Shown here in pieces: positions 1-54,607 of a stretch of DNA of 54,607 nucleotides. This DNA comes from Deltaproteobacteria bacterium. Its GTDB lineage: Bacteria; Desulfobacterota; Desulfobacteria; Desulfobacterales; B30-G6. The stretch is from assembly GCA_022340465.1 (NCBI GenBank), contig JAJDNW010000037.1, positions 1 through 54,607 of the forward strand. The letters run 5' to 3'. The translations under genes and the position numbers were made by a program. Each line of letters opens with the position of its first letter. The stretch's first letter is position 1. The notes under the pieces were generated by a model, which was given only the letters and a program-made list of their open reading frames with translations, was not told the DNA's origin and did no database searches.

Positions 1-1736
1 AAGCCGTTGTAGGTCAAAAAATAGCGCTTGTTGGGAACGATGTCTATATCGTCGGCATAGCCATCGATGGTTTTCAAGGCGGCAGCGGGAATAGGATATT
101 TAAACCGGTGGATAGGGGCCATTCTGGCGGAAACAAACAGGTCTCCCTGAATGGTCTGTTCGGTCCAGTAGGTAACCGTGTGGCGGAAACTGTGTATCAT
201 GATCACCAGCGAGGTAAAAAGAGCGACCGCCGTGATCAGGGCGCCGATGGACACCGCGGACCGGACCCCGCTGTCACGCACATAGCGCATGGCCAGATAA
301 GCGGCGATACCGATTCGCCTAAAAACGATGGGTGAAAGGCAACGGCCGGTCAACCTGAACAGGGACGGCGCGTTCAGGGAAAACCCGATAAAAATCAGTA
401 AAATGGCCAGATAGCCCCAGAAAGGAATACCGGCTATGGGGGGTGCCTGGGCAAGCGGCCAGGCCAAAAAAATGCAGACGGTCCCCGCCACGGCAAATCT
501 GGCCGTGTTACGAGCGTATCCTTTGCCTGTCTGCGACGTTTCCAGCGCTTCCTTGGGAGGCACCTGCCGGGCTTCCCAGGCCGGCTGAAATGCAGCCGTC
601 ACCGCAACCAACAGGGTCGTCGCCAGGCTGAACACAATTTCCCAGGTATCCAGGCTCAGGCTTTCCACCCTGACCCTCAGAAAAAGCGTGGAAACCGTCT
701 GGCTGACCCCGTCGAGCATGTATATTACCAGGAGATTCCACAAAGGCAGAGCCACGAGCCAGCCCAGCAGCCCCAAGAAAGCCCCTTCTGCGATAAAGAC
801 GAAAAATAAGTGGTTGGCGGAGGCGCCCAGGGCTCTCAAAATAGCCAGCTCTTTGCGGCGCGAGGCCGCATTGAGGGCCACCAGGCTGTAGACGAGAAAC
901 ATGCCCACGAACAGTGAAGCAAAGCTCAATATGGAAAGATTGAGCTGATAGGCTCTGATCATGCCCTTGCCGCTTTCTCCCGTCGCCGTGGGCGGCCCTA
1001 AAACGATGCCTTCGGGAAGCTGCTGCCGTAAGGCCTGCCGGTCATCTGCGTTCAAGCGCTTGTCGAGCATGATATCCACACGATCGACATGGCCGTAGGA
1101 GCCGGTGAACTCCTGAAAGGTGGCCATGTCCGTAACGGCAACATGGCCGCCTTCAGCGAGTGCCAAACCGTCACGGTCCAGTATGCCGGCAATGTCGAAG
1201 CGATGCGCCTGAAAGGCATGCATCAGCTCAAGGGAATCTCCCTGACCGAGCCCCAGGGTCCGGGCCAGGGGCGCCCCCAGCATCAGCGTATAGGGGCGGC
1301 TCAACAGGGAAAGCCACGCCTGGTTTTGCCGATCGCCCGTCCGGGCGACTTGCCAGCTTCTGAAAGGACGGTCTAAAATCGGATCGATACCGATGAGGAG
1401 AAAGGCGTCGGCGCCCTTTTTACGAGGAAGCACATAGGTGGTGCTTACCGGAGAAACCTCACGGATGGCGGCGTTTTTAAAAAGCCGGGCGATGACGGTT
1501 TCAGGCACATATCCACCCGGTCGTGTGATGACGAGATCGGCCTGGCCGGCAATCAGATTAACGCTTTTGGTAAAGCTGTCCATGGTGGCATCGATGGAAA
1601 GGCGCACACTGGCAAAAACGGCCGCACCGATGGCGATGCCGCCTAGCACCATCAAGGCTCGGCCGGGATGCCTGCGCATATCGCGCAGGCTGAACCAGAC
1701 AAACAGCCGTATGAAGAATATCGCCCGGCCCATCAT
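1..1736 (-). CDS. ABC exporter permease (FtsX/MacB type), C-terminus beyond the window
   Basis: Membrane subunit of an ABC exporter of the FtsX/LolC/MacB class, which uses ATP hydrolysis to move substrates out of or through the inner membrane without transporting them through a classic pore. About 578 codons are visible with no stop, so the C-terminus lies off the left edge. A first membrane segment lies near residues 24-44 (ALMVLGGIAIGAAVFASVRL), followed by a periplasmic MacB-PCD-like region. An FtsX core follows near residues 260-300 (SRRKELAILRALGA), and a second set of membrane segments suggests a duplicated FtsX arrangement. The start ATG overlaps the stop of the upstream ATPase gene (ATGA), so the pair is translationally coupled. 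The substrate (lipoprotein, lipid or toxin) cannot be read from the sequence. Confidence 0.85.
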   Translation of the reverse strand, partial: MMGRAIFFIRLFVWFSLRDMRRHPGRALMVLGGIAIGAAVFASVRLSIDATMDSFTKSVNLIAGQADLVITRPGGYVPETVIARLFKNAAIREVSPVSTTYVLPRKKGADAFLLIGIDPILDRPFRSWQVARTGDRQNQAWLSLLSRPYTLMLGAPLARTLGLGQGDSLELMHAFQAHRFDIAGILDRDGLALAEGGHVAVTDMATFQEFTGSYGHVDRVDIMLDKRLNADDRQALRQQLPEGIVLGPPTATGESGKGMIRAYQLNLSILSFASLFVGMFLVYSLVALNAASRRKELAILRALGASANHLFFVFIAEGAFLGLLGWLVALPLWNLLVIYMLDGVSQTVSTLFLRVRVESLSLDTWEIVFSLATTLLVAVTAAFQPAWEARQVPPKEALETSQTGKGYARNTARFAVAGTVCIFLAWPLAQAPPIAGIPFWGYLAILLIFIGFSLNAPSLFRLTGRCLSPIVFRRIGIAAYLAMRYVRDSGVRSAVSIGALITAVALFTSLVIMIHSFRHTVTYWTEQTIQGDLFVSARMAPIHRFKYPIPAAALKTIDGYADDIDIVPNKRYFLTYNG

Positions 1737-2455
1737 GAAATGCTGATCTCGCCGTCCTTCATCAGGACCCGCATGGTTGCCAGAGGGTCCGCCAGGGAGC
1801 TGTGGGTGGCGATGATGATGGTCCGGTCGGATTCCTGATGGAGTTTTGCCAGCAGTTGAATGACCGTCTCGGCATTGTGGCTGTCGAGGTTGCCGGTGGG
1901 CTCGTCCGCCAAAATAATGTCCGGGTCGTTTATCAGGGCCCGCGCAATGGCGGTACGTTGCATTTCACCACCGGAGAGTTGGGCCGGCAGGTGGTTGAGG
2001 CGGGGTGCAAGGCCCAGCCAGTCGAGAAGCCCCTTTCCCTTTTCTCTGGTTTGGGCCACCGGTTTTCCGGCGAAAAAGGCGGGAAGACAGGTATTCTCCA
2101 AAACATCGAGGGTGGGAAGCAAGTTGAAGGACTGGAAAACCATACCGATCTTTTCGCGTCGAAACCGTGTCAGTTCCCTGTCCGAAGCCGTGGCCAGGTC
2201 AACCCCCCCCACCAGCAGGGTGCCGCTTGTGGGATGATCCAGACCGGCCAGCAAAGACAACAGGGTGCTTTTTCCCGAACCGCTGTTTCCCCTGAGTACC
2301 ACCAGTTGTCCGTTACCGATATCCATATCGATGGCATTGACACCGACCACCTGGCTCCTTGCCATGGAATAGACCCGTGTAAGCCCCCTGGCGGAGATGA
2401 GTGGTTGGTTTCGGCCGCCCACTGGTTCGGATTCCACATCTATATCGATCGACAT
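1733..2455 (-). CDS. ABC transporter ATP-binding protein (LolD/MacB family)
   Basis: Cytoplasmic ATPase that powers the adjacent FtsX-type permease. The 240-residue protein has all expected nucleotide-binding motifs: Walker [10 protein letters not shown] at residues 56-64, Q-loop Q108 ([10 protein letters not shown]), signature LSGGE at 160-164 in [15 protein letters not shown], Walker [13 protein letters not shown] at 180-191 and the H-loop ATHS. The combination of LSGGEMQR with DEPTGNLD is characteristic of the LolD/MacB/FtsE group. It overlaps the permease gene by 4 nt. The N-terminal 17 residues are acidic and precede the domain. Which substrate the pair exports is unknown; the general assignment is firm. 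Confidence 0.93.
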
Positions 2456-2616
2456 ACGTCTGTTCCAATTAAAACTTGATTAAAAAGCCGTTCCTGATAT
2501 TTTCAAGCTGGCATACTGCCTGTGGGCACCATTTATACCCGTATTCATATAGGATTGCCAGCAGATATTGTACAGGACCTCGAGCCGGTTGTGCTATGCC
2601 GGATCGAATTGCTTTG

Positions 2617-2643
2617 TTGACAAACCGGCACCGTTCGTAAAAT
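2617..2643 (+). promoter_or_regulatory. possible sigma-70 promoter of the DUF1499 gene
   Basis: A perfect TTGACA at 2617-2622 is followed after only 15 nt by TAAAAT at 2638-2643. The spacing is shorter than optimal. It lies 17 nt before the only plus-strand gene here, leaving a very short leader. Inference only. Confidence 0.35.
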
Positions 2644-2659
2644 AAATGGTGATCAACCG

Positions 2660-3139
2660 ATGCAAACAAGACATCCCATAGCGCCTTTTTTGTGGGCGGC
2701 CCTTCTGGCAATCGCTTTGACCGGCGCTGTCACGGGTTGCTCCGGAAGCCAAAGAAAATTCGATATGAAAGCACATGATAGCTTGGCCCCCTGTCCGGAC
2801 CGTCCCAATTGCGTATCGAGCGAGGCGTCGGCTCCTGGACAGGCCGTTGCCCCCATGCAATTAGCAGGACGCTCAGATACGGAATGGGCGGACATCCAGG
2901 TGCTGATCGGCCGTTTGCCGCGCAGCGAAATTGTCACAGCCACCGATCGATACCTGCACGCGACCCTTAAAAGCAGGATTTTTGGCTTCGTCGACGATCT
3001 GGAATTGAGACTCGACCCGCAAACCGATGTTATCCACATCCGTTCGGCATCCCGGAGCGGCCACTATGACCTGGGTGTCAACCGCCGCCGGGTCGAACGT
3101 TTGCGAAAGCAACTAAGGGCTGCGGCACTTATCCGATAA
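2660..3139 (+). CDS. DUF1499 family lipoprotein
   Basis: A 159-residue protein of the DUF1499 family, whose biochemical role is not established. The N-terminus is a lipoprotein signal: hydrophobic stretch at residues 8-25 and a lipobox ending in LTGAVTGC with Cys27 as the predicted lipidated residue. The DUF1499 hallmark CPDRPNCVSS occurs at 44-53. The C-terminal half carries the family's conserved IFGFVDDLELRLD and IRSASRSGHYDLGVNRRRVE segments. The gene is a lone plus-strand unit between leftward-transcribed neighbours, so it is probably monocistronic. No strong Shine-Dalgarno is visible (GGTGAT 6-7 nt upstream at best). The family call is solid; function unknown. Confidence 0.85.
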   Translation: MQTRHPIAPFLWAALLAIALTGAVTGCSGSQRKFDMKAHDSLAPCPDRPNCVSSEASAPGQAVAPMQLAGRSDTEWADIQVLIGRLPRSEIVTATDRYLHATLKSRIFGFVDDLELRLDPQTDVIHIRSASRSGHYDLGVNRRRVERLRKQLRAAALIR

Positions 3140-3194
3140 CCAGACAACCCACTAGAATAAGTAGATATCCGGACCCGTAGGACCTGCACGGGTG

Positions 3195-4160
3195 TCACCC
3201 TGGACGGAGGCCGTCCATGAGCGCCTGCATGTCTGCGGGCACCGGTGCCGTAAAGCGCATCCTTTCACCGGTAACGGGATGGATGATTTGCAGCTTGTGG
3301 GCGTGCAGCATCTGGCGTTCGACGTTTTGAACGAGATGCCTGACGCCGGTGGAAGCATCGGCGGAAATCCGGGAGGCGTGCCGCCCGCCATAATCGGGGT
3401 CGCCTACGACCGGGTGGTGCATGGCTGCGCAGTGCACCCGGATCTGGTGGGTGCGCCCGGTCTTCAGATCGAGGCGCAGCAGGGTGAACCCTCCAAAACG
3501 CTCAACGACCCGCCAGTAGGTCTCGGCCGGGCGGCCCGCTCTGCTGCTTGTCGACATCTTTTTGCGCTGGGTGGGGTGGCGACCGATGGGAAGGCGCATT
3601 TCTCCCGAATCTGCCTTTACATTACCGTGAACGACGGCCAGGTAGGTCTTCCTCACCGAGCGTTCCTTGAACTGCCGAACGAGCGCATCCAGCGCCGATC
3701 CATTCTTGGCGATCACCATGACACCGGAGGTTCCTTTGTCCAGGCGATGCACGATGCCGGGTCTGATGTCGCCGCCGATGCCGCTTAAATCCGGACAATG
3801 AAACAACAGGGCATTGACCAGCGTTCCCGTATAGTTTCCCGGCGCCGGGTGCACCACCATGCCGGCCGGTTTGTTGACTACCGCCAACGCGCTGTCCTGG
3901 TAAAGAAAATCGAGAGAGATCGGTTCCGGTGCGCAATCAACCGGTTTCGGCGGCGGGATCTCCCCCTCGACCACATCCCCGGTTTTCAGGCGATGGCTCG
4001 GCTTTACAGCGGCTCGATTCACCCTGATGAAGTCATTGTGGATCAGGGTCGCGGCAAACGATCGGGAACATTCCTCGAGGCGCGTGGACACGACGACATC
4101 CACGCGTTGATCATGCTCCGAATGTTGGACAGTAAAAGAGAAAGGGCCCTGGCCGGACAT
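3195..4160 (-). CDS. rluD: RluD-family 23S rRNA pseudouridine synthase
   Basis: Converts uridines in RNA, in RluD's case in helix 69 of 23S rRNA, to pseudouridine. The 321-residue protein has an N-terminal S4 RNA-binding domain (about residues 18-78) and a catalytic domain with the motif HRLDKGTSG, catalytic Asp141. Further conserved blocks are VVNKPAGMVVHPAPGN near 94-109 and the C-terminal KTGRTHQIRVH. The length matches RluD (about 320). The gene begins 11 nt after the stop of carD and closes a long leftward gene run. RluC and other RluA-group enzymes share the catalytic motif; the S4 domain favours RluC/RluD, so the exact target position is inferred. Confidence 0.88.
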   Translation of the reverse strand: MSGQGPFSFTVQHSEHDQRVDVVVSTRLEECSRSFAATLIHNDFIRVNRAAVKPSHRLKTGDVVEGEIPPPKPVDCAPEPISLDFLYQDSALAVVNKPAGMVVHPAPGNYTGTLVNALLFHCPDLSGIGGDIRPGIVHRLDKGTSGVMVIAKNGSALDALVRQFKERSVRKTYLAVVHGNVKADSGEMRLPIGRHPTQRKKMSTSSRAGRPAETYWRVVERFGGFTLLRLDLKTGRTHQIRVHCAAMHHPVVGDPDYGGRHASRISADASTGVRHLVQNVERQMLHAHKLQIIHPVTGERMRFTAPVPADMQALMDGLRPG

Positions 4161-4171
4161 GACGGAAGCGG

Positions 4172-4729
4172 TTATGCTTCTTCCTGTTCAGGGGGGGTGA
4201 AAAGCGACTCGATCTCGGAGACGACGATCTCCTCTTTCGTATTCCTGGCTGTGGAAAGTTCTTTGACCAGCAGCCCCTGCGCGGTGTCGTACAATTTGCG
4301 CTCACCGAACGAGAGGTCTTTGGTCAGTTTCAATACGGACAGATCCCGGAACACTTCGGCGACTTCGTAAAGGGAACCGGTTTTTATTTTATCCATATAT
4401 TCGCGGTAGCGCCGGTTCCAGGTCTGGTTATCGATGCCGGATTCGCGCTTGGCTTTCATGACCTCGATTATCTTGGGGATCTCTTCTTTGCTGATGACAT
4501 CCCTCAGCCCCACGGCTTTGACATTCCACGTGGGGATCATGATGACCATACCGTTTTCGATGATCTTCATGATATAAAAATCATGGGTCTCGCCGTTGAC
4601 GACCTTGCTTTCGATCGCCTCGATCCGCCCCACACCGTGTGCCGGGTAGACAGCCAGATCGCCGACCTCGAATTTGCGTATGTCCTCCTGGTCGTTTGCA
4701 GGCGTCTCTTTATCCACTGTATTTGACAT
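4172..4729 (-). CDS. carD: CarD family transcriptional regulator
   Basis: CarD proteins bind the RNA polymerase beta subunit and stabilise the open promoter complex, tuning rRNA and stress gene expression. The 185-residue protein has the N-terminal Tudor-like RNAP-interaction domain (about residues 18-80, with KFEVGDLAVYPAHGVGRIE) and a helical C-terminal DNA-binding domain including LSFGERKLYDTA. No zinc-binding or extra domain is present. A well-formed promoter lies just upstream (4774-4802), so the gene has its own start of transcription although it sits 11 nt before rluD. The C-terminal acidic tail is short. Family assignment is clear; target promoters are unknown. Confidence 0.92.
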   Translation of the reverse strand: MSNTVDKETPANDQEDIRKFEVGDLAVYPAHGVGRIEAIESKVVNGETHDFYIMKIIENGMVIMIPTWNVKAVGLRDVISKEEIPKIIEVMKAKRESGIDNQTWNRRYREYMDKIKTGSLYEVAEVFRDLSVLKLTKDLSFGERKLYDTAQGLLVKELSTARNTKEEIVVSEIESLFTPPEQEEA

Positions 4730-4773
4730 TATTACCCCAGAAGCCTTTGGTTCCGATTTTATTCAAGATGCTT

Positions 4774-4802
4774 ATCATACCATTCCTTATGGGAACAATC
4801 AA
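4774..4802 (-). promoter_or_regulatory. sigma-70-type promoter of carD
   Basis: On the minus strand TTGATT (4802-4797) is separated by 17 nt from TATGAT (4779-4774). Transcription would begin near 4767, giving a leader of roughly 40 nt before the carD ATG. It lies immediately after the hppA terminator, as expected for an independent unit. Confidence 0.6.
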
Positions 4803-4803
4803 C

Positions 4804-4838
4804 GAAAAAAAGGATCGGCGCGCAAGCGCGCCAATCCT
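4804..4838 (-). terminator. Rho-independent terminator of the hppA unit
   Basis: A 13-bp stem (4811-4823 with 4826-4838) closed by a two-base turn contains GGCGCGC/GCGCGCC and one G-T wobble on the minus strand. It is followed on the minus strand by seven T residues (4810-4804). It lies 33 nt after the hppA stop codon. Confidence 0.85.
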
Positions 4839-4870
4839 TTCATTGCGAAGCTATCTCGAATGCTGCAGGG

Positions 4871-6883
4871 CTACATCAGGAACGGTACCATCAGCAGGGC
4901 CACAACATTCAGGATCTTGATCATCGGGTTGACCGCGGGACCTGCCGTATCCTTGTACGGGTCGCCGACGGTGTCACCGGTAACCGCAGCTTTGTGGGCA
5001 TCGCTGCCCTTGCCGCCCAGGTGGCCGTCTTCGATGTACTTCTTGGCATTGTCCCATGCAGCGCCGCCCGTGGTCATGGAAAGCGCCACGAACACACCGG
5101 TCACGATGCTGCCGATAAGCAGTCCGCCCAGGGCGATTCTGCCGAGCAAGAAGCCCACGAGAAGCGGAGTGACGACCGGCAAAAGGGCCGGAACGATCAT
5201 CTCCTTGAGGGCAAACTTGGTGACGATGTCGACGCATCTGCCGTAGTCCGGTTTGGCCGTACCTTCCATAATGCCCGGAATTTCGCGGAACTGGCGACGA
5301 ACTTCGTCCACGACGGCGCCGCCGGCGTTACCCACCGCTTTCATGGCGATGGAGGCGAACAGGTAGGGCAAAAGGCCGCCGATGAAAAGGCCGATGATTA
5401 CGTTGACGTCGCTCAGGTCGAACTTGATGGCTCCGGCTTCACCGCCATGCATGGCGAATTCCTGCACGTAGGCGGCAAAAAGCACCAGGGCGGCCAGACC
5501 GGCGGAACCGATGGCGTAGCCCTTGGTAACGGCCTTGGTGGTGTTGCCGACGGCATCCAGCGGGTCGGTGACCGCACGCACGCTCTCGTCCATTTCGGCC
5601 ATCTCGGCGATGCCGCCGGCGTTGTCTGTAATGGGGCCGTAGGCGTCGATGGCGATGACCATACCGGTCATGGACAGCATGGACATGGCGGCTATGGCGA
5701 TGCCGTACAGACCGGCAAAGTTGAAGGCCAGCCCGATGGCCAGGCAGATGGCCAGAACCGGAGCGGCCGTGGCCTGCATGCTGACGGCCAGGCCGGCGAT
5801 GATGTTGGTGCCGTGGCCGGTGGTGGAGGCTTCGGCAATGCCCTTAACCGGGCCGTAAATACCGGTGTAATACTCGGTGATGATAACGATCACGACCGTC
5901 AGTATCAGGCCGATCAGGGAACAGTAGTAGATCGCCATGGGTGAAAGATCACCCACACCCACCATGAACTTGTTGCAGGCATAGTAGAATGCCACCGCGC
6001 CGATAATGGCGGAGCCGAACATGCCCTTGTAAAGAGCGCCCATGATGTATTCGCTCTTTCCGAGCCTGACGAAAAACACGCCGATAATGGAGGCGATAAT
6101 GGAGATGGCGCCCAGAACCAACGGAAATTCAGTTGCCATGGTGACCTTGGGGAACAGCAGGTGGCCGATCAGCATGGCGGCGACCGCCGTAACCGCGTAG
6201 GTTTCGAAAAGATCGGCTGCCATACCGGCACAGTCACCCACGTTGTCGCCCACGTTGTCGGCGATGGTGGCCGGGTTTCTGGGGTCGTCTTCGGGGATAC
6301 CGGCTTCGACCTTGCCCACCAGGTCGGCGCCCACGTCGGCGCCTTTGGTGAAGATACCGCCGCCCAGTCGAGCGAAAATAGAGATGAGACTGCCGCCGAA
6401 GCCCAGGGCTACCAGGGCGATGACGTCATGGGTGAAGGTGTAGTAACCGGCGGTTACCGTGAGCGCCAGACCGGCAACGATCATGCCGGTGACGGATCCA
6501 CCCTTGAAAGCCATGGCCAGCCCGGCCGCCATGCCCTTCTTGGCGGCTTCCGCCGTACGGACATTGGCGATAACCGATACGCGCATGCCGATGTAGCCGG
6601 CCATAAAAGAGGCCACCGCACCAATCAGAAAACCGATGGCGGTCTTGGCGCCCATGGTGGCAAAAATAACGATGAAAATAATCGCACCGGCGATGCCCAT
6701 GCTCTTCATCTGGCGATTCAGATACGCAATGGCGCCTTCCTTGACGGCATTGGCGATGGACTGCATTTTCTCATCGCCCGCCGGAGCGCTTTTGACGACG
6801 GTTGCAATTATAATCGAAAACAGTACACCGGCGACGCCCACTAGCGTGCAAATCAACGGGATATTGTTCATTACAACTTCCAT
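4871..6883 (-). CDS. hppA: K+-independent membrane-bound proton-translocating pyrophosphatase
   Basis: Integral inner-membrane enzyme that couples hydrolysis of pyrophosphate to ion pumping. The substrate-binding signature is complete: [18 protein letters not shown], then [20 protein letters not shown], and the C-terminal [18 protein letters not shown]. About 16 hydrophobic segments are spread over 670 residues, the usual length. The residue that decides K+ dependence is Lys in [17 protein letters not shown]+-dependent enzymes have Ala here, so a K+-independent, H+-pumping enzyme is expected. I chose the ATG at 6883 because GGAGG sits 6 nt before it; an in-frame ATG at 6895 would place that site inside the gene. 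Pth ends 20 nt upstream. In sulfate reducers it can recover energy from pyrophosphate released by sulfate activation. Confidence 0.96.
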
Positions 6884-6902
6884 TCTTTCCTCCATCTGAT
6901 GT

Positions 6903-7499
6903 TTAGCTTAAAAAGTGAATGCTTCTGTCGTTAAACCTGTTCATGCCTTCCCTTGTACCCTCACAAAGGATTGTTTCAACAGCGTCCCGGGCCCGTGCGA
7001 CAACCTTTTCCAGGGCGGTTTTCTCCTGCCTTCCAAACTGGCCCAGAACGTGGTTGGTCACGGTACCATCTTCTCCGGAACGCCCGATACCCAGGCGAAG
7101 ACGGGCAAATGTATCCTCACCCAGCGTATCGATGATGGATCTTACGCCATTGTGTCCGCCATGCCCTCCTTTCTCTTTTATTTTTATCCTTCCGAACTCT
7201 AGGTCTATGTCGTCATGGATGACCAACATTTCCCGATACGATATTCTGAAATAATCGCCGACCTGCTTTACGGGCGCGCCGCTTCTGTTCATGTACGACA
7301 GGGGCTTCATCAGCAGGGTGTCGATGCCCTTTATCCGGCCGCGCCCCAGCTCGGCGTTGAATTTTTTCCGGTGGATGGGAATGGACCAGGCTTGCGCCAG
7401 TGCGTCCACCACGAGGAACCCGGCATTGTGTCTGGTGGCCGCGTAGTCGCTTCCCGGATTGCCGAGTCCGACCACGAGCCGTAAATCCTTTCCGGGCAT
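6903..7499 (-). CDS. pth: peptidyl-tRNA hydrolase
   Basis: Releases tRNA from peptidyl-tRNAs that drop off the ribosome. The 198-residue protein matches the bacterial Pth family length. The signature [18 protein letters not shown] contains Asn14 and the catalytic His24. Other active-site elements are [10 protein letters not shown] (67-74), HDDIDL with Asp97 and [12 protein letters not shown] with Asn117. Its ATG directly abuts the stop codon of rplY (zero spacing), the classic rplY-pth arrangement, so both are co-transcribed and probably coupled in translation. Confidence 0.97.
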
Positions 7500-8159
7500 T
7501 TAAGTTTCGTCGGTGGCAGCCTCACCCGCCTCTTCGCCGGCTTCCGCTTCAACCCCCTCTTCTTCTTCGCCCTCTTCCTCTTCCTCTTCTTCCTCGGCAA
7601 CCGGCGCCAGGACCGTCATCACCGTAAAATTGACATCGGCGGGCATTTCGACGTTGTCCCCCAGCACAATCTCCTCGACATGCAGAGAATCTCCGATCTC
7701 CAGATCGGTGATGTCGACTTCGATGGCCTCGGGAATTTCATCAGGCAGGCAGAGCACTTCCAACTCCCGCCTGACCAGCTGGAGCATACCGCCCATTTCA
7801 ACGCCCTTCGAAGTACCGGTGGTCACGATGGGAACGTTGACCGTTATCTTGCGCGACATGTCGACTTCGTAAAAATCGACATGGATGAGGTCGCCGGAAA
7901 GCGGATGGGTTTGCAGTTCGCGCACCATAGCCGTCTTGGTGACGGTTGCATCGCCCTCTATCGTCAGGTTCAGAAGCAACTGACCGACATTGGCCGATTT
8001 GGTGACCAGTTCCAGCGCCCTGGTCGGAACGCTCAGCATGATCGTTTCTGTATCGGGGCCGTACAGCACCGCCGGGATCAAGCCTTCGCGCCGTAACACC
8101 CTGGCCGGTCCGTTGCCCACCGTTGTTCTCAGTTTTGTTTTCAGTTCAATTTTTTTCAA
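7500..8159 (-). CDS. rplY: 50S ribosomal protein L25 (CTC form)
   Basis: Binds 5S rRNA in the large ribosomal subunit. At 219 residues this is the long CTC form: an N-terminal L25 domain (about 1-92), then a C-terminal beta domain with LPDEIPEAIEVDITDLEIGDSL. The last 35 residues are extremely acidic, with runs of Glu, and probably disordered. Translation begins at TTG with AGGAGG about 8 nt upstream; no ATG fits the conserved N-terminus. A hairpin shared with the rhomboid gene leader lies just in front of the ribosome-binding site. Pth follows without a gap. Confidence 0.95.
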   Translation of the reverse strand: MKKIELKTKLRTTVGNGPARVLRREGLIPAVLYGPDTETIMLSVPTRALELVTKSANVGQLLLNLTIEGDATVTKTAMVRELQTHPLSGDLIHVDFYEVDMSRKITVNVPIVTTGTSKGVEMGGMLQLVRRELEVLCLPDEIPEAIEVDITDLEIGDSLHVEEIVLGDNVEMPADVNFTVMTVLAPVAEEEEEEEEGEEEEGVEAEAGEEAGEAATDET

Positions 8160-8174
8160 AAATAATTCCTCCTA

Positions 8175-8209
8175 AAATAAAATCGCTGCACGATTTTATG
8201 TAATGCGGC
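8175..8209 (-). repeat. leader hairpin repeat, copy 1 (before rplY)
   Basis: A perfect 9-bp stem, ATAAAATCG (8177-8185) with CGATTTTAT (8191-8199), encloses a 5-nt loop. It sits immediately upstream of the rplY Shine-Dalgarno. The same stem and the flank GCGGC recur at 47191-47227 directly before the rhomboid gene, in the same orientation. Nothing else is shared between the two loci. Confidence 0.7.
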
Positions 8210-8284
8210 GTCATCGATGACTGACTGATCTCGATCTAAATTTGCATTCATCCCGGGCCGCATGCGGTACGGGCTGTATGCAAA

Positions 8285-9223
8285 TCACACAAACAGGGAT
8301 GTAACCGAATCGCCTGTGTAACTTCTTATGATGGCTTCGCCCACCAGGGTCGATATAGACAGGACCTTAATTTTATCACATACTTCTGCCTTTGCGCTCA
8401 GCGGGATCGTGTCGGTCGCCACCATGGTTTTCAGGGATGACTCCCGAATGCGGTCCACGGCCGGCCCGGAAAGCACCGGATGGGCGCAACAGGCATGCAC
8501 CTCCCGGGCGCCTTCTCTGACGATGGCTTCGGCCGCCTCCGTCAAGGTTCCCGCAGTGTCCACCATATCGTCCAGAATCACCGCAACCTTGCCGGCAACA
8601 TTGCCGATAACCGCCATCGCCTTGGCCACGTTGGGGGCCGAGCGCCGTTTGTCGATGATGACCAGGTCGGCCCCGAGGCGTTTGGCAAACGCCCGGGCTC
8701 TTTCCACTCCGCCGGCGTCCGGGGATACGACGACGAGATTATCCGTAAATTGTTTTTTTATGTATTCGATCAGCACCGGCGCCGCAAACAGGTTGTCCAC
8801 CGGTATGTCGAAAAAGCCCTGTATCTGACCCGCGTGCAGATCCATGGTGATCACCCTGTCGGCACCCGCGGTTGCCAGGAGGTTGGCCACCAACTTGGCA
8901 CTGATGGGTACGCGCGGCGCCACCTTCTTGTCCTGGCGCGCATAACCGAAATAAGGCATGACGACGTTAACCTTGTGGGCCGAGGAGCGTTTCAGGGCAT
9001 CGATCATCAACAACAGTTCCACCAGATTGTCATTGACCGGCCGGCACGTCGACTGAACCACATAGACCGTTTTCGTCCGCACATTCTCGTCGATTTCGAT
9101 TTGAATCTCGCCGTCGCTGAATGTCTTAACCTTGGCCCCCCCGAGAGGCAGTTCCAGGTAATCACAGATTCTTTTTGCGAGAACCGGGTTCGAGTTACCG
9201 GCAAAGATGATGGGGTCTTCCAT
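8285..9223 (-). CDS. prs: ribose-phosphate pyrophosphokinase
   Basis: Makes phosphoribosyl pyrophosphate from ribose 5-phosphate and ATP for nucleotide, His and Trp synthesis. The 312-residue length is standard. Visible motifs: the ATP-binding flexible loop YARQDKK (94-100), the catalytic region [18 protein letters not shown] (128-145) and the PRPP-binding loop [10 protein letters not shown] (218-227). It lies between tRNA-Gln and rplY in the common ispE - tRNA - prs - rplY - pth order, on one strand, so probably one transcription unit with processing of the tRNA. Confidence 0.97.
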
Positions 9224-9342
9224 GCGTCTCCTCGACAGCCTATGCTAATTGTTTTTGAATTCTGTCCCTTGCAACCCAAACACGTTTTCCCGTTTCACAC
9301 CGGCTGTCCCCTGCCTGAAAAGGAATGGCCGGAACCTGCGCC

Positions 9343-9417
9343 TGGCTGGGGCGGGAGGATTCGAACCTCCGAATGCAGGAACCAAAATCCTGTGTCTTAC
9401 CACTTGACGACGCCCCA
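9343..9417 (-). tRNA. tRNA-Gln (anticodon TTG)
   Basis: A cloverleaf can be drawn on the minus strand: 7-bp acceptor stem TGGGGCG/CGCCCCA, anticodon stem CAGGA/TCCTG around the 7-base loop TTTTGGT giving anticodon TTG, and T arm GGAGG-TTCGAAT-CCTCC. The discriminator base is G and the 3' CCA is encoded. Total length is 75 nt including CCA. It sits between ispE and prs. Confidence 0.97.
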
Positions 9418-9488
9418 ACGGACAACCAGCGCGGCACCGTGCATAAAACCAACGCGTCCTTTCGGCGGCCACCTTCCACGACTGCGGG

Positions 9489-10367
9489 TTATACCAGTAA
9501 ATCCGCAACAAAGGCCTTTCGGACACCATCGACGGCAAGCGCTTCCCGTGCATTTCGGGCTTTGTCCGCTCCGGCATAAATGCCGAAAACGGTGGGCCCG
9601 CTGCCCGACATCAGAGCTCCCCTTGCCTGCAGGGCCATGAGATCCTTTTTTGCCTGCTGGATTTCGGGATGCCGCGCGGCGGTTACGGTCTCCAAGTCAT
9701 TGCAAAGGTGCCGCCCGACATCGAATTCAGCCTCCCCAAAAAGAAAATTTCTAAGTTGTTTTTTACACTTTGTCAATCTTAAATTAAGATTTTTATACAC
9801 CCAACCCGTGGAAACCGTGAATTCAAAGCAGACAAGCAATATGGTATAACTCTTTAATTTTTCATATTTCTTAAGCTTCTCACCAATGCCGCCGGCGATG
9901 GCCGGAGACCCGAAAAGGAAAAAGGGGACATCCGCCCCCAGGGACAGGCCCATGTCGCGCAAGTCCACTGCTGAAAACGGGAAGCCATACAGCTTGTTGA
10001 GCGCCGACAGGACAGCCGCGGCATTGCTGCTGCCTCCCCCCAGGCCCGCCGCCACCGGTATGTTTTTTTCAATGCGGATCGTCAACCCGCCCCGGTTTTC
10101 ATCTTGCGGCAAAGCGGGGTCGCATCCCAATCTGCTGAAAAAAAGGTCCGCCGCCTTGTAGGCCAGATTGGAGTCGTTCTCGGGGACCCCCTTGTCCCGG
10201 CAGCGGATCCGGATCCCCGGTTCAGCCGAAGGCTTCAGCTCCAGGTGGTCGTAAAGCGATACACAACACATCAGTGACAGCAGGTCGTGATAGCCGTCGG
10301 GTCGCTTACCGGTAACATGCAGGAAGAGGTTGACCTTGGCCGGTGATTTGACAATCAAGGTGCTCAA
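9489..10367 (-). CDS. ispE: 4-diphosphocytidyl-2-C-methyl-D-erythritol kinase
   Basis: GHMP kinase of the non-mevalonate isoprenoid pathway; it phosphorylates the 2-hydroxyl of CDP-methylerythritol. The 292-residue protein has KVNLFLHVTGKRPDGYH near the N-terminus (Lys11), the ATP loop PVAAGLGGGSSNAA (104-117), LGADVPFF with Asp146 and the C-terminal MSGSGPTVFGIY. Its ATG overlaps the stop of the DUF1844 gene by 4 nt. An unusually AT-rich, Lys-rich stretch encodes about residues 165-205 (genomic 9740-9880) and stands out from the GC-rich remainder. Confidence 0.95.
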   Translation of the reverse strand: MSTLIVKSPAKVNLFLHVTGKRPDGYHDLLSLMCCVSLYDHLELKPSAEPGIRIRCRDKGVPENDSNLAYKAADLFFSRLGCDPALPQDENRGGLTIRIEKNIPVAAGLGGGSSNAAAVLSALNKLYGFPFSAVDLRDMGLSLGADVPFFLFGSPAIAGGIGEKLKKYEKLKSYTILLVCFEFTVSTGWVYKNLNLRLTKCKKQLRNFLFGEAEFDVGRHLCNDLETVTAARHPEIQQAKKDLMALQARGALMSGSGPTVFGIYAGADKARNAREALAVDGVRKAFVADLLV

Positions 10368-10744
10368 CCCTTCGCTTTTACATATAACATCCTCAATTCA
10401 TAAAGAATATTCTTGATCATCGCGGCTTCGTCATCCGTAAGATTGCCCTTGGTCTTTTCTTCGAGCATCCCCAGAATGTCGATGGTCTGTTTTGCCAGAG
10501 GCAGATTCTCATTTTTTTGCCCGGTGGCGGGGTCTTCGATAACCCCCATGTTCAGCAGAGCGGATGAATTCAATGAAAAGATGAACGTCGGAAAGTTGAT
10601 TTCCGGCAGGGCGTAGCCCTCATCGCGCTGTCCGGCTTTCCTTTCAGGAGGCGTTTCCTGCTCCTCTTTTGCGTCCTCCGCCCGGTCTTCCTCCGAAAAA
10701 ACCCGTTTGTCCTTGACTACAAAGTCTTTTTCTTCTTCTGTCAT
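10364..10744 (-). CDS. DUF1844 domain protein
   Basis: A 126-residue protein with an acidic, charged N-terminal third (about 1-45) and a helical C-terminal domain typical of DUF1844: INFPTFIFSLNSSALLNMGVIEDP, NLPLAKQTIDILGMLEEKTKGNLT and a final helix. The function is not established. It overlaps ispE by 4 nt (ATGA), and this pairing suggests co-expression with isoprenoid and PRPP genes. No signal peptide or membrane segment, so cytoplasmic. Confidence 0.85.
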   Translation of the reverse strand: MTEEEKDFVVKDKRVFSEEDRAEDAKEEQETPPERKAGQRDEGYALPEINFPTFIFSLNSSALLNMGVIEDPATGQKNENLPLAKQTIDILGMLEEKTKGNLTDDEAAMIKNILYELRMLYVKAKG

Positions 10745-10796
10745 CTTTCTGCTCCTGTTGATAGGGTGCTTGGGGTGAAGGCGTTCGATGCCCCCG

Positions 10797-10838
10797 GCAT
10801 CCCGCCTCCCGCCTTCCGGCTCTCTCCTTCTGCCCGTG
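10797..10838. repeat. degenerate 7-nt-period tract
   Basis: Six heptamers in phase: GCATCCC, GCCTCCC, GCCTTCC, GGCTCTC, TCCTTCT, GCCCGTG. The first three differ by one or two bases. It fills much of the 97-nt gap between serA and the DUF1844 gene and is one of several heptamer-phase tracts in this window. Confidence 0.5.
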
Positions 10839-10841
10839 CCG

Positions 10842-12422
10842 CTAAAACTCCAGCGGAATGGCGGTCTTTACCGACCCGAGATCCCTGATATCTCCCATCA
10901 CCTTTTCCGAAATCTGCGTGTCCGTCTGAATGAAGATAATGTTGCGGTCTCCATCCTCTTCCTGCCCCACCTGCATCCGTCCTATGTTAATGCCGTTGTC
11001 GCCGAGGGTGGTGCCGATTTCACCGATGGATCCCGGACGGTCGATATTGTTTATCAGGACCATGTGCCCGAGGGGGATCATTTCAAGCCTGAACTTGTCG
11101 ATTTTGACAATGCGGGGATCCTGTTTGCCGAAAATCGTGCCCGACACCGTACTGGTCATCTCCGTGGACCGCACCTTCGCGGTCACCAGATTCAGGTAAT
11201 CCTCCGATTCCATACGGGCCGACTCGGTAATCTTGATGCCCATTTCCTGAGCCAGAACCTTGGCATTTACAAAATTGACGTCATCCTTCACCATCGGCGA
11301 CATCAGCCCCTTCATGAAGGCGGTTGAAACCGGGGCCATGTCGAGATCTTGAAAATCACCGTTGTATTCGATAACCACCTCCTCGAGCGGTCCGGAGATA
11401 AGCTGAGCCTGGAGGCTGCCCATTTTTTCCCCCAGGTTCAGAAGCGGCCCCATTTTTTTTAGAAGCTCACCGGTTACCGAAGGGACGTTGACCGCGTTGA
11501 CAATCGTACCGGTCTTTAAATAATCGATGATCTGCTCCGCCACCGCAACGGCCACATTTGTCTGCGCCTCCCGGGTGGACGCCCCCAGATGCGGGGTACA
11601 GACAACGTGATCCAGTTCGAAAAGGGGCGACGCTCCCGGTGGTTCGGTTGCGAATACATCCAGTGCCGCACCCGCCACCTTTCCGGAAACGATGGCATCG
11701 TAGAGATCCTTTTCATTGACAATGCCCCCGCGGGCGCAGTTGATCACCATGACGCCGTCCTTCATCTTGGCGAAAGCCGCCTTATCCAACAGGTCGATGG
11801 TGCTCTTGAGCTTCGGCACGTGGATGGTGATGTAGTCGGCCTTTCGATAGAGTTCATCCAGGGACACGCTCTCGAAACCGGCTTTTTCGATCTGTTCGGG
11901 GGTGACGACGGGATCGTGAACCACGACGCGCATCTTTAAGCCGCGGGCACGGTCCGCCACGATGGAGCCGATTTTGCCGAATCCGATAACCCCCAGTATT
12001 TTATTATAGATTTCCCTCCCCTGGAGCTTTTTCTTCTCCCACATACCGTCTTTCATGGTACCGGTCCCCATGGGGATGTTGCGCGACAGGGACAGCATCA
12101 TGGCAATGGTGTGCTCGGCGGTTGTCACCACGTTGCCTCCCGGGGTGTTCATGACGACGATCCCCCTTTTGGTTGCCGCCGGGATGTCCACATTGTCCAG
12201 GCCGATGCCCGCCCGTCCCACGACCTTCAGCCTCCCCGCACGCTCCAGGAGCGCATCGGTTACTTTGGTGGCGCTGCGGATGATCAGGGCATCATATCTC
12301 CCGATAATGGCGGCCAGTTCTTCCGGAGACAAGCCTGTCTTGACATCCACGTCCAGGCCTTCCGCCGCCCTGAACATCTCTATCCCCACTTCACCCAGAT
12401 TATCGCTTACCAGTACTTTCAT
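10842..12422 (-). CDS. serA: D-3-phosphoglycerate dehydrogenase
   Basis: First enzyme of the phosphorylated serine pathway, oxidising 3-phosphoglycerate with NAD+. The roughly 526-residue protein is the long form: substrate domain, nucleotide-binding domain with GVIGFGKIG (about 145-152), the catalytic HLGASTREAQ, an intervening allosteric (ASB) domain and a C-terminal ACT domain with NIDRPGSIGEIGTTLGDNGINI, the usual site of serine feedback. Two adjacent ATGs (12425 and 12422) follow GAGG; the second has the better spacing and gives the usual MKVLVSDN start. The upstream methyltransferase gene ends 26 nt away. Confidence 0.96.
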   Translation of the reverse strand: MKVLVSDNLGEVGIEMFRAAEGLDVDVKTGLSPEELAAIIGRYDALIIRSATKVTDALLERAGRLKVVGRAGIGLDNVDIPAATKRGIVVMNTPGGNVVTTAEHTIAMMLSLSRNIPMGTGTMKDGMWEKKKLQGREIYNKILGVIGFGKIGSIVADRARGLKMRVVVHDPVVTPEQIEKAGFESVSLDELYRKADYITIHVPKLKSTIDLLDKAAFAKMKDGVMVINCARGGIVNEKDLYDAIVSGKVAGAALDVFATEPPGASPLFELDHVVCTPHLGASTREAQTNVAVAVAEQIIDYLKTGTIVNAVNVPSVTGELLKKMGPLLNLGEKMGSLQAQLISGPLEEVVIEYNGDFQDLDMAPVSTAFMKGLMSPMVKDDVNFVNAKVLAQEMGIKITESARMESEDYLNLVTAKVRSTEMTSTVSGTIFGKQDPRIVKIDKFRLEMIPLGHMVLINNIDRPGSIGEIGTTLGDNGINIGRMQVGQEEDGDRNIIFIQTDTQISEKVMGDIRDLGSVKTAIPLEF

Positions 12423-12451
12423 CATTACCTCGTATTATGCTTGTGCATAAG

Positions 12452-13108
12452 TCAGGCATTCTCCCTGCGCACCATGCGGCATAGGAAAATCTGACTGTCT
12501 TCGTCCTGCGCTTTCATGCCGATTTTCTTCATGCTGATCTTGAATTTTTTCTGGGCACGGTTGAAAAAGGCCAGCGCCGAACGCCTTGGCTTCATGCTCA
12601 GAAAGACCCGGCCGGTCGTGTTCAGGTAATTCGTGAACAGATGCATCAGGGCATCAAAATCCCTCTCGTGGTACAACACCTCGGAACCGACAATCGTGTC
12701 GAATCGTTCCTTGAAATCGGGGGCATGCCAATCCAGGCGCGCGATCCTCAAATCGTCGCACCCGTTGATGGCCGCATTGGCCCGCGCAAACGCCAGGGCA
12801 TGCGCGTCGTACTCCGTCATGGTTACCCTGTGCCCCAGGGAGGATGCGACGATGCTCGCGACACCGAGACCCGCGCCGATTTCAAGAATGGAGCCGCCGG
12901 CCGCAACCGGCATCCTTGCAAGGTGGTCGGCCATTATCCAGGAGGCCTTCCAGATTCTGGCCCACAAGGGAAAATGCTGCAGCGGATCGTCGGCCTCGAT
13001 AAAACGGTCGATATCCAGGGGTACCCTGAACGTGTAGCGCCGCCCATGAATGGTCATCTCGCGGGTGGTGGTTTCATACGACGCCAGAAAGTCTTCTATG
13101 GTGTCCAT
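12452..13108 (-). CDS. class I SAM methyltransferase, protein-lysine N-methyltransferase-like
   Basis: A 218-residue Rossmann-fold methyltransferase. The SAM-binding motif I is ILEIGAGLGVASI (74-86), followed by the acidic motif II TEYD and motif IV IVGSEVLYHERDF. The pattern PLWARIWKASWIMADHL before motif I resembles the Methyltransf_16 family, in which several members methylate lysines of proteins. The substrate is not identifiable here. It is the first gene of the leftward housekeeping run and precedes serA by 26 nt. A small-molecule substrate cannot be excluded. Confidence 0.75.
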   Translation of the reverse strand: MDTIEDFLASYETTTREMTIHGRRYTFRVPLDIDRFIEADDPLQHFPLWARIWKASWIMADHLARMPVAAGGSILEIGAGLGVASIVASSLGHRVTMTEYDAHALAFARANAAINGCDDLRIARLDWHAPDFKERFDTIVGSEVLYHERDFDALMHLFTNYLNTTGRVFLSMKPRRSALAFFNRAQKKFKISMKKIGMKAQDEDSQIFLCRMVRRENA

Positions 13109-13180
13109 TCAGACGCTGCCCCATCGTTGAGGTCTGCCCGCCATGTGCAGTGCACCTCCTCGATTTGTGATTTGTGTGCC

Positions 13181-13570
13181 CTAACGGATCGTCACGACCG
13201 GGCAGGGCGCATTCAGGATGACATACTGCGCATTGGAACCGAAAAGGAGCTTTCCGACTTTTGACCGCCGTTTGACACCGATGATTATCTGTTCGGCCCC
13301 TTTTTCCTCGGCAAATTTGACAATGTCCTCCCCGGGTTCGAGACCTCGCACGGACATGTTCCCTTCACAGGCGACATCCGCCTCCTGCAGGAACGCTTCG
13401 GCCTTCGAAAGCAGTTTTTCCGCCCGGACAAACTCCCGCCTGGGGACATCCGGGCCCCCTTTCATGGACGTCACCAGCACGATCGTTGTTCCGAATGCCT
13501 TGGCATGCCTGACGGCCAATTCGAGAACTTCCTGCGCCACTTTTGAGTCGTCTAGTCCGACAATGATCAT
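13181..13570 (-). CDS. universal stress protein UspA family
   Basis: A 129-residue single-domain Usp protein with the alpha/beta fold seen in IIVGLDDSKVAQEVLELAVRHA and the C-terminal NAPCPVVTIR. The ATP-binding loop is atypical: the usual G-x2-G-x9-GS is represented by GVKRRSKVGKLLFGS, which keeps the first Gly and the final GS but has Arg where the second Gly should be. It may therefore bind ATP poorly or not at all. GGGGGGGAG precedes the ATG. It lies downstream of the dnaK terminator and appears monocistronic. Confidence 0.88.
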   Translation of the reverse strand: MIIVGLDDSKVAQEVLELAVRHAKAFGTTIVLVTSMKGGPDVPRREFVRAEKLLSKAEAFLQEADVACEGNMSVRGLEPGEDIVKFAEEKGAEQIIIGVKRRSKVGKLLFGSNAQYVILNAPCPVVTIR

Positions 13571-13637
13571 AGTCTCCCCCCCGGTTTGATTTTCAATGGG
13601 AAATACGGATTACCCTTAATTCGAACAAATCTTATCT

Positions 13638-13662
13638 ATTATAAGGACGAAACGGGTGTCAA
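13638..13662 (-). promoter_or_regulatory. possible promoter of the usp gene
   Basis: On the minus strand a perfect TTGACA (13662-13657) and a perfect TATAAT (13643-13638) occur only 13 nt apart, too close for a standard sigma-70 promoter. TATAAT may work with a poorer -35 further upstream. The position, between the dnaK terminator and the usp gene, is suitable. Confidence 0.35.
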
Positions 13663-13666
13663 ATAC

Positions 13667-13697
13667 AAAAAACCCGCGGCACTGTTGTGCGCGCGGG
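13667..13697 (-). terminator. Rho-independent terminator of grpE-dnaK
   Basis: A stem formed by CCCGCGGCAC (13673-13682) and GTGC-G-CGCGGG (13687-13697) with loop TGTT and a single bulged base is followed on the minus strand by six T residues (13672-13667). It lies just after dnaK; a T-rich stretch on the other side means it could also act on the plus strand. Confidence 0.85.
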
Positions 13698-13725
13698 ATT
13701 TTTGTTCGGCCTCGATAAAAGACGT

Positions 13726-15654
13726 TTATTTCTGGTCTTCGCCTTTGACTTCTTCAAAATCGGCATCGACGACATCGTCATCGGGAGCGCCGCCGTCCGC
13801 GGCGGAACCGGCACCCTGCGGGCCGCCATCGGCTTGCCCCTGGTCCTGCGAGGCCTGCTGGTACATGGCTTCGGCCAGCTTGTGCGATGCCTGGGTCAGC
13901 GCTTCGCTCAAGCGCTTGATCTCTTCGACGTCTTCGCCTTCCATGGCTTTTTTCAGCGATGCGGCGGCGGATTCGATGTTGGACTTCGTCTCGGCATCCA
14001 CCTTTTCACCCATCTCTTTGAGGGATTTTTCAGTCGAATAGATCAGGGCGTCCGCCGAGTTGCGGGTATCGACAAGCTCTCTTTTCTTCTTGTCTTCATC
14101 GGCGTGCATTTCCGCATCTTTCACCAGGTTGTCGATCTCCTCCTTGGAAAGTCCGCTGGAGGCGGTTATCTGAATGGACTGCTCCTTGCCGGTGGCCTGA
14201 TCCTTGGCCGAAACGTTGACGATGCCGTTGGCGTCTATGTCGAAGGTCACCTCGATCTGGGGAACGCCCCTGGGGGCCGGAGGGATGCCCACCAGTTCAA
14301 AACGTCCCAGGGTCTTGTTTCCTGCCGCCATCTCGCGTTCCCCCTGCAGGACGTGGATGGACACGGCCGGCTGGTTGTCCGCTGCGGTAGAAAATGTCTG
14401 GCTCTTTTTAGTGGGAATGGTGGTGTTTTTTTCGATGAGCCTCGTCATGACCCCGCCGAGGGTTTCGATCCCGAGAGACAGGGGGGTAACGTCCAGCAAC
14501 AGCACATCCTTGACATCCCCTTTGAGGACGCCGCCCTGTATGGCCGCTCCCAAGGCTACGACTTCATCCGGGTTGACGCCCTTGTGCGGTTCCTTGCCGA
14601 AGATGTTCTTGACCCGGTTCTGCACGGCCGGCATACGCGTCATGCCGCCCACCAGGATGACTTCGTTGATCTCGTTCGCGGAAAGGCCGGCATCCTTGAG
14701 CGCCGTGCGGCACGGAGGTTCCAACTTGTCCAGAAGATCGGCAATCAGGGATTCCAGCTTCGCCCGGGTGATTTTTATGTTCAAATGCTTGGGCCCGCTT
14801 GCATCGGCGGTGATAAACGGCAGGTTGACGTCCGTCTCTATGGAGCTGGAAAGTTCCATCTTCGCCTTTTCCGCGGCTTCCTTGAGGCGTTGAAGGGCCA
14901 TTTTGTCTCCCCGGATATCGATGCCCTGATCTTTTTTGAATTCATCCGCCAGGTAATCGATCAGGCGCAGGTCGAAGTCTTCGCCGCCAAGGTGGGTGTC
15001 CCCGTTGGTCGCCTTGACCTCGAACACCCCTTCGCCGATCTCCAGAATGGAAATATCGAAGGTTCCACCGCCAAGATCGAAGACCGCGATCTTCTCTTCG
15101 CTTCTTTTGTCGAGCCCGTACGCCAGGGACGCGGCGGTAGGCTCGTTGATGATCCGCAGGACGTTCAGCCCGGCAATTCTTCCGGCGTCCTTGGTCGCCT
15201 GCCGCTGGCTGTCGTTGAAATAGGCCGGAACCGTCACCACCGCATCGGTCACCGTCTCTCCCAAGTACTCTTCGGCCGTTTTCCTGATATTTGCCAGGAT
15301 ATAGGAGGATACTTCCGCAGCACTGGTGAGTTTGCCCCGCAGATCGATGCGAATGTCGCCGTTGTCTGCCTGCGTGATCTTGTAGGGAAGAATCTTGATG
15401 TCACTCTGAACCTCGGGTGAAGCGAACTTCCGTCCGATCAATCTCTTTACACCGAAAACGGTGTTTTCCGGATTGGTAATCGCCTGCCGTTTTGCAATCT
15501 GACCGACGAGCCGCTCCCCACTGTCCGACACTGCCACGATGGAAGGCGTGGTACGGCCACCCTCCGGGTTGGTGATGACCTTGGCATCCCCTCCCTCCAT
15601 AACGGCCACACAGGAGTTGGTTGTTCCAAGATCGATTCCGATTATCTTACCCAT
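13726..15654 (-). CDS. dnaK: Hsp70 chaperone DnaK
   Basis: ATP-dependent chaperone that binds exposed hydrophobic peptides and works with GrpE and a J-protein. The 642-residue protein has the full architecture: ATPase domain beginning [14 protein letters not shown], phosphate motif [12 protein letters not shown], linker [12 protein letters not shown], substrate-binding domain and a helical lid ending in a DnaK-type acidic tail ([12 protein letters not shown]). A GGAGGAGAG ribosome-binding site is present. GrpE lies 72 nt upstream. No dnaJ follows; a terminator does. Confidence 0.98.
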
Positions 15655-15726
15655 TTTCTCTCCTCCTTGAACGAACTATTGCTTTATTTTCATTTATCCA
15701 TTCTTTTCAAAGTGTCAGCATTCTGA

Positions 15727-16326
15727 TCAAGCCTCACCCGCTTCGGTGGTCGCTGACTTGGAAACAACCACCATTGCCGGCCGAAGCAACCGATCATGGA
15801 TGGTGTAGCCCTTTTGGAATTCACGGATGACCGTATTCTCCGCATGGGTTTCGGAAGGCTCCTGCAACACGGCCTGGTGCACCGACGGGTCGAAGGCTTT
15901 TTCCACCGCCTCGATGGGTCTGACGTCAAATTTTTCGAATATTTTCAAAATTTCCTTCAGGGTCAGTTCAACGCCTTCCAACAGCTGCTTGCTTTCGCAT
16001 GCTTCCGCAAAGGAACCCACGGCTCTTTCGAGGTTGTCGACGACCGTCAGCAATTCCCTGAACAGCGTTTCATTGGCGAATTTCCTGAAATCGTCCATTT
16101 CACGCTGCTTCCGCTTTTTGAAATTCTCAAATTCCGCGGACACCCTCAGGAAACGGTCGTGGTTTTCCCTGGCCTCAGCCTCTGCTTCTTCGAGTTTCTT
16201 TTCGACATCGACGCCGGTTTCCTCGGCCCCCTCTTCGGCAGCTGCCTCCAGCTGTTCTGTTGCATCCGCCTCTTCAGAGGATGGATCTGACTTGACATCG
16301 ACTTTCACTGATTTTTTACCTGGCAT
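15727..16326 (-). CDS. grpE: nucleotide exchange factor GrpE
   Basis: Promotes ADP release from DnaK. The 199-residue protein has an acidic, probably disordered N-terminus (1-45), the long dimerising coiled coil (about 45-105, with RFLRVSAEFENFKKRKQRE) and the C-terminal beta domain carrying FDPSVHQAVLQE and IREFQKGYTIHDRLLRPAMVVVS, the GrpE signature. It is first in the grpE-dnaK unit. In many bacteria hrcA precedes grpE; here the upstream neighbour is the SRP RNA gene instead. Confidence 0.96.
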   Translation of the reverse strand: MPGKKSVKVDVKSDPSSEEADATEQLEAAAEEGAEETGVDVEKKLEEAEAEARENHDRFLRVSAEFENFKKRKQREMDDFRKFANETLFRELLTVVDNLERAVGSFAEACESKQLLEGVELTLKEILKIFEKFDVRPIEAVEKAFDPSVHQAVLQEPSETHAENTVIREFQKGYTIHDRLLRPAMVVVSKSATTEAGEA

Positions 16327-16399
16327 TGAATACGAATCTCCTCACACGGGCCGAATACGCATATTGCCGACCTGCGCCCGGCGCGTTCATTGTTGATAG

Positions 16400-16427
16400 A
16401 AAATAAGTCGATATGATTCATTGTCAA
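16400..16427 (-). promoter_or_regulatory. possible promoter of grpE-dnaK
   Basis: Minus-strand TTGACA (16427-16422), 16-nt spacer, TATTTT (16405-16400). It lies between the SRP RNA 3' end and the grpE start. No CIRCE operator (TTAGCACTC-N9-GAGTGCTAA) is visible nearby. Confidence 0.45.
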
Positions 16428-16487
16428 GGCAGTGAAAAGCAATTTTCATCCTAGGCAGGCAAGCATAAAAACATATAAATTCAGAAT

Positions 16488-16736
16488 GGTTGTGCACCCT
16501 TCTTCGTGTCTCTCCTGTGCCTTGCGCCAATGCTTGACCGGAATCGATCCACGACACAACCTGCACCACTTATCGCTGCTTCCTTCCGGACCTGACGAGG
16601 TTCGCAGCCGGCTGTTGCGCGGCGGCCGATCGGACTGGCAGGCAAGGCTCTCGGTAAAAACCCTCGGAAGGGAATTCAGCCCCGCGTAAGCGGATTTCGG
16701 GAAAAGGGCACCGCTAACTCCCCACCTAGCACAACC
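16488..16736 (-). ncRNA. ffs: signal recognition particle RNA, large form with Alu domain
   Basis: RNA scaffold of the signal recognition particle. The conserved helix-8 core CAGGTCCGGAAGGAAGCAG is at 16594-16576 (minus strand). Unlike the 114-nt enterobacterial 4.5S RNA, the 5' part carries the Alu-domain block GTGCTAGGTGGGG followed by TAGCGGTGCCC, as I know it from Bacillus scRNA. The ends pair perfectly: GGTTGTGC (16736-16729) with GCACAACC (16495-16488), which sets a length of about 249 nt. A promoter sits at the right distance upstream. Exact termini are inferred from this helix. Confidence 0.9.
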
Positions 16737-16744
16737 AATTTTTT

Positions 16745-16772
16745 AAATTAAGCATCAAACCGCCGTTTTCAA
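16745..16772 (-). promoter_or_regulatory. promoter of the SRP RNA gene
   Basis: Minus-strand TTGAAA (16772-16767), 16-nt spacer, TAATTT (16750-16745). The predicted start falls at about 16737, exactly at the 5' end deduced from the terminal helix of the RNA. Confidence 0.6.
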
Positions 16773-16786
16773 GGAGATTTTTAAAA

Positions 16787-16815
16787 TTGACTTCATTTTG
16801 ATTAAAGGCTAGATT
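16787..16815 (+). promoter_or_regulatory. promoter of tilS
   Basis: TTGACT (16787-16792), 17-nt spacer, TAGATT (16810-16815). Transcription would start near 16822, only about 2 nt before the upstream-most ATG of tilS. Either the mRNA is nearly leaderless or translation starts further in. Confidence 0.5.
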
Positions 16816-16823
16816 CCTTACCC

Positions 16824-18296
16824 ATGCACGGAGCAATCGAGCATAAGCAGGTGCACCCGCTTGTTGCCACGGTTGCCGGCACCGTAAGCCGGTGGGGGAT
16901 GCTGCGGCGCGGCGACGCGGTCCTGGTGGCGGTCTCGGGCGGGCCCGATTCCGTGGCCCTGTTGCATGTGCTGATCGAACTGTCCGCGGGCCTGGGCCTC
17001 CGTCTCGGCGTGGCCCATCTCAACCACTCACTGAGGGGGCGGGCTTCCGACAGCGATGCCGCCTTTGTCTCGACGCTCGCCCAAAAGCTGAACATTACCT
17101 GCCACACCTTTAAAAAGGATATACAAAAACTGCGGGAAAAGGAAGGTGGGAACCTCGAAGAAAGGAGCAGGCGGGCAAGGTATGCGTTTTTTGAAAAGAC
17201 AGCCGCAGCCAACGGCTATCGAAAAATCGCCATAGGCCATCATGCGGACGACAGTGCCGAGCTGGTGTTGATGAATCTGCTGCGGGGCAGCGGCCCGGGC
17301 GGTATCGCCGGCATAGCGCCTGTCAGGGGCCGATCGATTGTCCGCCCCCTCATCGACGTGAGGCGCAGGGATATCATCGCCTATCTGCAGGCCGGGCACA
17401 TCTCCTTTGTACAGGACGCATCCAACCGGGACCCGGGCTTCCTTCGAAATCGTATCCGGAACAAGCTGATCCCGGAGCTGTGCCGCAACGTCAATCCCAG
17501 GTTGCCGGAAACCCTCGTGCGCACGGCGGCCATTGTCCGGGAAGAGGAGGCATGGCTGCAAAAAATAGTTGCCGGCATGCTGGATGCCGCCACTGTCGAA
17601 TCGGACGGCGGGCAGGTGATTCTGTCCGCGGCATATCTCTCCGGCCTGCCCGTGGCCGCCTTGAGAAGGGTGTTGAGAACTGCCCTAGAAAAACTGAAAG
17701 GCGATCTCAGGGGCATCACCTTCGCCCATGTCAGCGGGGTTGCCGACCTCCTCCTGAAAAAGCATGCCGGGCGTGAACGCCACCTCCCCGGCAGGATCCT
17801 GGCAAGGCGGCGGAAACTGGAACTCGTCATTACCCGGGAAAACCGGCCCCTGAGGGAAACGTCACCCGGCCGCCCGCCGGAAAAGAGCGTCGGGTTCCGG
17901 TATGACATCGCCCCCCCGGCAGGCCGGACAAGCACCGTGCTGATCGAGGAAACCGGACAGAAGCTCCTCCTGTCGGTCTTAGATCGCGACGAGATGCCCG
18001 GCGTCGCATCTGCTGGACAAAATTGTGGTTTTTTTGATATGGAAAAACTTGCATTTCCTTTAATGCTGAGACGCTATCAGGCCGGCGACCGCTTCACCCC
18101 GCTGGGTCTTAACGGTTCCCAGAAGGTTTCGAAATTTTTTATCGATCACAAGGTCGCACACCGCCTGCGCCAAACCTGCCCCATTCTGCTCAACCGGGGA
18201 CGCATCGTCTGGGTGGTCGGGCACCGCATTGACGACCACTTCAAGGTGGGGGCGGCAACCCGCCGCATTCTCAAAATGGAACTTTTGCTTGCCTGA
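16824..18296 (+). CDS. tilS: tRNA(Ile)-lysidine synthase
   Basis: Modifies C34 of the tRNA-Ile CAU anticodon to lysidine using ATP and lysine. The 490-residue protein has the PP-loop SGGPDS at 38-43 and the conserved HHADDSAELVLMNLLRGSG and SNRDPGFLRNRIRN segments. The TilS C-terminal domain ends in FKVGAATRRILKMEL after RYQAGDRFTPLG. The assigned ATG has no clear ribosome-binding site and almost coincides with the predicted transcription start. An in-frame ATG at residue 26 (MLRRGDAVLVAVSGG) would also leave the catalytic domain intact. It starts the tilS-ftsH-folP-ybbR series. Confidence 0.93.
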   Translation: MHGAIEHKQVHPLVATVAGTVSRWGMLRRGDAVLVAVSGGPDSVALLHVLIELSAGLGLRLGVAHLNHSLRGRASDSDAAFVSTLAQKLNITCHTFKKDIQKLREKEGGNLEERSRRARYAFFEKTAAANGYRKIAIGHHADDSAELVLMNLLRGSGPGGIAGIAPVRGRSIVRPLIDVRRRDIIAYLQAGHISFVQDASNRDPGFLRNRIRNKLIPELCRNVNPRLPETLVRTAAIVREEEAWLQKIVAGMLDAATVESDGGQVILSAAYLSGLPVAALRRVLRTALEKLKGDLRGITFAHVSGVADLLLKKHAGRERHLPGRILARRRKLELVITRENRPLRETSPGRPPEKSVGFRYDIAPPAGRTSTVLIEETGQKLLLSVLDRDEMPGVASAGQNCGFFDMEKLAFPLMLRRYQAGDRFTPLGLNGSQKVSKFFIDHKVAHRLRQTCPILLNRGRIVWVVGHRIDDHFKVGAATRRILKMELLLA

Positions 18297-18405
18297 AAGC
18301 TAAAAATGATTATTTTGTCGTAATTTGAACAATGGGTTAATGCACCGGATTCCGGAACAGGCACGGACCGTCGCAACACGGTACTGAAACAGGAGGGACC
18401 CTCAT

Positions 18406-20354
<1,949 letters not shown>

Positions 20355-20358
<4 letters not shown>

Positions 20359-21233
20359 AGACCTATGTGATGCGGTGGGGGAAATACCGCCTGACCCTGG
20401 GGCCCCGTACCCTCATTATGGGCATCCTCAATGTAACCCCGGACTCCTTTTCAGATGGCGGGAAGTACATCCGCCCTGACGAAGCCGTGGAGCGGGGCGA
20501 GCAAATGGCAGCGGCCGGCGCCGACATCATCGACATCGGCGGGGAGTCCACACGGCCCTTTTCCGAGGGGGTGTCGGCAAAAGAGGAGATACAGCGCGTC
20601 ATTCCCGTGATCGAAACCCTCTCCCGAAGGATCGCCGCCCCCATATCCATCGATACCACCAAGGCGGCGGTGGCCGAAGCGGCTCTGCGTGCCGGTGCGT
20701 CGATAGTCAACGACATAGGGGCACTGAGGCTGGACGTCGGTCTTGCAGACGTTGCCGCCGACTACGATGTTCCCCTGATCCTGATGCACATGCAGGGTAC
20801 CCCTAAAAACATGCAGGTCGAACCACGCTACGGGAACCTGTTCGCTGAAATCAACACGTTTCTGGAAAAAGCCATGGTCACCGCCGAAAAGCACGGTGTT
20901 TCGCGAACCCGGATTATCCTGGACCCCGGCATCGGATTCGGCAAAACCACCGGTCACAACCTTCAAATCCTGAAGCATCTCGAATTCATGGAATCGCTTG
21001 ACAGGCCGGTGCTGGTGGGTTCGTCCCGCAAGGCTTTCATTCGCAAAACACTCACGAACGAAGCGATGCCCGAGCTTCCCCCTGCGCATCCCTTTGTAGA
21101 AACCGGTACACAGGCCACCGTTGCGGCGGCGGTCATGAAGGGCGCCCATATCGTGAGGGTTCACGACGTCGCCAACACCCGTGCCACGGTAAACGTGCTG
21201 ACGGCGATCAAACAGGCCGAGGTGGCATCTTGA
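20355..21233 (+). CDS. folP: dihydropteroate synthase
   Basis: Condenses p-aminobenzoate with dihydropterin pyrophosphate in folate synthesis; it is the sulfonamide target. The 292-residue TIM-barrel has the signatures IMGILNVTPDSFSDGGKY (about 18-35), DIGGESTRPFSEG, DTTKAAVAEAALRAGASIVNDIG and ILDPGIGFGKTTGHN, ending RVHDV. It overlaps ftsH (ATGA) at its start and the following YbbR gene (TTGA) at its end, so the three genes form a tight operon. Confidence 0.96.
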
Positions 21234-22159
21234 AAAAGGGCACTCTGATCCCGCTCCTGTTTTCATCGATCACGGTTCTTTTCAGCGCGATTCTGATCAT
21301 GGGCACCGGATTCCAGGTGCGGGCCAACCAGGAAGTCATAGACACCAGCTTGAAAATCCCGGTAAAGGCCGTCAATGTCAAGCCCGGCTTGATCATGACG
21401 AGGCCGTCCATTCAGGGGATTGAAATCCAGGTAAGCGGTTCGGCTGAACAGCTGCAGCGCCTTCGAGGGGCCAAGCTGGTTTACGAGCTGGACCTCTCCG
21501 CCCTGGCGGACGGCGTTCACACCATCCCCATTCTTTCCGAACGGATCAAGCTCCCCAAGGGTATTTCCATTGTAAAAACCATCACCCCGGCGATCACCGT
21601 GCGCATCGACAGGGAAATTAAAAAAGAAGTGATGGTGGTCGTTTCCACGGAAGGTGAAGTCTCTCCCGGATTCCGTGTGACGGGGACGTCGGCTTCGCCG
21701 TCGAAAGCCGAACTCAGCGGACCGCAGGACGTTCTGAACAGCATCGGGCATATAACCACCAACCCGATCGATATTTCAGGGGCAACCGAATCGTTTAAAA
21801 AGGAAATCACCCTCGATTTGGTGGAAAACGTGAAAGTTCTCTTTCCATCGGAGCCGATTATCGCCCACATCGACATCGAGGGAAAAATGGTCACGAGAAG
21901 CTTCAAGAAACTGCCGGTGAAGGGCTACAACGCCACATACCCTTTCAGCATCACCCCGCCGGTGATATCCATCGATGTCAAAGGACCGGTGAATGTCGTG
22001 AGCGCCCTGGAGGACAATGAGGAATTTGCCGTCTATCTGGACCTGGCCGCCCTGAAGCCCGGTGTGTACGTGCGGCGGGCCACCATTGCGCTGCCGGTGA
22101 CGACGGCCCTCGTGGGCGTGAGCCCGGAAATTTTCACGGTAACGGTCAGGGAGCAGTAA
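21230..22159 (+). CDS. YbbR/CdaR-like domain protein
   Basis: A 309-residue protein with one N-terminal membrane segment (about 5-27) and an extracytoplasmic region of YbbR-like beta repeats; repeated motifs include VSGSAEQLQRLRGAKLVYELDLSALADGVHTIPI and the later VKGPVNVVSALEDNEEFAVYLDLAALKPGVY. In Firmicutes CdaR proteins of this type regulate the diadenylate cyclase CdaA. Here no cdaA lies beside it: folP overlaps its start directly. Translation starts at TTG overlapping the folP stop (TTGA). Its partner is therefore unknown in this window; cdaA may be elsewhere or absent. Confidence 0.82.
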   Translation: MKKGTLIPLLFSSITVLFSAILIMGTGFQVRANQEVIDTSLKIPVKAVNVKPGLIMTRPSIQGIEIQVSGSAEQLQRLRGAKLVYELDLSALADGVHTIPILSERIKLPKGISIVKTITPAITVRIDREIKKEVMVVVSTEGEVSPGFRVTGTSASPSKAELSGPQDVLNSIGHITTNPIDISGATESFKKEITLDLVENVKVLFPSEPIIAHIDIEGKMVTRSFKKLPVKGYNATYPFSITPPVISIDVKGPVNVVSALEDNEEFAVYLDLAALKPGVYVRRATIALPVTTALVGVSPEIFTVTVREQ

Positions 22160-22263
22160 TCGCTGGCTCAACCTGTGAGAATTGAAAGGGTTCTACCGAT
22201 GCGGTGAGGTATCCACACGGCAACCGTGTTTCCATAACGATTGCCGGTGGAAAATGAAGGACC

Positions 22264-22458
22264 TTATTGCATGCCCATCGACGCTTCGAGATCCCTGATC
22301 TGTCGCTCCAGTCTTTCGCGCTCCATTTCGGTCAGGTCCCCGGCGTTCAAACGCCGCTGCAGGCTTAAAAGCAGCATCTCCTCGCGGTATTCATTGCAGG
22401 TATAGGGTTTTCTGTCTGACAAGCCTTGCATCCTTATGTTACGGTTGTGATTCTCCAC
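22264..22458 (-). CDS. small charged helical protein, function unknown
   Basis: A 64-residue, highly charged protein; the second half (EEMLLLSLQRRLNAGDLTEMERERLERQIRDLEASM) looks like a helical hairpin or short coiled coil. No signal or membrane segment. I do not recognise a named family. It lies 20 nt downstream of the zinc-ribbon/receiver-like gene on the same strand, so probably in its operon. An internal ATG at residue 10 is an alternative start. Reading as a real gene rests on its place in the operon and plausible composition. Confidence 0.6.
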   Translation of the reverse strand: MENHNRNIRMQGLSDRKPYTCNEYREEMLLLSLQRRLNAGDLTEMERERLERQIRDLEASMGMQ

Positions 22459-22478
22459 CCGGCGTATGGGCCGAAAGG

Positions 22479-23141
22479 CTATACCATGGTTTCCTTAAAA
22501 ATACGATAGAACATGTCGTAGTCCGAAATTCCCTTGGACAGTATCTTGTCCATGTCGGCGGCGTTCTCTTTGTTGATGATCAGATTGACGCTCCTGTTGA
22601 AAGCCATCATGTAGTCCATGGTCCTGAACCTCTCGCTGATCATGGCCACGAACATGTTCCTGCGGACATCCATCTGTAGCCTTTCCAGGTAGATCAGGAT
22701 GCCGTTTGCATCAGGATCGTCGGTCCCGAACGCTTCGTTCACCACCACCACGTCAAAGTTTTGATAGCGCATCATCTTCAATGCTTCGCGGTTATCCTGA
22801 GCGGTGGTGACATGATACTCCAGAAGCTTCAGGATGTCTGCCGCCCGCTTGCGAATCACGGGGTCGGTTTCACACACCACGGCGGTCTTGCCCTCCTCCT
22901 CGATGAACTGAAAAGGTCGATCATCCTTGATTTCTTCACTGGTCTCGAACGTTTCTTCCTCGAAACCCAGGTCGGCCGCCGTCCCGGCGGTTTCCCCGGC
23001 CGCAGCGGCCGCAAGGCTGTCCGCCGTGATGGTGATTTTCCCTTTGCATTTCGGGCACGCGAACGTTGCCGTCCGGTCCAGTGGAATCTTTTCATCGGCG
23101 ATCTTCAGCTTGGTTTGACAGCTGTCACAGGTTATCTCCAT
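22479..23141 (-). CDS. zinc-ribbon protein with a receiver-like domain
   Basis: About 220 residues. The N-terminus is an MJ0042-type zinc ribbon (MEITCDSCQTKLKIADEKIP, then FACPKCKGKI), with Cys pairs about 20 residues apart. An Ala/Glu-rich linker follows, then a domain resembling a CheY-like receiver (KTAVVCETDPVIRKRAADILKLLEYHVTTAQDNREALKMM and FDVVVVNEAFG). The usual phosphoacceptor Asp appears replaced by Asn in VVVVNEAFG. I placed the start at the ATG preceded by GGAG; an in-frame GTG at 23198 overlaps the stop of the PilT-like gene. Its location beside two PilT ATPases hints at a role in surface motility, which is inference. Confidence 0.72.
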   Translation of the reverse strand: MEITCDSCQTKLKIADEKIPLDRTATFACPKCKGKITITADSLAAAAAGETAGTAADLGFEEETFETSEEIKDDRPFQFIEEEGKTAVVCETDPVIRKRAADILKLLEYHVTTAQDNREALKMMRYQNFDVVVVNEAFGTDDPDANGILIYLERLQMDVRRNMFVAMISERFRTMDYMMAFNRSVNLIINKENAADMDKILSKGISDYDMFYRIFKETMV

Positions 23142-23194
23142 GGTGCCATCAGCTCCTTTGCATTCATTAGAAACGGTGTCACATGTGGGCATGC

Positions 23195-24361
23195 TCACAG
23201 CATCTTGTCATAATCGCGGTCCATTTGCAGGGAATCGATATCCGTGGTGGCCTCTCCCCTGGCATGCTTCACCGAATCGATGCCGCGGCCGGCCACGCCC
23301 TTTCTGGAAGCGTACGCCAAGGCGTTCTCCTCTGTGATGAGCCCCTGTTCGTACAACCCAACCAGATAGTCATCGAAAGTGGTCATGCCCTTATGCCGGC
23401 CGGCCTGCATGATTTCATAGAAGGTTTTCCCTTCCGATTCGCCCTGCAAAATGGCATCCTGAACCCTCAGATTGGACGCCATTATTTCGAAAGCGGCGAT
23501 GCGCCCGCCGCCGATCTTCGGAATCAGCCGTTGGGATATCACCCAGCGCACCGTTTCGGCAAGACGTATGCGAATCTGCTTTTCCTCCTCGATGCTGAAC
23601 ATACCCAGTATGCGGTTGATGGTCTGTCCCGCATCGACGGTGTGGAGCGTGGTAAGCACCAGGTGGCCCGTCTCCGCAGCGCTCAGCCCGATCTCCACCG
23701 TTTCACGGTCACGCATTTCGCCCACCAGAATCACCTTGGGCGCCTGCCTGAGGGCCGCCCTCAGTCCGTTGGCGAAGGTGTCGAAGTCGGTCCCCAACTC
23801 CCGCTGGTTAAAGGTGGATTTCTTATGGGGATGCTGGTACTCGATGGGGTCTTCCAGGGTGATCACGTGTGCGGATTTTTTCTCGTTTATTTCTTCCAGC
23901 ATGGCCGCCAGCGAAGTGGACTTGCCGGAACCGGTCGCCCCGGTCACGAACACGATGCCGTTCATCTCCTTGGCGACCTCGTAAAAGGATTCGGGCAGAT
24001 TCATCTCCTTGATCGTCGGGACCTTGGACTCGAGCTGACGCAAAACGATGGAATAGTTGCCGGACTGGCTGAAAATGTTGACCCTGAACCGCGCCTTTCC
24101 CGGCAGGCTGTAGGAGAGGTCGCAGGATCCATGGTTTACCAGGGCCTCTATCAGCCGGCGGTCGCGGTTGATCAGGTTCATGGCGAACATTTCGGTCTGG
24201 AACGGCGTGAGTTCCCTGATGTTCGGCCTGATTTCCACCGGAACCAACTGGCCGGCGCTTTCCACCTGCAGGGGTTTGCCCACCGTCAGGTTCAAGTCGG
24301 ACACATTGGTGTGGGAATCGAGCATACGGGTCAATATGTGGTCAATTTCCTGTTTTCTCAC
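23195..24361 (-). CDS. PilT/PilU-family type IV pilus ATPase (second paralogue)
   Basis: Hexameric ATPase of the pilus-retraction type. The 388-residue protein has an N-terminal PAS-like domain, Walker A GATGSGKST (141-149), the Asp box ITLEDPIEYQH, Walker B VILVGEMRD and the His box TGHLVLTTLHTVDA. It differs from the neighbouring PilT in the C-terminus, with a long extension (TFDDYLVGLYEQGLITEENALAYAS then about 40 residues), as PilU proteins do. It lies downstream of pilT with a 73-nt gap that contains two hairpins, and its stop overlaps the possible GTG start of the next gene. Confidence 0.9.
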   Translation of the reverse strand: MRKQEIDHILTRMLDSHTNVSDLNLTVGKPLQVESAGQLVPVEIRPNIRELTPFQTEMFAMNLINRDRRLIEALVNHGSCDLSYSLPGKARFRVNIFSQSGNYSIVLRQLESKVPTIKEMNLPESFYEVAKEMNGIVFVTGATGSGKSTSLAAMLEEINEKKSAHVITLEDPIEYQHPHKKSTFNQRELGTDFDTFANGLRAALRQAPKVILVGEMRDRETVEIGLSAAETGHLVLTTLHTVDAGQTINRILGMFSIEEEKQIRIRLAETVRWVISQRLIPKIGGGRIAAFEIMASNLRVQDAILQGESEGKTFYEIMQAGRHKGMTTFDDYLVGLYEQGLITEENALAYASRKGVAGRGIDSVKHARGEATTDIDSLQMDRDYDKML

Positions 24362-24375
24362 AAATTCACCTCGCT

Positions 24376-24426
24376 CACCGTGAACACGGTGTCGTCCTGA
24401 CCTCAGGGATGCAAACGTCTGAGGTC
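24376..24426 (-). promoter_or_regulatory. two hairpins between the pilT-family genes
   Basis: GACCTCAG (24399-24406) pairs with CTGAGGTC (24419-24426), and CACCGT (24376-24381) pairs with ACGGTG (24386-24391). Neither is followed by a T tract on the minus strand. They may protect an mRNA end or attenuate the downstream gene. Confidence 0.35.
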
Positions 24427-24434
24427 GATAAGGG

Positions 24435-25517
24435 TTAGGCCTCAGTAAAATCCGTGGGCGGCGCCTTCAGCAGCGGCCTGAAACGGGATTTGTCGTTCGA
24501 TTTCTGGTACGCGTCGTCGGGACTGATCCATCCCTTGTTGTAAAGATCCATGATGGCTTCATCCAAAAGCTGCATGCCGTACTTTTTCCCCGTTTGCATC
24601 ATGGAGTTGAGCTGGTGGGTCTTCGACTCCCGGATCAGGTTGCGAACCGCAGGCGTGGCGATCAGGATTTCTAGAGCCGGGCAGCGCCCTTTGCGGTCGA
24701 TGCGTTTGAACAGCACCTGGGCAATGATCGCCCGGATGCCGTCCGAAAGCGTGGATCTTATCTGGGCCTGCTCGTTGGAGGGAAAAACCTCCACGATCCG
24801 GTCCACCGTTTTCGGAGCACTGGTGGTGTGCAGGGTCGAAAACACCAGATGCCCCGTGGAAGCGGCTTCGATAGCCAGTGATATGGTCTCCAGATCACGC
24901 ATTTCGCCCACCAGAATGATGTCCGGGTCCTCACGCAGGGCACCGCGCAGGGCGGCCGTGAAGGACTTCGTATGGATCCCCACTTCCCTATGGTTGATAA
25001 TGCACTTCTGGCTGTGGTGCACGAATTCGACGGGGTCTTCTATGGTGATGATATGATCGCTTCGCGTCCGGTTGGCCTGGTCGATAATGGCCGCCAGCGT
25101 CGTCGATTTACCGCTGCCGGTCGGCCCGGTGATGACCACCAATCCACGCGGCAGGCTGGAGAGCTTGGAGATGACCGGCGGCAGCCCCAGTTGCTCCGCG
25201 GTCATGATCGCGCTGGGAATTTCCCTGAAAACAGCGCCCACGCCATTTTTCTGCATGAAAAAATTGGAGCGGTAGCGTGCCAGGCCGGGAATTTCGTACC
25301 CGAAGTCGACGTCGCCGGTTTCCTCGAAAACCTTGACTTTGTCCTCGGGTGTGATCTCATACAGCATGCTCCTCAGATCGTCATTGGTAAGTACCTTGTA
25401 CTTGACTCTTTCGATATCACCTCTCACCCGTAAAGCGGGCGGTTGGCCGGCCATGAGATGAAGGTCCGAGGCACCCTGTTCGTGCATCAACTTAAAAAAA
25501 GCATCAATTTTCGCCAT
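24435..25517 (-). CDS. pilT: type IV pilus retraction ATPase PilT
   Basis: Powers depolymerisation of type IV pili for twitching. The 360-residue protein has Walker A GPTGSGKST (about 131-139), Asp box ITIEDPVEFVHH, Walker B IILVGEMRDLET and His box TGHLVFSTLHTTSA. The PilT-specific AIRNLIRE-like helix is present as AVRNLIRE. The ATG at 25517 is preceded by GGGAG; an in-frame TTG 12 nt upstream is less likely. It is the first of a PilT/PilU-like pair. No pilus structural genes are in the window. Confidence 0.94.
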   Translation of the reverse strand: MAKIDAFFKLMHEQGASDLHLMAGQPPALRVRGDIERVKYKVLTNDDLRSMLYEITPEDKVKVFEETGDVDFGYEIPGLARYRSNFFMQKNGVGAVFREIPSAIMTAEQLGLPPVISKLSSLPRGLVVITGPTGSGKSTTLAAIIDQANRTRSDHIITIEDPVEFVHHSQKCIINHREVGIHTKSFTAALRGALREDPDIILVGEMRDLETISLAIEAASTGHLVFSTLHTTSAPKTVDRIVEVFPSNEQAQIRSTLSDGIRAIIAQVLFKRIDRKGRCPALEILIATPAVRNLIRESKTHQLNSMMQTGKKYGMQLLDEAIMDLYNKGWISPDDAYQKSNDKSRFRPLLKAPPTDFTEA

Positions 25518-25590
25518 GTTTGCTCCCAACCCGGACTAGCCGGAACCGAAGTGAATGCCCGCCCCCGGCACCGCCGCCGCGGGACGCGTT

Positions 25591-25890
25591 TTACATCAGC
25601 GAACGCGCCATCTGGTACAGGGTGTTCACCACAAATGTCCTCAGGAATATGATGGCGGCAAATACCACGATCGGTGACAGGTCCATCCCCCCGAAGGTGA
25701 CGGGTATTCTGGACCGTATCTGATAGAGAACCGGCTCGGTGATATTGTGTATGAACCGCACAATGGGGTTGAACGGATCGGGGTTGACCCATGACAGCAC
25801 GGCCCTGGCAACCACGATCCACATGTAGCCGACCAGCACGATGTCCAGCACCTTGGCTACGGCTAAAATGAAATAACCGATGATATACAT
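25591..25890 (-). CDS. YggT family integral membrane protein
   Basis: A 99-residue inner-membrane protein with two hydrophobic regions (about 4-28 and 68-90) around the conserved family motif SWVNPDPFNPIVRFIHNITEPVL. YggT proteins are widespread, often found next to proC, and linked to cell-division or osmotic functions, without a settled mechanism. Here it diverges from proC across a 398-nt gap. Confidence 0.9.
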   Translation of the reverse strand: MYIIGYFILAVAKVLDIVLVGYMWIVVARAVLSWVNPDPFNPIVRFIHNITEPVLYQIRSRIPVTFGGMDLSPIVVFAAIIFLRTFVVNTLYQMARSLM

Positions 25891-26288
25891 TTAGGTAAGA
25901 GCGACTCCCTGGTGGGGGCGGTGGTCAAAGCCAGCCCGCCCTGTTTCGCGCCGTCCGCATCTGCAACGCCAGCCGTGCATCCTAGCGGCGGCTATTATAA
26001 ATAAAGGAAAATAAAGTATATTATCGGAAATAAGTCAAGTCAATTCACCATGCGGAAACGCGCCGGGAGCTCGCCGGCTCGGATTTTCCTTGATAATTGC
26101 GTTGATACCGCCTAAAGTACGGACCGTTTCGAACGGGGGATGCTCTGCGACCTGTCGGCAGCACCGCGAGGGATTTCCATGCCGCAGGTGGAGGCACCGG
26201 CCGTCACGCTGTCAACGGAAGCCGCATGCACCGGAAAGGAGTCGCTGCCGGGCTGCGCTTCTCAGAAAATCTGATTGGAGAGTTAGAT
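25891..26288. other. intergenic region between yggT and proC
   Basis: A 398-nt divergent gap. An AT-rich block at 25990-26045 probably holds the leftward promoter, and a rightward promoter candidate lies at 26090-26118. No gene is supported; open frames across it are out of frame with proC and show no conserved features. Confidence 0.6.
26090..26118 (+). promoter_or_regulatory. promoter candidate for proC
   Basis: TTGATA (26090-26095), 17-nt spacer, TAAAGT (26113-26118). It would give a leader of about 165 nt before the proC ATG. Confidence 0.45.
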
Positions 26289-27137
26289 ATGCTGCGGGAC
26301 AAAAAAATCTGTTTTATCGGCGCCGGCAATATGGGCGAAGCGCTCATCAGCGGACTGGTCTGCTCCAAGGCCACGTCACCGGACAACATTGTCTGCACCG
26401 ATATCAGCGAACGAAAACTGAAAGCGGTTGCCGAAAAATACGGCGTCACCACCGGCACCGACAATGCCGCCGCCATACGCGGCGCGGACCTTGTCATTTA
26501 CGTCGTCAAACCCCAGATCCTCGCCTCGGTGCTGAAGGAAACCGCCGACAGCCTCGACATGTCCAAAATCATCATCTCCGTTGCCGCGGGGGTTCCCTTG
26601 GCGGTCATCGAATCGTGCCTCAAAAAGGATCTGCGCCTGGTGCGGGTCATGCCCAACATCGCCGCTTTCGTCAAAGAGAGCGCCACGGCGATCGCCGCGG
26701 GAAAACATGCCAGCCGGGATGACATCAATCTGGCCAAAGCCGTTTTCGATTCCGTAGGAAAAAGCATATTCATCGAGGAAAACATCCTGATGGACGCCAT
26801 CACGGGGTTGAGCGGCAGCGGACCGGCCTACATTTTTCTGATTGTCGATGCGCTTGCAGATGCGGGTGTCAAGATGGGCCTCTCCAGGGACGACGCCCTG
26901 TTCCTGTCGTCCCAGACGATCCTGGGATCGGCCAAACTGCTCCTGGACACCAAAGAACACCCCGGGCAGTTGAAAGACAGGGTCACCTCCCCCGGCGGCA
27001 CCGCCATCGCCGGCATCCACACATTGGAAAAGGGGGGGCTGCGCACCACCCTGATCAATGCCGTGGAAGCCGCCACCCAGCGATCAAGGGAACTCGGTGA
27101 TGCCATGATTCAAAACTTCACCGAAAACAACGACTGA
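26289..27137 (+). CDS. proC: pyrroline-5-carboxylate reductase
   Basis: Last step of proline synthesis, reducing pyrroline-5-carboxylate with NAD(P)H. The 282-residue protein has the N-terminal dinucleotide motif CFIGAGNMGEALI, the VKPQIL segment, VRVMPNIAAFVKESATAI and the P5CR signature region DAITGLSGSGPAYIF and RVTSPGGTAIAGIHTLEKGGLR. The ATG at 26289 follows GGAGAG. An in-frame ATG at 26226 would add 21 non-conserved residues and is rejected. The ccdA gene begins 6 nt after its stop. Confidence 0.96.
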   Translation: MLRDKKICFIGAGNMGEALISGLVCSKATSPDNIVCTDISERKLKAVAEKYGVTTGTDNAAAIRGADLVIYVVKPQILASVLKETADSLDMSKIIISVAAGVPLAVIESCLKKDLRLVRVMPNIAAFVKESATAIAAGKHASRDDINLAKAVFDSVGKSIFIEENILMDAITGLSGSGPAYIFLIVDALADAGVKMGLSRDDALFLSSQTILGSAKLLLDTKEHPGQLKDRVTSPGGTAIAGIHTLEKGGLRTTLINAVEAATQRSRELGDAMIQNFTENND

Positions 27138-27143
27138 TATCTC

Positions 27144-27848
27144 ATGTTTTCTGAAACCGTTTCATACTCGGCCGCCTTTGCCGCGGGGCTTCTGTCCTTC
27201 TTTTCCCCCTGTGTGCTTCCGTTGATACCGGCGTATTTTTCCTTTATCACGGGCATGTCGCTGGAAGACCTGACGGAAAAATACAGTGCCGCCATCCGCA
27301 GAAAGGTTTTCATATCGACCGTGGCTTTCATCCTTGGATTTTCCCTGGTTTTCGTGCTGTTGGGAGCCTCGGCGTCCTATCTGGGAAGCCTGACGAACGC
27401 TTACCGTGATCCTATCCGCATCGCCGGCGGCATCATCATCATCGTACTGGGCATCCACCTGACCGGTATCGTGCGCATTCCCTTCCTGGAATTCGAAAAG
27501 CGCATCCATCTGAAGACCAAGCCCCTCAATATTTTCGGAACATTTCTGGTGGGGATGGCATTCGGGGCCGGCTGGAGTCCGTGTACCGGCCCGCAGCTGG
27601 GTTCTATACTGGCGATAGCCATGGGCAAGGACACCGTCCGACAGGGAGTGGTTCTTCTGGGGATCTACTCGGCGGGCCTGGCATTGCCTTTTATAATCAT
27701 TTCCGTATTCATCAATTATCTGCTGGTATTCGTAAAGAAGGCCACCGGTTTCATGAAGGTTTTCAATACCGTTGCCGGAGCCGTGCTGATCCTTGCGGGG
27801 TGTCTTCTGCTTGCCAACAAACTCTACTTGTTAACGGCGATTGGGTGA
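27144..27848 (+). CDS. ccdA: cytochrome c biogenesis protein CcdA
   Basis: Inner-membrane thiol-disulfide transporter that passes electrons from cytoplasmic thioredoxin to periplasmic thioredoxin-like proteins, for example to keep apocytochrome c reduced. The 234-residue protein has six hydrophobic segments and the two redox Cys in pseudo-symmetric motifs SPCVLPLIPAY and SPCTGPQL. It sits 6 nt after proC and 5 nt before a periplasmic thioredoxin, its likely partner. The multi-heme cytochrome encoded at 34.7 kb is one possible client. Confidence 0.94.
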   Translation: MFSETVSYSAAFAAGLLSFFSPCVLPLIPAYFSFITGMSLEDLTEKYSAAIRRKVFISTVAFILGFSLVFVLLGASASYLGSLTNAYRDPIRIAGGIIIIVLGIHLTGIVRIPFLEFEKRIHLKTKPLNIFGTFLVGMAFGAGWSPCTGPQLGSILAIAMGKDTVRQGVVLLGIYSAGLALPFIIISVFINYLLVFVKKATGFMKVFNTVAGAVLILAGCLLLANKLYLLTAIG

Positions 27849-27853
27849 ATGTC

Positions 27854-28318
27854 ATGACCAAAAAGACCATATGTTTAGCCGCCTTTTTAGCCGCGTTGAT
27901 TTGTATCGCACAACCCGCGCTGGCCGCCGGTCCGAACAGCGTCCGGTGGCACTCCTATGCGGAGGGGATGGCCCTGCGAAAATCGATGGCCAAAAAGGTT
28001 TTTATCAATTTTTACGCCACGTGGTGCGGTTTCTGCAAGAGGATGGACACCAAGACCTTCACCGACAAGGCGGTCATCGACTATCTTGAAAAAAACTTCA
28101 TCGCCGTGAAGGTGGATGTGGACAAGGAACGAAATGTGGCCGCGCAATACAATATCAGCCCGTTGCCGGATACGTGGTTCATCTCGGAAACGGGCGATGC
28201 CATCGGAAACAGGCCGGGTTTCATCGGGGCCGACGACCTGCTGCCGGTACTTAAATTCATCCACACGGAAAGCTATTTGAAAATGTCTTACGTGCAGTTC
28301 CTCGAATCGCAGAAGTGA
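27854..28318 (+). CDS. periplasmic thioredoxin-fold protein
   Basis: A 154-residue exported thioredoxin. Residues 1-24 form a signal peptide ending in AQPALAA; the redox site is YATWCGFCKRM, followed by a thioredoxin_7/DsbD-gamma-like fold (VKVDVDKERNVAAQYNISPLPDTWFIS) containing the cis-Pro segment. It starts 5 nt after ccdA, and the pairing strongly suggests that CcdA reduces it. I chose the ATG at 27854 because it begins the signal peptide; longer frames read back into ccdA. Confidence 0.9.
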   Translation: MTKKTICLAAFLAALICIAQPALAAGPNSVRWHSYAEGMALRKSMAKKVFINFYATWCGFCKRMDTKTFTDKAVIDYLEKNFIAVKVDVDKERNVAAQYNISPLPDTWFISETGDAIGNRPGFIGADDLLPVLKFIHTESYLKMSYVQFLESQK

Positions 28319-28347
28319 CAACTTCGGATCAGGGCTTGACCTTTCAC

Positions 28348-28389
28348 GGTTTACGGCATACGGCTCAGGGTGCAGGGCTCGAGGTGCAG
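28348..28389. repeat. degenerate 7-nt-period array
   Basis: Six heptamers in phase: GGTTTAC, GGCATAC, GGCTCAG, GGTGCAG, GGCTCGA, GGTGCAG. All begin GG and the sixth repeats the fourth. It begins 30 nt after the thioredoxin stop codon. Confidence 0.75.
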
Positions 28390-28418
28390 ACCGATCAACG
28401 CACGATGCTTTGAAAGTG

Positions 28419-28481
28419 CCTTGCGCCTTGGGCCTTGCGCCGCACGTTTTACGCTTCACACCTCACATTTCACGATTCAAG
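28419..28481. repeat. degenerate 7-nt-period array
   Basis: Nine heptamers in phase: CCTTGCG, CCTTGGG, CCTTGCG, CCGCACG, TTTTACG, CTTCACA, CCTCACA, TTTCACG, ATTCAAG. Neighbouring units resemble each other more than distant ones. It lies 29 nt after the preceding array and just before the end of the leftward gene at 28496. Confidence 0.75.
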
Positions 28482-28495
28482 ATGTAACAATTTTC

Positions 28496-28759
28496 CTACA
28501 GCAGCCCCGACCCCCGTCTTGCATTCCTCATGACCAGGCGGACGACGGTAGAGACGATCACCCCCAGACTCATCAAGACCAGCAGCACGGGCACCCAGGT
28601 ATCCCCCCGGTACTCGGGCACCTCACGCGCGGCGACGATCCCGATAATACTGAAAAGCAGTATGACCGTCATCAGTGCCACGACCGAGTAGCAGACCGCG
28701 TCGGAATCATACCACGGTACGATGGCCCTTCTGAAAAGCGGTGTGCTTGCCTGCCCCAT
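28496..28759 (-). CDS. small membrane protein, function unknown
   Basis: An 87-residue protein with two strong hydrophobic segments (about 23-44 and 56-76) joined by a short charged loop, REVPEYRGDTW, and a basic C-terminus RLVMRNARRGSG. The topology predicts both termini in the cytoplasm. I recognise no named family. It stands alone on the minus strand between convergent and divergent plus-strand genes. Composition and topology support a real gene, but there is no functional clue. Confidence 0.6.
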   Translation of the reverse strand: MGQASTPLFRRAIVPWYDSDAVCYSVVALMTVILLFSIIGIVAAREVPEYRGDTWVPVLLVLMSLGVIVSTVVRLVMRNARRGSGLL

Positions 28760-29103
28760 GTTTTTTCGGCGCTCCCCCCGATGATGAACATACGTGTGAC
28801 AATCGATCCCAATTTAGGCCGATACAACCCCCGGCGCTGCAACTGCGGGATTGACGTTCGGTGCGGGTACGAGAATACCATGCCCGAAGGGCACTTTCAA
28901 GCGCAACATATTGAATATTTATATTGACAAACAACAACATGTTGTTGTAGAAGCGATCCTGTTGCTGCTCGACTTTGCTGCCCGATTCTGTCCAGCAATA
29001 TCACGTAAAAAAATCATTCGTTGCGACCCAGAATCAGCCACCGCAGATACCAGGAAATCAACTTCTGATTTGATGAATCATACAACCGTGGGGGGGGATA
29101 CCC
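28760..29103. other. intergenic region upstream of nrdD
   Basis: A 344-nt gap. It holds a TTGACA element with a perfect palindrome (28924-28951), AT-rich sequence before and after it, and GGGGGGG just before the nrdD start. No gene is supported. Confidence 0.6.
28924..28951 (+). promoter_or_regulatory. nrdD promoter with an overlapping palindromic operator
   Basis: TTGACA (28924-28929) is followed by a perfect 18-bp palindrome ACAACAACATGTTGTTGT (28931-28948); a weak -10 TGTAGA lies at 28946-28951. A protein bound to the palindrome would occlude the promoter spacer. It does not match the NrdR box I know closely, nor an FNR box. Confidence 0.55.
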
Positions 29104-31251
29104 GTGTTCGATCAGATTAAAAAGCGTGACGGCAGAATTCAGGAATTCGATTCCGCCAACATCACGGCGGCCATTGCCAAAGCCGGTGGGGCCACCGGTG
29201 AATTCAAAACCCGCGAAGCCAGGAAACTGACCTTGAAAGTGCTCACCCTGGCGCACGAGCTGAAACTGGGCCCGGTTCCCGAAGTCGAAGAAATCCAGGA
29301 CATCGTCGAGCGGGTCCTTCTGGACTCTCCTTTTCACCGCACGGCCAAAGCGTATATCCTCTACCGCGAGCAGCATGCCCAGATCCGCAAGATCGCCACC
29401 AAAGCCAACGTCGACCTGGTGGATCACTACATCCAGAAGCTGGACTGGAAAATCAAGGAAAACAGCAACATGTGCTACAGCCTGCAGGGCCTGAACAACT
29501 ACATCAGTTCGGATGTTACCTCCGAGTATTGGCTGAACAGCATCTATCCCCCGAAAATCAGAAGGGCCCACAAGGGAGGAGACATCCACATTCACGACCT
29601 GAGCCTGCTGTCCGTCTATTGCGTGGGGTGGGATTTGAAGGACCTTTTGCGAATGGGGTTCAAGGGAGTGGAAGGCAAGGTCGAGAGCGCGCCCCCCAAA
29701 CACCTGCGTTCCGCCCTGGGCCAAATCGTCAACTTTTTCTACACCCTCCAGGGCGAGGCGGCCGGCGCTCAGGCGCTGTCCAACTTCGATACCCTGCTGG
29801 CCCCTTTCGTCCGCTATGACGATCTGTCGTATGAAGACGTCAAACAGGCCCTTCAGGAATTCGTTTTCAACATCAATATCCCGACCCGTGTCGGCTTCCA
29901 GACGCCTTTCACCAATATTACCATGGATCTTTTCGTCCCCTCCACGCTCAAGGACCACCCGGTCATTGCCGGCGGCGTAGAACGCCCGGAGACCTATGCG
30001 GAATTCCAGCAGGAGATGGACGTCATCAACCAGGCCTTCGCCGAAGTGATGATGAACGGGGATGCCAAGGGGCGCGTGTTCACCTTCCCCATCCCGACCT
30101 ACAACATCACCGCCGATTTCGACTGGGACAACCCCAATCTCGACGCTGTTTGGAAAATGACCGGCAAGTACGGCATCCCCTACTTCTCGAACTTCGTCAA
30201 CTCCGACATGTCCCCCGAGGATGCGCGCTCCATGTGCTGCAGGCTGCGGCTGGACAATCGCGAATTGCTCAAACGCGGTGGCGGGCTTTTCGGCGCCAAC
30301 CCGCTTACCGGTTCCATCGGCGTGGTCACCATCAACCTTCCCCGCATCGGCTATACGGCTCAGAACGAAGAGGAATTCTTTCATTGCCTTAAAGACAGGA
30401 TCATGCTGTCCATCGAGAGTCTGGCCATCAAAAGGAAGGTCCTGGAGCGGTTCACCGAAAAAAACCTGTATCCCTACTCGAAATTCTACCTGCGTGAAAT
30501 CAGGGAGGGGTCCGGCCGCTATTGGAAGAATCATTTTTCGACGATCGGCATCATCGGTATGAACGAGGCTTGCCTCAATTTTATGAATGCAGACATCGCC
30601 AGCAAACAGGGCCGGGGGTTCGCCCTGACGGTCATGGACTTCATCCGCGACCTTATTTCCGAGGTGCAGGAGGAGACCGGCGACATTTTCAACCTCGAAG
30701 CGACACCGGCCGAAGGAACGTCCTACAGGCTGGCCATGATGGACAAACGGCTTTATCCGGACATCATCTGCGCCAACCAGGCGGATTTTAAAACGGGCGC
30801 CGCGCCTTACTACACCAATTCCACCCAGCTCCCGGTGAATTACACGGACGATATTTTCGAAACCCTCATGCTGCAGGATGAATTGCAGACCAAGTACACC
30901 GGCGGCACCGTGCTGCACGTCTTTCTCGGTGAACAGGTGGAGGACATCCGGGTGACCAAGGGACTCATCCGCAAAATCGCAGGCAACTTCCGGCTGCCCT
31001 ATTTTACCCTGTCTCCCACCTTCAGCGTCTGCCCCTCGCACGGCTATCTGAACGGCCGACAGGACACGTGCAGCCGCTGCAACCAGGAAACGGAAATCTA
31101 CTCCCGGGTGGTGGGGTACCTCCGTCCCGTCAAACAGTGGAACAACGGAAAACAGGCTGAATTCGGCCTGCGCAAAACCTTCAGGGTCGACCCTGCCCCT
31201 GGCGGAAGTGAGCCGGCCTTGCCGGCGGTCAAAGCAACGCCGGCGGCTTAG
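29104..31251 (+). CDS. nrdD: anaerobic (class III) ribonucleoside-triphosphate reductase
   Basis: Glycyl-radical enzyme that makes deoxyribonucleotides without oxygen. The 715-residue protein has an N-terminal ATP-cone regulatory domain (about 1-90, KRDGRIQEFDSANITAAIAKAG), the ten-stranded catalytic barrel, a zinc site CPSHGYLNGRQDTCSRC and the C-terminal radical loop SRVVGYLRPVKQWNNGKQAEF, whose Gly in VVGYL is the radical site. Start is GTG, preceded by a G-rich ribosome-binding site. The activating enzyme gene nrdG follows 19 nt later. Presence of this enzyme agrees with an anaerobic organism. Confidence 0.97.
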   Translation: MFDQIKKRDGRIQEFDSANITAAIAKAGGATGEFKTREARKLTLKVLTLAHELKLGPVPEVEEIQDIVERVLLDSPFHRTAKAYILYREQHAQIRKIATKANVDLVDHYIQKLDWKIKENSNMCYSLQGLNNYISSDVTSEYWLNSIYPPKIRRAHKGGDIHIHDLSLLSVYCVGWDLKDLLRMGFKGVEGKVESAPPKHLRSALGQIVNFFYTLQGEAAGAQALSNFDTLLAPFVRYDDLSYEDVKQALQEFVFNINIPTRVGFQTPFTNITMDLFVPSTLKDHPVIAGGVERPETYAEFQQEMDVINQAFAEVMMNGDAKGRVFTFPIPTYNITADFDWDNPNLDAVWKMTGKYGIPYFSNFVNSDMSPEDARSMCCRLRLDNRELLKRGGGLFGANPLTGSIGVVTINLPRIGYTAQNEEEFFHCLKDRIMLSIESLAIKRKVLERFTEKNLYPYSKFYLREIREGSGRYWKNHFSTIGIIGMNEACLNFMNADIASKQGRGFALTVMDFIRDLISEVQEETGDIFNLEATPAEGTSYRLAMMDKRLYPDIICANQADFKTGAAPYYTNSTQLPVNYTDDIFETLMLQDELQTKYTGGTVLHVFLGEQVEDIRVTKGLIRKIAGNFRLPYFTLSPTFSVCPSHGYLNGRQDTCSRCNQETEIYSRVVGYLRPVKQWNNGKQAEFGLRKTFRVDPAPGGSEPALPAVKATPAA

Positions 31252-31270
31252 GTACGAAAGAGGTCAACCG

Positions 31271-31975
31271 ATGATTTTCGGCGCCATCAGAAAATTCAGC
31301 ACCATCGACTACCCGGGAAAACTGGCGTGCGTGCTGGGGACCAAGGGCTGCAACATGCACTGTCACTGGTGCCACAACTACAGCCTGTTATCTCACGAAT
31401 TTTCATCCGAATGCCAAATCATCTCCGAAAACGACGTCTTCGACTTTTTGCGGGACCGGTCGGGATTCATCGAAGGGGTGGTGATTTCAGGCGGTGAACC
31501 GACCCTGCACAAAGACCTGCCCGCTTTCTGCGGCAGGGTAAAAGCGATGGCATTCGACGTCAAACTGGACACCAACGGCACCCATCCGGAAATGGTCGCA
31601 CAACTCGTCCGGGAACGACTCGTCGACTACGTGGCCATGGACATCAAAACCGATTTCAAACAATATCCCTCCCTGACCAAAAAGGAATTTAAGCCGGAAA
31701 AAATCAGGCAGAGCATCGACCTTTTGCTGCAGGGGTCGATACCCTACGAATTCAGAACCACCTGTGTAAAGCCCTTTGTCAACACGACCAATATCGAACA
31801 CATCGGTGAGCTGATCCGGGGGGCCGCGCAATTATTCCTTCAGAAATTCGACCACACCCATGTTCAGGAGAACAGCAATTACGCGGCGAACCCTGCCGCC
31901 GGCTTCGATGATGCCGAAATGGAGGAGCTGCGCTGCAGGGTGGAGCCCTACGTTGCCGCGTGCAGCATCCGTTAG
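31271..31975 (+). CDS. nrdG: anaerobic ribonucleotide reductase activating protein
   Basis: Radical-SAM enzyme that generates the glycyl radical on NrdD. The 234-residue protein begins MIFGAIRKFSTIDYPGKLACVLGTKGC and has the [4Fe-4S] motif C-x3-C-x2-C as CNMHCHWC (27-34), then VVISGGEPTLHKDL. This longer form is typical of NrdG enzymes paired with non-enterobacterial NrdD. Start ATG follows AGAGG; an upstream ATG at 31208 lies inside nrdD and is rejected. Confidence 0.94.
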   Translation: MIFGAIRKFSTIDYPGKLACVLGTKGCNMHCHWCHNYSLLSHEFSSECQIISENDVFDFLRDRSGFIEGVVISGGEPTLHKDLPAFCGRVKAMAFDVKLDTNGTHPEMVAQLVRERLVDYVAMDIKTDFKQYPSLTKKEFKPEKIRQSIDLLLQGSIPYEFRTTCVKPFVNTTNIEHIGELIRGAAQLFLQKFDHTHVQENSNYAANPAAGFDDAEMEELRCRVEPYVAACSIR

Positions 31976-32142
31976 AGCGGTTTGCACCTCGATCCATACG
32001 CCCTGAGCCGTATTCCGTTTTTCATCATCAATCCCTTGGCCACAGCAGGCTATGCCTTGGCTTGATAGGGTGATTTGAAAAATAAACCCGCCATTCGCTC
32101 AGGGCATGCGGAACAGAATGCTGACAAACACCATAGCCCCCC

Positions 32143-32219
32143 CTCCGATCTCCGGCCTCCGATCCCGGTTTTACCCTACCGCCCAGGTTCGCTATACGCC
32201 ATTCACATACTGTATCCTA
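32143..32219. repeat. degenerate 7-nt-period tract
   Basis: Eleven heptamers in phase, beginning CTCCGAT, CTCCGGC, CTCCGAT, CCCGGTT, TTACCCT, ACCGCCC, AGGTTCG, CTATACG. The first four units are clearly related; later ones drift. Confidence 0.6.
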
Positions 32220-32233
32220 TTCATTTTTTTCTC

Positions 32234-32263
32234 TTGACACCGAAGACCCTTTTTCCATATTGT
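32234..32263 (+). promoter_or_regulatory. promoter of the propionyl-CoA synthetase-like gene
   Basis: TTGACA (32234-32239), 18-nt spacer, TATTGT (32258-32263), giving a leader of about 100 nt. Confidence 0.55.
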
Positions 32264-32370
32264 CCTTAAGCGTACCCAGCCCTCAAATTTGCAGCTATGA
32301 GGATACGTCAACGACCCCTTACACCGCCTCCGTTAAGCGGCACACAACGGTTCACAGAAAGGAGAAGATC

Positions 32371-34281
32371 ATGGCCAATCCCTATGACGAAGCGTTCGAA
32401 CAGTCCATCCACAATCCTGATGAATTCTGGGGCAAAGCGGCAGAAGACTGCCACTGGTACAAAAAATGGGACAAGGTGCTCGACGATTCGAACCCCCCTT
32501 TCTACCGGTGGTTCACCGGCGGGGAAATCAACACCTGCTACAACGCGCTGGATCTTCACGTCGAAGAGGGCCGTGGGGATCAGTATGCACTTATTTACGA
32601 CAGTCCGGTAACCGACACGATCAAAAAGTACACCTATTCGCAACTGAGAGATGAAGTCGCCACCTTTGCCGGCGTACTTGCCGCCCAGGGCGTCGGCAAA
32701 GGCGACCGCGTCCTGATATACATGCCCATGGTTCCCGAGGCGGCCATCGCCATGCTCGCGGCGGCGCGCATCGGAGCGGTGCACAGCGTGGTTTTCGGCG
32801 GATTCGCCGCCAATGAGTTGGCGACGCGCATCAACGACGCCAAACCCAAGGCCATTGTCTCGGCGTCCTGCGGCATAGAGGTTGCCAGGGTGATTCCCTA
32901 CAAACCCCTGCTGGACGAAGCGATAGAGCTGTCGGCGCCCGCAAATCGGCCCGATAAATGCATCATCTTTCAGCGCCCCATGCAAAAAGCCCCTTTGATC
33001 GACGGCAGGGATGTCGACTGGGACGACGCGATGGCCGCAGCCAGCCCCCATGACTGCGTCCCCCTGGCGGCGACCGATCCCCTGTACATCCTCTACACCT
33101 CCGGCACGACAGGCCAGCCCAAGGGCGTCGTCAGGGATAACGGCGGCCACGTCGTGGCGCTGAAATGGACCATGAAAAACATCTACAACGTGGATGCCGG
33201 GGATGTGTACTGGGCGGCATCCGATGTGGGCTGGGTCGTCGGTCACTCCTATATCGTATACGGGCCGCTGTTCAAGGGTTGCACCACGATTCTTTTCGAA
33301 GGTAAACCCGTCGGCACGCCCGATGCGGGCGTTTTCTGGCGCGTCATCTCCGAGCACAATGTCAAAACCATGTTTACCGCCCCGACAGCCTTCCGGGCCA
33401 TAAAAAGGGAAGACCCCAAAGCCGAACTGATGAAAAAGTACGACCTCTCCAACTTCGAAGCCCTTTTCCTGGCCGGTGAACGCCTGGATCCCGACACCCT
33501 ACACTGGGCCGAGAAGAGTCTGGGCATACCGGTGATCGACCACTGGTGGCAGACGGAAACGGGTTGGGCCATCTGTGCCAATGCCATCGGCATCCATCAG
33601 TTTCCGGTCAAGGAGGGATCCCCCACCAAACCGGCGCCAGGCTGGAACGTCACGGTGGTCGACCCGGACAATAAACCGGTAAAAGCGGGCGAAATCGGCG
33701 CTTTGGTCGTCAAGCTCCCGCTGCCTCCGGGAAGTCTGCCCACCCTTTGGAACAACGATGAACGCTACATCGAATCCTACCTCGAGGAATTTCCCGGGTA
33801 CTATAAAACCGCCGACGCCGGGTTTATCGATGATAACGGCTATGTCTTCGTCATGTCCAGAACGGATGACATCATCAACGTCGCCGGCCACCGTCTGTCG
33901 ACCGGCGCCATGGAAGAGGTCCTGGCGGACCACCCGGACGTGGCCGAGTGCGCGGTTCTCGGTGTCGAAGACCAACTCAAAGGGCAGGTGCCGGTCGGCT
34001 TTCTGGTCCTGAATGCAGGTGTCGATCGTGATGAAGCGGACATCGTCAAGGAAGTGATTCAGTCGGTGCGCGAAAGGATCGGGCCGGTGGCGTCCTTTAA
34101 AACAGCCACCGTGGTAAAAAGGCTCCCCAAAACAAGGTCCGGCAAAATATTGCGCGGGACGATTCAGAAGATCGCCGACAACAAGGAATACAAGGTCCCG
34201 GCCACCATCGACGACCCGACCATTCTCGGGGAAATGGCAGACGCCCTCACGGGCATCGGCTACGGCAAGGCCCGCAAATAA
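32371..34281 (+). CDS. propionyl-CoA synthetase-like acyl-CoA ligase (PrpE type)
   Basis: ANL-superfamily ligase that activates a short carboxylic acid to its CoA ester through an acyl-adenylate. The 636-residue length and the N-terminal ACAS_N region (YDEAFEQSIHNPDEFWGKAAEDCHWYKKWDKVLDD begins it) match acetyl/propionyl-CoA synthetases. Visible motifs: YTSGTTGQPKGVVRDNGGH, DHWWQTETGW and the acylated catalytic lysine in TRSGKILRGT. The VRDNGGH segment resembles PrpE more than Acs. The ATG at 32371 follows AGGAGA. It is a single gene between its own promoter and a strong terminator. Propionate or acetate as substrate is inference. Confidence 0.88.
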   Translation: MANPYDEAFEQSIHNPDEFWGKAAEDCHWYKKWDKVLDDSNPPFYRWFTGGEINTCYNALDLHVEEGRGDQYALIYDSPVTDTIKKYTYSQLRDEVATFAGVLAAQGVGKGDRVLIYMPMVPEAAIAMLAAARIGAVHSVVFGGFAANELATRINDAKPKAIVSASCGIEVARVIPYKPLLDEAIELSAPANRPDKCIIFQRPMQKAPLIDGRDVDWDDAMAAASPHDCVPLAATDPLYILYTSGTTGQPKGVVRDNGGHVVALKWTMKNIYNVDAGDVYWAASDVGWVVGHSYIVYGPLFKGCTTILFEGKPVGTPDAGVFWRVISEHNVKTMFTAPTAFRAIKREDPKAELMKKYDLSNFEALFLAGERLDPDTLHWAEKSLGIPVIDHWWQTETGWAICANAIGIHQFPVKEGSPTKPAPGWNVTVVDPDNKPVKAGEIGALVVKLPLPPGSLPTLWNNDERYIESYLEEFPGYYKTADAGFIDDNGYVFVMSRTDDIINVAGHRLSTGAMEEVLADHPDVAECAVLGVEDQLKGQVPVGFLVLNAGVDRDEADIVKEVIQSVRERIGPVASFKTATVVKRLPKTRSGKILRGTIQKIADNKEYKVPATIDDPTILGEMADALTGIGYGKARK

Positions 34282-34284
34282 AAA

Positions 34285-34330
34285 AAACAAATTGCCCCCG
34301 CTCTTTGGGGAGCGGGGGCAATTTGTTTTT
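34285..34330. terminator. bidirectional Rho-independent terminator
   Basis: A perfect 19-bp stem (34285-34303 with 34310-34328) with core GCCCCCGCTC/GAGCGGGGGC and loop TTTGGG. T tracts flank both sides on the respective strands. It separates the convergent acyl-CoA ligase and response-regulator genes. Confidence 0.93.
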
Positions 34331-34679
34331 AGCCGATGGTATTCTTGACGATGCCGATGATCTTTTCCGGGTCGAAGGGTTTGCTCACAAAGGCCACGGC
34401 TCCCTTGACGGCGTGGTCCCCGTCGATGCCGCTGATGACGATTACCGGAATATCCCGCAGGGTCTTGTCCTGCCTCAGCCTGCGGTAGAATCTCGGTCCC
34501 CATTCGCCCGGCATTTGCAAGTCGAGGGTTATGAGGTCTGGCATCTCGCTGCGCACCTTCTCCAATCCCTCCCTGGTGTCGGAAGCAGAACAGGTGGCAT
34601 AGCCGTTGTCGCTGAAAACGGCCTTCAGGTATTTCACTATGGCCGGGTCGTCATCGATGATCATTATTTTTTTTACCAT
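34329..34679 (-). CDS. CheY-like single-domain response regulator
   Basis: A 116-residue receiver domain with acidic pocket IDDD (8-11), phosphoacceptor Asp53 in LITLDLQMPG, conserved Ser in VIVISG and Lys in FVSKPFDP. No output domain follows. I chose the ATG at 34679 because a GGGGGAGC site precedes it; an in-frame ATG at 34709 is less likely. It is the last gene after tmcA, 33 nt away, so probably transcribed with the Tmc operon. A cognate kinase is not in the window. Confidence 0.9.
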   Translation of the reverse strand: MVKKIMIIDDDPAIVKYLKAVFSDNGYATCSASDTREGLEKVRSEMPDLITLDLQMPGEWGPRFYRRLRQDKTLRDIPVIVISGIDGDHAVKGAVAFVSKPFDPEKIIGIVKNTIG

Positions 34680-34712
34680 GCCGCTCCCCCCCTTGCCGCG
34701 CTTCGACACTCG

Positions 34713-35093
34713 CTATTTCCGGTGGCACTCTCCACATGTGATCGGCCCCTTTTTCAATTCCATGTGGCACCCCTTGCAGTTAAGGTGAAACGCCTTCATC
34801 AGCCCCGGCATGCCGTCGCTTGCTTCCAAGCCATGGCAGTCGGAACACAGCTCGCCTTCCGAAGATTCATCTTCAAGCTTTACGCCATCCTCGTAGACAT
34901 GGTGACACGTGTTGCACGCATCGATTTCGGCGGTTTCATTATGCGCCTCATGGACGAAAACCGCCGGCGGCCTTTCCGGCTTCGGAAAGACACGGTTGTC
35001 CACTACCACCATCTCTTCCTGCGAGTAGGCGGTAACGAAAACCAGTATGGTAATCACGAAAGCGCCGAACATGTAAACGACACGCTTATTCAT
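34713..35093 (-). CDS. tmcA: periplasmic tetraheme cytochrome c3, TmcA-like
   Basis: Exported electron carrier that links periplasmic hydrogenases or formate dehydrogenases to the Tmc membrane complex. The 126-residue protein has an N-terminal signal segment (about 5-24) and four heme motifs CNTCH (60-64), CSDCH (83-87), CKGCH (106-110) and CGECH (120-124). Extra His residues at 48, 51, 65 and 103 are candidate axial ligands. Size and heme number fit type II (acidic) cytochrome c3. The neighbouring tmcB, tmcC and tmcD homologues make the TmcA identity likely. Confidence 0.88.
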   Translation of the reverse strand: MNKRVVYMFGAFVITILVFVTAYSQEEMVVVDNRVFPKPERPPAVFVHEAHNETAEIDACNTCHHVYEDGVKLEDESSEGELCSDCHGLEASDGMPGLMKAFHLNCKGCHMELKKGPITCGECHRK

Positions 35094-35153
35094 CCGATCC
35101 TCCCATGGCCCGTTTCGATCGATACGAGGCAGCGCTTAACCGGCGGCCGATGC

Positions 35154-36494
35154 TCATTCGGCCCCGGGCTTCTCGATGGCTTCATATAGGATGTCACTGA
35201 AAAATTTTACTTCCAGGCCGATGTTATGAAACTCCACCAGGTCGTGCAGGCCGCTGTGGCAGTTGTGGCAAGGCGTCAGCAGGGTTTTTGCGCCCCTGGC
35301 CTTGGCCGCGAACAGCTGTTCCGCCTTGACGCGGTTTCCCTCGATGCGCGTCATTTTGAAAGGGGGGCCGCAGTTGATGACGCCTCCCCCGGCGGAGCAG
35401 CAGTAGTTATGCTCCCGGTTGGGGTGCATCTCTATCAGCGTTTCACACATGGCGCGCACCACTTCACGGGATTTCTCCCCCAATCCGCCTCCCCGGACGA
35501 CATTGCAGGGATCGTGCAGCGTGACCGGGTCTGCATACTTCTTGGCGATGGTGAGCTTGCCCTGGGTCAACAGCTCGTGATAGAATTCGATGGCGTGCAC
35601 GATGGGAATCGGCGGCATCTTCCAGCCCAGCCAGCGGTTGCCCATGTCGTAAACGGAGCGAAAAGCATGCCCGCACTCGCCCATGACGATCCTTTTGACC
35701 CGCAGCCTCTGGGCCGTCTCGAAATGGGTTCGCTTCAGCCGGCCCATGATTTCGTTGTCGCCGGTGAACATGGCCATGTCGCTGTTGTCCCAGCCAACGG
35801 TCGCCGGCATGGTCCAGTTCACCCCGGCGACATCCATGATCACGGCCATCTGGTAAATCAGCTGGGCCTGAAATTTAGGTTCCGGGGCGATGACGGAATA
35901 CATGATGTCCGCCCCCTCTTTTTCCAGGGGAATGCGCAGGGTGGGAATCTCCGCCTGGGCCTCCTCCTCCTGCCACTGCAGCGTGTCCGGCCACTCGTCG
36001 CCCTTGACCCACATCTGGTTCATGGTCACGGAATGGCTGTGGGCCGTGTCCTGGATGTAGAGCGGTGTCACACCGAGTTTGTGAATGATCCGTCTCACCA
36101 CCAGCATGAGATAGGCGATATCGATGCCGAAGGGACAAAATTGGGCACAGCGTTTGCAGAGGTTGCACTGGGCATGGGCGATCAGTGCGGCCCTTCTAAT
36201 CACATCGGGTCCGACCCTGCCCTTTTGTTTGAGCATCTCCCACAGGGTCTGCTTGACCTTGCCCACCGGGCTGAAGTGAGGGTCTTTATCATGGGAAAGG
36301 TAGTAATGGCAGGCATCGGAGCACAAACCGCAGTGAATGCACGTGTCGACATACGCTTTCAGGCGGGCGCCGGTCTCCCCCTTGATCACCTCGTTGATAA
36401 CGGATTCGATTTTCTGGGCGCTCAGGTTCGAAATGCCAGCCTCGATGCCTTCATCAATCGTCGGGGCGCGTTCCTTTTTCACGGGTGCGGACAT
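35154..36494 (-). CDS. tmcB: TmcB: HdrD/DsrK-like iron-sulfur protein
   Basis: Cytoplasmic-face redox subunit of the Tmc complex. About 446 residues with two [4Fe-4S] motifs, CIHCGLCSDACH (52-63) and CNLCKRCAQFCP. Two CCG-type domains follow, the second with HDPCNVVRGG, YCCSAGGGVINCG and TPCHNCHSG, as in HdrD and DsrK, where they hold a special [4Fe-4S] cluster for disulfide chemistry. The start ATG at 36494 follows GGGGGGAAG at good spacing; the ATG at 36512 would contain that site. It lies 60 nt before tmcA and 159 nt after tmcC. Confidence 0.9.
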   Translation of the reverse strand: MSAPVKKERAPTIDEGIEAGISNLSAQKIESVINEVIKGETGARLKAYVDTCIHCGLCSDACHYYLSHDKDPHFSPVGKVKQTLWEMLKQKGRVGPDVIRRAALIAHAQCNLCKRCAQFCPFGIDIAYLMLVVRRIIHKLGVTPLYIQDTAHSHSVTMNQMWVKGDEWPDTLQWQEEEAQAEIPTLRIPLEKEGADIMYSVIAPEPKFQAQLIYQMAVIMDVAGVNWTMPATVGWDNSDMAMFTGDNEIMGRLKRTHFETAQRLRVKRIVMGECGHAFRSVYDMGNRWLGWKMPPIPIVHAIEFYHELLTQGKLTIAKKYADPVTLHDPCNVVRGGGLGEKSREVVRAMCETLIEMHPNREHNYCCSAGGGVINCGPPFKMTRIEGNRVKAEQLFAAKARGAKTLLTPCHNCHSGLHDLVEFHNIGLEVKFFSDILYEAIEKPGAE

Positions 36495-36575
36495 GCTTTT
36501 TCTTCCCCCCATATGTTTCGCACTGCTCGAGCTATTTTTAGACCTTTTATCAGAAGGGCCTCATCTCGCAGAAGC

Positions 36576-36610
36576 CGTTTTATGTTTTACGCGTTACGTT
36601 TTACGCTAAG
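36576..36610. repeat. degenerate 7-nt-period array
   Basis: Five heptamers in phase: CGTTTTA, TGTTTTA, CGCGTTA, CGTTTTA, CGCTAAG. Units 1 and 4 are identical. It occupies the gap between tmcC and tmcB. Confidence 0.65.
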
Positions 36611-36653
36611 ATCAGCTTATCCCGACCTTTTCTTAACACATAAAAAGACCCGG

Positions 36654-37313
36654 TCACCAGTCCTTTGCCCCCCTGATACCGCCGAACTCGCTGCCCATGT
36701 AGGCTCTCGTAAACAGCGAAAAAATCATGTGGCTCAAGCGGGTCAAGGGGATGGCCGCCAGCATGACTTCGCCTGACAGGATGTGAATGATGAGCAAAAC
36801 CCTGTAGTCAATCCACTGATGGTAGGCGAAAAAGCCGGTCAGAAAGGGCATGGCCACGATGGCCAGGATAATATAGTCTGAAGCCGATGTAACGAACCTG
36901 ACTTCCGGTTGGCGTATGCGCCGGACCAGAAAAAACAGGCAGGATAAAAGCACCACCAGCGTCATGGCATCCGCCAGCGCGTCGGGAAAAGCCCACCAGC
37001 TCACGCCCCAGGCTTCATCCCACAGGATAATGTGGGCCATTAAAAACAGCGGCACCGCCAGCAGGCAGATATGAAAGACAAATATCACGATCGTCAGCAC
37101 CGGGTGCCGTCTCCAGTTGGTGGTGGCAAAGGGCGTCATCCAATGCAGAATGGATCGAAAACTGTACTTCCAGCTCATATAGGTAAAGATGAACCGCTCT
37201 TTTCCGCCGATCAGCTGAAACATCCTCCCCAGCCTGAACAGGCATCCCCCAATGAACACCAGGAATGACAGCCAGGCCAGGGGTCCGGTGACAAAACCGT
37301 ATACATCGTGCAT
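36654..37313 (-). CDS. tmcC: TmcC: membrane cytochrome b subunit (NarI/DsrM-like)
   Basis: Integral membrane subunit that should carry electrons between periplasmic TmcA and cytoplasmic TmcB. The 219-residue protein has five hydrophobic segments (about 10-30, 70-95, 110-130, 145-165 and 170-190). Membrane-embedded His residues (for example in FVFHICLL and LLIIHILSGE) are plausible heme b ligands, as in NarI and DsrM. The loop WRRHPVLTIVIFVFHICLLAVPLFL resembles NarI-family proteins. It starts 121 nt after tmcD. The assignment rests on both sequence and operon context. Confidence 0.87.
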   Translation of the reverse strand: MHDVYGFVTGPLAWLSFLVFIGGCLFRLGRMFQLIGGKERFIFTYMSWKYSFRSILHWMTPFATTNWRRHPVLTIVIFVFHICLLAVPLFLMAHIILWDEAWGVSWWAFPDALADAMTLVVLLSCLFFLVRRIRQPEVRFVTSASDYIILAIVAMPFLTGFFAYHQWIDYRVLLIIHILSGEVMLAAIPLTRLSHMIFSLFTRAYMGSEFGGIRGAKDW

Positions 37314-37433
37314 GGTTTCCCCCTTTTCCCTTCTGAAAAGCCGGCATCACCTGCCACCTTACCCCCGGCGCTGCAAAAGCCCGAGGGCTCCAGAGTCAAG
37401 GCGCCTGAGGGTGAATTTGCTTGCTTCGGCGCC

Positions 37434-38696
37434 TCAGAGGCCGAAGTCCCTGACCGCTACCACCCGCCGGTAGTAGATGCCCGCTTCTACACTCCTCAGC
37501 AGCAGGCGGCTTCCATCCGGGCTGAACACCGGATCCCAGGCCGCCTCCATGGCCCTTTGATCCACGTGGTCGTTGACGGCAAACAGGAACCGGCCATCCT
37601 TCTGCACCCTGGCCGCCACGGTTTCGCCATCGGGGCTGAATACGGGTGGCCAGGCCATATCGAATCCGTTTGACCAGGCCCGGCCGTCGACGACGATCTT
37701 CCATACCGGGCCCTCCTTGGCAAGCGCCGCCAGCCGCCGGCCGTCGGGGCTGAAGGTAATGTCGGTCACCATGTCCCCGAAGGTGGCAGCCCAGGGCGTG
37801 CCGTCGACGGCCACGGTCCAACGCCCGAATGTCGGTGCCACGATGGCGGCCAGTTTTTTACCGTCCGGGCCGAAGGCAGGCTGCCACAGTTGTACAAAGC
37901 GGCGGTCCCATAAAAAGTCCCCGTTTTCGGCCAGCGTCCACATGCCTTGGTGGCGCACCGGCGCCACGACATCGACCGTTCCCGGCCGGAATATGGGCTC
38001 CCAGACACAGCCGAAACGTTGTTCCCAGGCGATGCCGTCCACGGCAACCGTGTATTCGTAAAGGTTCCGCCTCACCTCGGCGGCCAGATGCTGCCCGTCT
38101 TCGCTGATGGCCAGGCCCCAGACATTCAGAAAAACCTCGTCCCACGCCTTGCCGTCCAGGGCCGCCGTGAAGGTCCCCTTCTTGAATTTATGAATCTCCC
38201 CCGAATCGGCATCTTTGACCTGCACCGCGGCGGCCGTGCGCGTCCCACAGGGGCTCAGAGCGAAATAGGTCATGTTGGCGTAGGATCTGTCCCAGGGAAC
38301 CCCGTTCAGCACCATGCAGTACCGCATGTCCTGCTGCGCCGCGACCGCAAGGGCGCCGCCGTTTTCACTGAAGAGGGGATTCCACACGTAGCCGAACCTG
38401 TTTTCCCAGGGGGTGCCGTCAACAGCCACCGTCCATTCACCCACCTCCGAAACCAGCGCCGCCAGGCGTCCGTCGGGAAGGTACCTCAGGTGCCAGGCCT
38501 TGTCATAGACCGCATCCCAGGCCGTGCCGTTGACACAGACGCTGAATTCCATTTCAGAAACGTTGACGACGGCGGCGACCGCCTCTCCGTCCGGACTGGC
38601 GTAAGGCTCTTCCACCCACCTGAATTCATCGTTCCACGCACTAAAGGCGACCTTTTTTTCAGATATCTCCCAATCCCACTCTTGACCGTCGACCAT
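37434..38696 (-). CDS. tmcD: TmcD: Trp-rich WD40-like repeat protein
   Basis: A 420-residue protein without signal peptide or membrane segment, made of about ten repeats of roughly 38-40 residues. The repeat pattern is TVAVDGTPW-x5-F-x3-W-x3-FSPDG-x3-AA, visible for example as TVAVDGTPWENRFGYVWNPLFSENG and TVAVDGIAWEQRFGCVW. This matches a beta-propeller like TmcD of the Tmc complex, whose exact role is unknown. I chose the ATG at 38696 because GAGGAGG lies just before it; an ATG at 38741 is less likely. It is the first gene of the operon on the minus strand. Confidence 0.85.
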   Translation of the reverse strand: MVDGQEWDWEISEKKVAFSAWNDEFRWVEEPYASPDGEAVAAVVNVSEMEFSVCVNGTAWDAVYDKAWHLRYLPDGRLAALVSEVGEWTVAVDGTPWENRFGYVWNPLFSENGGALAVAAQQDMRYCMVLNGVPWDRSYANMTYFALSPCGTRTAAAVQVKDADSGEIHKFKKGTFTAALDGKAWDEVFLNVWGLAISEDGQHLAAEVRRNLYEYTVAVDGIAWEQRFGCVWEPIFRPGTVDVVAPVRHQGMWTLAENGDFLWDRRFVQLWQPAFGPDGKKLAAIVAPTFGRWTVAVDGTPWAATFGDMVTDITFSPDGRRLAALAKEGPVWKIVVDGRAWSNGFDMAWPPVFSPDGETVAARVQKDGRFLFAVNDHVDQRAMEAAWDPVFSPDGSRLLLRSVEAGIYYRRVVAVRDFGL

Positions 38697-38906
38697 GAGG
38701 CCTCCTCGTGCTACCCGGGTGACCGGCCATTCCCGCAACAAGCGGCGGGAAGCCTTCCCCGTGAGGAATTTGTCTGTTTTGATTCGCCCGTCAACCCTGC
38801 AGCCCCGCGAGCATGGATCTCCGCTGCGATCCGGCAGGCTGGGATGCCGGGGGGCTCAGCCTTTCGCGAGGGAGCGGCTTAAACCGCATTTTCCGAACAT
38901 GTGGCC

Positions 38907-38946
38907 CGTGACATTATTGTGGATACATACCTAATGTTGTCACGGA
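38907..38946. promoter_or_regulatory. inverted repeat upstream of the tmc operon
   Basis: Perfect 8-bp arms CCGTGACA (38907-38914) and TGTCACGG (38939-38946), 24 bp apart, with partial continuation of the symmetry inward (ATT/AAT). It lies about 210 bp before tmcD. It could be an operator for a dimeric regulator or two separate half-sites. Confidence 0.4.
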
Positions 38947-39027
38947 ATGCAAATGGATAGAATCCATTGAAAATATGTTTATTTTGATCATTCTTGAAAT
39001 TTGAAACCCTCAACTTGGGCAAAATCC

Positions 39028-39056
39028 TTGTCTATTAAAGGATTACATGCTATCAA
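39028..39056 (+). promoter_or_regulatory. promoter of the gene at 39124
   Basis: TTGTCT (39028-39033), 17-nt spacer, TATCAA (39051-39056), giving a leader of about 60 nt. Confidence 0.45.
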
Positions 39057-39123
39057 GACTTCCTTAGTTCGGGTCTGCAAAGGACCGGCATTTTCTGTTT
39101 TCGCACTTCAAGGAGGAAAATAC

Positions 39124-39612
39124 ATGTCTGAATACAGTCGATACATAGCGATGGCCGGTGTGATTGTTCTCGGCATCATTCTCCAGGCGATGCTGATCGG
39201 ACTCTATGCCGTTCCGGCACCCTACAAAACCGCGGTCGCCTTTACCAAAGCCTACTATAAACTAGACCCCTCCATGGAAGACTACCTGTGCCAAGACAGC
39301 CGCCTCGATGACGGCGTGAATGTCACCGCACAATACCTCTATGAAAAATCGAGCTATGCAAAATCCCTGGGATTCGACAAAAGCTTTCTCAAAAGCCAGC
39401 TGTACCATATTGAAACCCACACCGCCTTTACCAGTGACACCGAAGCGACGGTGACCATTTCAGCCGTCCGGAGAACAGCCATCAACCCGGTCTTCGCCTG
39501 GGTTGCCAAACTGTTTCGCATCGGCGGAACCTATCCCGTTGAAGGCACCATCGACGTCGTGAAAGAAAACGGCCGCTGGAAAGTGTGCGCCGAGTCATTT
39601 TCCTCCGTTTGA
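39124..39612 (+). CDS. membrane-anchored protein of unknown function
   Basis: A 162-residue protein with one N-terminal hydrophobic segment (about 8-30, IAMAGVIVLGIILQAMLIGLY) that anchors an otherwise soluble, presumably periplasmic domain. The domain contains FTKAYYKLDPSMEDYLC, a central IETHTAFTSDTEATVTISAVRRTA strand region and GTIDVVKENGRWKVCAESF at the end. This resembles NTF2-like/DUF4878 lipoprotein domains in general pattern, but I do not assign a family. AGGAGG precedes the ATG at 39124. It is probably a single-gene unit followed by a palindromic repeat. Confidence 0.75.
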   Translation: MSEYSRYIAMAGVIVLGIILQAMLIGLYAVPAPYKTAVAFTKAYYKLDPSMEDYLCQDSRLDDGVNVTAQYLYEKSSYAKSLGFDKSFLKSQLYHIETHTAFTSDTEATVTISAVRRTAINPVFAWVAKLFRIGGTYPVEGTIDVVKENGRWKVCAESFSSV

Positions 39613-39639
39613 AATAACGGCAAGTTGTTATCTGGTATT

Positions 39640-39756
39640 GAACCGAGATAGCGAGCGCATTCCCTGCAGCTTGCTGCAGGGTAAGCGAGCGAATCATAAT
39701 TGATAGAATTCCTTACGGTGAAGATTCCCCTTAAGCTTGCTGCGGGAAGTGTTCAA
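39640..39756 (-). repeat. dispersed palindromic repeat, copy A
   Basis: In minus orientation it reads TTGAACACT...CCGCAGCAAGCTTAAGGGG, then CACCGTAAGGAATTC and TATCAATTATGATTCGC, and ends TATCTCGGTTC. It shares about 57 bp, nearly identical, with copy C at 47536-47599 and its outer end with copy B at 42493-42575. Unlike copy B it carries an extra hairpin, CCCTGCAGC-AA-GCTGCAGGG, flanked by a duplicated CGCTCGC. Confidence 0.8.
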
Positions 39757-39826
39757 ATTCTGGTCCTGCGGGTCAGGTCAGAGATATCTGGACGGATGGT
39801 ATCGTCACCTGAGGCACACCTTGTCC

Positions 39827-40585
39827 ATGCAACCTATTTACAAACGCATTCAGCAACGGGCCCGCCAAATTGCCGAGGGTATGCCGGCGCCCGACTTTTA
39901 TCGTGACCACGCCGGCGCCAACAACCTCTCCGGCAACCTGTTGGATTCAAACCCCGACATGGCGGCATTGAACGAAATTGTCGCCGAGTATCTGCAGCAC
40001 AATGCCGGGCATGGCCTCAAGCACTCCCGCAAAGTCGCCCTGGATGCGGGGACATTGACGATCATCGAGGGCCGCCGGGCGAACCTTGCGGAAAACGAAA
40101 TCCAACGGTTGACCTATCTATCCCATATGGCGGGGTTGCTGCACGACGTAAAGCGCAAAAAGAAAAACCATGCCGTCGAGGGTGCTCTCTTTTCGCGGAA
40201 GATATTGCCGGCATTCTCGCTGTCGCCCCAGGAGGTGGAGGACGTCGCCAACGCCATCCGCAACCATGAAGCCTTCAAGCCACTCATCCCCATCGACAGC
40301 CTGCACGGCGCCCTTGTCGCCGGCTGTCTTTATGATGCCGACAAATTTCGGTGGGGGCCGGACAACTTCACCGATACGGTCTGGAACATGATTGCCATTT
40401 ACAACCCCCCTCTCTCCGAATTCATCAAACGCTATCCTGAAGGCATGCGGGGCATAGCGCGTATAAAAGAAACCTTTAGAACGGCTACGGGAAAAATGTA
40501 CGGTCCGCAGTTCATCGACCTGGGTATCGCCATCGGGGAAAAACTCTACAAGGCGATTTTAGAAGAGTTCAAGTCCTGTCTGTAA
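39827..40585 (+). CDS. HD-domain phosphohydrolase
   Basis: A 252-residue protein of the HD superfamily of metal-dependent phosphohydrolases. Metal-binding residues appear in GHGLKHSRKVALDAG and in HMAGLLHDVKRKKKNH (the HD pair), with further His in AIRNHEAF and the Asp in LYDADKFRW. The set resembles stand-alone HDIG-type proteins; the substrate is unknown. I placed the start at the ATG at 39827; a TTG at 39821 is preceded by GAGG and is also possible. Repeat copy A lies immediately upstream. The fusion-hydrolase gene begins 49 nt downstream. Confidence 0.82.
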   Translation: MQPIYKRIQQRARQIAEGMPAPDFYRDHAGANNLSGNLLDSNPDMAALNEIVAEYLQHNAGHGLKHSRKVALDAGTLTIIEGRRANLAENEIQRLTYLSHMAGLLHDVKRKKKNHAVEGALFSRKILPAFSLSPQEVEDVANAIRNHEAFKPLIPIDSLHGALVAGCLYDADKFRWGPDNFTDTVWNMIAIYNPPLSEFIKRYPEGMRGIARIKETFRTATGKMYGPQFIDLGIAIGEKLYKAILEEFKSCL

Positions 40586-40634
40586 AAGCAGAGCAACCAG
40601 CGTTAGGTAAAACCCGGCGCACTGAAGGAACGTC

Positions 40635-42464
40635 TTGAAAGAAACAGCGAAAAATCGAACCACCGTAGCGGCCCTGCTGTTCGTGCTGCTCGTGGCGGTG
40701 CTGATCGCCGCCATGGCACTGGCATCGGCCGTGCAGAGGGACTTCGGCCGTGTGGCCGTTTCCAACGTCCGCTACCTGAACGGCAACGGCATCCCCATAC
40801 GCGCCAAGCTCATGCACCCGAAAACGGGGGGCGGCACCCGGTTTCCAGGGATCGTCTATATCCATGGATACCAGAACAACCGGGAAACAGGAGACGCGTA
40901 CTGCATCGAACTGGCCAGAAGGGGGTTTGTTGTCCTGAACATCGACGCCATCGGCCGGGGCAATTCCGGCATACCCGGCAATCCGGCGGATCCCGGCTTC
41001 GACGACACGTACGGCGGGCAATCCTCGCTCGACTATCTGCGGTCGCTGCCCCTCGTCGATCCCGGGGCTGTCGGCATGATGGGCCACAGCCTCGGCGCCG
41101 AAATGGCCTATAAAGTTGCCCTTCGAGACCCGGGCGTCCGGGGGCTGGTCATCACCGGCTTCGCCTACACCACCGCCGCCGACTACCAGCACCCCGCCAA
41201 CATGCTCATGATCATCGGAAAATACGACGAATACAGAAAAAGGATGACCGGCACACGCAACATCCTCACCGACTGGATGAAGTCCGAACAGACCCGCAAG
41301 GTGATTGACGCCCCGAATCCTGAAATCGGCGTGACCTACGGTGACTTCTCCGCCGGTACCGCCCGGCGCGTCTTCGTTCCCCATGTAACGCACATTCAGG
41401 AATCGCACAACCGGGATGCCATCGCCGAAGCCCTGCTCTGGATGCGGCAGGCGCTGAACCCACCCGCTGCATACTGGTCCGACCCGCACAGGCAGATCTG
41501 GCCGGTCAAGGAGTGGGCGACCCTGGTGGCCATGGTTGCCGGCTTTTTTTCTCTGCTGCCCTTGAGCACCCTTCTGCTCCGGCTCGCTTGGTTTCGCCCC
41601 CTGGCCGGCGCCCCCACGGCGACATATGCGTGCGGGGGCAAAGCCTTTCTCAAGCACGTCACCATCAACGGTCTGGTCATGTGGCTTTACCTGCCGCTCA
41701 TCTTCATCCTGTTCGGCATCCACATCTACCTGGTACCCATCGACAGGGTCTTCCCCATGATGATGGTAAATGCCATTGTCTGGTGGTTCCTTTGCATCAA
41801 TATCATCGGATTTTTTATTTTCCGCCGATGGTTTAAAAAACAGAATCGCCTGTACGGGACCACGCTGGCCGACATGGGCATATCCTTCAAAAAGGATCTT
41901 TTTTACCTGGACGGCGTCCGCCTCGGCAAAGGGGTGGCCCTGGCCATGACCCTTTTCATATTTGCCTACGCCGCCGAACACCTGCTCGAAAGCATCTTCA
42001 TCGTCGACTACCGTTTCATATTCCCTTTTGCCAGCGACCTCACCCCCTACCGCCTCAAAATGTGGCTGGTCTACTTCCCGTTTCTGCTCATCGGGTTTCT
42101 TCAGACCGGCGTTTTTCTGCACGGACAGATCCGAAAAGCGCCGAAACGGTCGCAAACAGGGACGTTCCTGGCGTGGTCCGGCGCCAACCTGGCGGCCATG
42201 ATCGTTCCCCTGCTCCTGTTTCTCTGCATCCAATACATCCCGCTGCTGACGACCGGCTTCATACCACTGGTGGGGCCGGGCGGCATGTTCGTGTCGTTCG
42301 TGCTCAACCTGTTTCACCTCATCGTCGTCCTCTGCCTGGTAATCCCGATTTCCACGTGGCTTTTTCAAGTGACCGGTACCATCTATACCGGGGCCGTTTT
42401 AAACGCCGCCCTGGTAACCTGGATGTTCACGTCCTCCCAGGTGATCGCCCCCATCCCGATATAG
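40635..42464 (+). CDS. alpha/beta hydrolase fused to a multi-span membrane domain
   Basis: A 609-residue protein. An N-terminal membrane segment (about 11-31) is followed by an alpha/beta hydrolase domain (about 40-290) with oxyanion motif IHGYQNN (76-82) and nucleophile Ser152 in GHSLG; a candidate catalytic His lies in VPHVTHIQESH. From about residue 295 onward eight or nine hydrophobic segments follow, with no hydrolase similarity. Translation starts at TTG, preceded by GAAGGA. Substrate unknown; lipid or exported ester are possibilities. The hydrolase domain should face the periplasm if the first segment is an uncleaved anchor. Confidence 0.83.
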   Translation: MKETAKNRTTVAALLFVLLVAVLIAAMALASAVQRDFGRVAVSNVRYLNGNGIPIRAKLMHPKTGGGTRFPGIVYIHGYQNNRETGDAYCIELARRGFVVLNIDAIGRGNSGIPGNPADPGFDDTYGGQSSLDYLRSLPLVDPGAVGMMGHSLGAEMAYKVALRDPGVRGLVITGFAYTTAADYQHPANMLMIIGKYDEYRKRMTGTRNILTDWMKSEQTRKVIDAPNPEIGVTYGDFSAGTARRVFVPHVTHIQESHNRDAIAEALLWMRQALNPPAAYWSDPHRQIWPVKEWATLVAMVAGFFSLLPLSTLLLRLAWFRPLAGAPTATYACGGKAFLKHVTINGLVMWLYLPLIFILFGIHIYLVPIDRVFPMMMVNAIVWWFLCINIIGFFIFRRWFKKQNRLYGTTLADMGISFKKDLFYLDGVRLGKGVALAMTLFIFAYAAEHLLESIFIVDYRFIFPFASDLTPYRLKMWLVYFPFLLIGFLQTGVFLHGQIRKAPKRSQTGTFLAWSGANLAAMIVPLLLFLCIQYIPLLTTGFIPLVGPGGMFVSFVLNLFHLIVVLCLVIPISTWLFQVTGTIYTGAVLNAALVTWMFTSSQVIAPIPI

Positions 42465-42492
42465 GGAAATTACCCCCTGAAAGAGATTGATA

Positions 42493-42575
42493 TTGACGCT
42501 TCCCCGCCGCACGCTGCGGGGAAGCGTCACCGTAAGGGGTTCTATCCATTATGATTCGCTCGCTATCTCGGTTCA
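42493..42575 (+). repeat. dispersed palindromic repeat, copy B
   Basis: Begins with a perfect hairpin: GACGCTTCCCCGC pairs with GCGGGGAAGCGTC. CACCGTAAGG, TTCTATC and ATTATGATTCGC then match copies A and C, and it ends GCTATCTCGGTTC as in copy A. It starts 29 nt after the stop of the hydrolase gene. Confidence 0.8.
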
Positions 42576-42620
42576 CATAAAACCACGTCGTCAAATGTTT
42601 CCGGTGCGCCATATTCCCGT

Positions 42621-42649
42621 TTGACTTCGGTTAAACCTTTGATTATACT
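42621..42649 (+). promoter_or_regulatory. sigma-70-type promoter of the FadD-like gene
   Basis: TTGACT (42621-42626), 17-nt spacer, TATACT (42644-42649). The leader is about 57 nt and ends with AGGAGG before the ATG at 42713. Confidence 0.75.
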
Positions 42650-42712
42650 CTGCCATCATTTTAGGGAAACCTAAATTGAGGAAAACATCACCGCCATAAA
42701 AAGGAGGTTGGA

Positions 42713-44449
42713 ATGACCGCAAAACCCTGGCATGGCCCCAAGTGGCCTGAAGGCGTCCCTCACGAAATCACCGGGTGGGACAAACCCTTACCTACACTCC
42801 TTGACGAAACCGCCGCACGATACCCGGATCTCGTTTACACGATTTTCAACGATGCCGGGCGCACCTATTCCCAGGTGAAAGACACGGCGGATCGCATCGC
42901 CAACTTCCTGGTATCCAAAGGCGTCAAAAAGGGCGATCGGGTAGCCATTTTTCTGCCAAACCTGCCCCACTATCCGGCTATCTTTTTCGGGATCCTGAAA
43001 GCCGGTGCCGTTTGTGTCACCTGCAATCCCATCTACACGGCCAACGAATTGAACTACCAGTTGGGGGATGCCGGCGCCAAGGCCGTTTTCTGCATGGATC
43101 ACCCCGAATTTTATCGCACAACGGTGGAAGCCATCAGGGGAACCGACGTGGAAACGGTCGTCATCTGCAGCGTAAAATCCTACCTGCCCCGGCTGAAAGG
43201 TTTTCTGGGCGGTCTGCTGGGCAAGATCCCCAAGGCGGAGAGCCACCAACCCGGGCACCTGTTGTTCGACGACGTTGTCGCCGCCGCATCCGGATCCGGG
43301 GCGCCCGCCGTGGAGATCGATCCTGTCGATGACCTGGCCCTGATCATCTACACCGGCGGAACCACCGGCCGGCCCAAGGGGGCCGCCCTGACCCATGCCA
43401 ACTTTTTCTATAACGTCATGGGGCTGAACGAATACGGCCGGCTGGTCCAGGAACCCGGCGGACGGCCGGAAAGGATCAGGGGCGGCGGTTTCAACACCTA
43501 CCTGGGCGTACTGCCCTGGTACCACAGCTTCGGCCTGACCTGCGCCATGCTGTCGGCCTGCGCCACGGGGAGCAAGCTTATCTGCGTCCCCGATCCGCGC
43601 GCCGGGGACCCGCCTTTCACCGAGGTGCTGAAACTTGTCCAGAAGCACCGGCCCACGTTGATGCCGGCCGTGCCCACCATCTTCGTGGCCTTCACCAACC
43701 ATCCCCTTCTGGGCCAGTTCGACCTGACCTCCCTCGTCGGGTGCTTTTCAGGCGGTGCCCCGCTCCCGCCGGAGGTCTGCAAGCAGTTCGAAGAAAAAAC
43801 CGGGGCCATTATTTTCGAAGGCTACGGCCTCAGCGAAACCGCCCCCGTGGCCACCGCCAACCCCACCAACCGGGAAAACCGTAAAATCGGCTCCATCGGG
43901 TTCCCCATTCCCTGCACGGATATCAAGATCGTGGACCTCGAAACCGGCTTGGAGGAGCTCCCCCAGGGAGAGGACGGCGAAATCGCCATCTCCGGCCCCC
44001 AGGTCATGCAGGGATACTGGAACAAACCCGAGGAAAACGAGGCGGTTTTCCGGGAAATCGACGGCAGCCGCTATTTCCTGACCGGGGACATCGGCCACAT
44101 CGACGAGGAGGGGTTCATCCTCATCACCGACCGCAAGAAGGACATGATCATCGTGGGCGGCTTCAATGTGTATCCGCGCGATGTGGAGGACATCCTCTTT
44201 ACCCACCCCAAGGTCGCCCTCGCGGCAGTGGTGGGCGTGCCGGATGCCAGAAGCGGCGAAATCGTCAAGGCCTTCATCCAGCTCAAGCCCGGGGAAACCG
44301 CCACGGAAGAGGAAATCATGGCCTTCTGCAAGGAAAACATGGCAGGGTATAAGCGGCCCAAGCAAATCGAGTTCCGCGAAGAAGTCCCGGTTTCCAACGT
44401 GGGCAAGGTCCTGCGCCGCGTGCTGCGGGACGAGGAATCCGGAAAATAG
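42713..44449 (+). CDS. long-chain acyl-CoA synthetase (FadD-like)
   Basis: ANL-superfamily ligase that activates a fatty or aromatic acid to its CoA thioester. The 578-residue protein has the AMP-binding motif IIYTGGTTGRPKGAALTH, the A5 motif EGYGLSETAPVAT, the A7/A8 region YFLTGDIGHIDEEGFILITDRKKDMI and the C-terminal NVGKVLRRVLR with the catalytic lysine. Chain-length preference cannot be read off. It has its own promoter and AGGAGG site. In sulfate reducers such ligases commonly feed fatty-acid oxidation, which is inference here. Confidence 0.9.
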   Translation: MTAKPWHGPKWPEGVPHEITGWDKPLPTLLDETAARYPDLVYTIFNDAGRTYSQVKDTADRIANFLVSKGVKKGDRVAIFLPNLPHYPAIFFGILKAGAVCVTCNPIYTANELNYQLGDAGAKAVFCMDHPEFYRTTVEAIRGTDVETVVICSVKSYLPRLKGFLGGLLGKIPKAESHQPGHLLFDDVVAAASGSGAPAVEIDPVDDLALIIYTGGTTGRPKGAALTHANFFYNVMGLNEYGRLVQEPGGRPERIRGGGFNTYLGVLPWYHSFGLTCAMLSACATGSKLICVPDPRAGDPPFTEVLKLVQKHRPTLMPAVPTIFVAFTNHPLLGQFDLTSLVGCFSGGAPLPPEVCKQFEEKTGAIIFEGYGLSETAPVATANPTNRENRKIGSIGFPIPCTDIKIVDLETGLEELPQGEDGEIAISGPQVMQGYWNKPEENEAVFREIDGSRYFLTGDIGHIDEEGFILITDRKKDMIIVGGFNVYPRDVEDILFTHPKVALAAVVGVPDARSGEIVKAFIQLKPGETATEEEIMAFCKENMAGYKRPKQIEFREEVPVSNVGKVLRRVLRDEESGK

Positions 44450-44459
44450 TCAAGAACAA

Positions 44460-44536
44460 GGTTTACGGTATACGGTATATGGTATACGGTGTACGGCATG
44501 AGGGTTAGGGTGTAAGGCGGTAGGTGGCGGGTGTCA
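44460..44536. repeat. 11-unit degenerate 7-nt-period array
   Basis: Eleven consecutive heptamers, every one beginning GG: GGTTTAC, GGTATAC, GGTATAT, GGTATAC, GGTGTAC, GGCATGA, GGGTTAG, GGTGTAA, GGCGGTA, GGTGGCG, GGTGTCA. Phase is kept over 77 nt without any insertion or deletion. It begins 10 nt after the FadD-like stop and ends before the map gene. Confidence 0.85.
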
Positions 44537-44595
44537 TGAACCGGTGACGATCCGTTCCCCGTCCCTTTCACCTCCCGTTCACACAACGGCTGATT

Positions 44596-45486
44596 ATGAT
44601 GAAAAACAAAGCTCCTAAAATAGGCCGGAACGACCCCTGCCCCTGCGGCAGCGGTTTGAAGTACAAGCGCTGTTGCGGCGACACGCAGGCCTCCTCGTCC
44701 GCGGACGTCGCAGCCATGTATGCCCGGAAGCATAATGTCCGGGTCAAACAGGGCAAAGATGTCGAGGCTATTCGCCGAGCCGGCCGGCTGGTGATGGAAA
44801 CGCTGGACATGGTCGAAGCAATGATCGCGCCCGGCCTGGTCACCGAAGAGATCAACACCCGGGTCCACGAATTTACCGTGAAGAACGGTGCCGTCCCCGC
44901 ACCGCTGAACTACCGGGGCTTTCCCAAAAGCGTCTGCGTATCCATCAACGACGTGATCTGCCACGGCATTCCGGGGCCCCACGCCCTGCAAGAGGGTGAT
45001 ATCGTCAACATCGACGTCACCACCATCCTCAACGGATACTACGCGGATGCCAACAAATCCTTTTTTGTGGGAAAGCCGTCGCCCGATGCCCGCAAGATTG
45101 TCGACGTCGCCCGCGAAAGCCTCAAAAGGGGTATTGCCATGGTCAAACCGGGCAACACCCTGGGCGATATCGGCTGGGCCATACAATCCTGGGCCGAGAG
45201 CCAGGAATGCTCGGTGGTCAGGGAATTCGTGGGTCACGGCGTGGGATTCGATTTTCACGAAGCGCCCCAGGTTCCCCACTTCGGCCGTCGTGGCCAGGGC
45301 CTTGCCCTCATTCCCGGCATGGTTTTTACCATCGAACCCATGATCAACCTGGGAGATAAAGCGCTGCGCATTCTGGAGGATAACTGGACCGCCGTCACCC
45401 GGGACGGATCCCTTTCGGCCCAATTCGAACAGACCCTCCTGGTAACCGACAACGGTTGTGAGAGCCTGACGCCCTACCCACTGTAA
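44596..45486 (+). CDS. map: methionine aminopeptidase type I with SEC-C motif
   Basis: Removes the N-terminal Met from nascent proteins. The 296-residue protein has an N-terminal SEC-C zinc motif, [18 protein letters not shown] (10-27), which in other proteins binds the ribosome or SecB-like partners. The catalytic pita-bread domain follows: [25 protein letters not shown] (metal-binding Asp), [12 protein letters not shown] (His), FTIEPMI (Glu) and the final Glu in [11 protein letters not shown]. No promoter or strong ribosome-binding site is seen directly upstream; the preceding gap is the heptamer array. Two adjacent ATGs begin the frame. Confidence 0.95.
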
Positions 45487-45534
45487 TCCCGTTGATGATG
45501 CGTCTACCGTTTTTGACATTTTGAGGGGAACTTT

Positions 45535-45606
45535 AGGGGACGTTCATAAATATATAAATAACTTGTACCAAAAAAATAGTTATTTATATATTTATGAACG
45601 TCCCCT
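45535..45606. mobile_element. perfect 29-bp inverted repeat, MITE-like
   Basis: Arms AGGGGACGTTCATAAATATA... (45535-45563) and its exact reverse complement (45578-45606), separated by 14 nt with a run of seven A. The 72-nt unit has no coding capacity. The AT-rich core and GGGGACGTTC ends look like the palindromes I associate with IS200-like (Y1) transposase elements, but no transposase is present in the window. Confidence 0.7.
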
Positions 45607-45626
45607 CTATTACAAGGAAGACTAAA

Positions 45627-46478
45627 ATGCGTATCCACCTGCTGCAGCACGAAGCCCAAGCCGTCTCCACCAACGTTCTCGCCTGGGCGGCGCAAAACGG
45701 TCACGCCGTCACCCGAACCGATGTTCTGGAGGCCGACGTCCTGCCGGATGCCGGCGATTTCGATCTCCTGGTCGTTGCCGGCGGGCCGCAGCACATTTGG
45801 GAAAAAGACAAAAACCCCTGGCTGGGAAATGAAAAGAAACTGCTCGCCGCCGCGGCGGCGGCGGGAAAACATGTGCTGGGCATCTGCCTCGGCGCCCAGT
45901 TGCTGGCCGAAGTCCTCGGCGGCAGGGTGTTCGCCAACCCGCTCACGGAACTGGGCTGGTGCGCCGTCCAGCTGACATCCGCGGGTCTGACATCTCCCTT
46001 GTTCCGCGGGGTTCCCGAGCGCTTCACCATGTTTCAATGGCACAGCGACCATTTTTCACTGCCGGAGGGGGTCACCCGGCTGGCAACCAGCCCGGCCGCT
46101 CCAAACCAGGCCTTTGCCGACGCCGACGGCCGCCTGCTCGGCATCCAGTTCCATCCGGATTTCGATTGCGGGCTGATTGAAGACATGGTGCGGAGCGAAA
46201 CGGAAAAGTGGCCCGAAGGTCCCTTTGTCACCCCCCGGGAAACACTGCTTCAGGAGACGGCGGCCATCGAGGAGCCTGTCTGGCTCATGGAACTTCTGCT
46301 GGACAATATGGCCCAAGCCATGCAATCCTCAAATGCCCCCGAGCCACGCTCTCACCAAAATGACGATTGCCGTGATCAGAGCCGCGGCCTGGACAGGGGT
46401 GCCGAAGCGCTTTGCAGCCGTCTTGCCGTAGAGGAAACCGATAACCAGCCCCGACAGAAAGCCAAACAGGTGCGCTAG
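45627..46478 (+). CDS. class I glutamine amidotransferase-like protein
   Basis: A 283-residue protein with a GATase1 domain: oxyanion region VVAGGPQHIW, nucleophile elbow LGICLGAQLLAE with Cys87 and the catalytic HPD in GIQFHPDFD. It resembles stand-alone GMP-synthase-like amidotransferases, whose substrates are often unknown. Residues from about 235 are encoded antisense to the 3' end of the rhomboid gene and are of odd composition (Asp/Arg/Gln-rich), so the last 49 residues look like a read-through extension. The ATG is 21 nt after the MITE-like palindrome, which lies where a promoter would be expected. Confidence 0.85.
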   Translation: MRIHLLQHEAQAVSTNVLAWAAQNGHAVTRTDVLEADVLPDAGDFDLLVVAGGPQHIWEKDKNPWLGNEKKLLAAAAAAGKHVLGICLGAQLLAEVLGGRVFANPLTELGWCAVQLTSAGLTSPLFRGVPERFTMFQWHSDHFSLPEGVTRLATSPAAPNQAFADADGRLLGIQFHPDFDCGLIEDMVRSETEKWPEGPFVTPRETLLQETAAIEEPVWLMELLLDNMAQAMQSSNAPEPRSHQNDDCRDQSRGLDRGAEALCSRLAVEETDNQPRQKAKQVR

Positions 46479-47186
46479 AATGTCCGCGTGCGCGGACGAT
46501 CCCAAAAAGCCCAGCAGGGCCAGGCCGGCGCCCAGCGGCAAAAGGGCCTTGATGCGGCGGCCGGGGTGCTCCAGGCGGCGCAAAAACTGCCAGGCAGTAA
46601 GAAGGCCCAGGGCCCCGAAAACCGCCGTGGACGCCCCGATGGAGCTGTGGCCCGTCTTGTAAACCACCGCATTCATCACATTGCCGCCAATCCCGGCCGA
46701 CAGGATCATCAGCCAGCCGACGCCCCACCCCATGATGGAGCAGACGGCCGACCCCAGAACCGCGATGCCCACCATGTTCCCTGCCAGGTGGACCGCACCG
46801 CTGTGCAACAGCAGCGCCGTTGCCGCCCGATACCACTCGCCGTCGAGCATTCGCCCGGCCGTGGCCGCGTAGCTGTCCATCAGGAAACGGCTGTCCGGCT
46901 GCATGGTCACAAAAACATGCACCGCGGCCAGCAGCAGCGCCCCCCAGATTCCGGCCAGGCTTTTTTTGAAATCGCGGAAAATGTCTTCGGAAACGATTGG
47001 GTCCGGGCGGTTTTCAATCCTATAGGCGTCGATCAGGCCGGCAGCCTCCGCCGACCGGTCCGGCGCGACCTCCAGTTCCCACCCGTCCGCCTGCCGCACC
47101 GCCCGGGAAGCGATCCCGGCGGAAAGCAGAACCAGTTGGTAGGTTTCCACCTCCTCCTTCGACAGCTTGTCAACGACAGTGATCAT
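46329..47186 (-). CDS. rhomboid-family intramembrane serine protease
   Basis: Cleaves membrane proteins within the bilayer. About 285 residues: a cytoplasmic N-terminal domain (1-75, with SKEEVETYQLVLLSAGI) and a six-to-seven-span membrane domain. The catalytic dyad is Ser186 in IGASTAVFG and His239 in ILAHLFGFLSG; HLAGNM near 133 matches the oxyanion H-x3-N motif. The start could be the ATG at 47186 or a TTG two codons upstream; neither has a good ribosome-binding site. A hairpin repeat shared with the rplY leader lies just upstream. Its last 150 nt overlap the amidotransferase gene on the other strand. Confidence 0.88.
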   Translation of the reverse strand: MITVVDKLSKEEVETYQLVLLSAGIASRAVRQADGWELEVAPDRSAEAAGLIDAYRIENRPDPIVSEDIFRDFKKSLAGIWGALLLAAVHVFVTMQPDSRFLMDSYAATAGRMLDGEWYRAATALLLHSGAVHLAGNMVGIAVLGSAVCSIMGWGVGWLMILSAGIGGNVMNAVVYKTGHSSIGASTAVFGALGLLTAWQFLRRLEHPGRRIKALLPLGAGLALLGFLGSSAHADILAHLFGFLSGLVIGFLYGKTAAKRFGTPVQAAALITAIVILVRAWLGGI

Positions 47187-47190
47187 ATTC

Positions 47191-47227
47191 AAATAAAATC
47201 GGGTACCACGATTTTATGAAACGCGGC
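47191..47227 (-). repeat. leader hairpin repeat, copy 2 (before the rhomboid gene)
   Basis: ATAAAATCG (47193-47201) and CGATTTTAT (47209-47217) form the same 9-bp stem as at 8175-8209, here with a 7-nt loop GGTACCA. The flanking GCGGC is also conserved. It sits 5 nt before the rhomboid ATG and contains the stop codon of the EamA remnant. Confidence 0.7.
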
Positions 47228-47528
47228 TGACGTCGCTTTCCTGCAAAGCGGCACAAGTAAAATATCCGAAAATCCGTTTCCAGCGCGCCGCCGGCGTCAG
47301 GGTGACCAGGTTGCCGGCCAGAACGACGACAACCCCCAATGCGGCGGTCAGCCTCCAGTGATAGGACTCGAAAAGCGTGGAAAGAAAAAGGGATGCCAGG
47401 CAAAACCGGTAGCTCACCGAAAGAACCGGCGGCACCTGCGTCAGCTGCAGCTTGATGCCCAACCAGGTCGATCCCCAGATCAGGGTGGCGCCCGCATAAA
47501 GGATGCAGTTGAGCAGCAGGTCCCCCGT
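47214..47528 (-). pseudogene. EamA/DMT transporter remnant with internal deletion
   Basis: An open frame of about 105 codons lacking a normal start. It encodes the first EamA segment LYAGATLIWGSTWLGIKLQL, part of the second (VPPVLSVSYRFCLASLFL) and then jumps directly to what looks like the last segment of the family (TLFESYHWRLTAALGVVVVLAGNLVTL). Full EamA proteins have ten segments and about 290 residues, so roughly 190 residues are missing in frame. Repeat copy C begins 8 nt beyond its 5' end, and its stop lies in the rhomboid leader repeat. Almost certainly non-functional as a transporter. Confidence 0.75.
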
Positions 47529-47535
47529 TTAAAGG

Positions 47536-47599
47536 ATTGAACACTCCCCGCAGCAAGCTTAAGGGGAATCTTCACCGTAAGGAATTCTATCAATTATGA
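47536..47599 (+). repeat. dispersed palindromic repeat, copy C
   Basis: TTGAACACTCCCCGCAGCAA, GCTTAAGGGGAATCTTCACC and GTAAGGAATTCTATCAATTA match copy A with one substitution over about 57 bp. It lacks the outer TTCGCTCGC hairpin part and ends at ATTATGA. It abuts the 5' end of the EamA remnant. Confidence 0.8.
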
Positions 47600-47618
47600 G
47601 CCCATCTCTGTTTCACTT

Positions 47619-47646
47619 GGACCCTTGAACCCTGGAACCCTTTTCC
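47619..47646. repeat. short 7-nt-period tract
   Basis: Four heptamers: GGACCCT, TGAACCC, TGGAACC, CTTTTCC. A shifted reading gives ACCCTTG, AACCCTG, GAACCCT. Short, so weaker than the other arrays. Confidence 0.4.
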
Positions 47647-47697
47647 CCTTGTGGGATATTAACTAGCGGCGAAGCCGCGTACACAAACACATTTTCC

Positions 47698-47718
47698 TTC
47701 TGCAGGATTTCTGCAGAA
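47698..47718 (-). terminator. possible terminator or 3' hairpin of panB
   Basis: TTCTGCAG (47698-47705) pairs with CTGCAGAA (47711-47718) around a 5-nt loop, just after the panB stop. No good T tract follows on the minus strand, so it may be an mRNA-stabilising hairpin. Confidence 0.4.
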
Positions 47719-47725
47719 CGAAAAT

Positions 47726-48565
47726 TTATTTGGTTAGCTGGGCCAGCGTTTCATCCGGCATCTTGAAGGAGTGTTCGGCCGCCGGAAAGGCCGCCTCCTG
47801 GACGTCCTTCTTGTACGCGTTCAACGCCTCCAGGATGATCGGCCGTATCTTGGTGTACTGCTTGACGAATTTGGGTATGAACTTGTCGAAAAGACCGATC
47901 ATGTCGTGGGTTACCAGGACCTGGCCATCCACGTCCACCCCCGCTCCGATGCCGATGACCGGCACCGTGACCGACTCGGCCACGAGTTTTCCCAGGGGGG
48001 CCGGAACCGCCTCCAGGATGATGGAAAACACACCTGCCGCCTCCAGGGCCCTGGCATCTTCGATGATGCGCCTGGCGGCCTCGGCATCTTTGCCCTGCAT
48101 CTTGAAGCCGCCCAGGGCGCTCGCCGTCTGGGGCGTCAATCCGATGTGTCCCTGCACCGGGATGCCGGCCTTGACGATGGCCTCGACTGTCGGCGCGAAA
48201 TCGACGCCGCCTTCCAGCTTGACCACATCGCAGCCGCCCTCTTTCATCAGCCGCCCGGCATTGCGCACGGCCTCCTCGATCGAAACGTTGTAGCTCATGA
48301 AAGGCATGTCGCCCACAATGAGCGGCCCCTTGCAGCCGCGCACGACCGCCTTGATGTGGTGAATCATGTGCGCCATGGTGACTTCTACGGTGCCGTCAAG
48401 GCCCATCACCACCATGCCCAAAGAGTCGCCCACCAGAACGATGTCGACGCCGGCCTCGTCGGCCAACAGCCCGAACGGATAGTCGTAGGCGGTCACCATG
48501 ACCAGTTTGCGTTTGTCCGCCTTGGCCTTTTTTACATCCATTACCGTCACTTTGTTGCTTGCCAT
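47726..48565 (-). CDS. panB: 3-methyl-2-oxobutanoate hydroxymethyltransferase
   Basis: First committed step of pantothenate (coenzyme A) synthesis; transfers a hydroxymethyl group from methylene-tetrahydrofolate to alpha-ketoisovalerate. The 279-residue length is typical. The Mg-binding VLVGDSLGMVVMG, KLEGG with the substrate Lys, GHIGLTPQ and the catalytic Glu in IILEAVPAPLG are all present. It follows panE with a 42-nt gap on the same strand, giving a panE-panB unit. panC and panD are not in the window. Confidence 0.97.
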   Translation of the reverse strand: MASNKVTVMDVKKAKADKRKLVMVTAYDYPFGLLADEAGVDIVLVGDSLGMVVMGLDGTVEVTMAHMIHHIKAVVRGCKGPLIVGDMPFMSYNVSIEEAVRNAGRLMKEGGCDVVKLEGGVDFAPTVEAIVKAGIPVQGHIGLTPQTASALGGFKMQGKDAEAARRIIEDARALEAAGVFSIILEAVPAPLGKLVAESVTVPVIGIGAGVDVDGQVLVTHDMIGLFDKFIPKFVKQYTKIRPIILEALNAYKKDVQEAAFPAAEHSFKMPDETLAQLTK

Positions 48566-48584
48566 TGGTTGCTCTCCTTTTTTC

Positions 48585-48620
48585 AGTCTTTATAAGTCTT
48601 ATAGGTCCTATAGGTAGTTT
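48585..48620. repeat. 9-nt-period tract
   Basis: Four nonamers: AGTCTTTAT, AAGTCTTAT, AGGTCCTAT, AGGTAGTTT. The tract spans the panE-panB gap and runs into the last codons of panE. Confidence 0.5.
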
Positions 48621-49522
48621 GCCTGCAGCGTTTCCACCAGGGCGGTCAACGTCCGGTTCACCGGTGCCGGCAGCCCCAGCCTTTCCGCTTCCTCCACCAC
48701 CACGCCGTTGATGGCCCCGATTTCCGTCATGCGCCGGTTGTCCACATCCTGTCCCATGGAGGAACGGTTGGCGCCGGTCGCCCGCGCCACCTCCAGGACA
48801 TGTTCCACCGCGTCCGGGCGGACGGCTATCTGTTGCGCCTCCGCCACGGCAATGGCCTCCTCCACGGCGGCCCTCGACAGCGCCACGGTGGCCGGCAAGT
48901 CCAGCAACTGGCCGTTCTTGATGCCGGTCAGGGCGGTAATGGCGTTGATCCCCACGTTGATCAGGAGTTTCCCCCACACGATGCTGCGCACATCTGCGGA
49001 CACGTCCGTTTCGATACCGGCCCCGGAAAAAAAAGCCGCCACCTGCTCGGCCTTGTGGGTGTTTTGCCGATGCCACATGCCGATGGTGGTCAAACCGCTG
49101 CCGGCATGGCGGATGCTTCCGGGCCCCAGCATGGTGGCGCCATGGGAGGTGGTGCCGGCGATGACATGGCCGGGCTCGACCTCCCGGGCGATCCGGTCGG
49201 CGTTGCCCATGCCGTTCTGCAGCGTCAGAACGAGACCGTCGCGTCCGGCAAGCGCTTTGGCGGTCCTGGCCGCGGCCTCCGTCTGAGTCGACTTGACGAA
49301 CACGATCGTAAGATCGCTCTCCCCGACGGTTTCGGGATCCATGGTCGCCTGCAGTCGAACGGTCCGCACCCGCCCGTCCCTTTCGATGGTAAGCCCCCGG
49401 TCATTGACGGCATCCACGTGTTCGCTCCAGATATCGACCAGCCACACCTCGGCCCCTGCCTCCGCCAACAGTCCTCCGAAAAGGCTTCCCATGGCGCCTG
49501 CACCGACGACGGCTATTTTCAT
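48608..49522 (-). CDS. panE: 2-dehydropantoate 2-reductase
   Basis: NADPH-dependent reduction of ketopantoate to pantoate, the step after PanB. The 304-residue protein has the N-terminal dinucleotide motif IAVVGAGAMGSLFGGLLAEAG, the LTLQNGMGNADRI region, the catalytic Lys in VWGKLLINVGINAITAL and the C-terminal substrate helix SSMGQDVDNRRMTEIGAINGVVV. AGGAGGAAAG precedes the ATG. It is upstream of panB in the same unit. Confidence 0.95.
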   Translation of the reverse strand: MKIAVVGAGAMGSLFGGLLAEAGAEVWLVDIWSEHVDAVNDRGLTIERDGRVRTVRLQATMDPETVGESDLTIVFVKSTQTEAAARTAKALAGRDGLVLTLQNGMGNADRIAREVEPGHVIAGTTSHGATMLGPGSIRHAGSGLTTIGMWHRQNTHKAEQVAAFFSGAGIETDVSADVRSIVWGKLLINVGINAITALTGIKNGQLLDLPATVALSRAAVEEAIAVAEAQQIAVRPDAVEHVLEVARATGANRSSMGQDVDNRRMTEIGAINGVVVEEAERLGLPAPVNRTLTALVETLQANYL

Positions 49523-49746
49523 CTTTCCTCCTTTGTTTTTGGCTTGAACCCCCGGATCCTGCCCCTGGTTCTTTAAACCGTATACCGTAACGGAAAAGCA
49601 CGAAAATGTTCATGGTCTTTTTCGTGTTTTTGGACGTTCGTGTTTTCGTACTAAATGATCTTTATCTTTTCCGGTTTATCCGGATTGGGATTTCGGATTT
49701 TATTCCACGCAGTCCATGACGCCTGTAGCGGTGCCATCGGGTTCAA
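49523..49746. other. intergenic region with AT-rich, weakly periodic sequence
   Basis: A 224-nt gap between panE and dppF. It contains TTTAAACCGTATACCGTAAC, reiterated TTCGTG and GTTTTCG words, and TCCGG/TTTCGGA words, with a loose 7-nt spacing. No gene is seen. Confidence 0.4.
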
Positions 49747-50736
49747 TTAGTCGCCAACCCCGGTTCCATCGTTCAGCCAGCAGGCCACCCGGTGGCGGTC
49801 AGCGGCCTCGATCAGGACCGGCCGCTCCATCCTGCAGCGGTCGTGCACGTGCGGACAGCGGGTGTGAAACCTGCACCCGGGCGGCGGATCGATGGGACTG
49901 GGCACGTCTCCCTCCAGCGGGGCGGGCGGCACCTGCCCCTGGGGGTTCGGCAGGGGAACCGCCTCCAGCAGTGCCCGCGTGTAGGGGTGCCGGGGCGTCA
50001 CGCTGAAAACCTCCGCCGGCGCCGTTTCGACGATGCCGCCCAGGTACATCACCGCAATGCGGTCGCAGATGTGTTCCACCACGCTGAGATCGTGGGAGAT
50101 GAACACGTAGGAAAGGCCGAATTCCTCCCTCAGGTCTTCGAGAAGGTTGATCACCTGGGCCTGAATGGAAACGTCCAAGGCGCTGACCGGTTCGTCGGCG
50201 ACGATCAATTTGGGTCTGACGCACAGTGACCTGGCAATGCCGATGCGCTGACGCTGGCCGCCTGAAAACTCATGGGGATACTTGTCCAGGTCGCCGGCGC
50301 GCAACCCCACCTTTTCCAGCAGGTCCACGGCCTGCTCCTTTCTTTGCCGGCGGGTCAGATGGTCGTGGGCCCGCATGGGCTCGGTGACGATGGCTTCGAC
50401 CTTCATCCGCGGGTCCAGGCTCGAAAAGGGGTCCTGGAAAATGATCTGCATTTTCCGCCTCAAGGGGCGCAGATCCGTCCGGGAAAGGCACGTAATGTCC
50501 TCGCCCTCGAGAAAAATGGTTCCCGCCGTGGGATCCAGCAGCCTCAGAATCAACCGGCCCAGCGTGGTCTTCCCGCAGCCCGATTCGCCCACCAGGCCGA
50601 AACTCTCCCCCCCGGCCACCCGGAAGGACACGCCGTCCACCGCCTTGACCCAGGCGTGCGGCTTCGACATCAAACCGCCCCCCAGCGGAAAGTGTTTGAC
50701 GAGGTTCTCGATTTTCAGAAGGTCCGTGTCAGGCAT
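49747..50736 (-). CDS. dppF: oligopeptide/dipeptide ABC transporter ATP-binding protein (DppF/OppF)
   Basis: One of two ATPases driving peptide import. The 329-residue protein has Walker [10 protein letters not shown] (50-58), signature [14 protein letters not shown], Walker [13 protein letters not shown] and the C-terminal oligo_HPY domain with [14 protein letters not shown], whose Cys set may hold a [4Fe-4S] cluster. It overlaps dppD by 8 nt and is the last gene of the operon. Dipeptide, oligopeptide and nickel systems are hard to distinguish by ATPase alone; the peptidase in the operon favours peptides. Confidence 0.93.
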
Positions 50737-51736
50737 GCCCGGTCCCTCCTCCGGACGGCTGCACCAGCCAGCAGCGGGCCGACCGTCCCCCGCCTAAAGC
50801 CTGCAGCGCGGGCTGCTGTTCCCGGCACCTGTCGAACACCTCGGGGCACCGGTCGGCGAACTTGCAGCCCGAAACGGGCTCCATCAGCGAAGGCACCGTT
50901 CCCTTGATCTCGTTCAGGCGCTGCTTGCGGCCGGCGGCCCGGCTGCCCAGCCGCGGAATCGATTTGAGCAGCCCCCGGGTGTATGGGTGCAGCGGGCTCC
51001 CGAAAATATCATCCACACCGGCCGTCTCCACCACCTGCCCGGCATACATCACCACCACGCGACGGGCCATTTGAGCCACCACGCCCAGATCGTGGGTGAT
51101 CAGCAGCATGGACGTGCCCGTTTCCTTTTTGAGGCCCTCCATCAGGGAAAGAATCTGCGACTGGATGGAAACATCCAGGGCGGTTGTCGGCTCGTCGGCG
51201 ATCAGCAGCCTCGGCCGGCACACCATGGCCATGGCGATCATCACGCGCTGCCGCATGCCGCCCGACAACTGATGCGGATATTCGTCAATCCGCTTTTCCG
51301 GCGCGGGAATTTTCACCTGCCCGAGCCAGTGCACGGCCTGCTCGAGCGCTTCCTGCCGGTCCATGTTGCGGTGAACCATCAAAGGCTCGGCCACCTGGCG
51401 GCCGATGGTGAGCACGGGGTTCAAAGAGGTCATGGGCTCCTGAAAAATCATGGAGATGTCGCGCCCGCGAATGCTGCGGAGCTTGTCCGGGGCCATGGCC
51501 AAAAGGTCCTTTCCGTCGAAAAGGATGCGGCCCGAGTGAATCCGGCCCGGCGGGGACGCCACCAGCCCGAGGATACTGAGCGAAGTGACGCTCTTGCCGC
51601 ACCCGGATTCACCCACCAGCCCGACCGTTTCCCCCTCGGCAACGGACAGGCTGACATGGTCCACGGCCCTGCCGACACCCTCGGGGGTGTGAAAGTCGAC
51701 CGCCAGGTCCTCTATTTCAAGCAGATTTTTGCCCAA
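50729..51736 (-). CDS. dppD: oligopeptide/dipeptide ABC transporter ATP-binding protein (DppD/OppD)
   Basis: Partner ATPase of DppF. The 335-residue protein has Walker [10 protein letters not shown] (42-50), signature [15 protein letters not shown], Walker [13 protein letters not shown] and the C-terminal oligo_HPY domain with [21 protein letters not shown] is characteristic of the DppD/OppD branch. It overlaps dppF at its 3' end and lies 205 nt after the M20 peptidase gene. Confidence 0.93.
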
Positions 51737-51941
51737 GACTAACGCCTTTCACTGGTTTACGGTTCCTCCATACCTCTGAGCCATATCAACAAATTTTGCC
51801 GATCGTGTGCATAGATAGCGTTTGTCGTGTTATTCGGCATCCTGAGGGCTTCGAAAAAAATGTTTCTCATGTTGGACCTAGGTTGTATCGGAACACATAT
51901 ATGACAACCGCTGTAACCGACGCTGAACCTCTCCAACACCG

Positions 51942-53222
51942 TTAATCGTTGGACGGCGTTAGATAGTGCAGCGCCGCCAGCGCATAGGTGTCCGCCGTCT
52001 CCTTCAGCTGGTTGATATCCACCCACTCGTCTTTCTGGTGCGGCACCTGGCGGTCGCCGGCGCCCATGGTGACGATGGGGATGCCTTTCATGGCCCACAG
52101 AAAGGTGCCGTCGGTGGCGCCGGGGACGCCCGCGTATTCCGGTTCCGCGTTCAGCACCCGGCGTGTGGCCCACGCCGCCGCCGCGACCACCGGATCGTTC
52201 GCGTCGGTTTTGGTGCAGGGACGGTCGGTGAGAAATTCCACTTGCACGTCCATGCGGTGGTCGCGTTCGAGCCGCAGCTGCCGGTCATAGGCCGCGTAGT
52301 CGTCGGCCACTTTCTTTGCCGTCGCCTCTGCCAGGGCGGTCAGGTCGTTGCGGATGCTCGCGTGATCCTGGCCCGGGATGGTGCGCACGTCGACCAGGAG
52401 TCGCGCTTCACCCGGCATGACGTTCAACTGGGCCGCCCCCCCGGAAGGCGCCTGAATGACGGTGGGGGTAAAGCTGGCCCACCCCAGGTGCCGGTCCCTC
52501 CCAAGCTTTTCGACTGCGGCCCGCTCGAGCCGGTGCAGGCCGTTTATCAGTTCGGCCAGGGCCGGGGCCGTGTTGAGGCCCGACAGGGGCATGGCCCCGT
52601 GGCTCATCCGCCCGCCGATCGTGTAGCTGGCCCGGATCGCCCCCTTCTGTGACGTACAGACGAGGCCGTCCTGGGGCTCGCAGATGATGGCCCCCGTCAC
52701 GTCGTCCGCATGGCCTTTTTCGATGAAATCGAGCACCCCCAGCATCAGGTCCTCTTCATCACAGAGCACGCCGCCCACGATGCCGCCGGAGAGGGGAACG
52801 CCCGCCCGTTTCAAGGCATCCATGGCGATCAGCATGGCGCAGAGGTTCCCCTTGGTGTCGTTGGTTCCCCGCCCGTACATGCGGCCGCCCTCGATCTGGG
52901 CGCCGAAGGGGTCGTAATGCCACGTTTCCACGTCACCGGGCGTCACGACGTCGGTGTGGCCCTCGAACATCAGCTTCCGCTCCCCCGGACCCGCGTCCCA
53001 GGAGACGATGACGTTGGGCCTTCCGGGCGCCACCTGGTCCACCTGCACCTGAAAGCCCTTCTGCTTCGCCCAGCGGGCCACATGTTCGGCCGCCTCCTGC
53101 TCGCCGGTCCCGGCAATGGGGTCCCAGACCGAGTTGATCTTGACCATTTCCGCCGTCAGATTGAGCAGTTCCTCGTGATCGACACTCTCGAGTACCTTTT
53201 TTACAACGTCATTGGGAATCAT
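51942..53222 (-). CDS. M20 family metallopeptidase (ArgE/DapE-like)
   Basis: Zinc-dependent exopeptidase or deacylase of the cytoplasm. The 426-residue protein has metal ligands His89 in FEGHTDVV, Asp122 in GRGTNDTKG, Glu in CDEED (155-159) and a C-terminal His in QVPHQKDEWV. A dimerisation domain occupies about 200-320. It lies between the permease genes (26 nt after dppC) and the ATPase genes of the peptide transporter, on the same strand, which suggests it hydrolyses or deacylates the imported compound. ArgE, DapE and carboxypeptidase specificity cannot be told apart here. Confidence 0.88.
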   Translation of the reverse strand: MIPNDVVKKVLESVDHEELLNLTAEMVKINSVWDPIAGTGEQEAAEHVARWAKQKGFQVQVDQVAPGRPNVIVSWDAGPGERKLMFEGHTDVVTPGDVETWHYDPFGAQIEGGRMYGRGTNDTKGNLCAMLIAMDALKRAGVPLSGGIVGGVLCDEEDLMLGVLDFIEKGHADDVTGAIICEPQDGLVCTSQKGAIRASYTIGGRMSHGAMPLSGLNTAPALAELINGLHRLERAAVEKLGRDRHLGWASFTPTVIQAPSGGAAQLNVMPGEARLLVDVRTIPGQDHASIRNDLTALAEATAKKVADDYAAYDRQLRLERDHRMDVQVEFLTDRPCTKTDANDPVVAAAAWATRRVLNAEPEYAGVPGATDGTFLWAMKGIPIVTMGAGDRQVPHQKDEWVDINQLKETADTYALAALHYLTPSND

Positions 53223-53248
53223 GTCACACCTTTGTCATTCGATATTTT

Positions 53249-54076
53249 CTATCTCACCCGAACCATCTTCGGATCCAGCGTGTCCCGCAGCCCGTCTCCC
53301 AGGAGGTTGAAACCCAGCACGGCCCAGGCAATGGCCACGCCGGGAAAAATGGCCATCCAGGGAGAGAGGTCCATGAACGTCTGCGCCTCGTACAGCATCC
53401 GCCCCCACGAAGCGTCCGGCGGCTGGGTGCCCAGGCCGAGATAGCTCAGCCCCGCCTCGGCGAGGATGGCCACGGCGAACTGGATCGTCCCCTGGATGAT
53501 GAGCGGGGAGAGAATGTTGGGCATGATGTGCCGCAGGATGATGCCCCCCTCGCTCACGCCGCTGGCCCGGGCCGCCGCGACGAACTCCCTCTCCCAGAGG
53601 GTCATGGAGACCGCCCGGGTGAGGCGGGCAAAGACCGGGATGTAAAAGATGCCGATGGCCAGCATGGCGTTGATCACCGACGGCCCCAGGATCGACGTGA
53701 TCAGAATCGCCGTCAGCACCGCCGGGAACCCGAAGAGAAGGTCGGAAAAGCGCATGATGGACTCATCCGCCCACCGCCCGTAGTAGGCCGACACGAGCCC
53801 CAGCATAATCCCCAGGCTGAGGCCGATGGTCACGGTGACCAGCCCCACGATAATCGAATTGACCGCCCCCACCATCACCCGCGACAGAATGTCCCGGCCG
53901 TACTGATCGGTCCCCAGAGGATGCGATATGCTGGGGGCCTCCAAGCGGTGGCGGGCGTTCATGGCATTGGGTTTGTAGGGCGTCCAGACGAAGCTGATCA
54001 CGGCCATGGCGATCACCACGAAGGAAAGGACGAACCCCAGCGAAAAATTCAGATTGGAAAAATAGCGTTTCATCAA
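53249..54076 (-). CDS. dppC: oligopeptide/dipeptide ABC transporter permease (DppC/OppC)
   Basis: Inner-membrane permease of the peptide importer. The 275-residue protein has the N-terminal OppC_N segment (FVLSFVVIAMAVISFVW), the conserved HPLGTDQYGRDILSRV, five further membrane segments and the EAA loop EREFVAAARASGVSEGGIILRHIMPN that contacts the ATPases. It is followed after 26 nt by the M20 peptidase gene. A gap of 224 nt separates it from dppB, unusually long for this operon. Confidence 0.94.
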   Translation of the reverse strand: MMKRYFSNLNFSLGFVLSFVVIAMAVISFVWTPYKPNAMNARHRLEAPSISHPLGTDQYGRDILSRVMVGAVNSIIVGLVTVTIGLSLGIMLGLVSAYYGRWADESIMRFSDLLFGFPAVLTAILITSILGPSVINAMLAIGIFYIPVFARLTRAVSMTLWEREFVAAARASGVSEGGIILRHIMPNILSPLIIQGTIQFAVAILAEAGLSYLGLGTQPPDASWGRMLYEAQTFMDLSPWMAIFPGVAIAWAVLGFNLLGDGLRDTLDPKMVRVR

Positions 54077-54300
54077 ATCAGCCTAACACTCATCGACCCC
54101 CGGCAGAACGGGGGCATTGCGTATCACTTGGTAGCTTTTGGGCGCTGGGTAACGGAAAACCGGGTTGAAACTTCGCGAAACGGCCGTTACCCCCTTGTTG
54201 CGCGGGGGGTTGACGACGGCTTCCTGAAAAAATATACGCGTTTTGCTGTCATTTGAACTCGTAAGGAACTAGGCGGCCGCATTTTCCTTCGCCGCCGATT

Positions 54301-54607
54301 TTACTCCAGCCGGATGCGCGGATCGATGGACGCATAGGTCATGTCCACCAGAAAGTTGACGATAATCACCGCCGCCGCCATGAACAGGACGATCTCCCGC
54401 ACCACGGGCAAGTCCCGCTGCCCGATGGCCTGAAACACCAGCCGGCCCAGGCCGGGCAGGTAGTAAACGTTCTCGATGATGATGGCCCCGGCCAAAAGCT
54501 GCCCCAGCTGCAGCCCCAATATGGTCAGCACGGGGACCAGCGCATTCTTCAGGGCATGCACATACACCACGGATCTTTCCCGCAGCCCTTTCGCCCGTGC
54601 CGTGCGC
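54301..54607 (-). CDS. dppB: oligopeptide/dipeptide ABC transporter permease (DppB/OppB), N-terminus beyond the window
   Basis: The C-terminal 101 or so residues of a DppB/OppB-type permease. Visible are the EAA loop RTARAKGLRERSVVYVHALKNA, the conserved LVPVLTILGLQLGQLLAGAIIIENVYYLPGLGRL and the end DMTYASIDPRIRLE. The frame is open to the right edge, so the start and N-terminal segments lie outside. A GTG inside the sequence is not the real start. It leads the dppBC-peptidase-dppDF operon; the solute-binding protein is probably further upstream. Confidence 0.92.
   Translation of the reverse strand, partial: RTARAKGLRERSVVYVHALKNALVPVLTILGLQLGQLLAGAIIIENVYYLPGLGRLVFQAIGQRDLPVVREIVLFMAAAVIIVNFLVDMTYASIDPRIRLE

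Follow-up and report, generated by a model that had tools for sequence, protein, structure and literature searches.

Layout of the ligase-map gap

Within the 54,607-nt stretch of DNA analysed here (the window), the gap between a fadD-like acyl-CoA ligase gene and a map gene holds a tandem array of seven-nucleotide units (Table 1). Positions 44460–44536, read in 7-mers, consist of 11 in-phase units, each beginning with GG and with no insertion or deletion: GGTTTAC GGTATAC GGTATAT GGTATAC GGTGTAC GGCATGA GGGTTAG GGTGTAA GGCGGTA GGTGGCG GGTGTCA. The original prediction had described this same arrangement, and the description is accurate for this copy of the array. Units 1–5 are probably its youngest part. 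Three GGG runs occur in the tract by reading, all within the diverged half. The prediction that the array is not a VNTR built of identical units, and not a coding heptad either, also stands, the tract lying between the two genes.

Table 1. Features of the ligase-map locus and other heptad arrays of the window.
Feature	Position	Strand	Basis or remark
AMP-binding acyl-CoA ligase gene (fadD-like), upstream	42713–44449	+	PF00501 and PF13193
Intergenic gap with array, 146 nt	44450–44595		No counterpart between the orthologous genes of G002 and G003
Array units 1–5, near-identical	44460–44494	+	Lag-7 analysis; Tandem Repeats Finder (44460–44496, period 7)
Stretch of units 1–8 with ungapped copy at G000:C109:2190–2243	44461–44514	+	83% identity over 54 nt
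Array units 6–11, diverged, in phase, all GG-initial	44495–44536	+	Lag-7 identity 20/35; 4/5000 shuffles as high
Methionine aminopeptidase-like gene (map), downstream; Peptidase_M24 with N-terminal SEC-C motif	44596–45486	+	PF00557 and PF02810
Second heptad array, part of a dispersed family	28416–28489		Copies alignable over 57–156 nt
Third, short heptad array (TATGTTT TACGCGT TACGTTT TACG)	36581–36605	+	Repeat/lag scan

The lag-7 identity of the tract is 47/70, far above that of dinucleotide-preserving shuffles, as had been expected of it (mean 20.9, sd 3.9; 0/5000 as high, a count that, like the other shuffle counts for this tract, is uncorrected for its choice by eye from 54.6 kb). Identity was 39/63 at lag 14 and 39/56 at lag 21, and did not exceed 0.32 at any remaining lag from 2 to 24. 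For units 6–11 alone, the lag-7 identity given in Table 1 compares with a shuffle mean of 12.1 (sd 2.4). GG in the same phase was seen in all 11 units in none of 5000 shuffles, and in all six of units 6–11 in 3 of 5000. No other stretch of this length in the window has so high a lag-7 identity; the runner-up (46/70, near 28416) is another array.

Two other candidates for the tract were considered. A promoter array, suggested by the resemblance of GGTATAC to a −10 box, was ruled out, there being no promoter-like site in 44300–44700. A structured RNA was likewise rejected, with no Rfam matches at E up to 1 in 44300–44800 and a folding z of −0.37 for the gap relative to shuffles. We found no hairpin or inverted partner at the target beyond chance (121 of 200 shuffles were equal or better).

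The orthologous junction in related genomes

Orthologs were sought in two further genomes of the genus and one further genome of the family (G001, G002, and G003), and the ligase and map genes adjoin in all three. The ligase stop codon overlaps the map start codon in G002 (TAATG), as do stop and start in G003 (ATGA), and neither junction has a gap or an array. G001 has a ligase-map gap of 109 nt (boundaries set by hand) that contains no GGTATAC units. Among short periods, 8 is the strongest in this gap (29/48), followed by 7 (24/49; 9 of 1000 shuffles as high), and by reading it has the 9-mer AGGCGGTAG in common with the target. The period of 8 can be seen in CCACAGAGCCACAGAG, which this gap (L056) contains. 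The fadD-map gap, whose alignment in related genomes the original prediction had proposed as a check, thus varies among relatives, being absent in two genomes and of other content in the third. The absence of the array at orthologous junctions suggests that it is a lineage-specific insert or expansion in a seemingly once-tight gene pair. In G002, an unlike heptad array occurs just beyond the far end of the map gene.

Heptad arrays across the genome

The genome that carries the window (G000) was sampled through the window and 22 further stretches, which were picked by contig number and not by content (431,492 bases in total), and lag-k segments were scored by one fixed scheme for lags 4–22 at thresholds of 13 and 18. 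Lag 7 gave 19 segments at threshold 13 and seven at threshold 18, compared with 0–2 and none, respectively, at lags divisible by neither 3 nor 7. When the two segments of the window are left aside, lag 7 retains 17 and 5 segments. These genome-wide counts are unaffected by the choice of the target by eye. At threshold 13, lags 6, 9, 12, 15, and 18 gave 8, 5, 4, 2, and 5 segments, which are presumably coding repeats, and lags 14 and 21 gave seven each.

The arrays of this genome have units that are unlike one another (GGTATAC, GTTTCAC, AGCTCAT, GCCTTGC, CGAACAT, CACCAAA, and others). Overlap with open reading frames was at most 7% for 13 of the 19 arrays, 30–31% for three, and 61–100% for three, according to crude ORF calls by which 88% of the sampled DNA is coding. 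Five of 26 arrays from this genome have a stem matched by none of 60 shuffles.

Arrays in relatives and other phyla

Four consecutive TACGNNN units (at most one mismatch) were found in 20 of 96 related genomes, the genome of the window counted. The reversed control (four GCATNNN units) was also frequent in some relatives, namely G017 (189 and 86 matches) and G044 (144 and 118), as well as G009 and G076, which suggests further heptad families there. A sample of the order took one stretch from each of 38 further genomes (458,567 bases in all, with one of the stretches as short as 101), with contig numbers fixed in advance and some genomes already known as array carriers from the TACGNNN search. 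At threshold 14 it contained 11 lag-7 segments in 6 of the 38 stretches, versus 0–2 at those lags from 4 to 30 that neither 3 nor 7 divides. At threshold 13, three lag-7 segments were found in G001 (68 kb), two in G013 (100 kb), none in G017 (24 kb), G023 (40 kb), or G043 (31 kb), and two in G003 (42 kb), where lag 8 gave three. Arrays were not seen in all genomes. A 275-nt array in G048 (L033 1921–2195) consists mostly of CCCATAG and CCCAAAG, in runs and alternating.

Three consecutive GGTNTAC units occur in at least 116 stretches of a species-genome collection; 80 titles among the matches listed include Bacteroidota, Acidobacteria, Chloroflexi, Planctomycetes, Cyanobacteria, Aminicenantes, and Actinobacteria. 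The pattern is also present in six viral contigs. We scanned 116 of these at least 116 loci outside the matches themselves (798,346 bases), the loci having been chosen for already possessing one heptad array. Lag 7 gave 120 segments and lag 8 gave 26, while lags not divisible by 3, 7, or 8 gave 0–9 and lags 6, 12, and 18 gave 36, 38, and 33. Another lag-7 segment was present in 61 of the 116 loci. For the 80 loci among the matches listed, there were 96 lag-7 segments, with a further segment in 46 of the 80. The period of 8 in the G001 gap, together with the position of lag 8 as the next strongest non-coding-like lag across phyla, suggests that 8 nt may be another favored unit length.

Length differences between dispersed copies

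With the target as query, 21 places were found in its own genome at E up to 1, the target itself counted and at least three of them, by eye, being chance coding matches. The best copy, that of units 1–8 on contig C109 (Table 1), scores 36 in its register, as against 23 for the best shift by one unit, and is therefore probably related to the target by descent.

One dispersed family is composed of heptads throughout, its copies being 73–87% identical and alignable over 37–156 nt. The family has the core GACCGCTCAACGCATGATGCTTTGAAATTGCC and can be read in 7-mers for most of its length, and its copies differ by whole units. The members are found at 28344–28479 and 31962–32018 of the window, at L026 12437–12660 and 3945–4100, L019 5821–6067, and L015 5847–6066, and in L137 and L136.

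The 37 alignments of dispersed array copies contain 28 gaps, which are not independent, several coming from one family. Eighteen of the 28 are multiples of 7 (fourteen of 7 nt, three of 14, and one of 21); the others are eight of 1 nt, one of 8, and one of 24. Of the 80 gaps in 213 alignments of other repeats, one has a length divisible by 7. The whole-unit differences in length are between dispersed copies; no single locus, the target included, was seen to change in unit number. Dispersal of whole blocks occurs alongside local growth. The premise from which the original prediction had reasoned, that slippage would leave indels out of phase, fails here. Copies of arrays elsewhere in the genome are not free of indels, and of the 28 found between them 18 are 7, 14, or 21 nt in length.

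A separate dispersed family forms hairpins in which each arm carries heptads, as in AGCTCATAGCTCATAG...GCATGCCATGAGCTATGAG (L127 13355–13415 and 7529–7603, L129 2214–2303, L126 9967–10036, and L013 6600–6665). Inverted pairs of heptad arrays were also seen by eye in other genomes (e.g., L031, L032, L047, and L308).

Likeness between units decays with distance

In the eight arrays of at least 63 nt from the unselected sample of the target genome, identity between units one to eight apart was 0.61, 0.50, 0.45, 0.35, 0.31, 0.31, 0.26, and 0.30, approaching the off-phase background of 0.23. Five arrays from selected stretches of the same genome show the same decay. Across phyla (80 loci among the matches listed), identity decays from 0.77 to 0.56, the units being more uniform. 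The target itself has a shallow decay (0.67, 0.62, 0.70, 0.55, and 0.52 at distances of one to five units), which counts against a copying model, and its neighbor likeness relative to permuted unit order is weaker (p=0.02).

Neighbors were more alike than under permuted unit order (p<0.05) in 13 of 13 arrays of at least nine units from this genome, in 18 of 20 from relatives, and in 112 of 132 from 116 of the at least 116 cross-phylum loci, the arrays having been detected by a lag-7 score that itself favors neighbor likeness. The result is retained in arrays far above threshold (4/4 in this genome, 8/10 in relatives, and 74/85 in 116 of the at least 116 cross-phylum loci). Transitions make up 0.48 of the differences between neighbors in the arrays of this genome, as compared with 0.31 off phase. 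This excess is small in relatives (0.369 versus 0.317) and absent across phyla (0.408 versus 0.401; 80 loci among the matches listed), which likewise counts against a copying model.

Exact tandem duplications of 7 nt were close to expectation outside arrays, with 6 versus 4.5 expected in the target genome and 10 versus 6.5 in the order sample, and no raised rate of a first 7-nt duplication outside arrays was found in either sample, a result that speaks against slippage in its simplest form. With arrays included, the counts were 20 versus 4.2 and 30 versus 6.5. Outside arrays there was a small excess of duplications of 8 nt (3 versus 0.8 in the target genome; 7 versus 2.3 in the order) and of 9 nt (4 versus 0.6; 5 versus 1.6). 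These values suggest that seven is special for the growth or persistence of arrays, and not visibly for their birth. In 83 arrays at 80 of the at least 116 cross-phylum loci, the longer tail beside the GGTNTAC core was the left one in 37 cases and the right one in 45, with mean lengths of 3.8 units on the left and 6.1 on the right. These counts are descriptive, and we draw no polarity of growth from them.

Origin of the array

The decay of likeness, the whole-unit gaps, and the transition-rich differences in the target genome together fit local copying, loss of units, and point mutation. We consider it likely that the target is one of many degenerate, mainly intergenic heptanucleotide arrays, formed by the copying of units and their subsequent mutation, and is not a spaced protein-binding site. 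Arrays of this kind would originate in gene gaps, or reach them, as repeat DNA, and whole 7-nt units would then be gained and lost by local duplication or deletion. The copying step may be replication slippage or template switching between adjacent units. Point mutation would cause content to drift, such that neighbors stay alike and distant units become unlike while the 7-nt register is kept. The best reading of the target is accordingly a lineage-specific insert of heptanucleotide-repeat DNA that alters by whole units and decays by point mutation, and we infer that no selected function attaches to this site.

An alternative that we regard as unlikely is that the array came from a non-autonomous mobile element, dispersed in fragments or whole by a transposase acting from elsewhere in the genome, with the heptads as relics of the element's structure. 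The alignable dispersed heptad family, the copy of units 1–8 on C109, the existence of insert-free junctions, and, by reading, the start of several copies of another subfamily near AAAACGG would all suit such an element. However, the flanks of the target are not, by eye, common to its copies, no stem beyond chance is present at the target, and other genomes and phyla show the 7-nt period in arrays whose units are unlike those of the target. As for the decayed end of an insertion element, which had been raised for this tract, a transposase domain was found in none of the four flanking proteins scanned.

Quite improbable, in our judgment, is a cooperative platform on which a protein reads one short motif per 7 bp, the spacing being selected and most bases free. 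The Omega repressor of pSM19035 binds unspaced 7-bp heptads. The presence of GG in all 11 units is in keeping with a platform, and tandem heptanucleotides are predicted to be sites of a global regulator in Geobacter metallireducens (PMC2700814). PF07764 (Omega_Repress) had no match in the target genome, but the control set was equally without a match. An operator of the omega type would have one motif common to all units, whereas likeness in the arrays of this genome falls to near background with distance, and the unit families within the genome are widely unlike. In addition, two orthologous junctions are without the array, and no promoter-like site lies near it. We reject selection for spacing as the main reading on account of the decay with distance, which would not be expected if a protein read one motif in every unit. 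The original prediction had offered a choice between a young array and selected spacing; youth survives in part, in the near-identity of units 1–5, and selected spacing is disfavored by the decay and by the whole-unit gaps.

Chance, by which a G-rich stretch happens to read in 7-mers, is suggested by the picking of the tract by eye from 54.6 kb and the weakness of units 6–11 alone, but is already refuted by the shuffles (0/5000) and by the lag-7 excess in DNA not chosen for it.

Returning to unit copying followed by mutation, we tentatively raise a broader possibility, which we consider less likely than not by a wide margin: a copying process shared by bacteria of many phyla may have an intrinsic 7-nt step that is set by an enzyme (through polymerase contact, or a template-switching or repair activity) and not by sequence. 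Such a process would act on existing short repeats, would tolerate mismatch at about 40% of positions between neighbors, and would leave long chains of drifting 7-mers in gene gaps, some of them arranged in inverted pairs.

Relation to known heptanucleotide repeats

The tandem heptanucleotides of the cyanobacterium Calothrix are named STRR. Three distinct units are mentioned for them, in the same tandem 7-nt form as here (cited in PMC4692102). Mrazek et al. (2007) described long simple sequence repeats of heptanucleotides, for which slippage was proposed, with 7 nt as the contact length of the polymerase (cited in PMC4679880 and PMC4692102). Like these prokaryotic arrays, those described here are composed of 7-nt tandem units with no spacer. 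They are also mainly intergenic and present at many loci (no more than 7% ORF overlap for 13 of the 19 arrays; 19 segments in 431 kb), and change in whole-unit number was seen between dispersed copies (18 of 28 gaps). Unlike the repeats of Mrazek et al., as known through the citing papers, neighbors in the target genome differ at about 40% of positions, and there are many unit families per genome. As near-identical units are confined to units 1–5 of the target and neighbor identity in its genome is 0.61, we call the array a variant of heptanucleotide simple repeats and not a plain member.

In Xanthomonas and Nostoc, Rehm et al. (2015) reported repeats of GGGAATC and GGGGA(C/T)T (PMC4692102). 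In common with the arrays described here, these form genome-wide arrays in gaps, some heterogeneous and some in inverted pairs, and they also vary in length and sequence between relatives and lie beside all classes of genes. They differ in that one G-rich, quadruplex-forming unit was studied per genome, whereas here there are several families, most without G-tracts. A Xanthomonas-type G-quadruplex would call for at least three G in each of four units, and the target, with three GGG runs, falls short of this.

The TAACTGA direct repeats of marine Beggiatoaceae, Cyanobacteria, and Bacteroidetes (MacGregor 2015, PMC4679880) are likewise heptamers in gene gaps and sporadic across phyla; they have one fixed unit, mostly located just 5' of start codons in the main genome studied, in contrast to the drifting units here. 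Geobacter metallireducens also has multicopy tandem heptanucleotides, four or five per element and with one class drawn on opposite strands, but these have a set number of units and a consensus for each class (GGGACCG; MTYCTGA) (PMC2700814). As far as we found, functions for these genome-wide heptamer arrays have been proposed and not established (PMC4692102, PMC4679880, and PMC2700814). In searches of open-access papers, we found no account of degenerate drifting heptad arrays or of the decay of their likeness. As far as we found, uniform heptanucleotide repeats are already known and the degenerate drifting form is little described.

Implications

Degenerate heptad arrays recur in the gene-gap DNA of this genome, and also in its order and in several phyla, with units that are often too unlike for ordinary simple-repeat finders. 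Their form advises caution against taking phased 7-mers to be protein-binding sites. Taken with the whole-unit gaps, the decay with distance opens to testing the old question of the bacterial preference for repeats of seven bases; the arrays resemble natural records of copying in steps of 7 nt.
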